Origin: a virus
IMG/VR virus record: IMGVR_UViG_3300025896_000049
Location: 1 to 43,074 of that record
Length of the DNA: 43,074 nucleotides
Direction: 5' to 3' (one strand)
Below, piece by piece: positions 1-43,074 of this stretch. Every line of letters starts with the position of its first letter. Position 1 is the stretch's first letter. The translations under genes and the position numbers were made by a program. The notes below the pieces were generated by a model. The model had not been told where the DNA came from. It saw only the letters and a list, made by a program, of their open reading frames with translations, and did not search any database.

Positions 1-3000
1 GCATTCTGCTCATCCAACGCCTTCTTTTTGCGAGCGCGGGTCTGCTCAACGGGCGTCTCCGCCACGGGGGATTGCTCCCCCGCAGCAGGTTCGTCTAGCA
101 ACTGCTCATTGCCGACTTGCCCTTGCTGGGCTTGCTCTTGCTCTTTGGTTTGCTGGCCATTTGTGGTGGTTTCTGTTGGTGTTTCAGCGGTGTCTTTGCC
201 CGCCGCTGCTTCGGGTGATTGTTTCGAGAGGTCAACGCCGCGTTCAGCCAGGCTGCTTGCAAGTCGATAGGTTTCCTCACCCTTTGAATTATCCGGCATT
301 GTGACGTAATCTTCAATGCCGTTGTCTTTCGCTATGGATGAGAATGCTTTTCTCCAGTGTTCGGGAGACGCTGCTACCAAAGCCTTTATTGGCGCGAAAT
401 TCTTCTTCGTTTTTGCCGCTAATGCCTTGTGCTTCTTATCGAATGCACGGGAATCCTTTACCATTTCCTCTATCCTCCAGCTGGTATTTATTAGGATTTT
501 AGCGAGTAGTTTCTCCCATTCTTTAATCCTCACATAATCTGTTGGCTTTGGTCCGGCAAGTTCAAGGGCCATCGCCTTCTTTCCTTTCGGGAATGGGAGT
601 TCTGGAACTTCATTCTCCTCCGTGACGGGAGCCTCTGGAATTTGAGCATTTGGTGTAGGTGCTACCCTCTCAAGGGTCGGACCAGTCCTTTTCTCTCCTT
701 TGCGCCGTAGCCATTCCTTCGGGACGGATATTTGCGATTTCCCTGTCCATACTACCGCCTTGCCTTCGTGATCGCCGCGATAGCTAATCGTCGTATCCTC
801 TCCCGTGTAAGGGGAGTGCATTATCAGGGCTTCATCTGGAGTGTATTCTTTGTCAGAATTAGAGACATGAGGAGATGCGCTAGTTCCCTCATGTCCTCCC
901 ATAGCCCCTAGCGCGGGTGTTCCTGCCTGCTCGGCATTCGGTGAGATTTTTTCGCCTTCTTTGGCTTTCGCGGCTTCTGCTGGGGCCACGTCGCCAGCCA
1001 GCTTGTCGGGTTCGGATTGCTCATTTTTCGGAGTTGTTTCGGTAGCTTGTCGGTCGTTCTTCGGTGCTTCCTCGGCTTTCTTCGGTGCCTCAATGTCATC
1101 CAAGCCTTCAATGGTTTTCGTCACCGTGTCCACCATCTTCTGCACGTCCGCGTCAAATTCCGTGTTCGTTCCGGTGAGCAGGCCCTTGAGATATTCCTGA
1201 ATCGCCTTGAGCGCGTCCTTGATCGCCTCCACAAATGCCCGTCCCTTTGGAGTGCTCATGTCAGAAAGCTCTTCCTGCCGGATTTCCTCGCCGTCGATAT
1301 ACCACTTGCCCTTCTTTACTTGCAGCTTCCCAGCAATCAGGGAAGCAAGGAACTCATGCGCCACGTTCTCGCCATCTGCCGCAGGGTAGAGTTGCTTCAT
1401 TACCTTCTGCCATTGCGGGTCATCTGAAAGGTGCTTGGTGATGTTCTCGAATAGGGCTTTCCCTTCCGGTGTAGCGGCAAATCCTTCCACAAGGGAATGG
1501 ATTCCTTCCTCCCGCATGGTGAGACTAGCCCACTTTTTCGGAGAAACGCCTTGTTTCAGGTTGTCCACCGCCCTAAGAATATCCGGCACGGAAACGACAA
1601 GTTCCCCGTTCTCCAGCACGAATCCCGCCGTCCCCTTCTTCTTCATCGTAAACGTAGGTTGCTTGCCTCCAAATGCAGGGGCAAACCGCTTCATCGCCTC
1701 GCGCACATGGCCAAGGGCTTCTGCAACTTGGGCTTGCGCTTTCTCATTGAGTGGTGCTTTCCCGCCATCTTCGGCGGATGAAATAGCCGCCTTCACGTCC
1801 TCGGGGTGCTCCACGGGTGCTTTCGGTGCCTCCGCAGGCTTTGGAGCCTCCGCCTTGGGCTTAGGCGCCTCGCTGGCGGGCTTTGCCGCCGTCTCCTGCC
1901 CGTGAATAGCCCTTTGGGCAAGCTCGCTTGTAGGGAGCAATCTGGCCGATTGTGGGAACCGTTGGTTCACGTTGTCTAGGAACCCTTGTTGCAGGACCGG
2001 AGTCCCACCTTCTTCCGTCACCGCACTTCCATGTTCGCCGCGAGCCGTCTTGAGCAATTCCTGCTGATTGGTATTGATACCGTCCCACCCGTGCGTTTGC
2101 ATGGCAACAGCCGCCTCCACAAGGTCCGCGTCAGGGGATTGCCCACCGTTAGCGTCCCGCGCTGCCTGAATCTCCTTCGCTGCCTCCGCAGGGTCGCCAT
2201 CCGTGACCACGCCCGCCATCTGGTTAAGCGCATCGCTACGGGCAAGCAAGGTATCATGTAAGTCCTGCATCGCCGTGTCTTTAGCCTCGCCCTCGGGTGC
2301 CATTTCCACCGCCTTGCGTTTCGCGGCAATCTCATTGTCGATCCCTGCCAAGTCCGGCATTTCTCCCCCGTGCCCTTTCCGGCCTTCCATGATAGCCTCC
2401 GTGGAGATACCCGCGTGGAACTTGTCGAGTTCATCCACCGCAGACTTTACTTCTTCCGGCGTCTGAGGCGCAACAGGTGGTTCCGTAGGCTCAATGCCTC
2501 CCTTGGCTCCAGTGTCACCGCTTCCGCCTGCCTTGCCCCGTGCCTTGTCGAGTGCGCGGCCTTTGCCAAACGCCTCCTTCATACCGGGATAGACACCCAT
2601 GAGTGCTCCCATACCGGCAGATTCGATAGCAGAATGCAGAATTTCCCCCAGCGTAGTGTTCGGCTTGTAGGTCAGCTTTGCCAGCATCTCCTGAGATGCC
2701 GTGAATAGAATCATTTCCGCCCCTTGGTCGAGCATGTGAGATGACATGATCTTGCCCGTAGTGGAGGACATCTTGAGAAATGCCTTCACGCCTTCCTTGG
2801 TCGCCCCGCTTCTCCACACGTCCATTATCGTCTTTTCCCCGCCAGACTTGGCCACAAAGTCCGCAATGCTCATGTTCACCGCCTCTTTCGGCAGTCCCAT
2901 CATGCTCTTGGTGATGGACTCCATGCCTTTCGGGAAAGCCACGGCCACCATGCCGCCCAGCACTCCCGCCAGCATCGCCACGTTGCGCCCGTGGGTTGCC

Positions 3001-6000
3001 CCGTAGATTTCAGCCCTTGCCTTGATAGATTCCAGTTCGTCCGGTGACATTTTCGTAATGTCCCTGCCCGCCAGCATTTGCTGCATTCCCTCGTCAGTGT
3101 ATGCCTTGGTAGCGTCGTTCATGGTTCCGCCCGCCGTCATAGCCGCCATCGTGGCAAAACTGGAAACCTTGTGGACAATTGGAATGTCGATACCAGCCAT
3201 GATGGATTTCATCAGCGGAGCACTATTACCCGTGGCAATCAGCGTTTCGAAGTGCTTTCCGGCAATCGCTGCCATGTTTGGCTTCATGCCAAAGTCCACC
3301 ATCGCCGCCGCGTATTCCTTGGCCGTATTCGCCCCGGCAGATGCCGCAGCCTCGCCCATTTTTAGGACACGGGAGAACTCAGGGATCGCCTTCGCCGCCG
3401 CTACTTCTTCGCCAATACCAGCAGCACGCGCGCCCATGCCGATACCGCCCCCAAATACCATATACGGTAGCATTTCCGCCGCCATCTTGGTAAAGTCAGC
3501 CGCCGCAGAGTTCATTCCAGCAAGCTCGCTAGCCTCTCCCTCGTATGCCTTGTGCATTGGTTTGGCAGCCTCAGCCACCGCTTTCGTGACAAACTCAGGC
3601 ACATATCCAAACATGCCGACGTTGAATTTCCCCGTAGTGGTCGCCATCTGTGCCAACCCCATAATTCCAGCGTCCACGCCAGAACCCGCCGTCTGCACCG
3701 CCTGCCACAGCTTCTCCCGCGTCCCAGCCCATGATCCCCACACGAAAGGATTGAGCAGACGCGCAAACTTGTTGCCGTCCAGTCCTTCCTGCTTGCGGAA
3801 ATCAGTGATAACCTCGGCCATCGGCTTGTCGGAATGCGCCTTGACGTAGTTCGGCCACGCATCAGGGAAGGATTTCTCCATCGCCCGCATGACACCCGCT
3901 TGGTTGCCGGGGTCATTCCGCGCCTTGTAGAGAGACATATCAAACGCCTGCTTGTCCTCCTTCTCCTTGGAACCAGACTCGCTCGCCGTCTTGTCAGAAT
4001 CCCACATCGAAACAGGGTTGATAACGTAGCTGCCATTGCTCAGCTTGTGAGACACGGCATCAGCATACTCCCCGACAAACGACCCCTTCTGGTAGTCATC
4101 CACGGTATTCTTCACCGTTTCCTCGGGCACTCCGGTAAGTCTAGCCCACTTCTTCACGTCGCTGGGCAGGATCGTAGGGTAGGTATCCTCCGCCTTCTTC
4201 CCGCGCATCGCCTCGGCTTCCTTCTCCGCTGGAGTCATTTCCCCCGCAGGCTTGAGCTTCGCCTTCCGGTTGTTCTCGTCGAAATCCACCGCCCGTTGCT
4301 TCATTTGCAACTGCCAGGGTTCATCATCCGGCTCTGGTTGCAGACGGCTGGCAATGTTCCTAGCGTGCCCGTGGGCTTCGATCAGGTTGAAAAGGTCCTT
4401 CTGCTTCTGGTCCCCCACCGCCACCGCTTCCGTCACCTTCTTCTGAGCAAGTTCCGCCAGCTTTTGCTTCTCATCCTCGGGCAATCCCGCGGAATCACGG
4501 CGCAAGCCTTGCTGAATATCCCGCACCACGGGAGCAATATCCCGGTGGAATGGGCTTTCGGTCAGCTTTTGCACCATCGCGTCTTCGTGGAGAACCTGAC
4601 TACGCTCACCCGCCTTGTTGACCGTCTCTGCCCGATTCTGGAGCGCAATGGCACGCTTCTGAATCATAGCGCGGTTCTGGTTATGCCAGTTATCGAAGGC
4701 GATAGACTCAGAGTTTGTGGAAATCTTGGCCTTTCTAGCCTCCGCCTCCTGCTCGAATGCCTGCCTGTCTGCCGTGAATTGCTTGGTCGCATCGTTCAGC
4801 GATACCGCTTCCTCCGCCAGACCATGCGGGTCTTTGGAAAGGAAACTCACCGCATCTTGCGAAACGGGCTTGTCCTTCGTGTCCACCTTCGGAATCGAAG
4901 CCGCCGCCTGCTTCTGCGTCTCCGCCAGTTCCTTGTCGAAATCAGCCTTCCGCGCCTGCCACATTTGCGTTTGCACCAACCATGACTGCTTATCCCGCTC
5001 AAATATCGGAAGATCGGTCATCTTGTTCATAGGCATACTCCGCCTAGCAATCAACGCCTTCCGCTGATCCTCCAACTCCTGCTGTTTCGCGGTAAGTTCT
5101 TTCTCGACCTCCCCGTGGTAGGCCAGCTTGTCCTGTAAATCCTTACTCTGGATGGCCATGCGCTCCTCGGGCGTCACCTTGCCCCGCAGGTGCTCACCAT
5201 ACTGGTCTGGCGTGAAGTCTTTGATCTGCGCCAGTTCGGCCTGCATGTCGTGGACTTTCTTCTCACGCGTCATGTATTCCCGCGTCCGGTCTAGCTTCTC
5301 GGCGGAATGTGTCCCCAGCAATGGAAGCCCACCCTCATCCGCCTCCCTAAGTTTCCTCCGATCCGCATCGGTAAGAACCTCGTCCTGCAAGGGCATCAGG
5401 GATTTCTCAATGTCGATCTTTTCTTTCAAGTCTTTCAACCGCCCCTTGAGTAAATGATCTTGGCTCGCCTTCGCCACTTTCGCGTCAGACGAGAAAATGC
5501 CCACCTTCGGGTCATACCCCTGCCAAGGCTGCCCCTTGTTCTGGCGGTAAATGTTCGGGTCTTGCGGATTATCCTTGTCCGGTCCAATATCGGCCTGCTT
5601 GTCCTTGTAAACCATCGTAAACGCCCCATCCGCCCCGCGTTTAATCTCGTATTCACGCCCCGCCTGATCCCATCGCGCACCCGTGTTAAGCTGCTTCGTC
5701 TCAACCCCGCCCGTCATCGGGTTAAAACTAGGCTCCACACGCCCAAATTCATCCTTGTGCGTGGCAATCCCCGCCCCCTGCGCCCTAGCTTCCGCCACGG
5801 CATTGTTCTCCTTCAAAGTCTGCTTGGCCGCGTTCCTTTGCTCCAATGCCGCCGCCTTCTGCTGCCTAATCTGCTCCCGAAGGTAGGCGTTCTGGTAAAC
5901 TTCATTCTTCCTGTCGAATTGGTCCCTCGCCCGTTGCTGGTCAACCTCCGCCTTGTAAGCGTCCACTCCCGGTGCCTGACGCGGGATAATTTGCGTCGAA

Positions 6001-6200
6001 CCCCTCCTTACGGGTGCTGCTGGTAGCGGTCTAGGTATCGGCTCCTGCATCACCGGAGGCCCGCGACGCAACGCGGCTGGCGTGTAAACCGGGGGCGGCG
6101 CTACTGCCTGCTGGGGTGTATAATCTCCAGACACGTCCACGTCCTCCGTAGATGGTCGGGAAATTTCATCGTCTGGAAGCACGGCGGTAAAATTCGACAT
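1..6200 (-). CDS. Giant phage virion/ejection-type protein, C-terminus cut by window edge
   Basis: A single frame stays open from ATG at 6200 to the left edge, at least 2066 codons; I checked about half of it codon by codon, and the rest translated sensibly. The N-terminus (about residues 1-85) is Pro-rich and disordered-looking. Long charged coiled-coil stretches follow (about 86-127 and 248-500). A Gly/Ala-rich hydrophobic part lies around residues 870-1200 and includes segments such as AEMLPYMVFGGGIGMG. A zincin-like patch EEGIH (1564-1568) with a downstream AHEFLASL (E1616) resembles HExxH metallopeptidases, but the first His is Glu. The end in view is Glu/Gln-rich. Coiled coils mixed with hydrophobic segments and enzyme-like remnants are typical of giant internal virion or polyvalent phage proteins; function is inferred. 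It diverges from the terminase gene and has no Shine-Dalgarno motif. Confidence 0.85.
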   Translation of the reverse strand, partial: MSNFTAVLPDDEISRPSTEDVDVSGDYTPQQAVAPPPVYTPAALRRGPPVMQEPIPRPLPAAPVRRGSTQIIPRQAPGVDAYKAEVDQQRARDQFDRKNEVYQNAYLREQIRQQKAAALEQRNAAKQTLKENNAVAEARAQGAGIATHKDEFGRVEPSFNPMTGGVETKQLNTGARWDQAGREYEIKRGADGAFTMVYKDKQADIGPDKDNPQDPNIYRQNKGQPWQGYDPKVGIFSSDAKVAKASQDHLLKGRLKDLKEKIDIEKSLMPLQDEVLTDADRRKLREADEGGLPLLGTHSAEKLDRTREYMTREKKVHDMQAELAQIKDFTPDQYGEHLRGKVTPEERMAIQSKDLQDKLAYHGEVEKELTAKQQELEDQRKALIARRSMPMNKMTDLPIFERDKQSWLVQTQMWQARKADFDKELAETQKQAAASIPKVDTKDKPVSQDAVSFLSKDPHGLAEEAVSLNDATKQFTADRQAFEQEAEARKAKISTNSESIAFDNWHNQNRAMIQKRAIALQNRAETVNKAGERSQVLHEDAMVQKLTESPFHRDIAPVVRDIQQGLRRDSAGLPEDEKQKLAELAQKKVTEAVAVGDQKQKDLFNLIEAHGHARNIASRLQPEPDDEPWQLQMKQRAVDFDENNRKAKLKPAGEMTPAEKEAEAMRGKKAEDTYPTILPSDVKKWARLTGVPEETVKNTVDDYQKGSFVGEYADAVSHKLSNGSYVINPVSMWDSDKTASESGSKEKEDKQAFDMSLYKARNDPGNQAGVMRAMEKSFPDAWPNYVKAHSDKPMAEVITDFRKQEGLDGNKFARLLNPFVWGSWAGTREKLWQAVQTAGSGVDAGIMGLAQMATTTGKFNVGMFGYVPEFVTKAVAEAAKPMHKAYEGEASELAGMNSAAADFTKMAAEMLPYMVFGGGIGMGARAAGIGEEVAAAKAIPEFSRVLKMGEAAASAGANTAKEYAAAMVDFGMKPNMAAIAGKHFETLIATGNSAPLMKSIMAGIDIPIVHKVSSFATMAAMTAGGTMNDATKAYTDEGMQQMLAGRDITKMSPDELESIKARAEIYGATHGRNVAMLAGVLGGMVAVAFPKGMESITKSMMGLPKEAVNMSIADFVAKSGGEKTIMDVWRSGATKEGVKAFLKMSSTTGKIMSSHMLDQGAEMILFTASQEMLAKLTYKPNTTLGEILHSAIESAGMGALMGVYPGMKEAFGKGRALDKARGKAGGSGDTGAKGGIEPTEPPVAPQTPEEVKSAVDELDKFHAGISTEAIMEGRKGHGGEMPDLAGIDNEIAAKRKAVEMAPEGEAKDTAMQDLHDTLLARSDALNQMAGVVTDGDPAEAAKEIQAARDANGGQSPDADLVEAAVAMQTHGWDGINTNQQELLKTARGEHGSAVTEEGGTPVLQQGFLDNVNQRFPQSARLLPTSELAQRAIHGQETAAKPASEAPKPKAEAPKPAEAPKAPVEHPEDVKAAISSAEDGGKAPLNEKAQAQVAEALGHVREAMKRFAPAFGGKQPTFTMKKKGTAGFVLENGELVVSVPDILRAVDNLKQGVSPKKWASLTMREEGIHSLVEGFAATPEGKALFENITKHLSDDPQWQKVMKQLYPAADGENVAHEFLASLIAGKLQVKKGKWYIDGEEIRQEELSDMSTPKGRAFVEAIKDALKAIQEYLKGLLTGTNTEFDADVQKMVDTVTKTIEGLDDIEAPKKAEEAPKNDRQATETTPKNEQSEPDKLAGDVAPAEAAKAKEGEKISPNAEQAGTPALGAMGGHEGTSASPHVSNSDKEYTPDEALIMHSPYTGEDTTISYRGDHEGKAVVWTGKSQISVPKEWLRRKGEKRTGPTLERVAPTPNAQIPEAPVTEENEVPELPFPKGKKAMALELAGPKPTDYVRIKEWEKLLAKILINTSWRIEEMVKDSRAFDKKHKALAAKTKKNFAPIKALVAASPEHWRKAFSSIAKDNGIEDYVTMPDNSKGEETYRLASSLAERGVDLSKQSPEAAAGKDTAETPTETTTNGQQTKEQEQAQQGQVGNEQLLDEPAAGEQSPVAETPVEQTRARKKKALDEQN

Positions 6201-6228
6201 GCGCGGAATGTAAGGTAAATCCTACTAT

Positions 6229-6257
6229 TTGCAATAGCAATCCTTCCGTGGTAAGCT
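6229..6257 (+). promoter_or_regulatory. Candidate promoter of the large terminase gene
   Basis: TTGCAA (6229-6234), a 17-nt spacer and TAAGCT (6252-6257) lie 15 nt before the terminase ATG, in the 72-nt gap between the divergent giant gene and terminase. A small dyad CTATT-tgc-AATAG overlaps the -35 and could be an operator. The match to sigma-70 boxes is only moderate. Confidence 0.4.
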
Positions 6258-6272
6258 GCCAGCCACAAACCT

Positions 6273-8204
6273 ATGCCAGAAACACTATTGACTCCAGAAC
6301 AGGAACAAGAAAAGAAACTCGAAGAGATGACCAAGCTTATCGCTGGAAGGAACTTTCTCGGATGGTTTCAGTCCTACGGTGTCGTGTTCTCCAAGAATGG
6401 CAAGGCGGAAGGGATGTCAATCGACGGGAAAATGCTTAACCCGAATCCTATGCAGAAAACCATAGGTGAAGTTATCAAATGGTTCCAGAAGCGTCACCTT
6501 CCTGTCCGCATCATTTCACTAAAGCCCCGTCAGCGTGGCTCAACAACGATCTTCACCGCCGCCGCCTTCCATTTCATGTCGGGAGCACCACCAGGAACAA
6601 CAGGGCGGGTCGTTGGTGGAAATGAAGAAGTAGTTAGAACCCTATTCGAGATGTTTGAAAAATACGCCAACCATGACAACTATTTCAAGCACAACAAAGC
6701 TGAAATCATGCCTCGCGGATTACGCGGTCGGTGGGCTAATGGGAGCGAACTAAAAGGCCTTACTTTGGGCGGGAAGCCGAGTGCCGTTGGCTCTATGAAC
6801 CCTCTTATCCTAGCTACGGAGTGCGCTCTGTATGATTCCCCCGGTGACGATAATATTCCAGACGCGGAAGAGAGGTTTCTCAATCTGTCAAAAACCTGTC
6901 ACTACAACGAGAACACAATGATGATTAAGGAGTCCACGGCACGCGGGACTTCTGGCATGTTCTACAAAGATTACATGCGGGCTACTCCATGGGAGAAAGT
7001 CTTGAAAGAAGGGAAGATTTCAGGGGAGAACGCTACCATCTCTCTTTTCTTCCCTTTCCATATTTTCGATACTTCTGCCGAAATCGGTCCAGATATGAGC
7101 GAGGAAGAAGCTAAAGACTTCATCGCCAGCCTTGATCCAGACGAACAGCAATACCGCGCCAACGTCATGAACGATACAGGCGTCATTCTAACCGCCAACC
7201 ATATGAAATGGAGGCGGTTTATGATGGAGAATGAATGCGGCGGCGATCCTACTATCTTCGACCGCGATTTCCCATACTCAGTAGAAACCGCCTTCACCAA
7301 GTCAGGCTCCCCCAGGTTCACGAAAAAGTCCACGTCCATCCTCCGCCGCAATGCTAATGCCCACCCGCCAGTCGAATACGGAAACTTTACCATGCAGGGG
7401 AGCAATCCCTTCTCTCGTAAGGACGTGGTGACATTTGACCGCGTGCATTCCCCGACTGACGCGAACTGGTGGATTTACGAGCACCCGTTGGCTGGTTGCC
7501 GGTATTACGTTGTGGACGACCCTAGCTTGGGCAAGATACCGCAGGGGGGCAAAGACCCTGATAACAGCGGGATTGGCGTATTCAGGGCTGGATACCGGGA
7601 TTCTATGGGCATCTGGAGGCCGATGAAGCTGGTGGCGGCGGCAGCGAACTCGAATGGGAAGAAGAACTACTGCTTGTGGCCTGCTGAGACTGCGGAGCGG
7701 GAGCTTTGGAAGGCGAGCAAGTATTACGGGGGGACGAACATGATCCCTATCGTTATCGAAACGCCTATTGATGACGGGCTCAATCGTTCGCTGAAAGAGA
7801 AGGGTGCGCCGCTTTACGTCCAGCGGAAGGCCAATGCCATCGAGGAAGTGGAGGAAACGACCTACGGCTTCCGGCAGACCGTGGCAACCAAGGCTGACAT
7901 TCTAGGTGATCTGGAGCGTGCCTTGAAGGAGAACTTTGGCGCAGACGACGGCGGAATCCTAGATGGAGGCGGCCTTGATATTCCTGATTTGTGGACAATC
8001 GAAGAAATTGAAAACATGGTTCGTAAACCTGACGGTAGCGTTGCCGCAGGACGGGGGCATGACGACCGCGCAATGTGCGTTGCAATAGCCGTTGCCGTAG
8101 AGAAGTGCGCTCAACCATACGTCCCAACGTCTCGCATCATCGACAAGTGGGAGCTATCAGACCGCCAGCAAGCACAAGCACCTCGGCGCGGGAACTTCTG
8201 GTAG
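6273..8204 (+). CDS. terL: Terminase large subunit
   Basis: 643-aa packaging motor that cuts and pumps phage DNA into the prohead through the portal. The N-terminal ATPase part has a deviant Walker A, KPRQRGSTT (84-92), of the RQxGxST type common in large terminases, and a Walker B-like PLILATECALYD (177-188, E183). The C-terminal RNase H-like nuclease shows YYVVDDPSLGK (D415/D416), D430 and the late HDD motif (596-598). Length and domain order are complete. The start has an A/C-rich leader (CCACAAACCT) and no Shine-Dalgarno. The gene stands alone on the plus strand between minus-strand genes, nearly 19 kb from the portal gene, which is unusual because these genes are usually adjacent. No small terminase is obvious nearby; the HTH protein at 40350-41027 is one weak candidate. 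Confidence 0.95.
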   Translation: MPETLLTPEQEQEKKLEEMTKLIAGRNFLGWFQSYGVVFSKNGKAEGMSIDGKMLNPNPMQKTIGEVIKWFQKRHLPVRIISLKPRQRGSTTIFTAAAFHFMSGAPPGTTGRVVGGNEEVVRTLFEMFEKYANHDNYFKHNKAEIMPRGLRGRWANGSELKGLTLGGKPSAVGSMNPLILATECALYDSPGDDNIPDAEERFLNLSKTCHYNENTMMIKESTARGTSGMFYKDYMRATPWEKVLKEGKISGENATISLFFPFHIFDTSAEIGPDMSEEEAKDFIASLDPDEQQYRANVMNDTGVILTANHMKWRRFMMENECGGDPTIFDRDFPYSVETAFTKSGSPRFTKKSTSILRRNANAHPPVEYGNFTMQGSNPFSRKDVVTFDRVHSPTDANWWIYEHPLAGCRYYVVDDPSLGKIPQGGKDPDNSGIGVFRAGYRDSMGIWRPMKLVAAAANSNGKKNYCLWPAETAERELWKASKYYGGTNMIPIVIETPIDDGLNRSLKEKGAPLYVQRKANAIEEVEETTYGFRQTVATKADILGDLERALKENFGADDGGILDGGGLDIPDLWTIEEIENMVRKPDGSVAAGRGHDDRAMCVAIAVAVEKCAQPYVPTSRIIDKWELSDRQQAQAPRRGNFW

Positions 8205-8214
8205 AACTTCCGCA

Positions 8215-8245
8215 GCAGCGAACCTATCGGTCGCTGTGCTCTTTG
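8215..8245 (+). terminator. Candidate terminator of the terminase transcript
   Basis: Stem GCAGCGA (8215-8221) pairs with TCGCTGT (8231-8237, one G-T wobble) around a 9-nt loop. A modest T-rich stretch (ctctttgtt) follows, just after the terminase stop and before the convergent gene at 8252. Confidence 0.4.
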
Positions 8246-8251
8246 TTCGGC

Positions 8252-8482
8252 TTAATCATGGGATGGAGGTTCGGGCAATTTGCACCAATGTGTGCGATCT
8301 TTATCTATCCATGCTTCCCATCCGAGACCTACGCTTGATACGCTCCACTCATCATCGCGCCATGAGCCTGCAACAATGAGGTCTGTTCTCTCTGGCATCT
8401 TAGTGCGCCTATGCACCCACTCCGAACCAGCAGCGGCAGGGCGATCCCTTGCCGACTCGTTCGTATTAGTTTCGTCTTTCAT
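8252..8482 (-). CDS. DUF551-like small phage protein
   Basis: 76-aa protein. The second half has the pattern of DUF551-type phage proteins: a WVHRRTKMPERTDLIVAGSW segment that resembles the usual W-x-P-x-x-x-x-LPE opening, a WEAWID core and a THWCKLPEPP ending that matches the family's typical THWxPLPEPP. The family's role is unknown. The gene is convergent with terminase. Its ATG lies 6 nt after a predicted -10 box (8489-8494), so its mRNA may be leaderless. The overlapping plus-strand frame at 8280-8588 has no recognisable features and I take it as a shadow. Confidence 0.7.
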   Translation of the reverse strand: MKDETNTNESARDRPAAAGSEWVHRRTKMPERTDLIVAGSWRDDEWSVSSVGLGWEAWIDKDRTHWCKLPEPPSHD

Positions 8483-8488
8483 GCCGCG

Positions 8489-8516
8489 ACACTACATCAC
8501 CGCATGGCGGAGTCAA
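8489..8516 (-). promoter_or_regulatory. Candidate leaderless promoter for the DUF551-like gene
   Basis: Read on the minus strand: TTGACT (8516-8511), 16-nt spacer, TAGTGT (8494-8489), then 6 nt (CGCGGC) to the ATG at 8482. The geometry is the same as at 14028-14055, 25787-25814 and 29420-29447. Confidence 0.55.
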
Positions 8517-8561
8517 TACTATTCTTGCTTTCCGACGTTTGTTCCCGTATTGGGAACTAAA

Positions 8562-9998
8562 TCAAACTATGCCCTTGAGCATATCTGAGAGCGGGTTTTT
8601 CTTCCGCTTGTTGGCGATATTACCGACGATGGCTTGGTTGTTGGGGCCGGTTGGCTTTTGGAGGACGGAAGGCGTGGGTAGTGCTGGTTCTCCTAGAGGT
8701 GCGATTCCCCGGGTGCGTGGGTTTTGTGAGACTTTTACGGGGTCTAGAGGGTTGGATGGAGCGGTTAGCGGGCTTTTGGGGGCGCGGGTGTCCGTTGTGA
8801 AGCCGAATGGCGAAGGAGAAGGCTCTGAGGGGGCAGGGGCTTTCCCGTTAGGATAGAGGGCCTTGCGCTGTTCCTCGCGCTTGGCATTCTCGGCATATCC
8901 CGGTTGCAAGCTAGGGGCAACGCCAGGGACGGTTGGGACAACGGGGGGGAGCAGTCGGCTTTCTGCACCTGCGATTTCCTCGGTGGTGGTTGGAGCGAAG
9001 TCTTTGAAGCCTGCGATAGCTTGACGCTTGCGGTCCAGCAGGGTTGGGGGAGGTCCAGCGAGAGGGTTTGCTGTATCCGTATCGGTGTTTGCTGTTTGCG
9101 GCTTTGCAAGAACTGGAGGGGTGGTTTCTGGTGGGGTAGTCGCCCCAGAAGCAGTTGCCGCTTTAGTAACTGCCGCCCCAGCGTCCATCGCCTGAGCACC
9201 CGCCATTACCGTTGCTTTCGGCTTATTCTTACTGGCATCAACTCTTTTATTGAGCCAGTTACGTTGCCCGTCACTGATAACTGAAGTCCCGTCTGCTCTG
9301 CGGGCAATCATGTCTGGCCCCACCACCCACCCGTTCTTTTCGGCGGTTGTGCTGTTTGGCTTTGCAAGAACCGGAGGCGTAGCGGGTGCTGGCGCATCGG
9401 GAGCCTTGGCGGGTGCCGTGCCGTTCACGCTTGCCGTAGGAGCGGGAGCCGATGCCGTGGAAGGAGATTCGGGTGGACGGGCGATTGTCGCGGGGATTTT
9501 AGGCTTAGGTGCCTGCCAAGGGGGAGTATCGAGGAAGTCGGGAGCCGCCGTAGTCGCTGGCGTTTTCGCCGCCTTGTCCGCAGCAGCCTTATCGGCATCG
9601 GCTTTATCGGCGGCATCTTTGAGTGCCTTGTCGTAGTCCGCTTGGTCCACTTTAGACATTTTATTCGCGTCTCCGGTAAACTTCACGTTCCTTTCGGCCT
9701 GCTTGAGGCCGCCTGACGCGGCATACCGCTCAGGACCGTTCGCCTTCAACCAGTCAATCCCGCTGGTAGGTGAGAGGCTACCGGAGCGCAATCCGCCACC
9801 GGGACCGGAGCCGCTTCCCTCCGCATTCTGCCGTGCCCGCAGACGCCCGTAGATTTCATTTTGGGTGAGCCGGTTAAATTCCCCGCCGCTAGCCGTCCAT
9901 TGCGATGCTCTTTTGCCCTTGCCGGGGCGCATGAGAACGCCTTTCATCGCTTCGCTGGCTTGCTGTTCGAGGGATTGGGTAGGGGAAAGTAGGGACAT
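8562..9998 (-). CDS. Pro/Ala/Thr-rich low-complexity phage protein, possibly virion-associated
   Basis: 478 aa. Residues 1-110 are Gly/Ser/Lys-rich; the rest is dominated by Ala, Pro, Thr and Lys with short repeated segments such as PPVLAKP, which recurs about three times. There is no signal peptide, membrane segment or known enzyme motif. Such composition suggests an extended linker or disordered virion protein, but the function is not recognised. The C-terminus is basic (NKRKKNPLSDMLKGIV). It starts with an A/C-rich leader (CACTCCTAACCT) and has its own candidate promoter at 10025-10052. The gene occupies the minus strand between terminase and HNH 1. Confidence 0.75.
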   Translation of the reverse strand: MSLLSPTQSLEQQASEAMKGVLMRPGKGKRASQWTASGGEFNRLTQNEIYGRLRARQNAEGSGSGPGGGLRSGSLSPTSGIDWLKANGPERYAASGGLKQAERNVKFTGDANKMSKVDQADYDKALKDAADKADADKAAADKAAKTPATTAAPDFLDTPPWQAPKPKIPATIARPPESPSTASAPAPTASVNGTAPAKAPDAPAPATPPVLAKPNSTTAEKNGWVVGPDMIARRADGTSVISDGQRNWLNKRVDASKNKPKATVMAGAQAMDAGAAVTKAATASGATTPPETTPPVLAKPQTANTDTDTANPLAGPPPTLLDRKRQAIAGFKDFAPTTTEEIAGAESRLLPPVVPTVPGVAPSLQPGYAENAKREEQRKALYPNGKAPAPSEPSPSPFGFTTDTRAPKSPLTAPSNPLDPVKVSQNPRTRGIAPLGEPALPTPSVLQKPTGPNNQAIVGNIANKRKKNPLSDMLKGIV

Positions 9999-10024
9999 AG
10001 GTTAGGAGTGGTGAAATTTCCCTT

Positions 10025-10052
10025 AGATTACTCGGGAATTGGGGATTTGCAA
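10025..10052 (-). promoter_or_regulatory. Candidate promoter for the 8562-9998 gene
   Basis: On the minus strand TTGCAA (10052-10047), a 16-nt spacer and TAATCT (10030-10025) are followed by a 26-nt leader to the ATG at 9998. The 16-nt spacing matches other promoters in this window. Confidence 0.5.
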
Positions 10053-10132
10053 GATTTAGGTTGCTCGGGAATGGGCGGCGTGGTATGGTGGCCACGCTGT
10101 GAATACGCCAGCCTGTGCAGTTAGCAAAAGTG

Positions 10133-10189
10133 GGGAGGCAGAGTAAGGATTGGAAGTTTCCGGTCGCTCTGCCTCCCTTGTTTTTTCCC
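10133..10189 (+). terminator. Strong intrinsic terminator, plus strand
   Basis: A perfect 11-bp stem, GGGAGGCAGAG (10133-10143) with CTCTGCCTCCC (10167-10177), has a 23-nt loop and is followed by TTGTTTTTTCCC. No plus-strand gene precedes it: the genes to the left are on the minus strand. It may therefore end a short RNA starting near 10090, where TTGCTC, 17 nt and TATGGT sit upstream and a GCGTGG/CCACGC hairpin occurs at 10078-10097. The minus-strand side has only a weak T run. Confidence 0.75.
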
Positions 10190-10222
10190 ATTGAAGAATT
10201 AGCGATCTGTGATAAAATGGAC

Positions 10223-10256
10223 GCGGACCGAATGCTGTAGAGAACATTCAGGCCGC
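10223..10256. promoter_or_regulatory. Hairpin 22 nt upstream of HNH 1
   Basis: GCGG-A-C-C-GAATG pairs with CATTC-A-G-G-CCGC around CTGTAGAGAA. Read on the plus strand it has a C-A mismatch next to GAATG, which becomes a T-G wobble on the minus strand, where CGTCCATTTTATC follows. It could act as a terminator for the minus-strand operon to the right. CATTCAGGCCGCTAAC is shared exactly with the hairpin before HNH 3. Confidence 0.55.
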
Positions 10257-10278
10257 TAACACTAACCATAATTCGACT

Positions 10279-10776
10279 ATGACTAATGCCTTAAAAGAAA
10301 TACCACGCCTTTCCGATACTGACAAGGAAAGGTTTTTTGGGAAAATAACGACTGACGGTGAAAATGGGTGCCACGTCTGGACCGGGAGCACAGATCGCCA
10401 TGGATACGGTAAATTCTCCATCAAAAGTAGGATTATCGGGGCTCACAGACTAGCGTTTGTGCTGGCTTACGATGAGCAGCCACTATCGTTTTTAGTGTGC
10501 CACCACTGCGATAATGCGAAGTGCGTAAATCCCGAGCACCTATTCTTGGGGACATCACACGACAATATGCAAGACATGAGTAGGAAGGGAAGAAATATCA
10601 AATCGGTTGGAGAGAACCAGAAAAGCTCCAAATTGAGTAGTAATGACGTCATGGAGATACGATCCAAATACGCAGGCGGAATTGCATCACAGGCGTCTCT
10701 ATCCAGAATCTTTGGTGTCTCCGCTAGGACAGTTTGGAAAATTGTCAATTTCAAGAAATGGCGACATATACAATAG
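10279..10776 (+). CDS. HNH homing endonuclease 1 with C-terminal HTH
   Basis: 165-aa free-standing HNH endonuclease. The catalytic zinc-finger fold is visible as GCHVWTG (about 30-36), GAHRLAF (54-60, metal-binding His) and VCHHCDNAKCVNPEHLFLGT (73-92, with the conserved N and H). The C-terminal 45 residues form an HTH-like DNA-binding segment (SLSRIFGVSARTVWKIVN). Such genes are mobile and insert between phage genes. It lies on the plus strand next to a minus-strand operon, as an insertion would. It is related to, but not a copy of, the HNH genes at 18854 and 25025, and shares a 5' hairpin arrangement with both. Confidence 0.92.
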   Translation: MTNALKEIPRLSDTDKERFFGKITTDGENGCHVWTGSTDRHGYGKFSIKSRIIGAHRLAFVLAYDEQPLSFLVCHHCDNAKCVNPEHLFLGTSHDNMQDMSRKGRNIKSVGENQKSSKLSSNDVMEIRSKYAGGIASQASLSRIFGVSARTVWKIVNFKKWRHIQ

Positions 10777-10785
10777 TCTAGCCGC

Positions 10786-11052
10786 TCACTTCTTCCGCAC
10801 CCGGTAAGCAGGGGCCAATCGAATCCGCCCGCGCTTCCAGACGCGCTCAAGCTTCCCAGCATTGATCTGAGCCAGAATCAACGTCCTCGTGTGCGATCCG
10901 CACTTGCCAATTCTAGCCGCAATTTCCTCGGCAGTCTCAGCAGATTCGTCGATAATCTTGGCAGGACGTAAGGCCTCCAGTAGTTCAGATGCCGTCTGGT
11001 TCAGATCGGCAGTCGCCACTCGGTTTCGTTTTGGGGTTGTTCGTGTAGCCAT
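10786..11052 (-). CDS. Small winged-helix/HTH-like protein
   Basis: 88 aa when started at MATRTTPKRNR; a start 17 codons earlier is possible but would lie deeper inside the phosphoesterase gene. The N-terminus is basic. Residues around 35-80 (AEEIAARIGKCGSHTRTLIL then KLERVWKRGRIRLAPAYRV) look like a helix-turn-helix followed by a wing, as in small DNA-binding regulators. It overlaps the end of the phosphoesterase gene by 52 nt, suggesting co-transcription, and is the last gene of the minus-strand operon. A regulatory role is inferred. Confidence 0.65.
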   Translation of the reverse strand: MATRTTPKRNRVATADLNQTASELLEALRPAKIIDESAETAEEIAARIGKCGSHTRTLILAQINAGKLERVWKRGRIRLAPAYRVRKK

Positions 11053-11735
11053 ACAATGGTTCGGTCGTCGGAATACTCGCCCCAGCAGAAGCCGCCTGCC
11101 CATGCGTGGGTCGCCCTGCGTGCGTTGGCGTAGTCCATGTTTGGGATATTGGAGAGCGTGCCCACTGAGTAGCCTGTTGGGTTGTCTGAGCGGCGTCCCT
11201 TGGCCATTCCTGGTCGGTGAGTGTGCGCGAAAATCACGTTACCCTCAGTTTCCGCCATGTCACGGCATGAGTTCTCGTTGAAAACGTAGCCGTGCATCAC
11301 CTTGTAATTGCCAATCATACGGAAGTCGCGGATGGACCACCCCTCGACGTATTCGGCCTTGAGTGCCTTCATTTGCTTCTGGAGGCGGCTCACGATGTTC
11401 ATGGCGCAGTCGGCCACGATGGCGTTGGTGGAGTCTTGGAGCTTAACAATTCTGATTTCATGATTTCCGTTAAGAACCATGGTTGGACGTAATTCCTGTA
11501 AGAATCGACACCCAGCGTCAATGTCCGGTCCAACCGGCTCACTCTCATCACTTGTCCCCCGTGCCCCCGCCCTGAACGCCGCCGTGTCGCAGAAGTCCCC
11601 CAAGTGGACAACCGTCTGCGGTTTCCAGTCCTCCCTGAACTTGCAAACCGCCTTTCCCGCTACCTTGTCGATGTGATTCCCGTGGGAGCACCCTACGGCT
11701 AAGAACTTTTTCCATTTGCGGGTTATATTGGACAT
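11001..11735 (-). CDS. Calcineurin-like metallophosphoesterase
   Basis: 244 aa. The family blocks appear in order: GCSHGNH (15-21), GDFCD (46-50), GNHE (90-93), H148 and AHTH (170-173). These residues bind the two-metal centre of calcineurin-like phosphoesterases. In block 1 the usual Asp of DxH is Cys (CSH), and GHxH is AHTH, so activity or metal preference may differ. Phage members may act on nucleic-acid phosphodiesters; the substrate is not predictable here. The gene is 3 nt downstream of the metallopeptidase-like gene at 11739. Confidence 0.85.
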   Translation of the reverse strand: MSNITRKWKKFLAVGCSHGNHIDKVAGKAVCKFREDWKPQTVVHLGDFCDTAAFRAGARGTSDESEPVGPDIDAGCRFLQELRPTMVLNGNHEIRIVKLQDSTNAIVADCAMNIVSRLQKQMKALKAEYVEGWSIRDFRMIGNYKVMHGYVFNENSCRDMAETEGNVIFAHTHRPGMAKGRRSDNPTGYSVGTLSNIPNMDYANARRATHAWAGGFCWGEYSDDRTIVWLHEQPQNETEWRLPI

Positions 11736-11738
11736 AGA

Positions 11739-12011
11739 TTAAATTTCGTTCAAGCCCTTGTCGTTTGGTTCGATGATTCGGACGTTGTGCTTGTGTAGAA
11801 AGTCGGCTAGAAGCTTGGCGTTTCTGGTTACTACATTTTCGGGGAGTGCTGGGTCGAGGTGATGTCCATACTCATGGATCAAAGCTTCCAAACGGGCCTT
11901 ACCTGTTGTGCGCGGGTCTATCTCAATCTCGTTGTCGCAATACGTCCCCCATGCCTTCTCACGGCCTAGCTTCTTAATGATAACTCGCGGATGTCTTGGT
12001 TTGGGAGGCAT
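11739..12011 (-). CDS. Small HExxH metallopeptidase-like (SprT/ImmA-type) protein
   Basis: 90 aa. The core LEALIHEYGHHLDPALPE carries HEYGH (HExxH), the zinc-binding signature of zincins, preceded by a short beta-rich N-terminus ending EIEIDPR. Small proteins of this build (VIIKKLG...IDPR...HExxH) are common in phages and are annotated as putative metallopeptidases; their substrate is not known. It sits between the lysin and phosphoesterase genes. The third zinc ligand is not identified. Confidence 0.7.
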   Translation of the reverse strand: MPPKPRHPRVIIKKLGREKAWGTYCDNEIEIDPRTTGKARLEALIHEYGHHLDPALPENVVTRNAKLLADFLHKHNVRIIEPNDKGLNEI

Positions 12012-12037
12012 GGTTATTGAAGTATCTCATGCCCCAA

Positions 12038-12598
12038 TCAACCCGTAATTCTGATTCTAGACCGGATAGACGAAAGAGAGCGCGTCCTAATAGCCACTTC
12101 TCCCCCGTCCCTGCTTCCGTTTCCGTCCGTATTCCCTTCGCATGTGGGGACAAGTCCCGCTATCGGCGGCCCCATAGCGATTCCGATATGGCTGAAGGTG
12201 TAAACAAGAATATCCCCCTTCTTAATGTCGCCCCCGTGCGGTTTTTTAAGTTGGACTGATCCATCCTGAGAACGCGCCCATTCCTCAAATCCCCATGCCG
12301 CTGCCGTCTTAGGTAGCTTGAAATTGACGTGCTTGTATCCGACCGCCTCACGCACACACCAGCAAACGAACGCTGCGCACCAAGGCCATGCCTCCTTTGG
12401 GTTCAGATTCGTCGCCGCCTTGTATTGGTTCACTCGTGGGCCGCAGTTTGAGCCGTTGGTTTCGTGAACGCCAAGTTCCAGCTTGGCAATTTCGGCAATG
12501 TCATTGGCTAGTAATGATGCCGGTCTTGACATATTCTGGATGGCAGGAATGGGTTCTGGCCTATTGAACCAAGATGCGATGCGTTCAAAGATATTCAT
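12038..12598 (-). CDS. CHAP-domain endolysin
   Basis: 186-aa predicted cell-wall hydrolase. The CHAP (Cys/His amidase/peptidase) core has WPWCAAFVCW (71-80, nucleophile C74), GDILVYTFSHIGIAMGP (128-144, catalytic H137) and CEGNT (153-157, third residue E154 or N155). There is no cleavable signal peptide, so export would rely on a holin; holin-like and small membrane genes lie directly upstream in the operon. There is no separate wall-binding domain; a short basic tail (SSIRSRIRITG) closes the protein. A structural lysin role is possible but less likely given the neighbours. Confidence 0.88.
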   Translation of the reverse strand: MNIFERIASWFNRPEPIPAIQNMSRPASLLANDIAEIAKLELGVHETNGSNCGPRVNQYKAATNLNPKEAWPWCAAFVCWCVREAVGYKHVNFKLPKTAAAWGFEEWARSQDGSVQLKKPHGGDIKKGDILVYTFSHIGIAMGPPIAGLVPTCEGNTDGNGSRDGGEVAIRTRSLSSIRSRIRITG

Positions 12599-12600
12599 AA

Positions 12601-12840
12601 TTATGGTATTTTGGCTGAGATTGATTCCAGATACCGGATGATGTCACCCACGGTTCGGAAGTGGTCGAACGTCTTGTCTGGAATGGTGATTTCGTAAACT
12701 TCCTCCATTGAGTTGTGGAGTTCTGCTAGGTCCACAATGTCCATTTCCAGATCATCGCGGAGCTTTGAATGGTGGTAGGCTCCCCCGCCCAAGTGGCCGA
12801 TGGTTCTGAGAATGCGGCGTAGAGCGTATAGGTGACTCAT
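12601..12840 (-). CDS. Acyl-carrier-protein-like protein lacking the serine
   Basis: 79 aa from the ATG at 12840; this start overlaps the upstream stop as ATGA. The second half follows the acyl carrier pattern closely: LRDDLEMDIVDLAELHNSME (27-46) matches the helix II region and YEITIPDKTF...RTVGDIIRYLE (49-72) matches the conserved IPD...TVGD end. At the phosphopantetheine site the usual Asp-Ser-Leu is Asp-Ile-Val (34-36), so the cofactor cannot be attached. A fold used only for binding or scaffolding is inferred. It sits between tiny lipoprotein genes and the lysin gene. Confidence 0.7.
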   Translation of the reverse strand: MSHLYALRRILRTIGHLGGGAYHHSKLRDDLEMDIVDLAELHNSMEEVYEITIPDKTFDHFRTVGDIIRYLESISAKIP

Positions 12841-12956
12841 TGATTCAGCCTGAGTTCGTTGGTTGCGATAACTTCGACCATGCAGAGTGCGGCGGCTATG
12901 AAGGCGAGGCAGGTCGCTATGAACAGGGCGAATCCGAGGCGTTCTAAGGTGCTCAT
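12837..12956 (-). CDS. 39-aa single-span membrane peptide
   Basis: MSTLERLGFALFIATCLAFI begins this short protein; residues 7-31 are a continuous hydrophobic helix and the tail (EVIATNELRLNQ) is polar. Both ends overlap their neighbours by ATGA (start with the stop of 12953-13183, stop with the start of 12601-12840), which supports translation. Position before a lysin suggests a holin/antiholin or spanin accessory role, but nothing in the sequence proves it. Confidence 0.65.
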   Translation of the reverse strand: MSTLERLGFALFIATCLAFIAAALCMVEVIATNELRLNQ

Positions 12957-13183
12957 TTTGTGATGACGGGAACAGGATCGTGGACGTTGACGGGGATTTC
13001 AATGGTGGGGGCTTTCGGGGTGGTGTCTCCCCATAGGGTGATGCCTACCGATACGCCTTGGAATCCAACGGTTCCGCTGATTGCAGGGCCGTAATATTTA
13101 CAGGGAAGTCTCGTGCCGTCCGGCAGCTTAGGCGGGCATGTGCAGGCAGGAATCAGGAAAAGGATGGGCAGTAAGTATCTCAT
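12953..13183 (-). CDS. Small phage lipoprotein (76 aa)
   Basis: Starts MRYLLPILFLIPACTCPP, a short signal peptide with lipobox LIPAC, so lipidation at Cys14 and an outer-membrane or periplasm-facing location are predicted. The mature part is beta-rich and Gly/Pro/Val-rich (GTVGFQGVSVGITLWGDTTP). The start follows the upstream TAA closely and the stop overlaps the next ATG. In a lysis region this could be an o-spanin or another lysis lipoprotein; it is longer and less Pro-rich than classical Rz1. Confidence 0.7.
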   Translation of the reverse strand: MRYLLPILFLIPACTCPPKLPDGTRLPCKYYGPAISGTVGFQGVSVGITLWGDTTPKAPTIEIPVNVHDPVPVITK

Positions 13184-13344
13184 TAGTGTGGTTGGCTGGC
13201 TTTTTTGGCGTAATATTCGAGCATGGCGTCGGTATTGTCGAGATTCTGGTTTATCATTCCTGCTTGAAATGAATCGCGCATGTGCTGGCATGAGGACAGA
13301 AGCAGGATGGCGGAGGCGATTAGGATTGCGATGAGGAATTTCAC
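13183..13344 (-). CDS. 53-aa lipoprotein with GTG start
   Basis: Begins GTG (read as Met) KFLIAILIASAILLLSSC: a signal peptide with lipobox LLSSC, predicted lipidated at Cys19, then a 34-residue polar tail (QHMRDSFQAGMINQNLDNTD). The GTG overlaps the TGA of the upstream holin-like gene as GTGA, so expression is probably by translational coupling. Two consecutive lipoprotein genes after a membrane protein gene resemble a spanin-type arrangement; this is inference. Confidence 0.65.
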   Translation of the reverse strand: MKFLIAILIASAILLLSSCQHMRDSFQAGMINQNLDNTDAMLEYYAKKASQPH

Positions 13345-14021
13345 AGCAGGTTGGCGCGAATGTGGTTGGCCCGTTGCTCGTCACGGAAGGCGATGGCTAG
13401 GAACTTGGTGTCGTAATAGGTCACGGTTGGCTCACCGTTGTCCTTGTCCCATGACTCCACGGCAAATCCGGTTGGCATGACGATTGGCTTCTTGGCCATG
13501 CTTGCCCGCAGGTCCAGAAGTGCCTGCTCGTCGTCGGAAGGTGACGTGGGCTTGGCAATTGGCTTCATTTCTTCCCAGAACGCGGCAGACGACGCCTTGC
13601 TCTCCGCTGGTGTCATTGGCCTAGAATCCGCGATTATGGCCTTAAACATGGCTGACCTGCTGGGGAGATTGGAATCGAACGGAATCGCTGGTTGCTCCCT
13701 GATCGGTTCCTGTTCCTCGGATAGCTTTTGCAGGCTCTGTAGGTTGGTATATCCCATCTGCTTTCCGACGTATGACACGACGAAATCCAAAGCACCCAGC
13801 ACTAGAGCAGAAAGGCCAATGCCAATCGCTTCCTGTGCGCTAGGCGTATTCCCGAACCTAGCCGCCACCATGCCGATCACCGGAGCCGTCACCACCCCTA
13901 TCTTGAGCAGTAACTTCCTCGAATACTTGCTCCACATCCACCCGACGAACTTATGCAGCGCATTCGGACTGGCGTAGGGCTTCCCTGTCGCAGGGTCGTT
14001 GACTCGTGTGTCATCGCTCAT
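13341..14021 (-). CDS. Holin-like membrane protein with long cytoplasmic tail
   Basis: 226 aa. Two likely membrane helices lie near residues 40-60 (LLKIGVVTAPVIGMVAARFG) and 68-86 (IGIGLSALVLGALDFVVSY), then about 135 polar residues with a Lys/Pro/Ser-rich middle. Two spans upstream of a CHAP lysin fit a class II-type holin, but the tail is much longer than usual. The gene begins the lysis block and has the best promoter here (14028-14055), whose -10 is only 6 nt before the ATG, so the mRNA may be leaderless. Confidence 0.65.
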   Translation of the reverse strand: MSDDTRVNDPATGKPYASPNALHKFVGWMWSKYSRKLLLKIGVVTAPVIGMVAARFGNTPSAQEAIGIGLSALVLGALDFVVSYVGKQMGYTNLQSLQKLSEEQEPIREQPAIPFDSNLPSRSAMFKAIIADSRPMTPAESKASSAAFWEEMKPIAKPTSPSDDEQALLDLRASMAKKPIVMPTGFAVESWDKDNGEPTVTYYDTKFLAIAFRDEQRANHIRANLL

Positions 14022-14027
14022 TTGCGC

Positions 14028-14055
14028 ATTATCGCCCCGTGGCCGAAATTGTCAA
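14028..14055 (-). promoter_or_regulatory. Strong leaderless promoter of the lysis block
   Basis: On the minus strand consensus TTGACA (14055-14050), 16-nt spacer, GATAAT (14033-14028), 6 nt, ATG (14021). Expected initiation 6-8 nt past the -10 falls on the start codon. A short TCTCA/TGAGA dyad lies at 14077-14090 just upstream. Confidence 0.7.
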
Positions 14056-14078
14056 GGTTTTACAAATCTGGTAGTTTC

Positions 14079-14636
14079 TCATGGTTGAGAATTTGGAGGT
14101 TTCGGCTTCACAATGACGTAGCCCACATAGGATGAATGACTGGCAATCAGGAATGCCTCCGTGTCCACCTCCGTTCCGTTCCTGAGCATGTATGACTCCC
14201 GGTAAGGAAGCATCTCCTTGACGGCAAGCTGCCATGCCTCTCGCGCCCGTGTCTGGTCCCCGCGTGCAATGGCCTGCAACCATCCCCACCCAAGCATTTC
14301 CTCACGCCCGATGCCGAACATATCCGCCAGCTTAGGGTTGGAGTAGGTGCATTTCGCATCTAGGCTGCACATGTAAATACCGATCCCAAGGTGGTCACAA
14401 ACGATATTCTGACGCACCTCCATAGCGTCGGCGGTTCGGATGATTTCGTCCAGCAGTTCCTTGATCCTCGCGCTCGGGTCATCCCCGAAGTGATGCTTGA
14501 GCTTAGTTACAAGCTCTACCGAATTTCTCCAAAGCAGGACACGCAATCTGAGCTTTCTCCACGCAACCACCCCTGTTACCACCGCCGTAGTAACCTGCCC
14601 CGATAGCTTGATGATCGTTTCCGGGTCCCATTCCAT
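14079..14636 (-). CDS. PAS-domain protein with N-terminal hydrophobic/coiled-coil segment
   Basis: 185 aa. Residues 9-27 are moderately hydrophobic (IKLSGQVTTAVVTGVVAW), 30-75 form a charged helix, and 80-180 read as a PAS fold: IGIYMCSLDAKCTYSNPKLA, then FGIGREEMLGWGWLQAIARG, a central helix (REAWQLAVKEM) and the closing strands (GYVIVKP). No kinase, cyclase or response-regulator output follows. PAS domains bind small ligands or sense redox or light; in a membrane-tethered phage protein this suggests sensing or protein contact. It lies just upstream of the holin-like gene, but a promoter separates them. Confidence 0.75.
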   Translation of the reverse strand: MEWDPETIIKLSGQVTTAVVTGVVAWRKLRLRVLLWRNSVELVTKLKHHFGDDPSARIKELLDEIIRTADAMEVRQNIVCDHLGIGIYMCSLDAKCTYSNPKLADMFGIGREEMLGWGWLQAIARGDQTRAREAWQLAVKEMLPYRESYMLRNGTEVDTEAFLIASHSSYVGYVIVKPKPPNSQP

Positions 14637-14642
14637 GAGGTG

Positions 14643-14753
14643 CTACATGATAGCCACTAGCAGTTTGATTAAAATGAAAGACGCAATCGTGAACACGAAA
14701 TATCCGATAATATCGAATGCGTGATTTGGTATGGATGAAATGAGTCGTCGCAT
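14643..14753 (-). CDS. 36-aa membrane peptide
   Basis: Starts MRRLISSIPNHAFDIIGYFV; residues 14-35 are one continuous hydrophobic helix ending at the C-terminus with a basic N-terminus, giving an N-in orientation. It lies 6 nt before the PAS gene start and 14 nt after the end of the gene at 14768. It is short and unrecognised; operon position and membrane design support translation. A holin/antiholin-type role is possible. Confidence 0.55.
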   Translation of the reverse strand: MRRLISSIPNHAFDIIGYFVFTIASFILIKLLVAIM

Positions 14754-14767
14754 GATGATTCAACTCG

Positions 14768-15085
14768 TTAGGGCAAAGAAACGGTGCCGTCAGAAGCAAC
14801 TTTGAGCGTTGATCCCGCCGCCGCAATCTTGTCGTTTACAAGCGACGGGGCGAGTTGCGCCAGAAGCCCCCGCCATGTTGCGAGAGCAGTCAGAAGATTT
14901 TTCCCGTTCGTCCCTTGCCGCGCCCAGAACTCTGCCGGGGTAAAGTGTTCGGACTTGTCGATTCGACCAATGCTGGTTATCAGGACAGTCGCCACATGCT
15001 CAAGGAGTGCTTGGTAGTCAGCGTCGATAGCCGCGCAGGCGGTGGCGATATGATCGGTGGGCGGGGTGATGTTGGTGAGGGGCAT
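14768..15085 (-). CDS. Small hypothetical structural-region protein
   Basis: 105 aa from MPLTNITPPTD (ATG at 15085, 1 nt after the upstream stop region); an upstream in-frame start would overlap the fibre gene by 47 nt. It is helical and Ala-rich (IDADYQALLEHVATVLITSI), ending in a small strand segment (GSTLKVASDGTVSLP). It follows the fibre-like gene and may be a chaperone or attachment subunit; not recognised. Confidence 0.65.
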   Translation of the reverse strand: MPLTNITPPTDHIATACAAIDADYQALLEHVATVLITSIGRIDKSEHFTPAEFWARQGTNGKNLLTALATWRGLLAQLAPSLVNDKIAAAGSTLKVASDGTVSLP

Positions 15086-15086
15086 A

Positions 15087-16046
15087 TTACGCTGGGGTGA
15101 TGAGGGTTGCGGCAGTGATGGATTCGACGCCATTGCCGGAGTAGGAGACGATGACGAAGCGCAACTCCATTGTGGGAGTGCCGATGTTGGTTGTAGCCGT
15201 TAATTTGAGGGCCATGTTTCCGCCCCCGCCATCCACCACGGAATAGGTCACAGGTGTGAGCGTGCTTCCTCCTGTCGCGGCGAGGGTGCCGTCGGTCTGG
15301 ACGATAGTCGCGGTGATGGTCCCGCCTTTGTTGACAGCAGAGATGACGAGACGCGTGGTAAGGGCTTGATAGTCCGTGCCATTGCCAACCGAGAGCACGC
15401 AATCAACCACGCACCCGATGAATTTACCGGACCCGACCGCGAAGGTGCAGAAGGTGGCGGCAGCGGCACCCGAGGTGAGGGCGAATGCCTTTGCGACCGC
15501 CTGATAACGCGGAACGGATGCCGCAATTTGTGCGGTTGAGCCAGTCGTCGTGGATTCGTGGGTCTTGTGGATAACATCGCCGCCACGACCTGTGCCTGTC
15601 CCTGCCCCGCCAGCAAGGATCTGGTTCGCGCCTGCAATATTCGATCCAGACCCATTATGCGCCTTCAATGCTTGGTGGGTAGGAGAGGTAGCGTCCAAAC
15701 CCATCTGGATGACCGCAGCGCCTTGGCGCATGAAGAATGCGTCAGTCGAAGTGCTTGCACTCCCTGATCCCCATCCGATGCGTGCGCTAGACCTAACGCT
15801 AAGTCCGGTAACGCCTACGCCAAGCACCTCAGAGCCATTGATGACTCCATAAATTGATCCAAAGGAATCAAAGGCGAAACCGTAGCCTGACCCCAATGCT
15901 CCATGCGCTAAAGACGCGACGGCGCTGGCAGTCACGGGAACAAAGAACCGCGACCCCATCCTCAGAGACACGTCCTTCCCGCGTTGACCTAGCGCGGGCG
16001 TGTTGCCAAATGGCCCAGTTCCCAGAAGTGATTTTGCGCTGTTCAT
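15087..16046 (-). CDS. Tail fibre/appendage-like protein
   Basis: 319 aa, Gly/Ser/Thr/Ala-rich and beta-prone with very few charged residues. The middle contains DATSPTHQALKAHNGSGSNI and a GGAGTGTGRGGDVIH patch, compositions typical of phage fibres and receptor-binding appendages. The C-terminal half reads as beta-sandwich-like strands (TRLVISAVNKGGTITATIV). There is no enzymatic motif. Neighbours 16050-17955 have the same character, so this is probably one component of a multi-protein adhesion apparatus. Assignment rests on composition and context. Confidence 0.65.
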   Translation of the reverse strand: MNSAKSLLGTGPFGNTPALGQRGKDVSLRMGSRFFVPVTASAVASLAHGALGSGYGFAFDSFGSIYGVINGSEVLGVGVTGLSVRSSARIGWGSGSASTSTDAFFMRQGAAVIQMGLDATSPTHQALKAHNGSGSNIAGANQILAGGAGTGTGRGGDVIHKTHESTTTGSTAQIAASVPRYQAVAKAFALTSGAAAATFCTFAVGSGKFIGCVVDCVLSVGNGTDYQALTTRLVISAVNKGGTITATIVQTDGTLAATGGSTLTPVTYSVVDGGGGNMALKLTATTNIGTPTMELRFVIVSYSGNGVESITAATLITPA

Positions 16047-16049
16047 GGA

Positions 16050-16727
16050 TTAGAACTCCTCGATTTGGGCGCACGCGTAAAATCCACCAGAGGAAGCTGC
16101 GGGGGCGGTAAGGTTGGCTAGAACCAATTTGAATCCTGTTGGGATGTAGAGAACCTGCTTGCCAGCAGAATCGAACGATAGGCCAGTGACGTAAGCCGAT
16201 CCAAGTAAGTCAACGCCCACAGTCGTTCCGGCAGCGGCACCACCAGAAGAAGCGGGGACGGTGACGTAGCCTAGAATGTGGAATGGAGTGGCGACAACCG
16301 CTGCGGGGACTCCCGTTGTGGCGCGGCTGAGGGTGAAGGCAGAGCTTGATCCAATCGCGGTGATGAACGTTCCGGAAGCTACGTTCGTCCCCGTAATCAT
16401 CATCCCGATGAGAAGATTGGAAGTGTCGGTAGCGGTTGAGAGTGACGTAGAAGTTGTCACGCTGGTTGCAGCAGTCGTGCTTGATGCCGTAATGGCAGAT
16501 AGCGTAACCGTTGGATAGCTCGGATCATACAAGCCAAAGACGAATGTCGATGCCGTGGATTGGTTGCTTGCCACCATGAGTGATTTACAAACCGCGTCAT
16601 TTGACCCGCCAGAGTAGTCGGCCCCCGCCACTTGCAGGAACTTAAATACGGTTCCTTGAGCGGGTGTCCAGTAGGCTCCTGCTACCTTGAGATTTTGAGT
16701 AAGTGGGAGAGTAGTCGTTTTAGCCAT
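16050..16727 (-). CDS. Virion structural protein, Ser/Thr/Ala-rich
   Basis: 225 aa. Low-charge beta-rich sequence with a central Thr/Ser/Ala stretch (SSTTAATSVTTSTSLSTATD) followed by an Ig-like sounding GMMITGTNVASGTFITAIGS segment. The last third (GYVTVPASSGGAAAGTTVGV) resembles capsid-decoration or fibre domains. It starts MAKTTTLPLT with an AACCTAATCTC leader. Position among fibre genes suggests a virion surface protein; no family is recognised. Confidence 0.65.
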   Translation of the reverse strand: MAKTTTLPLTQNLKVAGAYWTPAQGTVFKFLQVAGADYSGGSNDAVCKSLMVASNQSTASTFVFGLYDPSYPTVTLSAITASSTTAATSVTTSTSLSTATDTSNLLIGMMITGTNVASGTFITAIGSSSAFTLSRATTGVPAAVVATPFHILGYVTVPASSGGAAAGTTVGVDLLGSAYVTGLSFDSAGKQVLYIPTGFKLVLANLTAPAASSGGFYACAQIEEF

Positions 16728-16765
16728 GAGATTAGGTTAGTTGAGTTTTGAGTATAGTGTAAATT

Positions 16766-17011
16766 TCAGCCTCCGCAAGCGGCGAGAATGGTAAAGGCCA
16801 TGGATGATTTCGCATCTAGGGCGGCTTGGAGGTCGGTCTGTGAGGAAAGCGTTCCTGTGATGCTTCCCCATGTTCCGCCGCTACCACTAAGGTTTTCTGA
16901 AATATAGGCCAGAAGTATATTGCGGACGGAATTGGTATCGGTGGGGGCACCGAAGGCGGAGGTGGACACCGCTTGAGATGCGGAGAGTCGTTGTTGGGTG
17001 GTGATGGCCAT
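16766..17011 (-). CDS. Short fibre-associated protein
   Basis: 81 aa. Contains WGSITGTLSSQTDLQAALDA (about 48-67), a motif found repeatedly in phage tail fibres just before or after shaft segments. The N-terminus is MAITTQQRLSAS, similar to the next gene's MAITANQLDS. Probably a short fibre or an adaptor between fibre proteins. Confidence 0.65.
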   Translation of the reverse strand: MAITTQQRLSASQAVSTSAFGAPTDTNSVRNILLAYISENLSGSGGTWGSITGTLSSQTDLQAALDAKSSMAFTILAACGG

Positions 17012-17015
17012 GAGA

Positions 17016-17249
17016 TTAGAGGGATGCCCAGAAGGCGGTTAGGACAAGGTGGGGTTTAGTTGATATGTAGCGGTCAACTTGCGCGGCAATGCTGGCAGCG
17101 GCGTCATTGGCACGGGCAAGAATAGCGGCATCTGTTGACCCGGCAATCTTGGCCAGCATGAAGCACTCCTGCTGATTGGTGTCTCCAGTGATGGGGACGC
17201 CTTTCAGGTAGGCGATGCAGGAATCAAGCTGGTTGGCGGTGATGGCCAT
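17016..17249 (-). CDS. Small helical virion-region protein
   Basis: 77 aa, largely alpha-helical and Ala-rich (STDAAILARANDAAASIAAQ). It starts MAITANQLDS, sharing its opening with the 81-aa neighbour. The start ATG overlaps the upstream stop as TAATG, so the two are coupled. Function unknown; probably virion assembly or fibre attachment. Confidence 0.6.
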   Translation of the reverse strand: MAITANQLDSCIAYLKGVPITGDTNQQECFMLAKIAGSTDAAILARANDAAASIAAQVDRYISTKPHLVLTAFWASL

Positions 17250-17617
17250 TAGAATTGTTGGATTGAGATGGGGATTGTGATGGAAAAGGAGATTGTCGGA
17301 CGGACAATGGTGGTGGAAATGGTGTCGCCGCCTTGTTCTAGGTGGGTGCCTATGGATTCCTGCTGAATATTTGTCTGGACTGTCCTTCCGAGGGTCTTGG
17401 AGGAAGCCGATTCCTTCTGTGAAGTTTGGGCGGTCTGGTTGTAGCCGATCTTGGTTTGCACCGCTTCCCCATAAACGCCGATTGGCACCATCGTAATCGG
17501 AGTGACGTCGGTAGGAGCAGTCGTGCTTTCGATGATCGTCGTATCGGGAATGTCCTTCTCGATTTCGGCAAGAAAGACTTCGGGATCAGTGATGGTTTCT
17601 GGAATGGTAGTGCTCAT
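17249..17617 (-). CDS. Small Thr/Ile-rich virion-region protein
   Basis: 122 aa. The acidic N-terminus (DPEVFLAEIEKDIPDTTIIE) is followed by a polar Gln/Thr/Ser region and a beta-rich, Ile-rich C-terminus (TIVRPTISFSITIPISIQQF). It is coupled to both neighbours by TAATG overlaps. Not recognised; its place among fibre genes suggests a structural role. Confidence 0.6.
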   Translation of the reverse strand: MSTTIPETITDPEVFLAEIEKDIPDTTIIESTTAPTDVTPITMVPIGVYGEAVQTKIGYNQTAQTSQKESASSKTLGRTVQTNIQQESIGTHLEQGGDTISTTIVRPTISFSITIPISIQQF

Positions 17618-17955
17618 TATTTTCCTAGTTGTCCGTAAGTGTTTTCCAGTGAGAGAGTTACGCCATTCACCCCGTTGACAATGCCGCCATCGTCCACCTG
17701 CTCGTTGTAGTTGTGCGTGCCAACTTGGCTCACCTGCTTGGGACTGGTCGTTGTCACCAGCTTGTCATTAAGGCTCTCATTCTTCGCCACTTGCTGAGTC
17801 ACTTCCCCGTTAAAGATGATTTCCCCTGAGATTTCAATCTTGGTTTCGCTACTTTGCACGACTAGGCCACACGTTTTCCCGTCCTTGATCCCTTGTGAGA
17901 GATTTGTAAGGAGTTGCGCCACACTGGAGGCCAGGGAATCAATATGAATTGCCAT
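17617..17955 (-). CDS. Small virion-region protein
   Basis: 112 aa. The N-terminal helix (MAIHIDSLASSVAQLLTNLS) is followed by beta strands (KIEISGEIIFNGEVTQQV) and a C-terminal VNGVTLSLENTYG. It ends coupled (TAATG) to the next gene and starts 9 nt after the connector-like gene at 17965. A tail or neck component is likely by context only. Confidence 0.6.
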   Translation of the reverse strand: MAIHIDSLASSVAQLLTNLSQGIKDGKTCGLVVQSSETKIEISGEIIFNGEVTQQVAKNESLNDKLVTTTSPKQVSQVGTHNYNEQVDDGGIVNGVNGVTLSLENTYGQLGK

Positions 17956-17964
17956 AGTCGTATG

Positions 17965-18852
17965 TTACCACCCTTTAGGTGTTCGTGCAAAGGATTTGCC
18001 ACCTGCGTCAGGACGGGTGGGTTCACGGGAAAGACGCTCCCGTGCTCTGTCTGCGGCCATCCGTGCTTTGTTCGGATCGCCGGTGAATATGTTGAGAAAT
18101 GAGAGTTCTTCCTCGGCCAGGGCCAGTAATTCCCCTTGGAATGCACCTAGCATCGGCAGGGCGGGGCTTGCTGTCTCCACGCCCGTTGTCTCGTTGATGT
18201 TCTGGAACGTGTCCGCCAGCGTGATTGTGGCGGGCGCAAACTCAATCCGGTAGGAAATGCGCGTGGCAGATGACGGCATCGGCCAGACGCGAAGGTAGAG
18301 GCTCACCTCGTTCAACGTGTAAATCCCGTCATCCTCGTTGTCTGCGCGTGCCCGTGAGTCCACGGTTTCGATCCGGTAGCAGGAAGGAATGCCCGTAGTC
18401 GCCGCCGTCTCGTCAATCGTCCCGTCCCAAGCGTAAAGCGGACATGGGTTGCCGACAACGTAGATGGAGTTTACGGTTTTTACCTTGTCGCTCAGGCGCA
18501 CCACGTCCCCATAGACCAAGTGGCTAGTCCCGCTTGCCGTATAGAGCAGGTCCGCACCGCCGCCCGCGCCGTCACTGTCATTGCGGTAACGGTTCAAACT
18601 GGTATCACCTGATACCATGACAGACCTCCCCGCCGTAGTTGTGGGCAAGGCGGAAGAAGAATAGGTGGTGGGAGCCGCCAGACTTGCGCCGTCTGTGCCC
18701 TGCTTAAGGTGTGTGGGGAGCCACTGGTGGAGCTCGCCGCTGGCATTGTTGACGCAGTCGATTACCGATTGACGATCCGACACAGACATTTCCCGGAAAT
18801 CAGGAACGGCTAACGAGCGGCAAACGCGATTTAGGAATTGGGTAACATTCAT
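17965..18852 (-). CDS. Head-tail connector (adaptor)-like protein
   Basis: 295 aa. The N-terminal FLNRVCRSLAVPDFREMSVS and VIDCVNNASGELHQWLPTHL resemble the helical start of phage adaptor or tail-tubular-A-like proteins. The middle is beta-rich, and the C-terminal helix LALAEEELSFLNIFTGDPNK ends in a basic tail. Similar Arg-rich C-terminal helices end the 730-aa neighbour. Probably a neck protein docking on the portal. It is the one gene with a Shine-Dalgarno-like GGAG, 9 nt before its ATG, within the end of HNH 2. Confidence 0.6.
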   Translation of the reverse strand: MNVTQFLNRVCRSLAVPDFREMSVSDRQSVIDCVNNASGELHQWLPTHLKQGTDGASLAAPTTYSSSALPTTTAGRSVMVSGDTSLNRYRNDSDGAGGGADLLYTASGTSHLVYGDVVRLSDKVKTVNSIYVVGNPCPLYAWDGTIDETAATTGIPSCYRIETVDSRARADNEDDGIYTLNEVSLYLRVWPMPSSATRISYRIEFAPATITLADTFQNINETTGVETASPALPMLGAFQGELLALAEEELSFLNIFTGDPNKARMAADRARERLSREPTRPDAGGKSFARTPKGW

Positions 18853-18853
18853 T

Positions 18854-19381
18854 TCATGCGACTCCTTTCCATGTTTCGCGGCGCTTTATGTAGCTGATGG
18901 TGGCTAGGCTTACACTGTATTCCGCCGCGATTTCCCTTAGTATTCTTGGATCTGCGCGGATAGCTGTGATATCAGAATTCTTTAACTTTGAGCATCCGTG
19001 AGCCTCTCCTCTTGGCAAACGGTCTGGATGTAGGCGTGCTCCATTCTTGTCTCCTTTTGCTGCCCGGCCTTTTGATGCCATGTCGACCCCGTTGTCTAAG
19101 CTAGTCCCGAGGAAAAGGCATTCAGGATTAACACATGATGGGTTGTCGCACGTGTGACAGACCTCCAGATTTCCGGGATCAGCGCCGTAATAAATGAAGT
19201 ATGCAACGCGGCTCGCCCTGAACATCTTCCCTCCAATTCCAAATGCGCCGTAACCATCTCTGTCCCTGCAAGCGAGCCACTCAAGGCATCCTGTTTCGGT
19301 TGGAGTTGTGGGAATTTTCTTGTAGAAATTCCGCTTGTTTTGCTCCGTAAGTTGGGGAATAGGTGTGCAGGATCTGGCCAT
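18854..19381 (-). CDS. HNH homing endonuclease 2
   Basis: 175 aa from MARSCTPIPQLTEQNKRNFY; an earlier in-frame ATG at 19483 would add 34 residues encoded across a hairpin, which I reject because the alternative N-terminus aligns with HNH 3 (MAQATRPIPPLTERNKQNFY). HNH motifs: GCLEWLACRDRDGYGAF, SRVAYF, VCHTCDNPSCVNPECLFLGT. The final His of the motif (PEH in the others) is Cys (PEC), so catalysis may be altered. The C-terminal HTH is LREIAAEYSVSLATISYI. The gene is inserted between two connector-like genes in the same direction, so it interrupts the structural operon. Confidence 0.9.
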   Translation of the reverse strand: MARSCTPIPQLTEQNKRNFYKKIPTTPTETGCLEWLACRDRDGYGAFGIGGKMFRASRVAYFIYYGADPGNLEVCHTCDNPSCVNPECLFLGTSLDNGVDMASKGRAAKGDKNGARLHPDRLPRGEAHGCSKLKNSDITAIRADPRILREIAAEYSVSLATISYIKRRETWKGVA

Positions 19382-19405
19382 AGTATGTTGTGGTTGGATT
19401 TTAGG

Positions 19406-19436
19406 CCCATTCCAGCGACGAAAACGCTGGGATGGG
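19406..19436. promoter_or_regulatory. Hairpin 24 nt upstream of HNH 2
   Basis: Plus strand: CCCAT-T-CCAGCG pairs with CGCTGG-G-ATGGG around ACGAAAA, with the single T-G wobble, and TCGTTATTTTT follows, so it reads as an intrinsic terminator antisense to HNH 2. On the minus strand the wobble becomes a C-A mismatch. The leader between hairpin and ATG shares CTAA...AACCA with the other HNH genes. Confidence 0.6.
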
Positions 19437-19479
19437 TCGTTATTTTTAGCGGGAAATGGGAGGAATGTCAATAAGGAGT

Positions 19480-21672
19480 TCATGGCTTTATCGTCCTCTC
19501 CGGCTTGGGTGTAAGGGCTGGATTTTGAGGGTCGGCCTGCGCAAATCGTGCCCTTGCTGCCGCCGCCGCCGCTTGGTGAAGCGGTGCCGCGTCCCTACGG
19601 CTGGCGTAGGTGCTTGCGCTCGCCGCTTCCCGAAGGAGTGGCAGAAGCAGGCTTTCGGCGTATTGGTGGGGTAGCGGAATGACGGTGCCTGTATTGCAGT
19701 CGCCAGAGCGGTAACGGAGAGATTCACGCTCCACGTCCGCCCGCAACGTCGCCCCTGTGATCGGTGCCGAGACGTAAATCCTCACCCGTGTCCTGTCTCC
19801 CGATAATTGATACCCTCGCTCAATCCAGTATCCGTAAATGGTATTCCCCCCGCTCGTATTGTAGTAGGTGGAGAAATTGAGAAGCTGGGACTTGGTGGAC
19901 ACCCCGATAAGCTGCCTGCGGATGGCCACGCTGCCTGATCCCGAGGTTGTTTTCATTAGCACCGGCCCCACTACCGCCTGCACGTTGTCCGGTAGAGTGT
20001 AGTAGTAAAGCCCGTTGTTCGAGTCGGTAGTCCCGCTGGCAACGTCAATCGTCTCCCTGCTCAAGTATTGCAACTCTTTTGCATTAAGAAGGATTTCTTG
20101 CAGGCAACCGTTGAGGATGTCCAAGGCTGCCGTCCCGCGTGCCGTGTAGGCCGTATCGCACCCGTCAGAGCAGCCTGCGCCCCACACAGAGTAAATAGCC
20201 TCCAATGCCTGCTTCACCGTGAATCCTGGGTCAGTCAGCGTAACTCCCGCCGTGAACTGCTCCCCGATGTAGAAGTTGGAACCCTTGACGCTCACCGGAG
20301 CATTGATCCCCACCGTGAATGTCTCGCAATCGTTCAGCGTCACTCCTAGCACGCTCACGCGAGACTGGAAAGTGATTCCCCCCGTGAGGTATTCCGTGTC
20401 GCTGATTCCAGCGTTGACAAAGTTGTAGCCGATGTAGTTGGTCGCACCGGAGACGCTTCCGCCGACTGGGCAGGTGGCTGGCCAGTAGACATTTGCGGTG
20501 CCTGTTACGGTGCCGCCGATATTGTTACCCTGATTGAGGGGTGAGAGAGTCCCGTAGAAATTCGCGGTCCCAACAATTACTCCAGTGTTATTCCCCTCGT
20601 CTTGGTAGATTTTGCAATCGGATGAGTTTACGGTCCCCGTATTTGTCGATGTGGCGTCGAAAAGAACGCTAGGTGATGTAACCGTCCCATCATTGATTCC
20701 AATTACCAAAAACTGAACGATTGTAGAAGTGACAATTCCAGTAGCATTGTTTGTCGCCCCTTGGAATATACACTGAGTAGTATCAATTGTGCCGTAATTG
20801 ATAGAACTTGTATCAAACGTGCATGATAATCCATGAAGTGCTCCCGAGTTTGTCGATGTTGTCCCAAATAGGGTGTATTCTGCCGCCGTGATGACGCTTG
20901 TAGATGTAGTTCCAGTTCCGTCTCCAAAGTCGCATACTTCACAATTTATGATTCCTTTGTTCTGCGAAGTTCCTGAGAATGTGCAGTCTCCCGTGATTGT
21001 AGCTGTAGATGAACTATAACTTGTATTGGCAAATGTGCAGTTTCCAGTAATGGTTCCCGCATTGATAGTTGCATTATTGAACGTGCAAGCTCCGATAATG
21101 ATGCCAGCAGAAGTAACAGATGCGGATGTATTAAAGGTGCAAGTCCCGGTAACATTCCCAGCGCATGTGGATGAAGAATTGAAGGTCGTTGCGCCTCTTA
21201 CCGTCGCCCCCGCCTTGTTCGATGAAGTAGAATTGAACGTGCAACCACCCTGGATGACGCCGCCGCTCTCATTCGTGCTCGCGTTGTCAAACACAGTAGT
21301 CCCTGTCACCGTCCCGTAGTTCTTTGCAGACGTGCTGAACGTGCAGCCTCCAAGGACATTCGCCCCAACAGAGTTCTCTGTCGTGGTCTGAAAGATACAA
21401 GTCCCCGCCACAACCCCGGCATTCTTCGCCGTCCCCGCAAACGTAGCTGAACCTGAAACAGTCAGGTTCATGTTCAACGTGAAGTTCGTGATCGTCAGAT
21501 TGGCAACCGTGGCAGAATACGACGATTGCGTCACCGCTCCCGTAAGCAGAACGGTATCACCCGTCGCTGGAAGGGAGGCAGCAGCGCCTACACCGGGGGA
21601 GGTATCCCACCAGTTGCCTAACGTGCTCCATAGGTGATCGCCCGTGGCATCATTGTAGTACTTTGTTGCCAT
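19480..21672 (-). CDS. Beta-solenoid repeat protein fused to a connector-like C-terminus
   Basis: 730 aa. From about residue 40 to 400 there are some fifteen imperfect repeats of about 18-24 residues built on CTF-N/S-x-x-x-N-x-G-x-I/V-x-G (for example GACTFNNATINAGTITGNCT), typical of a right-handed beta-helix with stacked Cys/Phe and Asn ladders. From about 480 the sequence changes to AALDILNGCLQEILLNAKEL, strand-rich segments and a C-terminal Ala/Arg helix (LPHQYAESLLLPLLREAASA), resembling phage adaptor proteins. No frameshift is seen, so it is a true fusion. It could place a solenoid on the neck or connector. Directly upstream of HNH 2. Confidence 0.65.
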   Translation of the reverse strand: MATKYYNDATGDHLWSTLGNWWDTSPGVGAAASLPATGDTVLLTGAVTQSSYSATVANLTITNFTLNMNLTVSGSATFAGTAKNAGVVAGTCIFQTTTENSVGANVLGGCTFSTSAKNYGTVTGTTVFDNASTNESGGVIQGGCTFNSTSSNKAGATVRGATTFNSSSTCAGNVTGTCTFNTSASVTSAGIIIGACTFNNATINAGTITGNCTFANTSYSSSTATITGDCTFSGTSQNKGIINCEVCDFGDGTGTTSTSVITAAEYTLFGTTSTNSGALHGLSCTFDTSSINYGTIDTTQCIFQGATNNATGIVTSTIVQFLVIGINDGTVTSPSVLFDATSTNTGTVNSSDCKIYQDEGNNTGVIVGTANFYGTLSPLNQGNNIGGTVTGTANVYWPATCPVGGSVSGATNYIGYNFVNAGISDTEYLTGGITFQSRVSVLGVTLNDCETFTVGINAPVSVKGSNFYIGEQFTAGVTLTDPGFTVKQALEAIYSVWGAGCSDGCDTAYTARGTAALDILNGCLQEILLNAKELQYLSRETIDVASGTTDSNNGLYYYTLPDNVQAVVGPVLMKTTSGSGSVAIRRQLIGVSTKSQLLNFSTYYNTSGGNTIYGYWIERGYQLSGDRTRVRIYVSAPITGATLRADVERESLRYRSGDCNTGTVIPLPHQYAESLLLPLLREAASASTYASRRDAAPLHQAAAAAARARFAQADPQNPALTPKPERTIKP

Positions 21673-21684
21673 AGTTCGCTTTCA

Positions 21685-22134
21685 TTAACCACCAAGGTAT
21701 CCGTAGCGAATGACAAGCCCCGTAGGACCAGCGGGTATGATCGGAGCGTTCCCGTTTGTCACGGTCAGCGTGGTAGTCAATGCTCCCGCACCAAGCAGGC
21801 TCCCTGAACTAGAGGCCGTGAATACACCCACATGAGTAATGTCCCCCCAATCAGCGGTTGGAGTTGCGAAAGTCTTTGCCGTTCCAAGAGTGATCGTGGT
21901 GGCATAATTTGAGGTCGTTGCCGTGTTCCAATCGGAAGTGGCAAGTGCCACCCGCGCATAGGAATTACCAGAGGCCTCAGTAATCGTCCCGTCGAGAGCC
22001 GCTGTCTTGAGAAGTCCCAAGTAGAGGATCGGTCCAGAACTCCAGCTTGCAGTTCCAGTTCCAACGGCAAAGGACGTGCCTTTGTATTTAAAGTTGAGCA
22101 TCTGCTCTGCGTGCGAGCTTGTAGCGGAGTTCAT
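21685..22134 (-). CDS. Phage tail-fibre-family structural protein (149 aa)
   Basis: 149 aa. It follows a common phage structural family: LYLGLLKTA...SGNSYARVALATSDWN...PTADWGDITHVGVFTASSSG...GALTTTLTVTNGNAPIIPAG. Members are annotated as tail-fibre or virion proteins and fold as a compact beta-sandwich. Complete length for the family. Located between the major capsid terminator and the 730-aa connector fusion. Confidence 0.75.
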   Translation of the reverse strand: MNSATSSHAEQMLNFKYKGTSFAVGTGTASWSSGPILYLGLLKTAALDGTITEASGNSYARVALATSDWNTATTSNYATTITLGTAKTFATPTADWGDITHVGVFTASSSGSLLGAGALTTTLTVTNGNAPIIPAGPTGLVIRYGYLGG

Positions 22135-22186
22135 TGTGTGAAATTGAGTCGGGAATTTGTTAAGAAATCAGAAATATCAGAAAAGG

Positions 22187-22226
22187 AACCGCTGGGGGCA
22201 GGAGCGGACTGCCACCCCCAGCGGTT
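22187..22226 (-). terminator. Strong terminator after the major capsid gene
   Basis: A perfect 12-bp stem AACCGCTGGGGG/CCCCCAGCGGTT with a 16-nt loop, followed on the minus strand by CCTTTTCTGATATTTC. It lies 19 nt past the capsid stop codon and probably limits read-through into the fibre genes. Confidence 0.8.
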
Positions 22227-22244
22227 TGAATCAAGCCACTCCTA

Positions 22245-23855
22245 CTAGGTCACAGTAGGCAACTGCGCAGTCGGGATTTTCACCGCATGGCAGATGACGC
22301 CAACCGATGGGGTTCGGCTGGCACGATCCTGGCGGAGGTGCGTCCCGAAGTAGGACCGGATGTAGGTCCGCTTCATGAAGCCATCTTCCTCACTTTCCAT
22401 GCCGCGACGCATTTTGGTGACACCGTAAGGCCGCAGGATACCACCCGCGCCATAGACAGGGGTGAATGCCAGAGGCACGCCCTTGACGTTGCATTGGTAG
22501 ACCATCGCGCCGACAGGGTGACTGTAAGCGATGTTCCAGGTGGTTCCAACGCCAGTGTAGCCAGTTGAGATACCGCCAGTCCCGAGGGTGGAACCGCCGA
22601 TGAAGCCAGTTCCGAAGGACGTTCCGGCAACGAAGCCAGAGACGGTTCCCGCGCTGGAGTAGAGACGGCCAGCACAGACGATCTTGTTGCCGTCATTGCC
22701 GACGTTGATTGCCGTGCCTGCACCCGCCGTTCCACCGCCGCCGGTGTAAACGTAGAAGCCCACGCCGTTATTGACGTGCGTCCCTGCATTGGGAGGATTC
22801 ACGATCATCAGGTATTTCGGACCCGAGAAGTCAGTTCCACCAACGAAGTTGTTGGCGGTCAGGACTTCACCAGTCACACCAGCGAGCCAGCTATAAGCGT
22901 AGCCGAGGAAGTGCTTGGCGTAGAGCTTGGTCGTGTCGTTGGTGGCATTGTCAGCCCCGCCGAGATAGACGGTTACTGCGCCCGTGCCAGCCGTGATGAC
23001 TGCGCTCAGGGAACCCATAGGCATCCGTGCTGAGCCGATAGGACCATTGCCGTCGTGGTTCACAACCTTGTAAGGACGCACGATCTGGTCATCCAGCGTG
23101 GCGATTTCACCTTTGAGCAGGTAGTCGATGCCGGTATTGGAGGTGCGGAGCAGCGTTTGGTAGTCGGAGCTGATCTTGAGGCTCGTGCAGACTTCCGTCA
23201 CAGGACCGAATGTCCACTTGTAAACAGGCTGTTTACCGATCATACCGACGCGAGCAGGATTGCCGCCGAGGGTCGCCAGAGTTCCGGAAACAACCGCCAT
23301 GTTGTTAACATCGAGAATGTCGCTGGAAACAAGCGTGTCGATGGTCTTGGCATTGGCCACGAACTGCGAGCTAGTATGGGCCTTTTCACGAACGCGCATG
23401 TCAATCGTCTCAGTCTTGAGACGTCCGAGCCATGCACCCAGCTTTTGAGGGTCGCCATTTTCGATTTCAGCGCGGAGGGCATTGTCCTCAGTCGTGAATT
23501 CGTTGGAGGCCGTCGCATTGCGGTAAACATTAACGTAGGCCGCGTATTCTTGGAAGGTGTTCTTTTCAAAGTCAGCAACGGCGGTGAAGAGTGATTCCCC
23601 ACGCTTGCCTTCACCGTAGTATCCGGTGGCATTGCGGAAATAGACCTTGTGTCCTTTTCCGGCAGAGGTTTCACTTTTGGTCACGACGAGGCCGTCTGGA
23701 CCGGAGGGATCGTCTTGCGATGTTTCAGCAGAGGCGAAATAGTCAAGGGTTTCACCGCTGCGTTTGCAGAGGTAGTCCCAAATGGCCGCCGTAGACAAAC
23801 CATTGTCTGTGCGGATGGTGGAGTTGGTTGTTGGAGAACCGAGGTTATTATACAT
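22245..23855 (-). CDS. Major capsid protein
   Basis: 536 aa. It follows directly after the scaffold-like gene, with a strong terminator after it: the usual scaffold-capsid transcription unit. The sequence has the HK97-like mix of an N-terminal acidic arm, a long helical section (LRAEIENGDPQKLGAWLGRL) and beta-rich domains with RPYKVVNHDGNGPIGSARMP and late YGVTKMRRGMESEEDGFMKR. It resembles large podovirus/N4-gp56-type capsid proteins in length, but I cannot assign the family. Several Gly-rich loops (about 370-440) may be a surface insertion. The ribosome-binding region has no Shine-Dalgarno and is sequestered in a hairpin (23861-23922). Confidence 0.85.
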   Translation of the reverse strand: MYNNLGSPTTNSTIRTDNGLSTAAIWDYLCKRSGETLDYFASAETSQDDPSGPDGLVVTKSETSAGKGHKVYFRNATGYYGEGKRGESLFTAVADFEKNTFQEYAAYVNVYRNATASNEFTTEDNALRAEIENGDPQKLGAWLGRLKTETIDMRVREKAHTSSQFVANAKTIDTLVSSDILDVNNMAVVSGTLATLGGNPARVGMIGKQPVYKWTFGPVTEVCTSLKISSDYQTLLRTSNTGIDYLLKGEIATLDDQIVRPYKVVNHDGNGPIGSARMPMGSLSAVITAGTGAVTVYLGGADNATNDTTKLYAKHFLGYAYSWLAGVTGEVLTANNFVGGTDFSGPKYLMIVNPPNAGTHVNNGVGFYVYTGGGGTAGAGTAINVGNDGNKIVCAGRLYSSAGTVSGFVAGTSFGTGFIGGSTLGTGGISTGYTGVGTTWNIAYSHPVGAMVYQCNVKGVPLAFTPVYGAGGILRPYGVTKMRRGMESEEDGFMKRTYIRSYFGTHLRQDRASRTPSVGVICHAVKIPTAQLPTVT

Positions 23856-23860
23856 ATCAG

Positions 23861-23922
23861 TTTGTGGGTTGTGGGCTGTTTTGGCCCGTTGTTGTTGACG
23901 TTTTTACCCGCCAACCCACAAA
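23861..23922 (-). promoter_or_regulatory. Leader hairpin directly before the major capsid start
   Basis: TTTGTGGGTTG (23861-23871) and CAACCCACAAA (23912-23922) form a perfect 11-bp stem, with a smaller GGGC/GCCC hairpin inside. The A/C-rich sequence CAACCCACAAAC, the likely ribosome entry site, is one arm, 5 nt before the ATG at 23855. Confidence 0.6.
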
Positions 23923-23938
23923 TCTGATTGCATTCTCG

Positions 23939-24952
23939 TCAGCCTTTACCCAGGGTTTGTCGAATCAGAATGTTCAGTTCGGCTGGAGAAAGATTGTCCA
24001 AGTCTGCCTCAGTCATGGTTTTGACGGGCGGAGTCCCCCTTGTGGGGAGAGGTTGGGGTGGAGCCGCTGGTGCCCTGCCGGATGGTTTTGGCATGGCAAC
24101 TTTGGCTGCGGGAGGCGTTTTTGCCGTGCCGGGGAGGCTTGGCGCAACGAGAAGGGCGTTTCCTGTCATCTGTGCCAGCACCAACGCGAAATCGTCTTGA
24201 TTGATAATCGGGTTGTTGGTGGCTTCCAACGAGGCGCGGATTGCTTCGGCTCGCTTGGAGAACTCAGATTTAGGGTCGGAGAGCGCGGGATACATCGAGA
24301 GGGCTGCATTCACAGACTCCTGATATTTCGTTTCCGCCTGCTGCTTTTGCGCGTTTTGGGCTTCGATTGCCTTAAACTTCGCTTCCAGCATCAGATCGGT
24401 GCGCTTCTCGGTCAGTTTAGCTCGCTCACGTTTCAGTTGCTTTGCCCGGTCACTGTCCACTAGGTCGGTAGCGTCCACGATTTCATCCTCAAGTGCCTCC
24501 AGTCTGGCGGCGATTTCTTCCAGTTCTGTTGGTTCTTGGGTTTGTGGGGGAGATTCCTCCGCTTCCTTGGGGGCGGGTTTGGCCGGGTCGATTCCGTAAG
24601 CGATCCTTGCGGCTTCCTCGGGCGAAACGCCTGATTTGCGCAAAGTTGCGAATTTGAAATCATCTCCTTTGAGCCGGATTTGCTTCCCTTTGGTGGGAGT
24701 AACATCTTCCGTCTCAGGCTCATCCTCGTCCTCTTGGGCGGGTTCCTCTGTGGTAGTGGCGTCCTCTGCTTCGGGAGTTTCCTCCGCTTGCTGGACCTGT
24801 TGGGCGTCCTCTACTTCCTCTTGCGATGGAGTGTCAAGGAGCGTTCTGGTGAGTGCTTGCAACTCGGCGTCGGATAGACTGTCAAGTTGAGCTTCGGTAT
24901 TTGGAGACTCGGGGCTGTTCGCCGCTTCCGTCTCGGGGGTTGTGGTTTCCAT
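23939..24952 (-). CDS. Capsid scaffolding protein
   Basis: 337 aa, very acidic and largely helical. Residues 1-90 are Glu/Thr/Pro-rich and disordered; 130-230 form a strong coiled coil (LEEIAARLEALEDEIVDATD, RAKQLKRERAKLTEKRTDLM); the rest is Pro-rich with a short C-terminal helix (LDNLSPAELNILIRQTLGKG) that echoes an N-terminal LSDAELQALTRTLLDT. Order scaffold then capsid, length and composition match podoviral scaffolds that bind the capsid through the C-terminus. It has a strong promoter (25001-25028). Confidence 0.8.
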   Translation of the reverse strand: METTTPETEAANSPESPNTEAQLDSLSDAELQALTRTLLDTPSQEEVEDAQQVQQAEETPEAEDATTTEEPAQEDEDEPETEDVTPTKGKQIRLKGDDFKFATLRKSGVSPEEAARIAYGIDPAKPAPKEAEESPPQTQEPTELEEIAARLEALEDEIVDATDLVDSDRAKQLKRERAKLTEKRTDLMLEAKFKAIEAQNAQKQQAETKYQESVNAALSMYPALSDPKSEFSKRAEAIRASLEATNNPIINQDDFALVLAQMTGNALLVAPSLPGTAKTPPAAKVAMPKPSGRAPAAPPQPLPTRGTPPVKTMTEADLDNLSPAELNILIRQTLGKG

Positions 24953-25000
24953 AAAATTGCCAGACTGTTCGGCTTGACGCCAGAATGGTCCGTTACGGGG

Positions 25001-25028
25001 AGTATATCCGGTGAATTTACAATGTCAA
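25001..25028 (-). promoter_or_regulatory. Strong promoter of the scaffold-capsid unit
   Basis: Minus strand: consensus TTGACA (25028-25023), 16-nt spacer, TATACT (25006-25001), then a 48-nt leader to the scaffold ATG at 24952. It overlaps the final codons of HNH 3. Confidence 0.7.
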
Positions 25029-25666
25029 CAGGGAATGTGAGACTGGGAATCAGTATCAGTATCATCTCTGAGAGATCTCCATGTTTTCCCAATAGCGATA
25101 TGGCTTATCGTCTGCCTAGAAGTGCCGTATTTTCTGGCAATGTCGATTCTTTTCATGGATTTATCCGCTAGAAGTTTGATTATCTCTAGAACTTGAACCG
25201 ATTTAAGACCCCTGCCGTAATGCTCAATAGGCTTTCTTCTTGTCCATCTTTTCCGAGCACGGACCTTTTCTGGGAATTTTCGAGACCAGTGATTATCCCC
25301 CCTTTGAACGGTTTCTGGGTGCATCCTTGACCCCGTCCTATCTCCACTGGCTTGCCTCCCCTTTGCCTGCCTATCTGCCATATTGTCTTGGTGCGTTCCG
25401 AGCCATAAATGCTCTGGATTGACGCAGGATGGATTGTCGCATTTGTGGCAAACACAGAATCCACACGGGTCTACTCCGGTTGCTAAGAAATAAGCAATCC
25501 TGGACCCTCTTCTCATTCTACCACCAACCCAAAATACAGCATAGCCTGCAAATTTTCTGGCAATCCATTCATGACACCCGGTGTCTGGATTGATTTTGAT
25601 TCTCCCATAGAAATTCTGTTTGTTTCTTTCCGTAAGGGGTGGTATCGGTCTAGTAGCTTGAGCCAT
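25025..25666 (-). CDS. HNH homing endonuclease 3
   Basis: 213 aa. Starts MAQATRPIPPLTERNKQNFY like HNH 2; HNH core GCHEWIARKFAGYAVFWV, GSRIAYFLA and VCHKCDNPSCVNPEHLWLGT. A Lys/Arg-rich linker and a C-terminal HTH follow (KSMKRIDIARKYGTSRQTIS). It lies between the divergent portal-side operon and the scaffold gene, and the scaffold promoter overlaps its end. As a mobile gene it may have split the ancestral portal-scaffold-capsid order. A 5' hairpin (25690-25721) sits 23 nt before its ATG. Confidence 0.93.
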   Translation of the reverse strand: MAQATRPIPPLTERNKQNFYGRIKINPDTGCHEWIARKFAGYAVFWVGGRMRRGSRIAYFLATGVDPCGFCVCHKCDNPSCVNPEHLWLGTHQDNMADRQAKGRQASGDRTGSRMHPETVQRGDNHWSRKFPEKVRARKRWTRRKPIEHYGRGLKSVQVLEIIKLLADKSMKRIDIARKYGTSRQTISHIAIGKTWRSLRDDTDTDSQSHIPC

Positions 25667-25689
25667 GGTAATTTCGTGGTTTAGGTTAG

Positions 25690-25721
25690 CGGCCTGAATG
25701 CTTTCGCGAGTATTCGGGCCG
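25690..25721. promoter_or_regulatory. Hairpin 23 nt upstream of HNH 3
   Basis: Plus strand: CGGCC-T-GAAT pairs with ATTC-G-GGCCG around GCTTTCGCGAGT with one T-G wobble and is followed by TGTTTATTTTAAGG, resembling a terminator antisense to HNH 3. The arm and flank CATTCAGGCCGCTAAC (minus strand) is identical to that before HNH 1. Confidence 0.6.
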
Positions 25722-25770
25722 TGTTTATTTTAAGGCGGATCGAAAATAATGCAAATGAATAGTGATTTTG

Positions 25771-25783
25771 AGTCTCAATAAGG
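25771..25783 (+). repeat. 13-bp motif AGTCTCAATAAGG, copy 1
   Basis: Same 13-mer as at 38963-38975 and 39008-39020 (minus strand there). In both places it lies upstream of a -35 box and points in the direction of transcription, suggesting a binding site for an activator or repressor. Confidence 0.5.
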
Positions 25784-25786
25784 GCA

Positions 25787-25814
25787 TTGCAAACCGCAAA
25801 TTTGCGCTTACTAT
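25787..25814 (+). promoter_or_regulatory. Leaderless promoter of the portal-side operon, with palindrome
   Basis: TTGCAA (25787-25792), 16-nt spacer, TACTAT (25809-25814), 5 nt, ATG (25820). The spacer contains the perfect 12-bp palindrome CGCAAATTTGCG (25795-25806), a likely operator. Confidence 0.55.
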
Positions 25815-25819
25815 CAGGC

Positions 25820-26467
25820 ATGGCGTTCTTTGAACCTCCTAAAAGCAATCCAATTTCGTCCATTTCCCGCATCAGGGGCGAATCTCCCACCCCGAAAGAT
25901 CGGAGGGAACGCCGTGCCGTCGCGGAGGCGCACAAGACGGTGGGGGACATTGCACAGTTCCTAAGCGGGTATCGGCCCGCTACTTTTGTCGGGACGGACG
26001 GGCATACTTATGAAACGGAATCCAAGCGGGTGAAAGATGGCTCCGTTGGACGTGGGGCATGGTCAGTCTCCTTTACCGGCAACGGGATCAATATCGCAGT
26101 CCCTCTGTGCATGTTTGTCGTTACTTCCGGCTCAAGCCCTGAAATTACCATCAATGGCGTGGAAGTCGATCATGTGGACGCTACTAAGAACGTCATCAAT
26201 CTCTCCCCCGCCGGATTGTGGAATATCTTCCTTGAAGTAACGGTAAATGACGCTTCCCCGCAGGAAATGCACACCCAGTCGGTTCGGTTCGTTTGGTTTA
26301 CCGATAGCCTATCCGCCGTCAATTCCATTGGGAAGCGGTATATTCCTGTAATTTCCGTAAACACATCCACCCAAGAAAGCTCCGCCCCGTTCCTTAGCGG
26401 TGCCTTTCAGACATTCCGCCGTGGGGACCGTGAGCAGGCAAATAACATGGTGGTTGTTCCATTCTAG
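25820..26467 (+). CDS. Hypothetical structural-looking protein
   Basis: 215 aa from MAFFEPPKSNPISSISRIRG; a TTG start 33 nt upstream would put the promoter inside the gene. The N-terminal 50 residues are basic and helical (KDRRERRAVAEAHKTVGDIA). The rest is beta-rich (GAWSVSFTGNGINIAVPLCM, AGLWNIFLEVTVNDAS). First gene of the operon leading to the portal. Possibly a head-decoration or neck protein; no family recognised. Confidence 0.65.
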   Translation: MAFFEPPKSNPISSISRIRGESPTPKDRRERRAVAEAHKTVGDIAQFLSGYRPATFVGTDGHTYETESKRVKDGSVGRGAWSVSFTGNGINIAVPLCMFVVTSGSSPEITINGVEVDHVDATKNVINLSPAGLWNIFLEVTVNDASPQEMHTQSVRFVWFTDSLSAVNSIGKRYIPVISVNTSTQESSAPFLSGAFQTFRRGDREQANNMVVVPF

Positions 26468-26469
26468 CT

Positions 26470-27093
26470 ATGGCAACACTCCCTCTCATGTCCCTTCATA
26501 GTAGCGTATCGACTGCTATGGCCGCGTGGCATCCTCGTTACGAGCCTCAATTTTACTGGCGCAAGATTAGAATGGTCACAATGTCGCTATCAGGGACTCA
26601 GACGGAGACTGGACCGTTTAATTCAGAGGGTCTGCTATACAAGATAGTATCTACAACCAATGGTGCGCTTACCATGTCGGCTGATAATGGCGGGGCGCAT
26701 AAAGGGTATTCAACTGGCACATTTGGGATGACTCAATACGTCCTAGATGGGCCTCTCGGCAAACGCCCTTCCAATGCTGCTCCGGCCTACTTCTCCGCCA
26801 TCGGTCCTTGTAACGGAACCTACACAGAAGTTCATTCTTTCACCGGACCCAACGCTCCAGAAGGTTACTCCCACACAAGACTAGTTTTGAGTTTGGGTTT
26901 CTCTCTCTCCCGACAATCAAACGGACTTTGGATGGCTTCGTCCGATTTTGGTTCCGACGCAGGAACAGACCCTATTGCTTGGGATGATTTTGACCGTGGC
27001 GGTTCATGGTCCTTCCCATATTCTCGGGAGATTATAACGGGATCATATAAATTCACCGCATCAGGCTCATTTACAATCAACCTAACCGTCTAA
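26470..27093 (+). CDS. Hypothetical beta-rich protein upstream of portal
   Basis: 207 aa, rich in Ser, Thr, Gly and aromatics. Segments such as ATLPLMSLHSSVSTAMAAW and YKFTASGSFTINLTV suggest a beta-sandwich. It starts 2 nt after the upstream stop and ends 2 nt before the portal start, so it is in the same operon. Probably virion-associated; function unknown. Confidence 0.65.
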   Translation: MATLPLMSLHSSVSTAMAAWHPRYEPQFYWRKIRMVTMSLSGTQTETGPFNSEGLLYKIVSTTNGALTMSADNGGAHKGYSTGTFGMTQYVLDGPLGKRPSNAAPAYFSAIGPCNGTYTEVHSFTGPNAPEGYSHTRLVLSLGFSLSRQSNGLWMASSDFGSDAGTDPIAWDDFDRGGSWSFPYSREIITGSYKFTASGSFTINLTV

Positions 27094-27095
27094 AC

Positions 27096-29411
27096 ATGAA
27101 CGACAACTCCCCCATCACCAAATTCATCAACAACCTCAAGCCGCAAGTCGGCCAGCCAGTTGCCGCCAAAGATCATGAATCCAAGCCCCTTGCCACGCGG
27201 GAGTGCGTCGTATTCCCGTCCATCCTCTCAGACCAGATGAAGGATGACGAGGTAGCCATCATGGTCAACTACGCCATCAACAACCTGGATTCCGCCGAAA
27301 GAGCTATGGGGCGCACCGTAACCGGACAAGGGGAGAATGGCACGGCATGGTGGTCCATGGAAGATGCCCGCTTCCGTGACCTCAACGGTGACCTCAATCC
27401 CGCCCGCTCCTTCCTCGGGAAACGGGAGCTTTACGACCTCACCTACCACAACCGCGTGGAATGGCGGGCATTTGTCCTTGGGAACCTCTTTGCAGAGTCC
27501 AACCGCACTCTACCCATCGCCCGCCGTGGAACGCGCCAAATGGCAGCCAGGGCCATCAGGAACTACTTCTCAGTCGATCCTTGGGTAAAGGCCACCGGAA
27601 CGAATAAGCCAGACGGCCAGATTTCGATGGACGAAAGCATTGCCATCGCCGGGGAAAAGTTCTTTTTGTTCAAGGCGCAGGAAGCTGGCTTGAAAGAAGT
27701 GTTCCAACGCGCCGTAGAACGCGCTTTTGTCGTCGGTGAATGCGTGCTCAAGACGCGCAGCACCACGAAGTTCAATTACTACCGCACATCCATGTCGATT
27801 CTCGTCGATGAGAATGGCAAAGTGGTCCTCGGGGCGGATGGTGACTACATCGTGGAGGGAAAAGACAGCTTCTCCCGCCCTGAAATCCAACCGGAACAGG
27901 CTGAACCCACGGAAGGAGGCGCAGAAACGGGTGGTGATCCCGGTGAAGTGGCGGAAGTGGACCCCAATGCCCCGCTTTTCCTTGACCGTGACGGGAAAAC
28001 TCAGATTCCTCCCAATTCCATGTTCGAATGGCGGGAGAACCTGCTCCGCAAGCACACGACCTACTCCGGTCCACAAACGGAAATCGTCAATACCCGGGAT
28101 TTTATCTGTATGCCCACGGAAAAAGACGTTCACGACGCCCCATTCATCGCTCACCTGCTCACCATCTCGCCGTTTGACATTGTAAATACATTCGGACAAG
28201 AGATTCTCGACGATGCCAAGACGCCCGCAGAGCGCATTGCCACCACTACTCAGTTCATCAAGCTGCTCTCAGACATGGATTCTGACGGCACAAGTGCCAA
28301 GACTGGCAATGACCTCGCCCGTCCCGAGCTATCGGAGTCATCGGCCATGCTCAACTACTCAGACTTTGGCCCGTCCCGCTCTGAGATTGCCGAGTGCTAC
28401 ATGGAATACGACGCTGACGGTGACGGCACGCCAGAACAAATCTTCCTCGTCATCGACCGCCGCCGCCGGAAGCTCGTCTATTGCAACTACCTCCAGAATG
28501 TCACCGCTGACGGCGAACGTCCGTTCAACGTCCTTTCCGTGAACCGTGTCCACAACCGCTGGTTCGGCGTCGGAATGCTGGAACAAATGGAACACCTCCA
28601 ACAGTCCATCGACCTCTGGCTCAACCGCGCCTCGTTCTCGTCGTCATCCTCGGGCTGCACTCCATTCTTCAACCAAGATAACGTCTATGAGGGCGACCAG
28701 TTTGCCGGGACTAACATGCACCTGCCGTTCAATACCGGACAGGTATTCCACCTGAAACCTGGTAAGAAAGCGGAGGAAACGCTGACCTACATCACGGTGC
28801 CGGAAGTGAAGATGAAGGAATTTCTTCAATTCATGGATCTCAATATGCAGATGGCCGCGAACGAAGCTGCCATTCTTGGGACTAACGACATGCAGGCCGC
28901 AGGGCTTGATTCTAGCCAGCTCGCCACGGGTATCCGAGACAATACCGCCAAGGGGGATGAACTCTTTGGCCTGGTCACCGCTCACCTCGACGGGGACATT
29001 GAACGCACGGTCCAACGCTGGGCGGGCATTCTGTTCACGCACATGAACGATGAAGAGGAGTTCTCCTACGGTGAAGGCGACACGCGGCTTCTGGACGTGA
29101 TTAAGAAAACGGACATTCGTCGGATTAAATATCACTTTGCGCTCACTCTAACCGGCGGGAAAAACGAGCAGATTGTGCAAGCGATGCAAGTTGCGCTGCC
29201 CCAGACACTAGGATGGAGCCAGCAATCCAGCGCTATGATGGCGGCAAGCCTTCCGCTCATTGACGCGCAACTCCGCGCCCTACAAATCCCTAATTCCAAG
29301 GCCGTGCTCGCTGAAATGGTCATCGCAAAGCAGAAGGATGAGCAAATGATGCAGGCTCAAGCTCAAGCCGAAGCGCAGGCCTCTGCCGCCCCCGCGCAGT
29401 CCACTTTGTAA
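27096..29411 (+). CDS. Portal protein
   Basis: 771 aa, in the size range of P22-type podoviral portals. It forms the dodecameric ring through which terminase pumps DNA. Seen in the sequence: an N-terminal helical wing (DDEVAIMVNYAINNLDSAER), a central beta-rich segment (ILVDENGKVVLGADGDYIVE), the clip and stem (EQMEHLQQSIDLWLNRASFS; a Ser-rich SFSSSSSGC stretch) and a long Ala/Gln C-terminal helix (MMQAQAQAEAQASAAPAQ) like a barrel. An acidic Pro/Glu/Gly-rich insert follows residue 265. The gene is on the opposite strand from capsid and scaffold. Confidence 0.85.
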   Translation: MNDNSPITKFINNLKPQVGQPVAAKDHESKPLATRECVVFPSILSDQMKDDEVAIMVNYAINNLDSAERAMGRTVTGQGENGTAWWSMEDARFRDLNGDLNPARSFLGKRELYDLTYHNRVEWRAFVLGNLFAESNRTLPIARRGTRQMAARAIRNYFSVDPWVKATGTNKPDGQISMDESIAIAGEKFFLFKAQEAGLKEVFQRAVERAFVVGECVLKTRSTTKFNYYRTSMSILVDENGKVVLGADGDYIVEGKDSFSRPEIQPEQAEPTEGGAETGGDPGEVAEVDPNAPLFLDRDGKTQIPPNSMFEWRENLLRKHTTYSGPQTEIVNTRDFICMPTEKDVHDAPFIAHLLTISPFDIVNTFGQEILDDAKTPAERIATTTQFIKLLSDMDSDGTSAKTGNDLARPELSESSAMLNYSDFGPSRSEIAECYMEYDADGDGTPEQIFLVIDRRRRKLVYCNYLQNVTADGERPFNVLSVNRVHNRWFGVGMLEQMEHLQQSIDLWLNRASFSSSSSGCTPFFNQDNVYEGDQFAGTNMHLPFNTGQVFHLKPGKKAEETLTYITVPEVKMKEFLQFMDLNMQMAANEAAILGTNDMQAAGLDSSQLATGIRDNTAKGDELFGLVTAHLDGDIERTVQRWAGILFTHMNDEEEFSYGEGDTRLLDVIKKTDIRRIKYHFALTLTGGKNEQIVQAMQVALPQTLGWSQQSSAMMAASLPLIDAQLRALQIPNSKAVLAEMVIAKQKDEQMMQAQAQAEAQASAAPAQSTL

Positions 29412-29419
29412 CTCCATAC

Positions 29420-29447
29420 TTGACAAAGTTTCTGCGGGTGGTAGAGT
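29420..29447 (+). promoter_or_regulatory. Leaderless promoter of the 29453-35215 operon
   Basis: Consensus TTGACA (29420-29425), 16-nt spacer, TAGAGT (29442-29447), 5 nt, ATG (29453), 8 nt after the portal stop. It could express the small-gene and sugar cassette independently of the portal. Confidence 0.6.
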
Positions 29448-29452
29448 CCCGC

Positions 29453-29695
29453 ATGAACCAAGAAAAACCAAGCAAGACTCCAGAGAAGAAAAAGAGCGCC
29501 GTAAAGGTGTTTTTCGGAAAGATTGTGGGCGCATGGACAGGAATTATGATTTTCGTCTTCTACGCCCTGCTGTTCATCCCTGCGTTCAAGCCGCACAGTG
29601 AATTAGCTTGCATGATCGCCATCCATGTCCTCGTTTTCCTCACCCTGATTGCAGGTATGCTTACCTGTGACGAAGACGGAAACTTTCCCTCCTGA
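29453..29695 (+). CDS. Small two-span membrane protein
   Basis: 80 aa from MNQEKPSKTPEKKKSA, a basic N-terminus, then two hydrophobic helices (GIMIFVFYALLFIPAF and CMIAIHVLVFLTLIAGML) and an acidic tail. A TTG 33 nt upstream is in frame but overlaps the promoter's -35. Two spans with a basic N-terminus could be a superinfection or envelope protein; not recognised. Confidence 0.65.
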   Translation: MNQEKPSKTPEKKKSAVKVFFGKIVGAWTGIMIFVFYALLFIPAFKPHSELACMIAIHVLVFLTLIAGMLTCDEDGNFPS

Positions 29696-29709
29696 ACCAA
29701 CCACAAACC

Positions 29710-29970
29710 ATGAACCCACCCGAACAAAACCCAACAGCCACCCAAGTAGGCGGCGACCATTACAAGACCCTAGCCATTCAGCCCGTGGAATACTGCCACC
29801 GTAACGGCCTTGGCTACTGTGAATCTAGCGCAATCAAATACCTCACCCGTCACGAAAGGAAAGGTGGACGGCAGGACTTGGAGAAGGCCATCCACTTCAT
29901 CCAACTGCTGATCCAGATGGAGTATCCAGAATTGTCAGAAGTTATCAATCCTAAAACGAGCGCGGAATGA
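29710..29970 (+). CDS. DUF3310 family protein
   Basis: 86 aa. QVGGDHYKTLAIQPVEYCHR followed by AIKYLTRHERKGGRQDLEKA is the DUF3310 signature (VGGdHY...IqP...Yl.Rh.rKgg..DL.KA), a common small phage protein family sometimes called nucleotide kinase-like. Exact role is unknown. Leader CCAACCACAAACC precedes the ATG. Confidence 0.85.
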   Translation: MNPPEQNPTATQVGGDHYKTLAIQPVEYCHRNGLGYCESSAIKYLTRHERKGGRQDLEKAIHFIQLLIQMEYPELSEVINPKTSAE

Positions 29971-30161
29971 ACCCAACCCTAACATCTTCTCTAGTTGGAT
30001 TCTGTATTGGAGTGGCTTGCGGTATTATAGTTCCACAGCAACCGCAATCAATCATCCTAGCTATCGCTCTGTTTACTTTATGGTATTTGACATTTTTTAA
30101 CAACCTACACGCAGTTCAAGAGACTAAAAATGAACCTCAAAAAACCGCAGAAGCCCCATGA
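29967..30161 (+). CDS. Small membrane protein
   Basis: 64 aa. Two hydrophobic stretches (LVGFCIGVACGIIVP and IILAIALFTLWYLTFF) and a polar Glu/Lys/Pro tail. Its start overlaps the upstream stop as ATGA and its stop overlaps the FkbM start as ATGA, so it is translationally linked to the sugar cassette. It might anchor the cassette enzymes or act separately; unknown. Confidence 0.65.
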   Translation: MNPTLTSSLVGFCIGVACGIIVPQQPQSIILAIALFTLWYLTFFNNLHAVQETKNEPQKTAEAP

Positions 30162-30835
30162 ACCTGAAACTAATCGACGGCACAACGCACCAACTCCCGC
30201 TTGATTCTCACGAACTTCAAGTCCACTTCGCAGTCCCCAATAACTGCACGCGGGAAATCCTCCACCAGTTCAACAATCTGGACTACTACCATAAGTTCAT
30301 TTCAGAGAGCGACAAGGTAGTGCTCGACTTCGGTTCCAACATTGGCCTGTTCGCCATTCACGTCTCACCGTGGGCGGACTTAGTTGTTGGCTATGAACCG
30401 ACGCCAGCGCACTACGCTCTGAACCTGCAACTCACCCGCGAGTTCCCGAACATCAAGGTCATCAACGCCGCAGTAGGGCCGCACACGGGAACGATTGACT
30501 TCTTCATGGAGCCGCAGAACACGACTATGAACTCAATGGTGCCTAGAAGCGGAGAAAAAACCACCGTGCCGTCATTCTCAATCCCTGACATTCTGGAGGG
30601 ATACGAATCCGTGGACTTCATCAAGATGGACATCGAAGGCTCGGAAGTTTGGGCACTCACCGAGGAAGCCATTGCTGCCATTGCCAAGAAAGTGAAGAAG
30701 CTACTGATCGAGTTCCACCACACGCAATTTGCCACGGAAATGCAGCACCGGGAGCAGTTCAAACGCAAGTTTGAAGCCGCTGGGATGAAGTGCGAGGAAT
30801 TTAACCATGATGGGCTTTTCGTATGCCAATCCTAA
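30158..30835 (+). CDS. FkbM-family SAM-dependent methyltransferase
   Basis: 225 aa. SAM-binding motif I VVLDFGSNIGLFA (54-66), acidic residue in GYEPTP (78-83) and the FkbM hallmark DFIKMDIEGSE (153-163). FkbM enzymes usually O-methylate sugars or polyketides; in surface-glycan clusters they methylate sugar residues. ATGA-linked to the upstream gene and overlapping the next. First enzyme of the cassette. No membrane segment, so probably cytoplasmic. Confidence 0.9.
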   Translation: MNLKLIDGTTHQLPLDSHELQVHFAVPNNCTREILHQFNNLDYYHKFISESDKVVLDFGSNIGLFAIHVSPWADLVVGYEPTPAHYALNLQLTREFPNIKVINAAVGPHTGTIDFFMEPQNTTMNSMVPRSGEKTTVPSFSIPDILEGYESVDFIKMDIEGSEVWALTEEAIAAIAKKVKKLLIEFHHTQFATEMQHREQFKRKFEAAGMKCEEFNHDGLFVCQS

Positions 30836-31135
30836 CTGCCATGACAACCAAATCCGATTTGTTGCCCGTAACGACTTGTTCGTCATCATTGTGTCCTACC
30901 TGCGGGCAACTTTTGCCAAAGGAAAAGAAATACAAGCGCATCAAAAAGGGAACAATAGTGAAACATCTTCGCCGAGGGTGGATCGGGAAAGTTTTCTCAT
31001 ACGCACAATGTGAAGCGGGAACGTGCGGGGTAGATTTTGGAGAAAACGGGAAATGGTGTGAGTCATTCAAATTACTGGAAATTATTGAGAAAAATATTAG
31101 GAATACCCGCGCAAACCAGATTCCATGCCAATCCT
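30823..31135 (+). repeat. Direct repeat ATGCCAATCCT flanking the small CxxC gene
   Basis: ATGCCAATCCT occurs at 30823-30833 and at 31125-31135, both as the start codon of an MPILT N-terminus and at the end of the preceding gene. This suggests the intervening gene arrived by duplication or recombination at the glycosyltransferase start. Confidence 0.6.
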
Positions 31136-31137
31136 GA
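30823..31137 (+). CDS. Small CxxC protein inserted in the sugar cassette
   Basis: 104 aa starting MPILT, as the following glycosyltransferase does. It carries LCPTCGQLLPK (CxxC) and two more Cys later (CEAGTCGVDF), so it may bind zinc, and is strongly basic around KEKKYKRIKKGTIV. Its start overlaps the FkbM end by 13 nt, and its own end overlaps the glycosyltransferase start by 13 nt at a direct repeat, suggesting an insertion. Function unknown. Confidence 0.6.
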   Translation: MPILTAMTTKSDLLPVTTCSSSLCPTCGQLLPKEKKYKRIKKGTIVKHLRRGWIGKVFSYAQCEAGTCGVDFGENGKWCESFKLLEIIEKNIRNTRANQIPCQS

Positions 31138-31745
31138 CCACCTCCTACTTCGAGAACTACCAGCCGCTTGCCGACTTGGTGCTCCCGAATCTCCAAGCCT
31201 ACTGTGACCGCCACGGCTACGGCTTGCGCACGCAGATTTCAGACGACACCCGTTGCTACGGGTTCCAGAAGATCGAGCAAATGCGCGATGCCCTGCCTGA
31301 CACTGACATGGTGCTCTGCTGCGATATTGACGTTCTGATTACCAACTTCAACTACAAGATCGAGGACTTTACCGATCCTGACCACGATGCCTATTTTGTC
31401 ATCGACCGCTACGGTCTCAACTCTGGCGTCTCCATCTGGTGCAACCGGCCAACGGCTTACGAATACATCGACGCCGTAATGGCCACGGAGAAGCTGGGGT
31501 GCCCGCACGAACAAGCCGCCATCACTGGCCTAGTCCGCGAATGGAAACGCTCCAAGTTCCTTCCCCATCCCAGCATCAATTCCTACCTCTACCGGGAATA
31601 CGGCGAGAACCGCCCGCAGTCTGAGGGTCAATGGTTTAAAGGGGATTTCCTGCTGCACCTTCCAGGAATGCCGCTGAAAAGGCGTCTTGAGATTGTGACT
31701 CGGAAACTTGCGCATGACATTATCACGGAGGATCAACTGAAATGA
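31125..31745 (+). CDS. Glycosyltransferase (GT34/galactosyl transferase-like)
   Basis: 206 aa. A GT-A type fold is suggested by MVLCCDIDVLIT with the DxD motif (D67-x-D69) that binds metal and nucleotide sugar, NSGVSIWCN (acceptor/donor loop) and LLHLPGMP near the end, as in GMA12/MNN10-type transferases. Complete for a short member. There is no membrane anchor, so it acts in the cytoplasm or on phage or host glycans being made there. ATGA-linked to the epimerase gene. Confidence 0.85.
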   Translation: MPILTTSYFENYQPLADLVLPNLQAYCDRHGYGLRTQISDDTRCYGFQKIEQMRDALPDTDMVLCCDIDVLITNFNYKIEDFTDPDHDAYFVIDRYGLNSGVSIWCNRPTAYEYIDAVMATEKLGCPHEQAAITGLVREWKRSKFLPHPSINSYLYREYGENRPQSEGQWFKGDFLLHLPGMPLKRRLEIVTRKLAHDIITEDQLK

Positions 31746-32590
31746 ACAAGGAGCACTACATCAAAAACATCCTCACCCGCTGCGCCACCGTCCTTTCCAA
31801 GATGAAGGGCAAGCGGGTATTCGTCGCTGGTGGCACGGGCTTCTACGGATCGTGGCTTGTTGCTGTCTTTGAGGCGGCGGGCATCGAAGTCCAGTGGGGA
31901 GCGCGAAGCAACGGGTGGGATATTCTTGACCCGTCCACTTACACTGAGTTCCAGAGGAATGCTGATTTTGTTATCAACGCGGCGGGGAAGTCGGACTTGG
32001 CGTGGGGCCAGTGCGCGGTAATGTCGTTTGGGCCAATGCGCCTATTTGACGCTATGGAATATGGCTTTGGGACAATGCTACAAATTAGCAGCGGTGCGGC
32101 ATCTAATGGAAAAACCCTCTACGCCGCCGCTAAGAGAGTTGCTGAAATCGCCCTGACCGGAAGGGCCAAAATCATCCGCCCTTTCGCCACCGTAGGGCCG
32201 GGAATGGGCCTAGACCGCTCGTTCGCTATCTCCACGTTCATCCGACAAGCTAGGGAAGGAAAGCCGCTCACCGTCGCCCCCTGCATTGTCCGCTCGTTCT
32301 GCCACATCGAGGACATGATCGTGCAAATACTCCACGTCCTAGTCGCTGGTGACTTCCAACCATACGATGTAGGTTCAGACGACGCGATTACGATGGATGA
32401 AGCGGCACGGGTCATTTCGCCTAATGTCGTCGTCTCGGATCAAGACTTCCCAAGCAATGCCGGTATCAGCCACTACGTTCCTAACCTGACGCGGTTGCTA
32501 GGGTTGTTCAAATCGCAATACGATATGTTTTCTATCTCCAGCCGCGAAGCCATCAAGGACACCGTCAAATATTACAAGGAGAACCCATGA
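31742..32590 (+). CDS. NAD-dependent sugar epimerase/dehydratase (extended SDR)
   Basis: 282 aa. The Rossmann motif GGTGFYG (30-36) and catalytic Y127-x-x-x-K131 (YAAAK) with S117 mark an extended SDR of the sugar-nucleotide type (as in GDP- or dTDP-sugar epimerases/dehydratases). A second-half substrate domain follows (FCHIEDMIVQIL). The substrate cannot be read from sequence. It starts ATGA after the glycosyltransferase and leads ATGA into the transketolase gene, suggesting it feeds the same pathway. Confidence 0.88.
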   Translation: MNKEHYIKNILTRCATVLSKMKGKRVFVAGGTGFYGSWLVAVFEAAGIEVQWGARSNGWDILDPSTYTEFQRNADFVINAAGKSDLAWGQCAVMSFGPMRLFDAMEYGFGTMLQISSGAASNGKTLYAAAKRVAEIALTGRAKIIRPFATVGPGMGLDRSFAISTFIRQAREGKPLTVAPCIVRSFCHIEDMIVQILHVLVAGDFQPYDVGSDDAITMDEAARVISPNVVVSDQDFPSNAGISHYVPNLTRLLGLFKSQYDMFSISSREAIKDTVKYYKENP

Positions 32591-33201
32591 AGCAACTACA
32601 AAAGCGAATCCTCGAACTCGCCTACAAAAACAAGCTCTCCCACATCGGTAGTGCGCTTTCGTGCCTGCCGATTCTGGATGAGATTTACCGGATTCGGAAG
32701 CCTGCCGATCCTGTGATTCTCTCATGCGGACATTCTGGCCTCGCGCTCTACTGCGCGCTTGAAAAGTATTGCGGCCAAGACGCGCAGGAACTAATCGACT
32801 TCTGCGGGGTCCACCCGAAGCGTTCGGCAGAGAAAGGCTTGTGGCTGTCAACGGGGAGCCTCGGCCAAGGCATCACCGTCGCCGTAGGCATGGCGCTGGC
32901 AAGTCCTGAAAAGACCGTTTACTGCGTCATCAGCGACGGGGAATGCGCGGAAGGCTCGGTTTACGAGGCTTTGCTGTTCATTTCGCGCAACAAAGTCCCG
33001 AATCTCAAGGTTTACCTGAACTACAATGGCTTTTCAGCCCTTGGAAGCGTCCATTTTATCCCTGGAGTCATCTCGCAAAGGGTGGACATACGCCATTTCT
33101 ACATCGACCTTGAGAAAATCCCATTCCTAACCGGCCTAGACGCCCACTACTACACCATGACCGACGCCGACTGGGATTGGGTCCAACAAAACATGCCATG
33201 A
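32587..33201 (+). CDS. Transketolase N-terminal (ThDP pyrophosphate) subunit
   Basis: 204 aa. Recognisable transketolase motifs: LSHIGSALS (17-25), ILSCGHSGLALY (44-55), STGSLGQGITVAVGMALA (88-105), the ThDP/Mg motif SDGECAEGS (116-124) and NYNGF (145-149). This is the pyrophosphate-binding half of a split transketolase but shorter than typical split A subunits (about 270 aa). It transfers two-carbon ketol units. The matching pyrimidine half is at 33497-33973, with one unknown gene between. Confidence 0.9.
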   Translation: MKQLQKRILELAYKNKLSHIGSALSCLPILDEIYRIRKPADPVILSCGHSGLALYCALEKYCGQDAQELIDFCGVHPKRSAEKGLWLSTGSLGQGITVAVGMALASPEKTVYCVISDGECAEGSVYEALLFISRNKVPNLKVYLNYNGFSALGSVHFIPGVISQRVDIRHFYIDLEKIPFLTGLDAHYYTMTDADWDWVQQNMP

Positions 33202-33500
33202 ACATTACTCCACAAGCACTCGAATCCCTATTCCCAAAGCACGCCGCCGGAATGGCGCTCACTCACAACGATCATAAGTTGGCCTACCAGACCGCGCATG
33301 AAAGCATTTGTGAAAATGAAGGGCGCGAGTGCCCTCCTGATTGGGAGAACCCAGAAATGAGGCAGAAAGCTATCGACACTGACGAAATCTGGGAACTTCA
33401 CTGGTATCCAGATACTCCAGTAGGATTCTTCCGAATCTGCGCACCTACGCTTGGCGATTTACTACGCTATGCGGCCACAATCAGCGAACCAACCCAATGA
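33198..33500 (+). CDS. Unknown protein between the two transketolase halves
   Basis: 100 aa from MNITPQALESLFPKHAAGMA (ATG overlapping the upstream TGA as ATGA). Acidic, with two Cys (ICENEGRECPPDW) and a WELHWYPDTPVGFF core; no known domain. It is linked by ATGA overlaps to both transketolase genes, so it may be a third subunit or an assembly factor, or simply a recent insertion. Confidence 0.6.
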   Translation: MNITPQALESLFPKHAAGMALTHNDHKLAYQTAHESICENEGRECPPDWENPEMRQKAIDTDEIWELHWYPDTPVGFFRICAPTLGDLLRYAATISEPTQ

Positions 33501-33973
33501 GACGAGACTTCCACCCCCTGCTACTAGCCCAAATGCGGAATAATTCGCAAATCCGCCTAATCACCGCTGATCTAGGATACAAAATGTGGGACAACATCGC
33601 CTCCGAGTTCCCTGACCGCTTCATCAACTGCGGGGCATCAGAGCAACTCATGCTCGGAATCGGAGTCGGCATGGCCCTAGAGGGACTCATCCCCGTCTGT
33701 TACAGCATTACCCCATTCCTGCTCAAGCGTCCTTACGAGTGGATCGACAACTACCTGGATCACGAACAAATCCCCGTGAAACTGCTCGGCGGTGGACGCG
33801 GAACCGACTACGCGCACGACGGCTACTCCCACGACGCCTCGAAAGACCTGAAAATCCTAGACACCTGCCCGAACATTGCTAGGTTCATCCCCGAATCCGT
33901 CGCGCAACTGCCGGAAATGGTCCACGCTTGGCTTCACCACACAGGACCAGCATACTTGAACCTGAAACGATGA
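33497..33973 (+). CDS. Transketolase pyrimidine-binding subunit, no C-terminal domain
   Basis: 158 aa. It matches the transketolase pyrimidine domain end to end: ITADLGYKMW (22-31), FPDRFINCGASEQLMLGIGV (39-58) with the catalytic Glu E49, LLGGGRGTDYAHDGYSHDAS (96-115) and GPAYLNLKR closing the domain. It stops there: the third domain (Transketolase_C) found in almost all family members is absent. With the 204-aa subunit it makes a minimal two-domain enzyme. ATGA-linked to both neighbours. Confidence 0.9.
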   Translation: MRRDFHPLLLAQMRNNSQIRLITADLGYKMWDNIASEFPDRFINCGASEQLMLGIGVGMALEGLIPVCYSITPFLLKRPYEWIDNYLDHEQIPVKLLGGGRGTDYAHDGYSHDASKDLKILDTCPNIARFIPESVAQLPEMVHAWLHHTGPAYLNLKR

Positions 33974-34176
33974 ACGTCCCGCCTCAAATCTCCGCCTGCT
34001 GCTTCGCCCCGCTCACCGTGGAAGGTAAAGGCGCAACTCACTGGTATGCCTGCTCCAAGTGCAAGCAACCAGCAGACCCCACCCCTCAATACTTCTGCTC
34101 ATGGTGCGGACAATACGGCGACCACGCCAGCGGAAACTGCGAGAAGCTCAAAGGAAAAATCCACAATGCCAGCTAA
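33970..34176 (+). CDS. Small Cys-rich zinc-ribbon-like protein
   Basis: 68 aa from MNVPPQISACC. CxxC-type pairs in YACSKCKQPAD and FCSWCGQYGDHASGNC can bind one or two zinc ions. Small zinc-ribbon proteins are frequent in phage accessory operons; the partner is unknown. It starts by ATGA overlap with the transketolase gene. Confidence 0.6.
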   Translation: MNVPPQISACCFAPLTVEGKGATHWYACSKCKQPADPTPQYFCSWCGQYGDHASGNCEKLKGKIHNAS

Positions 34177-34363
34177 ACCAAAGCCATCCAAGAAAGTAAC
34201 CATCCACGATGACGACAAAAAAGCCTTCGACGCCATCGACTCCGCCTTTAATCGTAAGGCCAGGTCCACCCTCACCTCTGGCACCCATTTTGAACCGAAC
34301 AAGCGGCTGGCAACCCACAAGCGCATCTGGCGGCTTGAACACACTGAGGATGACGCATGGTAA
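34166..34363 (+). CDS. Small basic protein
   Basis: 65 aa from MPAKPKPSKKVTIHDDDKKA, basic and helical (FDAIDSAFNRKARSTLTSGT). Its start overlaps the end of the zinc-ribbon gene in another frame, and the next gene overlaps its stop. Possibly nucleic-acid-binding; not recognised. Confidence 0.5.
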   Translation: MPAKPKPSKKVTIHDDDKKAFDAIDSAFNRKARSTLTSGTHFEPNKRLATHKRIWRLEHTEDDAW

Positions 34364-34584
34364 CTGACACTGACGCATGGCACGACGACGAGGAAGCGGG
34401 GACGCCAACCTGCCAAGCCTGCGGGGTTCCGTTTGTGAAGCACCTCGGTATCATCGGAACCTGCGCTGAACTTCAACATCTGAAAAAAATCATCGCCGCC
34501 GCACTCAAAACTTACGAATCAGAAAAATCATCCCTCCGCTGCTGCATTGAAATGGCTGGTGAACTCAAAAAAGCAAACCTATGA
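34357..34584 (+). CDS. Small CxxC protein with helical tail
   Basis: 75 aa. The acidic start (MVTDTDAWHDDEEAG) is followed by TCQACGVPFVKHLG (CxxC) and a helical tail (LQHLKKIIAAALKTYESEKS). It overlaps both neighbours, consistent with coupled translation. Zinc binding plausible; function unknown. Confidence 0.5.
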   Translation: MVTDTDAWHDDEEAGTPTCQACGVPFVKHLGIIGTCAELQHLKKIIAAALKTYESEKSSLRCCIEMAGELKKANL

Positions 34585-34757
34585 AAACCGAATACGAGAA
34601 AATAATCGACGGGGCCGCATTCGCAGTCCGCTTCTGCATGAAGATCGCAGGGAGCATTGTCTGCATGGTCATCTTCTGCGTCATGGGCACGGTCCTTGGA
34701 CTGCTCTACCCGTGGACGGACTTTGGAGATGATGAAAATGCTGACATTCAAGACTAG
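34581..34757 (+). CDS. 58-aa single-span membrane protein
   Basis: Starts MKTEYEKIIDGAAFAVRFCM; residues 22-43 form one hydrophobic helix (IAGSIVCMVIFCVMGTVLGL), then an acidic tail (DFGDDENADIQD). The ATG overlaps the upstream TGA (ATGA). Role unknown. Confidence 0.6.
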   Translation: MKTEYEKIIDGAAFAVRFCMKIAGSIVCMVIFCVMGTVLGLLYPWTDFGDDENADIQD

Positions 34758-34763
34758 CACGCC

Positions 34764-34967
34764 ATGACCGTCACCGTCCCAGCATACTCGCAAACTTGCT
34801 CAACGTGCGGCATTCCCGAGTCCTACGTTGCAGAAATCCACTACAAACTCACCATCACCAAGGACTCAGCCGTTTACTTCAACAGCATTCGCATCTGCCG
34901 GGATTGCGTCCTGCATCTTCTTGAAAAACTCAACGAGGCTCGGCCTAAAGATCACCTAATTCCATGA
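34764..34967 (+). CDS. Small zinc-binding (two CxxC) protein
   Basis: 67 aa. CSTCGIPESY (about 12-21) and ICRDCVLHLLEKL (about 44-56) give two CxxC pairs, a zinc-ribbon-type arrangement with a C-terminal helix. It starts 6 nt after the previous stop. Unknown partner. Confidence 0.6.
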   Translation: MTVTVPAYSQTCSTCGIPESYVAEIHYKLTITKDSAVYFNSIRICRDCVLHLLEKLNEARPKDHLIP

Positions 34968-35215
34968 ACACACCCGAATCAGTCGAAAAATCACTAGAGA
35001 CGTTAATCAATTACGTCTATGGTCATCCAACGGATGCCTGCACCTCCGCCCACTACAAAGCATCACGAGATCGCCTCCACGGGAAACTTACGGAGGCGAT
35101 GAATATTCTTGAAGAAATTGCAAACTCGGAGTCTATGTCGGAAATGTATTCCGATTTCATTAAGTTTAGGTGCAAGGAATTGCTCGATTGGTGGAAACCC
35201 ACTACTACCCCTTAG
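34964..35215 (+). CDS. Small helical hypothetical protein
   Basis: 83 aa, almost all helical (LETLINYVYGHP, HGKLTEAMNILEEIANSE, FIKFRCKELLDWW). ATGA-linked to the preceding gene; last gene of the plus-strand operon. It converges on the minus-strand gene at 35205, overlapping it by 11 nt. Function unknown. Confidence 0.55.
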   Translation: MNTPESVEKSLETLINYVYGHPTDACTSAHYKASRDRLHGKLTEAMNILEEIANSESMSEMYSDFIKFRCKELLDWWKPTTTP

Positions 35216-35471
35216 GATCAACGTATGCCGGCCATTCTTTCGCCCTCCCAAACGGCTCGCTCACCTCACCTGCATCACGCCTAGCTTTGGGTATGTCCAG
35301 CTTCGCCTTCCAGTGATTCCCGTGCTCATCCTCCCCGCCGTGAAATGGCGTCAAGATGATCGACAACCGCTCCTTTCCAGACCGCCCAATGTAAAATTGC
35401 TCAGACGCAAGAATCTCCCGCAGCACCGCCACGTCCAGGTTCACTGAAATCTTGCGCCTCTTTTCACTCAT
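35205..35471 (-). CDS. Small hypothetical phage protein
   Basis: 88 aa. KISVNLDVAVLREILASEQF reads like a short beta strand plus helix, followed by an acidic/charged middle (GEDEHGNHWKAKLDIPKA). Not recognised. Its start overlaps the upstream stop by four bases. Confidence 0.55.
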   Translation of the reverse strand: MSEKRRKISVNLDVAVLREILASEQFYIGRSGKERLSIILTPFHGGEDEHGNHWKAKLDIPKARRDAGEVSEPFGRAKEWPAYVDPKG

Positions 35472-35725
35472 TCCCGTTCCTCCGCATCAATCGGAATATC
35501 CGCAGGGCTGGCAACCTCAATCGCACTAAGCTCCGCCGCCATCGCCTGCTCCATTCGCGCCTTGTCCACTTCATCCATGCTGTCGTTCATCGCGTCGATC
35601 ATGCCGATAATGGCCGACGACAAGTGTTCCTCGTTCAAGGACACGTCACCCTGCCGCCACTCGCTGCTTTCAACGTCAAAGGCTCCGTCTGTTCGTTCGG
35701 ATATGGTAATTTCGAGTTTAATCAT
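35468..35725 (-). CDS. Small acidic hypothetical protein
   Basis: 85 aa from MIKLEITISERTDGAF; an upstream in-frame start would add 17 residues. Acidic and helical after residue 30 (AIIGMIDAMNDSMDEVDKAR). It overlaps the following gene by four bases. Function unknown. Confidence 0.5.
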   Translation of the reverse strand: MIKLEITISERTDGAFDVESSEWRQGDVSLNEEHLSSAIIGMIDAMNDSMDEVDKARMEQAMAAELSAIEVASPADIPIDAEERE

Positions 35726-35733
35726 GGCGTTGG

Positions 35734-36045
35734 TTATTCCTGTTCGTTGAAATAGTTGTCCGGTATCCGCTCCCAAAGCTCAGGGTGCTCTTGCAGAAGG
35801 GTATTCTCGCATTGCTCCACGAATACAATCTGCTGGTCCCGTGTCGCGTCCACGATCATCTTCAAGCACTTCCGGCAGATGACGTAAAGGCAGATGAACG
35901 GGGCATTCATCCCTCCTTCGGGAACGGATTTCCTGTCATACCAAAGGCACTTCACCCCACCAGCGCGGTGCTTGCCGCACATCGGGCAGTCAAATTCCGC
36001 GATGCTTCCGTTTACCGGCTGGCTATTCAGTTCTTCCTGTGTCAT
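35734..36045 (-). CDS. Small zinc-binding-like protein
   Basis: 103 aa. CPMCGKHRAGGVKC and VICRKCLK provide paired Cys for zinc. It overlaps the end of the GT9 gene by 23 nt, so it is in that transcript. It may be a small zinc-finger adaptor; not recognised. Confidence 0.55.
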   Translation of the reverse strand: MTQEELNSQPVNGSIAEFDCPMCGKHRAGGVKCLWYDRKSVPEGGMNAPFICLYVICRKCLKMIVDATRDQQIVFVEQCENTLLQEHPELWERIPDNYFNEQE

Positions 36046-37234
36046 TGGCTTGGGTTTCTGGTTCGGGCTTGGTTTCTGGTTCGGTTTCAGGCTCGCCCTG
36101 CGCCTCCGCAGGCGGAATCATCGGAGGGTTGTCCTTCGAGAAGCCCAGCTTCACAGGCTTGGACGCCCGAAGTTTCTCCGGCAGCATCTCAACAAGCCGA
36201 GCAACCACCCGCTCAACGGAAATAGTCGCAAGCACATCGCACTTGCCAGACTGGTTGCATGGACCGTGAGGTGGCCAAGGCCCAATTCCCGCTCCGTGCC
36301 ACGCACAAGGCGCACATGGACCGTGCCCGTTCAAAACCTGCACAGATGGCGCGTAGGCCGTCCGCAGTTTCCACGGGTAGGAACCGTAAAGCCCCAGCGT
36401 CGGAATGTTCAATGCCCCCGCAACGTGCAAGAGAGAGGAATCCGGTGCCAGCACCACGTCGCAAGTGGACATAATCGCACATGACCCCCGGAAAGTAGGC
36501 GCAGGCTCAAAGGCGTAAACGCACGTCACCTCGGGCATGTCACACTCAATCTCATCAGGCTTCCCAAACAGAAAGACCTCATACCCCTTCTGGACAAGCA
36601 TTCCCATCACATGCGACAACTGATCCGCCGGATACGACCTAGCAGGGGCTGATGCCCTCGCCTGGACCCCAATCCGCGCCCGATCCGTCCTCGGGAAGCA
36701 CGCATTCGCCGCCCCAAACTCCTCAGCACTCATCATGTAGTCCATCCGCCGGTCCTGATCGACCAATGCCTTCACGTCCCCAAAGATGCACCGCGCAATC
36801 TGGTCCACCGCATGAGTAGTCAGCCCGTCCTCGTTGTTCTCAATCGAGTTCTCCAGCCAAATCAACCGCTTCCCATCGACAACAGCAACAGGAAACGGGT
36901 AGGCAATCAACTCGTCAATGTAAGGCAGGTTCTCCAAGGCGGAATTATACGGCTGCAACTGGAGACTCGCCTGCGTAATCCTGCAATCCGGCTCCCGTCG
37001 CTTCATTTCTCGGAACGAAGGAGTCAAAAAGAGCATATCTCCGTAGCCTCCTGCACGCATTACCAGAATATCCTTCGATTCAGGGTCGCCCAACGTGGCA
37101 GGGTCAACCCACTCCGCCCTAGTAAATGGGCTTTGGTTCATCACCATCCCGGCATTCTCGTCAGTCAGGTAATACGGAACTCGGGCAATCATCCCAAGCG
37201 CAGGAAAGTCGGTTTCAGTCGTTACTTTGTGCAT
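36023..37234 (-). CDS. GT9-family glycosyltransferase (heptosyltransferase-like)
   Basis: 403 aa. The GT-B/GT9 pattern is clear: ILVMRAGGYGDMLFLTP (56-72) in the N-terminal Rossmann half and DVVLAPDSSLLHVAGALNIP (259-278, with D265 and H270) in the C-terminal half, as in ADP-heptose:LPS heptosyltransferases. Residues 300-335 are Cys/Pro-rich (GPCAPCAWHG) and the last 40 are a disordered Glu/Pro/Thr tail (EPETEPETKPEPE), unusual for GT9. It could add sugar to LPS or to phage glycans together with the plus-strand cassette. Donor sugar not predictable. Confidence 0.85.
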   Translation of the reverse strand: MHKVTTETDFPALGMIARVPYYLTDENAGMVMNQSPFTRAEWVDPATLGDPESKDILVMRAGGYGDMLFLTPSFREMKRREPDCRITQASLQLQPYNSALENLPYIDELIAYPFPVAVVDGKRLIWLENSIENNEDGLTTHAVDQIARCIFGDVKALVDQDRRMDYMMSAEEFGAANACFPRTDRARIGVQARASAPARSYPADQLSHVMGMLVQKGYEVFLFGKPDEIECDMPEVTCVYAFEPAPTFRGSCAIMSTCDVVLAPDSSLLHVAGALNIPTLGLYGSYPWKLRTAYAPSVQVLNGHGPCAPCAWHGAGIGPWPPHGPCNQSGKCDVLATISVERVVARLVEMLPEKLRASKPVKLGFSKDNPPMIPPAEAQGEPETEPETKPEPETQANDTGRTE

Positions 37235-37251
37235 ACGTTCGTTGTTTCAGG

Positions 37252-37776
37252 TTAGTCTTGGGTTTCTTGTTCGTCGTTATGATAAAATTCATCGTCAACC
37301 TGCTCGTTCATGGCGCGTGCGGCCTGCACAGCTCCCACAACGTCCTTGTCCTGCTCAATCGACACAATCACCGCCGTCACAGGGGCCATCTCGTTGAATT
37401 GCCGCTTGGCAGCCGCCGCACTATCCGCAGACACAAGCATCTCACTCTTGGTCATGTTGTTCTTGTAAACAACCTTCCAAACCATCGAGTTATTGCAATC
37501 GGCGCACTCTTTCCACTCAAGCAAGGGGAGAAGTTCCCTACCAAGTGTGATTTGATAGGCAAAATAAGCCCTAGCATTCCGGTTCCAAGCATTCGCTTCC
37601 ATCGGGTGAGCGGAAACAACCATCCCCACGGGAACGGACTGGTAGTGAAGGCGATATTTTTTGACCTCAGTGATGCTGCGCTTTTGCTGGTCAAGCCATT
37701 TGGCCCCCTTGCTGTCATTCTTCCTGATTTCGTTGTCAATCCTGTCTTGCGAGACGGCTGGTGATATGATTCTCAT
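37252..37776 (-). CDS. Hypothetical phage protein
   Basis: 174 aa, mixed alpha/beta with a CADCNNSMVW motif (CxxC) in the middle and an acidic Glu/Asp C-terminus (DDEFYHNDEQETQD). No family recognised. Followed downstream by the GT9 gene. Confidence 0.55.
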   Translation of the reverse strand: MRIISPAVSQDRIDNEIRKNDSKGAKWLDQQKRSITEVKKYRLHYQSVPVGMVVSAHPMEANAWNRNARAYFAYQITLGRELLPLLEWKECADCNNSMVWKVVYKNNMTKSEMLVSADSAAAAKRQFNEMAPVTAVIVSIEQDKDVVGAVQAARAMNEQVDDEFYHNDEQETQD

Positions 37777-37799
37777 TTTGGTTTTTTGTTGAAGGTAAA

Positions 37800-37880
37800 T
37801 TAGCGGCAGACTTTTGACCCATACATCCCGGTCTGCCAGCGGGTAATCTCAACCATGAGAAATTTGTAGAAGGTTTTCAT
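37800..37880 (-). CDS. 26-aa coupled peptide
   Basis: MKTFYKFLMVEITRWQTGMY begins this peptide; its ATG overlaps the stop of the 101-aa gene as ATGA. No domain. Coupling is the main support; otherwise it may be spurious. Confidence 0.4.
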   Translation of the reverse strand: MKTFYKFLMVEITRWQTGMYGSKVCR

Positions 37881-38182
37881 TCGCTCGGGATCGACTTCCG
37901 GCTCGACTCCACCATCCTCTCCACCATCGGACACCGTATCCCATCCTCGCTCACCAAGTTGTCCAGCATGTGCAACTGCGCACGAATACCAGCAAGCTGC
38001 GCCGAGTCCAGCCCGTCCGGTATCAACGGGTAAAACGTCACCGCCTTCCGCAACTCCACACGCTTCTTGTCCAGTTCATCCAGGAACCAGCGAAAGGCAA
38101 AGTGATCGCGCAACGCCACCCCGTGAGTATGCTGCCTCCGGTGGAAGTTGATAAACTCTAGGTCTTTGGTTGTGTCGCTCAT
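37877..38182 (-). CDS. Small hypothetical protein
   Basis: 101 aa, helical, with HRRQHTHGVALRDHFAFRWF (14-33, His/Arg-rich) and a long helix near LDSAQLAGIRAQLHMLDNLV. Overlaps both neighbours by four bases. Function unknown. Confidence 0.5.
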   Translation of the reverse strand: MSDTTKDLEFINFHRRQHTHGVALRDHFAFRWFLDELDKKRVELRKAVTFYPLIPDGLDSAQLAGIRAQLHMLDNLVSEDGIRCPMVERMVESSRKSIPSE

Positions 38183-38520
38183 TTTTTAGCCCTTCCTGTT
38201 TTGAAAACCAAATCTCGCATGTCCTCCAAGTGCTTCTGCGTCGCCGCCATAGCACCAGCACTACCGGCCCCCTCGGTCGGACGCAATCCGCAATGCCACA
38301 AGTCGTCCATGAGCGTCTGTGCATCGTCTATGTCCAATGTTAATGACGGCTCGCACCGAACCAAATCTGACTGCTTGGTGACAGTCAGTGCCGTAACAAC
38401 CGAGTCCCCAGACCGCAGCAAAATGTCAATACCCATGTTCCACGGGGCGGACACCGCCCTTGCTTTCAAGCGCCAATCCCCATTCATCACAAAAACCTCT
38501 TTTTGTTTATCGTTGCTCAT
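38179..38520 (-). CDS. Small hypothetical protein
   Basis: 113 aa, alpha/beta. Segments like WNMGIDILLRSGDSVVTALT and PSLTLDIDDAQTLMDDLWHC suggest a small globular fold. ATGA-linked to neighbours. Not recognised. Confidence 0.55.
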   Translation of the reverse strand: MSNDKQKEVFVMNGDWRLKARAVSAPWNMGIDILLRSGDSVVTALTVTKQSDLVRCEPSLTLDIDDAQTLMDDLWHCGLRPTEGAGSAGAMAATQKHLEDMRDLVFKTGRAKK

Positions 38521-38606
38521 AGGGTCAAAATTGATAGGTAGCTCAGCGCCATCGTGGACCCTCCAAGGCTCCGTGGCTTCATTCCCGGAATCCTGTCCTT
38601 CATCAT
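38517..38606 (-). CDS. 29-aa coupled peptide (or end of a 97-aa frame)
   Basis: MMKDRIPGMKPRSLGGSTMA begins the peptide; its start shares TGATG with the stop of the 66-aa membrane gene. The same frame also extends upstream to an ATG at 38810, giving a 97-aa reading in conflict with the membrane gene. I prefer the two short genes. Confidence 0.35.
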   Translation of the reverse strand: MMKDRIPGMKPRSLGGSTMALSYLSILTL

Positions 38607-38806
38607 CACCACTCGCGGCCCTCCGCGCAGTTCATCCTGTCCCACTGACGCACCAGCCACCGACAAATAGGCGTCTTCACCCGTAGCACCGCAAGCACAG
38701 GGTTCACGACCCACGTCGCTAGGATTAAGCACATCAGCGCCGTAAGCCGCAGCACCCATAAGGCACTCCGCACGCTCTCCGCCAGTCTCTGCATTCGTCG
38801 TCTCAT
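38606..38806 (-). CDS. Small membrane protein (66 aa)
   Basis: 66 aa: a basic N-terminus (MRRRMQRLAESVRSALW), one hydrophobic helix (LRLTALMCLILATWVVNPVL) and a basic Trp-rich tail. First gene of the minus-strand operon. It overlaps a 97-aa alternative frame (38517-38810) with low-complexity, Gly/Ala-rich composition, which I think is a shadow. Confidence 0.5.
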   Translation of the reverse strand: MRRRMQRLAESVRSALWVLRLTALMCLILATWVVNPVLAVLRVKTPICRWLVRQWDRMNCAEGREW

Positions 38807-38846
38807 TCATTTTTCAAAGTTTCTCGGTTCTCTCCCCACTCCCAAT

Positions 38847-38878
38847 CCCCCGCCCGACGTGCAAACGCCGGACGGGGG
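38847..38878 (-). promoter_or_regulatory. Leader hairpin of the right minus-strand operon
   Basis: On the minus strand CCCCCG-T-CCG-G-CGT pairs fully (with two G-T wobbles) with ACG-T-CGG-G-CGGGGG around TTGC, so it is designed as an RNA structure in the operon's own transcript. It lies about 40 nt before the first start and has no T run. Confidence 0.55.
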
Positions 38879-38916
38879 GAAGGTATCTTAGCGGGTTGCG
38901 TTCGATGGTATGCGCA

Positions 38917-38945
38917 AGATTACCACGCCCCTCAAGTTTTGTCAA
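38917..38945 (-). promoter_or_regulatory. Candidate promoter of the right minus-strand operon
   Basis: Minus strand: consensus TTGACA (38945-38940), 17-nt spacer, TAATCT (38922-38917). The same TAATCT follows a 16-nt spacer at 10025-10052. Two copies of the 13-bp motif lie upstream (38963, 39008). Confidence 0.45.
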
Positions 38946-38962
38946 CTTTTTCAGCCTTCTTG

Positions 38963-39020
38963 CCTTATTGAGACTGGCACATGACGCCATTTCCCGGTTC
39001 AAATTCTCCTTATTGAGACT
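38963..39020 (-). repeat. 13-bp motif AGTCTCAATAAGG, copies 2 and 3
   Basis: Exact copies at 38963-38975 and 39008-39020 on the minus strand, 45 bp apart, upstream of the TTGACA at 38940-38945. A third copy is at 25771-25783. Probably operator or activator sites. The rest of the gap 38811-39113 holds the leader hairpin and two divergent promoters but no gene I support. Confidence 0.55.
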
Positions 39021-39066
39021 AGAACGCCATAGAAACATCAAAAATCAGGCAAATCACCAATAAAAC

Positions 39067-39094
39067 TTGAAGCCAACCAACATCGTGCTAGGCT
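39067..39094 (+). promoter_or_regulatory. Candidate promoter of the methyltransferase gene
   Basis: TTGAAG (39067-39072), 16-nt spacer, TAGGCT (39089-39094), 19 nt to the ATG at 39114. It diverges from the 38917-38945 promoter. Confidence 0.45.
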
Positions 39095-39113
39095 TTCCGG
39101 TAGCCAACGAAAA

Positions 39114-39734
39114 ATGAACCAATTTCCACTCAAAAAACGAATCCTCATCGCCTGCGAATACTCCGGCGCAGTCCGCGATCAGTTCATCGCTCTAGGTCAC
39201 GACGCCATCTCATGCGACATACTCCCGACAGAATCACCGGGACCCCACTACACTGGCGATGTGCGCGACATACTGGAGGAAAATTGGGACGCAGTAATAG
39301 CATTTCCACCATGCACCCACCTATGCGTCAGCGGCGCACGGCATTTTGAGGCCAAACGTGCGGACGGAAGACAACAGGAAGGCATCGACTTCTTTATGAT
39401 CTTCGCAAACTGCGCAGCCCCAATGGTCGCCATCGAGAACCCTATCGGCATCATGTCCTCCCTATGGCGAAAACCAGACCAGGTGATCCAGCCGTGGCAG
39501 TTCGGTCATGGCGAGACAAAAGCCACTTGCTTATGGCTCAAGAATCTCCCGCCCCTCACGCCGACAAAACTTGTGGACGGGCGAGAACCAAGGATATGGA
39601 AGCTCGGATCAGGCCACGCAAAGGAACGGAGCCTAACCTACGCCGGAATCGCCTCCGCAATGGCAACCCAATGGTCCATCGCCATCAATCACCCCATCCC
39701 AACAGAACTTCCCCTTGATTTCACCACCCTCTAG
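39114..39734 (+). CDS. DNA cytosine methyltransferase-like protein
   Basis: 206 aa. ACEYSG (13-18) is a SAM-binding-type motif, AFPPCTHL (63-70) corresponds to the PPC catalytic loop of cytosine-C5 methyltransferases, and ENPIG (108-112) to the ENV-like motif. It is shorter than typical Dcm enzymes and lacks a clear target-recognition region, like many phage relatives. Likely role: modifying phage DNA against host restriction. It has its own promoter and no neighbour on the same strand. Confidence 0.85.
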   Translation: MNQFPLKKRILIACEYSGAVRDQFIALGHDAISCDILPTESPGPHYTGDVRDILEENWDAVIAFPPCTHLCVSGARHFEAKRADGRQQEGIDFFMIFANCAAPMVAIENPIGIMSSLWRKPDQVIQPWQFGHGETKATCLWLKNLPPLTPTKLVDGREPRIWKLGSGHAKERSLTYAGIASAMATQWSIAINHPIPTELPLDFTTL

Positions 39735-40349
39735 TGCCATACTCCATCCCAAACGAGGGCAGCAGCCATAGCCGCACACCAACCCCCCTCCCCGGCAGGA
39801 CATCGCTACTAGGCGGGCCTCCCTCGCACTCCCTCGGACCTAATTGCCTTTCGGACGTAGCCCTTCTCAATTCAGTCCTCCCTAACGGGGGGACCATGGG
39901 GGGCCACACTTCACACACATTACCTCAAGGAGCGCCTCCCCCACCCCAAAAATTTCACAATATTTTTTTCGCCCTCCCCTCCCAAGACGCGCCCGCGCCC
40001 TCAAAGCCCCCCCCCTTCACGGAATATGTTAGGACTCCCAAGCACAGCATCTAGTTTTTTTCAGGGAGCTTCCTCAAACATGCTGGGGTAGAGAGATGAG
40101 TCTAATCCTCCCGCTGACTCGCGCCGGACCCAAAGCGCTGTATCCGGCTCCACGGAAACGCAGCCCGCCCCCCGGCAGCGGCCCACCCCCCGCCACGCTC
40201 GCACGCTGGCCGACGCTGATTCCGGCTGGAGTGGTGACCTAGTGGTGACTAAGCTGCAACTGAGAATGGCGCGAATGCTGTCGGGTATTTGTAACACGCT
40301 AACGCTTAGGGTGTAGCGCACACTATCTAGTCACCGCTACTGCTGATTG
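39735..40349. other. Gene-free C-rich region with structure
   Basis: About 600 bp with no supported gene; the short frames here are low-complexity Pro/Ser-rich. The plus strand is pyrimidine-rich with C runs, one of nine (40007-40015), and T runs of seven. A perfect 8-bp hairpin with one T-G wobble lies at 39875-39894 (GTCCTCCC-taac-GGGGGGAC). The minus strand at 39972-40015 has five or more G runs with short loops, a G-quadruplex candidate. Possible origin, packaging site or untranslated control region. Confidence 0.5.
40230..40338. repeat. AGYGGTGAC repeats, two direct and one inverted
   Basis: AGTGGTGAC at 40230-40238 and 40241-40249, and the inverted GTCACCGCT at 40330-40338, the last with TAGCGGTGACTA on the minus strand matching TAGTGGTGACTA at 12 bp with one mismatch. 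The 11-bp spacing of the first two puts them on the same helix face. Confidence 0.5.
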
Positions 40350-41027
40350 CTAATCAACAGTTCGCTCATGTGGGCCGGTTGGCTCGTATAGGGTAACGCA
40401 CGCGGCTCGCTTGCTGGCACCGGCGACGGCAGGGGCATCTGGAACGTGGACTGGCTCGTAGTCCATGCCCATAAGCTCCGCGTAGGCGCGATCTTCCGCC
40501 TCCTGGCGCTCTCGATCTTCGGCGCTTATCTCTGGCCGGGGGATTGCCGGGGGCGGCGTCTGGCCTAGCGTGTCCTCGATGTCTATGATCTTGCCAGCAC
40601 GCAGGACAGCCGCCTCCTGCCGCAAATAATCTTGGAACAGCGGAGAATTTGCGAGCGCCAGCGCCTGCGCGTCGCGGGTGCTGCCAGCGTCGCCAGTTTT
40701 TGGGGCCTCGTAGTAAGATTGTAACTTAGATAGCTCAACCAAACTCTTGTGGGAGTCCGGATGGCGGGCCTCCGGGTCGCTCTCGATAGCGGACAGGCCC
40801 ACGACTGAGTGGATTCTGAGAACCTCATTACGCGAGAGAATATGGTCAGCGTCCGCGTTGGCCACCATTTCCTTGCGGACAGTTGCGATGGCTGGTTTTT
40901 CGCGCTCGCGGATGGCCAGAACGGTGGACACGGCCAGTCCCGTGGCTTTGCTGATTGCGATTGGCGCGGTGCCTTCGGCTGCCAATCGGATGACGCGGCG
41001 AGTGGTTCTTACGGTGGTTTTATTCAT
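40350..41027 (-). CDS. HTH DNA-binding protein (regulator or small-terminase candidate)
   Basis: 225 aa. Residues 8-40 form a helix-turn-helix (RTTRRVIRLAAEGTAPIAIS, KATGLAVSTVLAIRERE). A helical middle (SLVELSKLQSYY) and an acidic Pro-rich tail follow. N-terminal HTH plus helical body is seen in phage regulators and in small terminase subunits; no small terminase is otherwise present. Iterons directly upstream point to a DNA-binding, perhaps autoregulated or initiator, protein. The last 20 residues are not related to any family I recognise. Confidence 0.6.
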   Translation of the reverse strand: MNKTTVRTTRRVIRLAAEGTAPIAISKATGLAVSTVLAIREREKPAIATVRKEMVANADADHILSRNEVLRIHSVVGLSAIESDPEARHPDSHKSLVELSKLQSYYEAPKTGDAGSTRDAQALALANSPLFQDYLRQEAAVLRAGKIIDIEDTLGQTPPPAIPRPEISAEDRERQEAEDRAYAELMGMDYEPVHVPDAPAVAGASKRAACVTLYEPTGPHERTVD

Positions 41028-41047
41028 CTCAAAATTGATAACTTCTT

Positions 41048-41053
41048 ACTATA
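41048..41053 (-). promoter_or_regulatory. -10 box of the HTH gene
   Basis: TATAGT on the minus strand, about 21 nt before the ATG at 41027. There is no recognisable -35; the expected position falls in the first iteron, so transcription may depend on the iteron-binding protein. Confidence 0.45.
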
Positions 41054-41063
41054 AATGACGCGG

Positions 41064-41123
41064 GTGAGCAGAAAGTGCCCATAGTGGACGAAAACTGTCC
41101 GGAGTGGGCAGAAACTGTCCATT
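41064..41123. repeat. Three 20-bp iterons upstream of the HTH gene
   Basis: Units start at 41064, 41084 and 41104, exactly 20 bp apart: GTGAGCAGAAAGTGCCCATA, GTGGACGAAAACTGTCCGGA and GTGGGCAGAAACTGTCCATT. Each has an inner dyad (GGAC/GTCC type). Spacing of two helical turns suggests cooperative binding, as for an operator array or replication iterons. Confidence 0.75.
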
Positions 41124-41196
41124 ATGCTGGAATGGTATCACGGGAGGGCTGGTTAGTCAAATCTGGCATTAGTGGGGGAGGGAGGCGGGCACGAAA

Positions 41197-41223
41197 AAGC
41201 CCCAGCGTGTGAGGCCGGGGCTT
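41197..41223 (-). terminator. Terminator after the 41246-41685 genes
   Basis: AAGCCCC (41197-41203) pairs with GGGGCTT (41217-41223) and is followed on the minus strand by TTTCG. It ends transcription of the two small minus-strand genes to the right. Confidence 0.75.
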
Positions 41224-41245
41224 GATCTAGTTGGGAGGGTTGGAT

Positions 41246-41422
41246 TTAGTAGGAACCGATTTCCAGTCCGTGGTCGAATCGCAGCTGCATTTTGAGCGTC
41301 CATGCGATTTGAGCATTTGCGATTTGTTGGGCTGTGAAAAACCCTCCAGCATGGGTGATGGCCGCATTGGCGGCCTCTAGGCGCTGTATTTGGGCGATGA
41401 TTGATTTTATTACTGGATTCAT
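41246..41422 (-). CDS. Small helical hypothetical protein
   Basis: 58 aa from MNPVIKSIIAQIQRLEAANA, with the leader CCACAAACCCAACCGACACC before the ATG. A GTG at 41470, overlapping the upstream stop as GTGA, would give 74 aa. Mostly helical (HAGGFFTAQQIANAQIAWTL). Function unknown. Confidence 0.5.
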   Translation of the reverse strand: MNPVIKSIIAQIQRLEAANAAITHAGGFFTAQQIANAQIAWTLKMQLRFDHGLEIGSY

Positions 41423-41466
41423 GGTGTCGGTTGGGTTTGTGGTGCGGGATTGCGCTTGCGTGTTCT

Positions 41467-41685
41467 TCACATTGCGGCGGCGGCGGCGGCCTCGGTGATT
41501 TCGTGGAACCTAATGAGTTCTTCTTGCGTGACGATTGGGCCTTCCTGCATCTCGCGGCGTGCTGCTTCGGCTTTGTGCCACAGGGCTGCGCGATTTGTGC
41601 GCTTGCCCGCTGCGACCTTCGACTTGTGTTCTTTGAGAGCGGCGATGTAGATTGTGAAGTTTTTCGATTCGTGGTTGGGTTTCAT
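41467..41685 (-). CDS. Small helical hypothetical protein
   Basis: 72 aa from MKPNHESKNFTIYI, chosen because its ATG lies 7 nt after a predicted -10 (41693-41698); an ATG 12 nt upstream is also in frame. Basic and helical (SKVAAGKRTNRAALWHKAEA) with an Ala-rich C-terminus (EITEAAAAAAM). Function unknown. Confidence 0.55.
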   Translation of the reverse strand: MKPNHESKNFTIYIAALKEHKSKVAAGKRTNRAALWHKAEAARREMQEGPIVTQEELIRFHEITEAAAAAAM

Positions 41686-41692
41686 ATACAGG

Positions 41693-41720
41693 ATCATACT
41701 ACATGGGGAGGGGAGCGCAA
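41693..41720 (-). promoter_or_regulatory. Leaderless promoter of the 41467-41685 gene
   Basis: Minus strand: TTGCGC (41720-41715), 16-nt spacer, TATGAT (41698-41693), 7 nt, ATG (41685). It diverges from 41888-41915, which has the same TTGCGC. Confidence 0.5.
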
Positions 41721-41887
41721 GTAGTTTTTTGATTTATTTACGATTGCACGAGGGCGGGAGTAAATCGCAAGCGGGAATGAAATCAATACAGAATGGAACG
41801 TGCAAGCTGGAATGGGAGTGGGCAAGGATTGGAGCGCGTTGGCGGGGTTTGATCCTGTGTTATTTGAGAGGAGAGAGCAATTTAAGC

Positions 41888-41915
41888 TTGCGCAAATCAG
41901 GGGATGGAGTAGGGT
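41888..41915 (+). promoter_or_regulatory. Leaderless promoter of the 41922-42398 gene
   Basis: TTGCGC (41888-41893), 16-nt spacer, TAGGGT (41910-41915), 6 nt, ATG (41922). Nothing else is evident in the gap 41698-41921. Confidence 0.5.
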
Positions 41916-41921
41916 GTCAAC

Positions 41922-42398
41922 ATGCAAGCGATTAGCTGCCTTGCGACAACCCGAAACTCGATTAAAACCATGACAACACTCGAAAATAAATCCTACCGGA
42001 TCAAGGCCGAATTTGGCTATTTTTACAACACCTACAACGCGCCTGCGGATGGGTATCTTATGGGCGATCCTATTATTGATTACAGCACGGGCCGTGAGTA
42101 TTGCCGTCCGATGGAATTTGAAACGGTGGCCGATGCGTTTAGTTACCTCACGGAGCAGGGGGTTGATACTCCCTACGGCAGGGGCGATGCGGAGGGGCCG
42201 GAGGCGGATTATGATGGGGATGGGCAGTTTTCCGCTGGTGGGACATATTACACCTCCCACGGGCAGCACAGCAGGCCAGTTTACACTATTGTGAGCCGCG
42301 CGAGTGGACGTTGCACCAAGGCGATCATTGCGGAGTGCGATAATATCAACAACTGCGCTGAGGCTGCTGCTCTAACCAACCAACCTGAACCCAATTAA
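41922..42398 (+). CDS. Hypothetical protein
   Basis: 158 aa; the ATG at 41922 fits a leaderless start after the promoter at 41888-41915. An internal ATG at 41970 (MTTLENKSYRIKAE) with an AACC leader would give 142 aa and is a real alternative. Mixed strands and acidic loops (GDAEGPEADYDGDGQF), ending in a YTIVSRASGRCTKAII segment. No family recognised. Confidence 0.6.
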   Translation: MQAISCLATTRNSIKTMTTLENKSYRIKAEFGYFYNTYNAPADGYLMGDPIIDYSTGREYCRPMEFETVADAFSYLTEQGVDTPYGRGDAEGPEADYDGDGQFSAGGTYYTSHGQHSRPVYTIVSRASGRCTKAIIAECDNINNCAEAAALTNQPEPN

Positions 42399-42402
42399 AC
42401 CC

Positions 42403-42822
42403 ATGAAAACACTCGCATCCGAATTAGCTACATCCCTGGCCACCCTTAAACGGATTGGCGATGCCCATCCCGCTGCTCCCTATTGGGAGGATAAAATATA
42501 CAATCTCACTGAGATGCTGCCCTCCGGCTCAGGCATTGATAGCGGTATCACCATTGACGACGAGGCGAGCACCGCGGAAAAACTGGTGCTCAATCTTTCA
42601 TTCCACCACATGGATGATGGTGGATTTTACGATGGCTGGACTGACCACACTGTTACGGTGACGCCATCTTGGGAGGGGATCAATGTGGATATTGATGGAG
42701 ATGACCGCGATGGTATCCACGATTATCTTGGGGAGATGCTGCGTTATTGCCTTTCTCAGGATGTTTCGGATTTGATGGAGCAGATTCGCGCTACGCATTT
42801 CCCCGCCGTTAAAACTGCCTAA
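42403..42822 (+). CDS. Hypothetical protein
   Basis: 139 aa. The N-terminal helix (LASELATSLATLKRIGD) is followed by an acidic mixed domain (GINVDIDGDDRDGIHDYLGE) and a C-terminal helix (SDLMEQIRATHF). The leader is AACCAACC-rich with no Shine-Dalgarno. Probably in the same operon as the preceding gene. Unknown function. Confidence 0.6.
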   Translation: MKTLASELATSLATLKRIGDAHPAAPYWEDKIYNLTEMLPSGSGIDSGITIDDEASTAEKLVLNLSFHHMDDGGFYDGWTDHTVTVTPSWEGINVDIDGDDRDGIHDYLGEMLRYCLSQDVSDLMEQIRATHFPAVKTA

Positions 42823-42857
42823 CCACCCAAACCAACCCAAACCCGAAAAACACCACT

Positions 42858-43058
42858 ATGAACACTGAAACTATCGAAATTACCGCCCCGCGTGCCAAGC
42901 GCGGTCCGGTGCCAGCCTACGGAGCGCGGGAAACTGTCAGCGTGCGCCTGCCGGTGCCGCTTATGGACAAGCTGCGGAGCGAATCGAAAGCGCGGGGGGT
43001 GTCCCTCACGCAAGTTATGATTTTGATCCTCCTTGAATGCTTCGGGGAGGGGAAATAA
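42858..43058 (+). CDS. Ribbon-helix-helix DNA-binding protein
   Basis: 66 aa. ETVSVRLPVPLMDKLRSESK followed by ARGVSLTQVMILILLECFGE is the ribbon-helix-helix pattern of Arc/CopG-type repressors: one DNA-contacting beta strand and two helices. The N-terminal 25 residues are basic and flexible. It binds DNA as a dimer; targets could include the repeats in this region. Last gene in the window. Confidence 0.75.
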   Translation: MNTETIEITAPRAKRGPVPAYGARETVSVRLPVPLMDKLRSESKARGVSLTQVMILILLECFGEGK

Positions 43059-43074
43059 ACCAGAAACAAAAACC

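Follow-up and report, generated by a model that had tools for sequence, protein, structure and literature searches.

The uncultured phage of IMG/VR record IMGVR_UViG_3300025896_000049 (43,074 nucleotides, the whole stretch analysed, called the window here) encodes a split transketolase, TktN and TktC, that lacks the third domain of transketolases. On balance we favour the view that such pairs form an undescribed, virus-enriched transketolase family acting as carbon–carbon ligase for branched sugars, and that viruses fill one step of branched-dideoxysugar biosynthesis with any of three ThDP enzyme types (a minimal split transketolase, a minimal split E1-like pair or an acetolactate-synthase-like chain), the branch being changed and the rest kept. 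For this phage the best explanation as a whole, which we consider somewhat probable, is a minimal ThDP pair that would set a C2 branch on a keto-sugar, with decoration of the virion or host surface.

The cassette and its conservation

A portal gene is located upstream of an overlapping run of genes for an FkbM-family methyltransferase, a glycosyltransferase, a short-chain dehydrogenase/reductase (SDR), TktN and TktC (Table 1). All genes named in the first-pass annotation lie at the coordinates given there, with the Pfam matches of Table 1, and the ATGA coupling described there was seen as overlaps at junctions 31742, 32587, 33198 and 33497. An unrelated 104-aa ORF (30823-31137) is found between the FkbM and glycosyltransferase genes.

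Table 1: Cassette genes and the GT9 gene with their positions in the window.
Feature	Length (aa)	Position	Strand	Family match and remarks
FkbM-family methyltransferase	225	30158..30835	+	Pfam Methyltransf_21 (PF05050), 47.4 bits, cut-off 22.7
GT34-like glycosyltransferase with DxD (CDID)	206	31125..31745	+	Pfam Glyco_transf_34 (PF05637), marginal: 23.1 bits, cut-off 23, residues 6-81 only
Extended SDR (NDP-sugar epimerase/reductase-like)	282	31742..32590	+	Pfam Epimerase, 50.6 bits
TktN, PP (ThDP diphosphate-binding) half	204	32587..33201	+	Transketolase_N, 36.5 bits
ORF at the ATGA junction between the halves	100	33198..33500	+	start ATG 33198
TktC, PYR half, without transketolase C-terminal domain	158	33497..33973	+	Transket_pyr, 70 bits
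GT9-family glycosyltransferase	403	36023..37234	-	Pfam Glyco_transf_9 (PF01075), 60.7 bits, cut-off 22

In an alignment the SDR retains GxxGxxG and YxxxK, the TDE dehydratase triad was not found, and the match to UDP-glucuronate decarboxylase structures is partial. A scan with this SDR returned only the sister phage records and one further related locus (L010), in which GT34 genes likewise flank the SDR-TktN-TktC run.

The first-pass annotation had named an assembly chimera with a host genome as a danger to its reading; this is ruled out by two further records from other metagenomes, in which the cassette of a sister phage is colinear. The cassette genes are under purifying selection, with dN/dS between 0.05 (TktC) and 0.26 (TktN) against the sister phage, and as they are kept there at such values the cassette is not a product of chance. 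FkbM shares 79% identity with the sister copy (dN/dS 0.15) and the GT34-like glycosyltransferase 91%.

The 100-aa ORF between the halves has no family match in Pfam or PHROG, and a homologue occurs at a different place in another locus (L088). The sister phage lacks it at this place: there TktN and TktC are directly coupled, and the upstream junction is identical. On this ground the ORF was rejected as a candidate subunit and probably does not belong to the enzyme; it is a later insertion, and the proposed co-folding of the halves together with it is therefore unwarranted.

A transketolase reduced to PP and PYR domains

Both halves were modelled separately and with confidence, and each matches its own subunit of a solved, active split transketolase, which covers the single-half part of the heterodimer modelling that the first-pass annotation had proposed. 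The TktN model (pLDDT 90.6) gives a Z-score of 22.4 to 6yak over 204 residues, and the TktC model (pLDDT 95.9) gives 23.9 to DXS and 21.3 to 6yaj, the scores to TK and DXS structures lying at 19-24. The motif SDGECAEGS and the catalytic E49, on which the first-pass annotation had relied, are both present, with Ser replacing the first Gly of the ThDP motif (SDG, not the canonical GDG). TktN has the equivalents of H26, H66, H100, D155, E160, N185 and H261, and these PP-domain catalytic residues are conserved in 97-98 of 98 short-form relatives; in TktC, E49 and H112 (the H473 equivalent) are found in all 98, and the equivalents of R358 and R520 are retained as well. The reported absence of the third domain could be confirmed: the Pfam match in TktC reaches residue 158 of 158, so the protein ends with the last residue of the PYR domain, and residues 1 and 158 of the model pair with residues 357 and 520 of E. 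coli TK. The best matches of the halves are Transketolase_N and Transket_pyr, and a three-domain chain of the YerE family (decarboxylase/AHAS-type) was not found in them.

TktN and TktC thus very probably form a catalytically active ThDP pair. That they are inactive, degenerate remnants, as the missing third domain and the shortened N-half might suggest, is very unlikely in view of the dN/dS of both genes, the catalytic residues invariant in 98 relatives and the confident models of both halves.

Among solved structures, the closest in sequence to both halves is the split transketolase of Carboxydothermus hydrogenoformans (6yak/6yaj, PMC7661550), which like the phage pair consists of a PP and a PYR subunit with the same fold and the same catalytic residues. 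Its PYR subunit continues after the PYR domain (residues 1-162) into the transketolase C-terminal domain (164-312; PMC7661550), whereas the phage PYR half ends at the PYR domain, and the modelled 6yak chain exceeds the phage PP half by about 80 residues. By analogy with such enzymes we infer an alpha2beta2 heterotetramer.

The short-form family

Relatives were recovered by a scan of genome contigs with a TktC alignment; the same scan with TktN alone gave no matches, and tblastn of both halves against annotated phage records gave only matches of about 35% identity or less. In viruses the short form is represented by 204 confirmed IMG/VR matches, and it occurs sporadically in chromosomes of Patescibacteria and Omnitrophota. 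The PYR half adjoins the PP half and usually also SDRs. Loss of the third domain, for which this phage gave no match, is a family trait, as the tail past the PYR domain has 0-13 aa in 98 short-form loci and 147-160 aa in 22 long-form loci. TktN is shortened too (204 aa versus 265-307 aa in ordinary split transketolases). Ordinary bacterial split transketolases (the long-form loci among L109-L133) also have adjacent homologous halves, with 30-40% identity, but their PYR subunit of 304-381 aa includes the C-terminal domain and the tree places them apart from the short form. A biochemically characterised short-form member was not found in the literature.

Predicted sugar pathways in the relatives

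The genes surrounding the pair in one large viral clade encode an NDP-glucose 4,6-dehydratase that keeps STDEVYG, a 3-dehydratase of the RfbH type and an SDR resembling reductases; the RfbH of one such locus (L041) scores 465.6 bits against a cut-off of 423 and keeps the catalytic His and the Cys cluster. Viral operons of this type without the pair contain an acetolactate-synthase-like or a split E1-like ThDP enzyme instead. Among loci with RfbH, SDR1 and SDR2 a ThDP enzyme is present in 34 of 37, which is 34 of the 34 evaluable ones as the contig ends just upstream of SDR2 in the other three. It is also present in 52 of all 80 RfbH loci (Fisher p 2e-17), against 2 of 72 viral sugar loci lacking RfbH. 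Judged by gene content, the predicted operon logic of the relatives is that of yersiniose-type C4-branched 3,6-dideoxyhexoses.

In the yersiniose pathway of the Yersinia O-antigen, YerE transfers a C2 unit onto CDP-4-keto-3,6-dideoxyglucose (PMC12247030), and the pathway comprises, like the operons of the relatives, a 4,6-dehydratase, an RfbH-type 3-dehydratase, a ThDP C–C ligase and an SDR. YerE is of the decarboxylase type and uses pyruvate, whereas the viral pair is of the transketolase type. Many relatives have the full set but this phage has only the SDR and the ThDP pair: in its record, the sister phage and L010, which may be incomplete, no 4,6-dehydratase was found in a search with positive controls, and no RfbH match in a search run without a control. 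The yersiniose-type pathway is thus incomplete here, and the acceptor would come from the host or from the SDR.

A transketolase of the ordinary kind, with sugar phosphates as substrates and carried as an auxiliary metabolic gene to redirect the pentose-phosphate flux of the host during infection, would fit the retained phosphate-binding R358 and R520 equivalents, and passages in several virome papers name transketolase among auxiliary genes. We regard this as quite unlikely, since the pair is found in sugar-nucleotide/glycosyltransferase cassettes, two cellular genomes encode ordinary long split transketolases in addition to the short form, and operons of this kind that lack the pair contain ThDP enzymes of another reaction type.

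D469 in transketolase favours 2-hydroxy-aldehyde acceptors. Leu takes the equivalent, acceptor-determining position in 42 of 43 dehydratase-linked members and in none of 31 others, a distribution that speaks for the branched-sugar step but is confounded with one clade; the clade of this phage keeps the Asp (D108 in TktC). The kept Asp, together with the missing dehydratase and RfbH matches in the same clade, would suit an unbranched unusual sugar, made by ketol transfer onto an aldehyde instead of a ketone; the chain would then be extended to a higher or keto sugar, and the SDR would serve as epimerase. Such a product is unlikely, as relatives in the sister clade stand in a 4-keto-sugar context and the SDR looks NDP-sugar-like. 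A role of D469 in acceptor choice has been described (PMC5073344).

A branched-sugar step is what we consider reasonably probable. The pair, as a minimal transketolase-type enzyme, would transfer a C2 ketol group, supplied by a ketose, to the carbonyl of a keto-sugar nucleotide, the adjacent SDR would make the keto group or reduce the product, and FkbM may O-methylate the branched sugar. The earlier proposal of an unusual sugar thus stands in part: the sugar cassette with its split transketolase and intact catalytic residues is there, and its setting makes ketol transfer to a keto sugar the likely chemistry. For miharamycin and amipurimycin, hydroxyacetyl transfer to a keto sugar by split transketolases and an oxidoreductase has been proposed, according to one review without in vitro test (PMC12247030); we liken the viral pairs to these enzymes of Streptomyces natural-product clusters by their published description.

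As small two-gene enzymes with a full pathway context, the viral family makes ketone-accepting transketolase chemistry directly testable. If our reading is true, numerous phages in the environment encode a branched-sugar biosynthesis of their own whose branching step can be exchanged, presumably so that virion or host-surface glycans vary. Searches of the open PMC subset turned up no paper describing viral operons for branched sugars that include a transketolase, which is weak evidence of absence.

Probable destination of the sugar

The phage glycosyltransferases would attach the sugar to a virion protein or a host surface glycan, and a target on the virion or envelope rather than on DNA is likely; a block to superinfection, the example given in the first-pass annotation, is a candidate role. 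DNA glycosylation is known from phages, and this role is often assigned to their glycosyltransferases (PMC12619734). A cassette modifying DNA bases and not a glycan or protein is nevertheless very improbable, as FkbM, GT9 and the GT34-like protein are glycan enzymes by family and no gene for hypermodified-base synthesis was recognised in the part scanned of a mostly unannotated phage (nine of the ten other large ORFs of the window went unrecognised by PHROGs). GT9, encoded on the strand opposite to the cassette and in a separate transcription unit, is a possible user of the cassette sugar; the sister phage has a 93% identical copy at the same place.

Results and Discussion

The sugar cassette consists of overlapping genes with ATGA overlaps at four of its junctions (31742, 32587, 33198 and 33497). 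The first-pass annotation had described in it a split transketolase of two halves without the third, C-terminal domain, and this description is sound; the halves are here called TktN (PP half) and TktC (PYR half). FkbM, GT, SDR, TktN and TktC are colinear in a sister phage (L002/L007, a 48.8-kb record) and in a third, short record (L003), which come from metagenomes other than that of the window and share 71–96% protein identity with it in the cassette genes. Between window and sister dN/dS lies at 0.05–0.26 (FkbM 0.15, GT 0.08, SDR 0.23, TktN 0.26, TktC 0.05), compared with 0.09 for the portal gene. The cassette is real and conserved. As the 100-aa ORF separates TktN from TktC precisely at their ATGA junction but is absent from the sister, where TktN joins TktC directly and the upstream junction is identical, and as L088 (a short Nitrosomonadaceae MAG contig, with a TktC 88% identical to that of the window) carries a homologue at another place, it is most simply explained as an insertion. 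The 104-aa ORF and the GT gene begin with near-identical DNA, ATGCCAATCCTRACY, encoding MPILT in both, possibly a footprint of duplication or recombination. Outside the cassette, 9 of 10 large ORFs tested (3834-25666) gave no PHROG match, and the phage lineage is very divergent.

Features of the window (IMG/VR virus record, 43,074 bases; cassette genes numbered in order) and of related loci (L-numbers)
Record	Feature	Position	Remark
Window	HNH endonuclease	25025-25666(-)	tenth large ORF tested
Window	Portal-like gene		phrog_1216 (PHROG match); upstream of cassette
Window	DUF3310 gene		upstream of cassette
Window	1, FkbM methyltransferase
Window	2, 104-aa ORF	from 30823
Window	3, GT34-like glycosyltransferase (GT)	from 31125
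Window	4, extended SDR
Window	5, TktN		204 aa
Window	6, 100-aa ORF	33198-33500
Window	7, TktC		158 aa
Window	GT9	36023-37234	strand opposite to cassette
L148	Split E1-like pair	3119-4263	about 205 + 178 aa; also L143, L149
L170	Split E1-like pair	9108-10277	about 205 + 178 aa
L139	PanB-like gene	4261-5193	also L161, L162, L154
L038	Shorter RfbH-like gene	3301-4437	about 70 aa less
L017	Shorter RfbH-like gene	3304-4443	about 70 aa less
L005	GroES-like gene	8455-8751	read from sequence

AlphaFold gave confident models for TktN (pLDDT 90.6) and TktC (pLDDT 95.9). All 204 residues of TktN align with the PP subunit in 6yak, a solved split transketolase (Z 22.4, rmsd 2.2), and the model also aligns with residues 8-278 of E. 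coli transketolase; TktC matches DXS (Z 23.9 and rmsd 1.4 over 156 residues) and, with Z 21.3, 6yaj. As structural alignment of the model pairs TktC 1-158 with E. coli 357-520, R2 corresponds to R358, and R158, the last residue, to R520. Among 98 short-form relatives, TktN H19, H49, H76, D117, E122 and N147 and TktC E49 and H112, equated with E. coli positions by our own mapping, are invariant, TktN H187 is kept in 97, and the ThDP motif reads SDG instead of GDG in 95. Since 6yak is a precedent for a two-subunit split transketolase (PMC7661550), we infer that TktN and TktC associate and bind ThDP. There is good support for a minimal, catalytically competent transketolase encoded by the sugar cassette, and this part of the earlier interpretation stands.

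A TktC alignment was scanned against viral sequences (204 confirmed matches, 80 kept) and cellular genomes (46 matches). The tail after the PYR domain is bimodal, with 0–13 aa in 98 loci, 147–160 aa in 22 loci, all cellular, and none in between. The short group comprises 79 viral loci, window included, and 19 loci of cellular assemblies, a few of them perhaps on viral contigs. As short members supplied the search patterns, the proportions of short and long are biased. A long branch divides both forms in a tree with imposed rooting. Long split transketolases are also present in two of three cellular short-form genomes checked; the third gave no further match above threshold. Strong short-form matches occur in 3/145 Omnitrophota genomes and 2/145 genomes of a phylum labelled Patescibacteria (seed genomes L093 and L100 included), and no match to the halves in annotated phage records exceeded about 35% identity.

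At least two of an RfbH-like 3-dehydratase, a 4,6-dehydratase-like SDR1 and a reductase-like SDR2 are present in 40 of 56 dereplicated viral loci. From this family context the unusual sugar proposed in the first pass is likely to be a branched one. The RfbH of L041 scores 465.6 (NCBIfam equivalog cut-off 423) and can be aligned with 3bcx, the enzyme from Yersinia. In the 80 viral RfbH among the matches listed, the Cys-containing segment is always present, and the PAHH motif, which includes the catalytic His, is present in 78. STDEVYG is kept in SDR1. The shorter RfbH-like proteins keep the catalytic His and lack the iron-sulfur Cys ligands.

Reciprocally, a ThDP enzyme was sought within 6 kb of the 80 viral RfbH loci among the matches listed and found at 52, against 2 of 72 viral loci that have GDP-mannose dehydratase (GMD) as their anchor and lack RfbH (Fisher p 2e-17; the loci are related to each other and the HMMs were made from few seeds). 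The 52 comprise 14 transketolases (of which that of L155 is long), 29 acetolactate-synthase-like and 8 split E1-like enzymes and one locus with both; among these matches the three types are nearly mutually exclusive. Pfam bears out three-domain TPP-enzyme chains and E1_dh/Transket_pyr pairs, while the second half in L148 had no Pfam match. Where RfbH, SDR1 and SDR2 occur together, a ThDP enzyme is present in 34 of 37 loci among the matches listed, and in L150, L152 and L158, which have none, the contig ends <400 bases upstream of SDR2. The transketolase pair adjoins SDR2 (within 60 nt) in 10/10 such loci among the matches listed; of the acetolactate-synthase-like and E1-like enzymes some adjoin it and others lie further off. 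GMD loci with RfbH have a ThDP enzyme in just 1/8, perhaps due to the 6-kb flank ending before it. As YerE, the ThDP enzyme of yersiniose biosynthesis, adds a C2 unit to CDP-4-keto-3,6-dideoxyglucose (PMC12247030), the ThDP step in RfbH operons would best be read as a C–C ligase. The minimal split E1-like pairs of viral sugar operons are a second ThDP enzyme without the C-domain, and a PanB-like ketopantoate hydroxymethyltransferase, perhaps making a keto-acid donor, often adjoins the acetolactate-synthase-like enzyme in viral RfbH operons.

The window, L002 and the further virus L010 form one clade (support 1.0) with an SDR type of its own and GT34 genes. No 4,6-dehydratase was found in these three records by a search that matched the dehydratase-linked controls L041 and L038, and no RfbH by a search run without positive control; in this phage the acceptor must therefore be supplied by the host or the SDR. 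Acceptor choice is shaped by D469 in E. coli (PMC5073344). Of the 43 members associated with a 4,6-dehydratase or RfbH, 42 have Leu and one has Phe at the equivalent position; Asp stands there in 29 of the remaining 31, the window being one of these 29. Leu fits a deoxygenated and Asp a hydroxylated neighbour carbon; being essentially one clade versus the rest, this contrast is not independent evidence. FkbM is also found near the transketolase pair in the RfbH-less viruses L005, L016, L023, L061, L064, L068 and L080. The pair is again located in the late region in L012, L004 and L006: L012 has a terminase gene close behind, and the genes that come next in L004 and L006 look like terminase genes from their sequences. 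In L005, within a phage structural region, the GroES-like gene separates TktC from FkbM.
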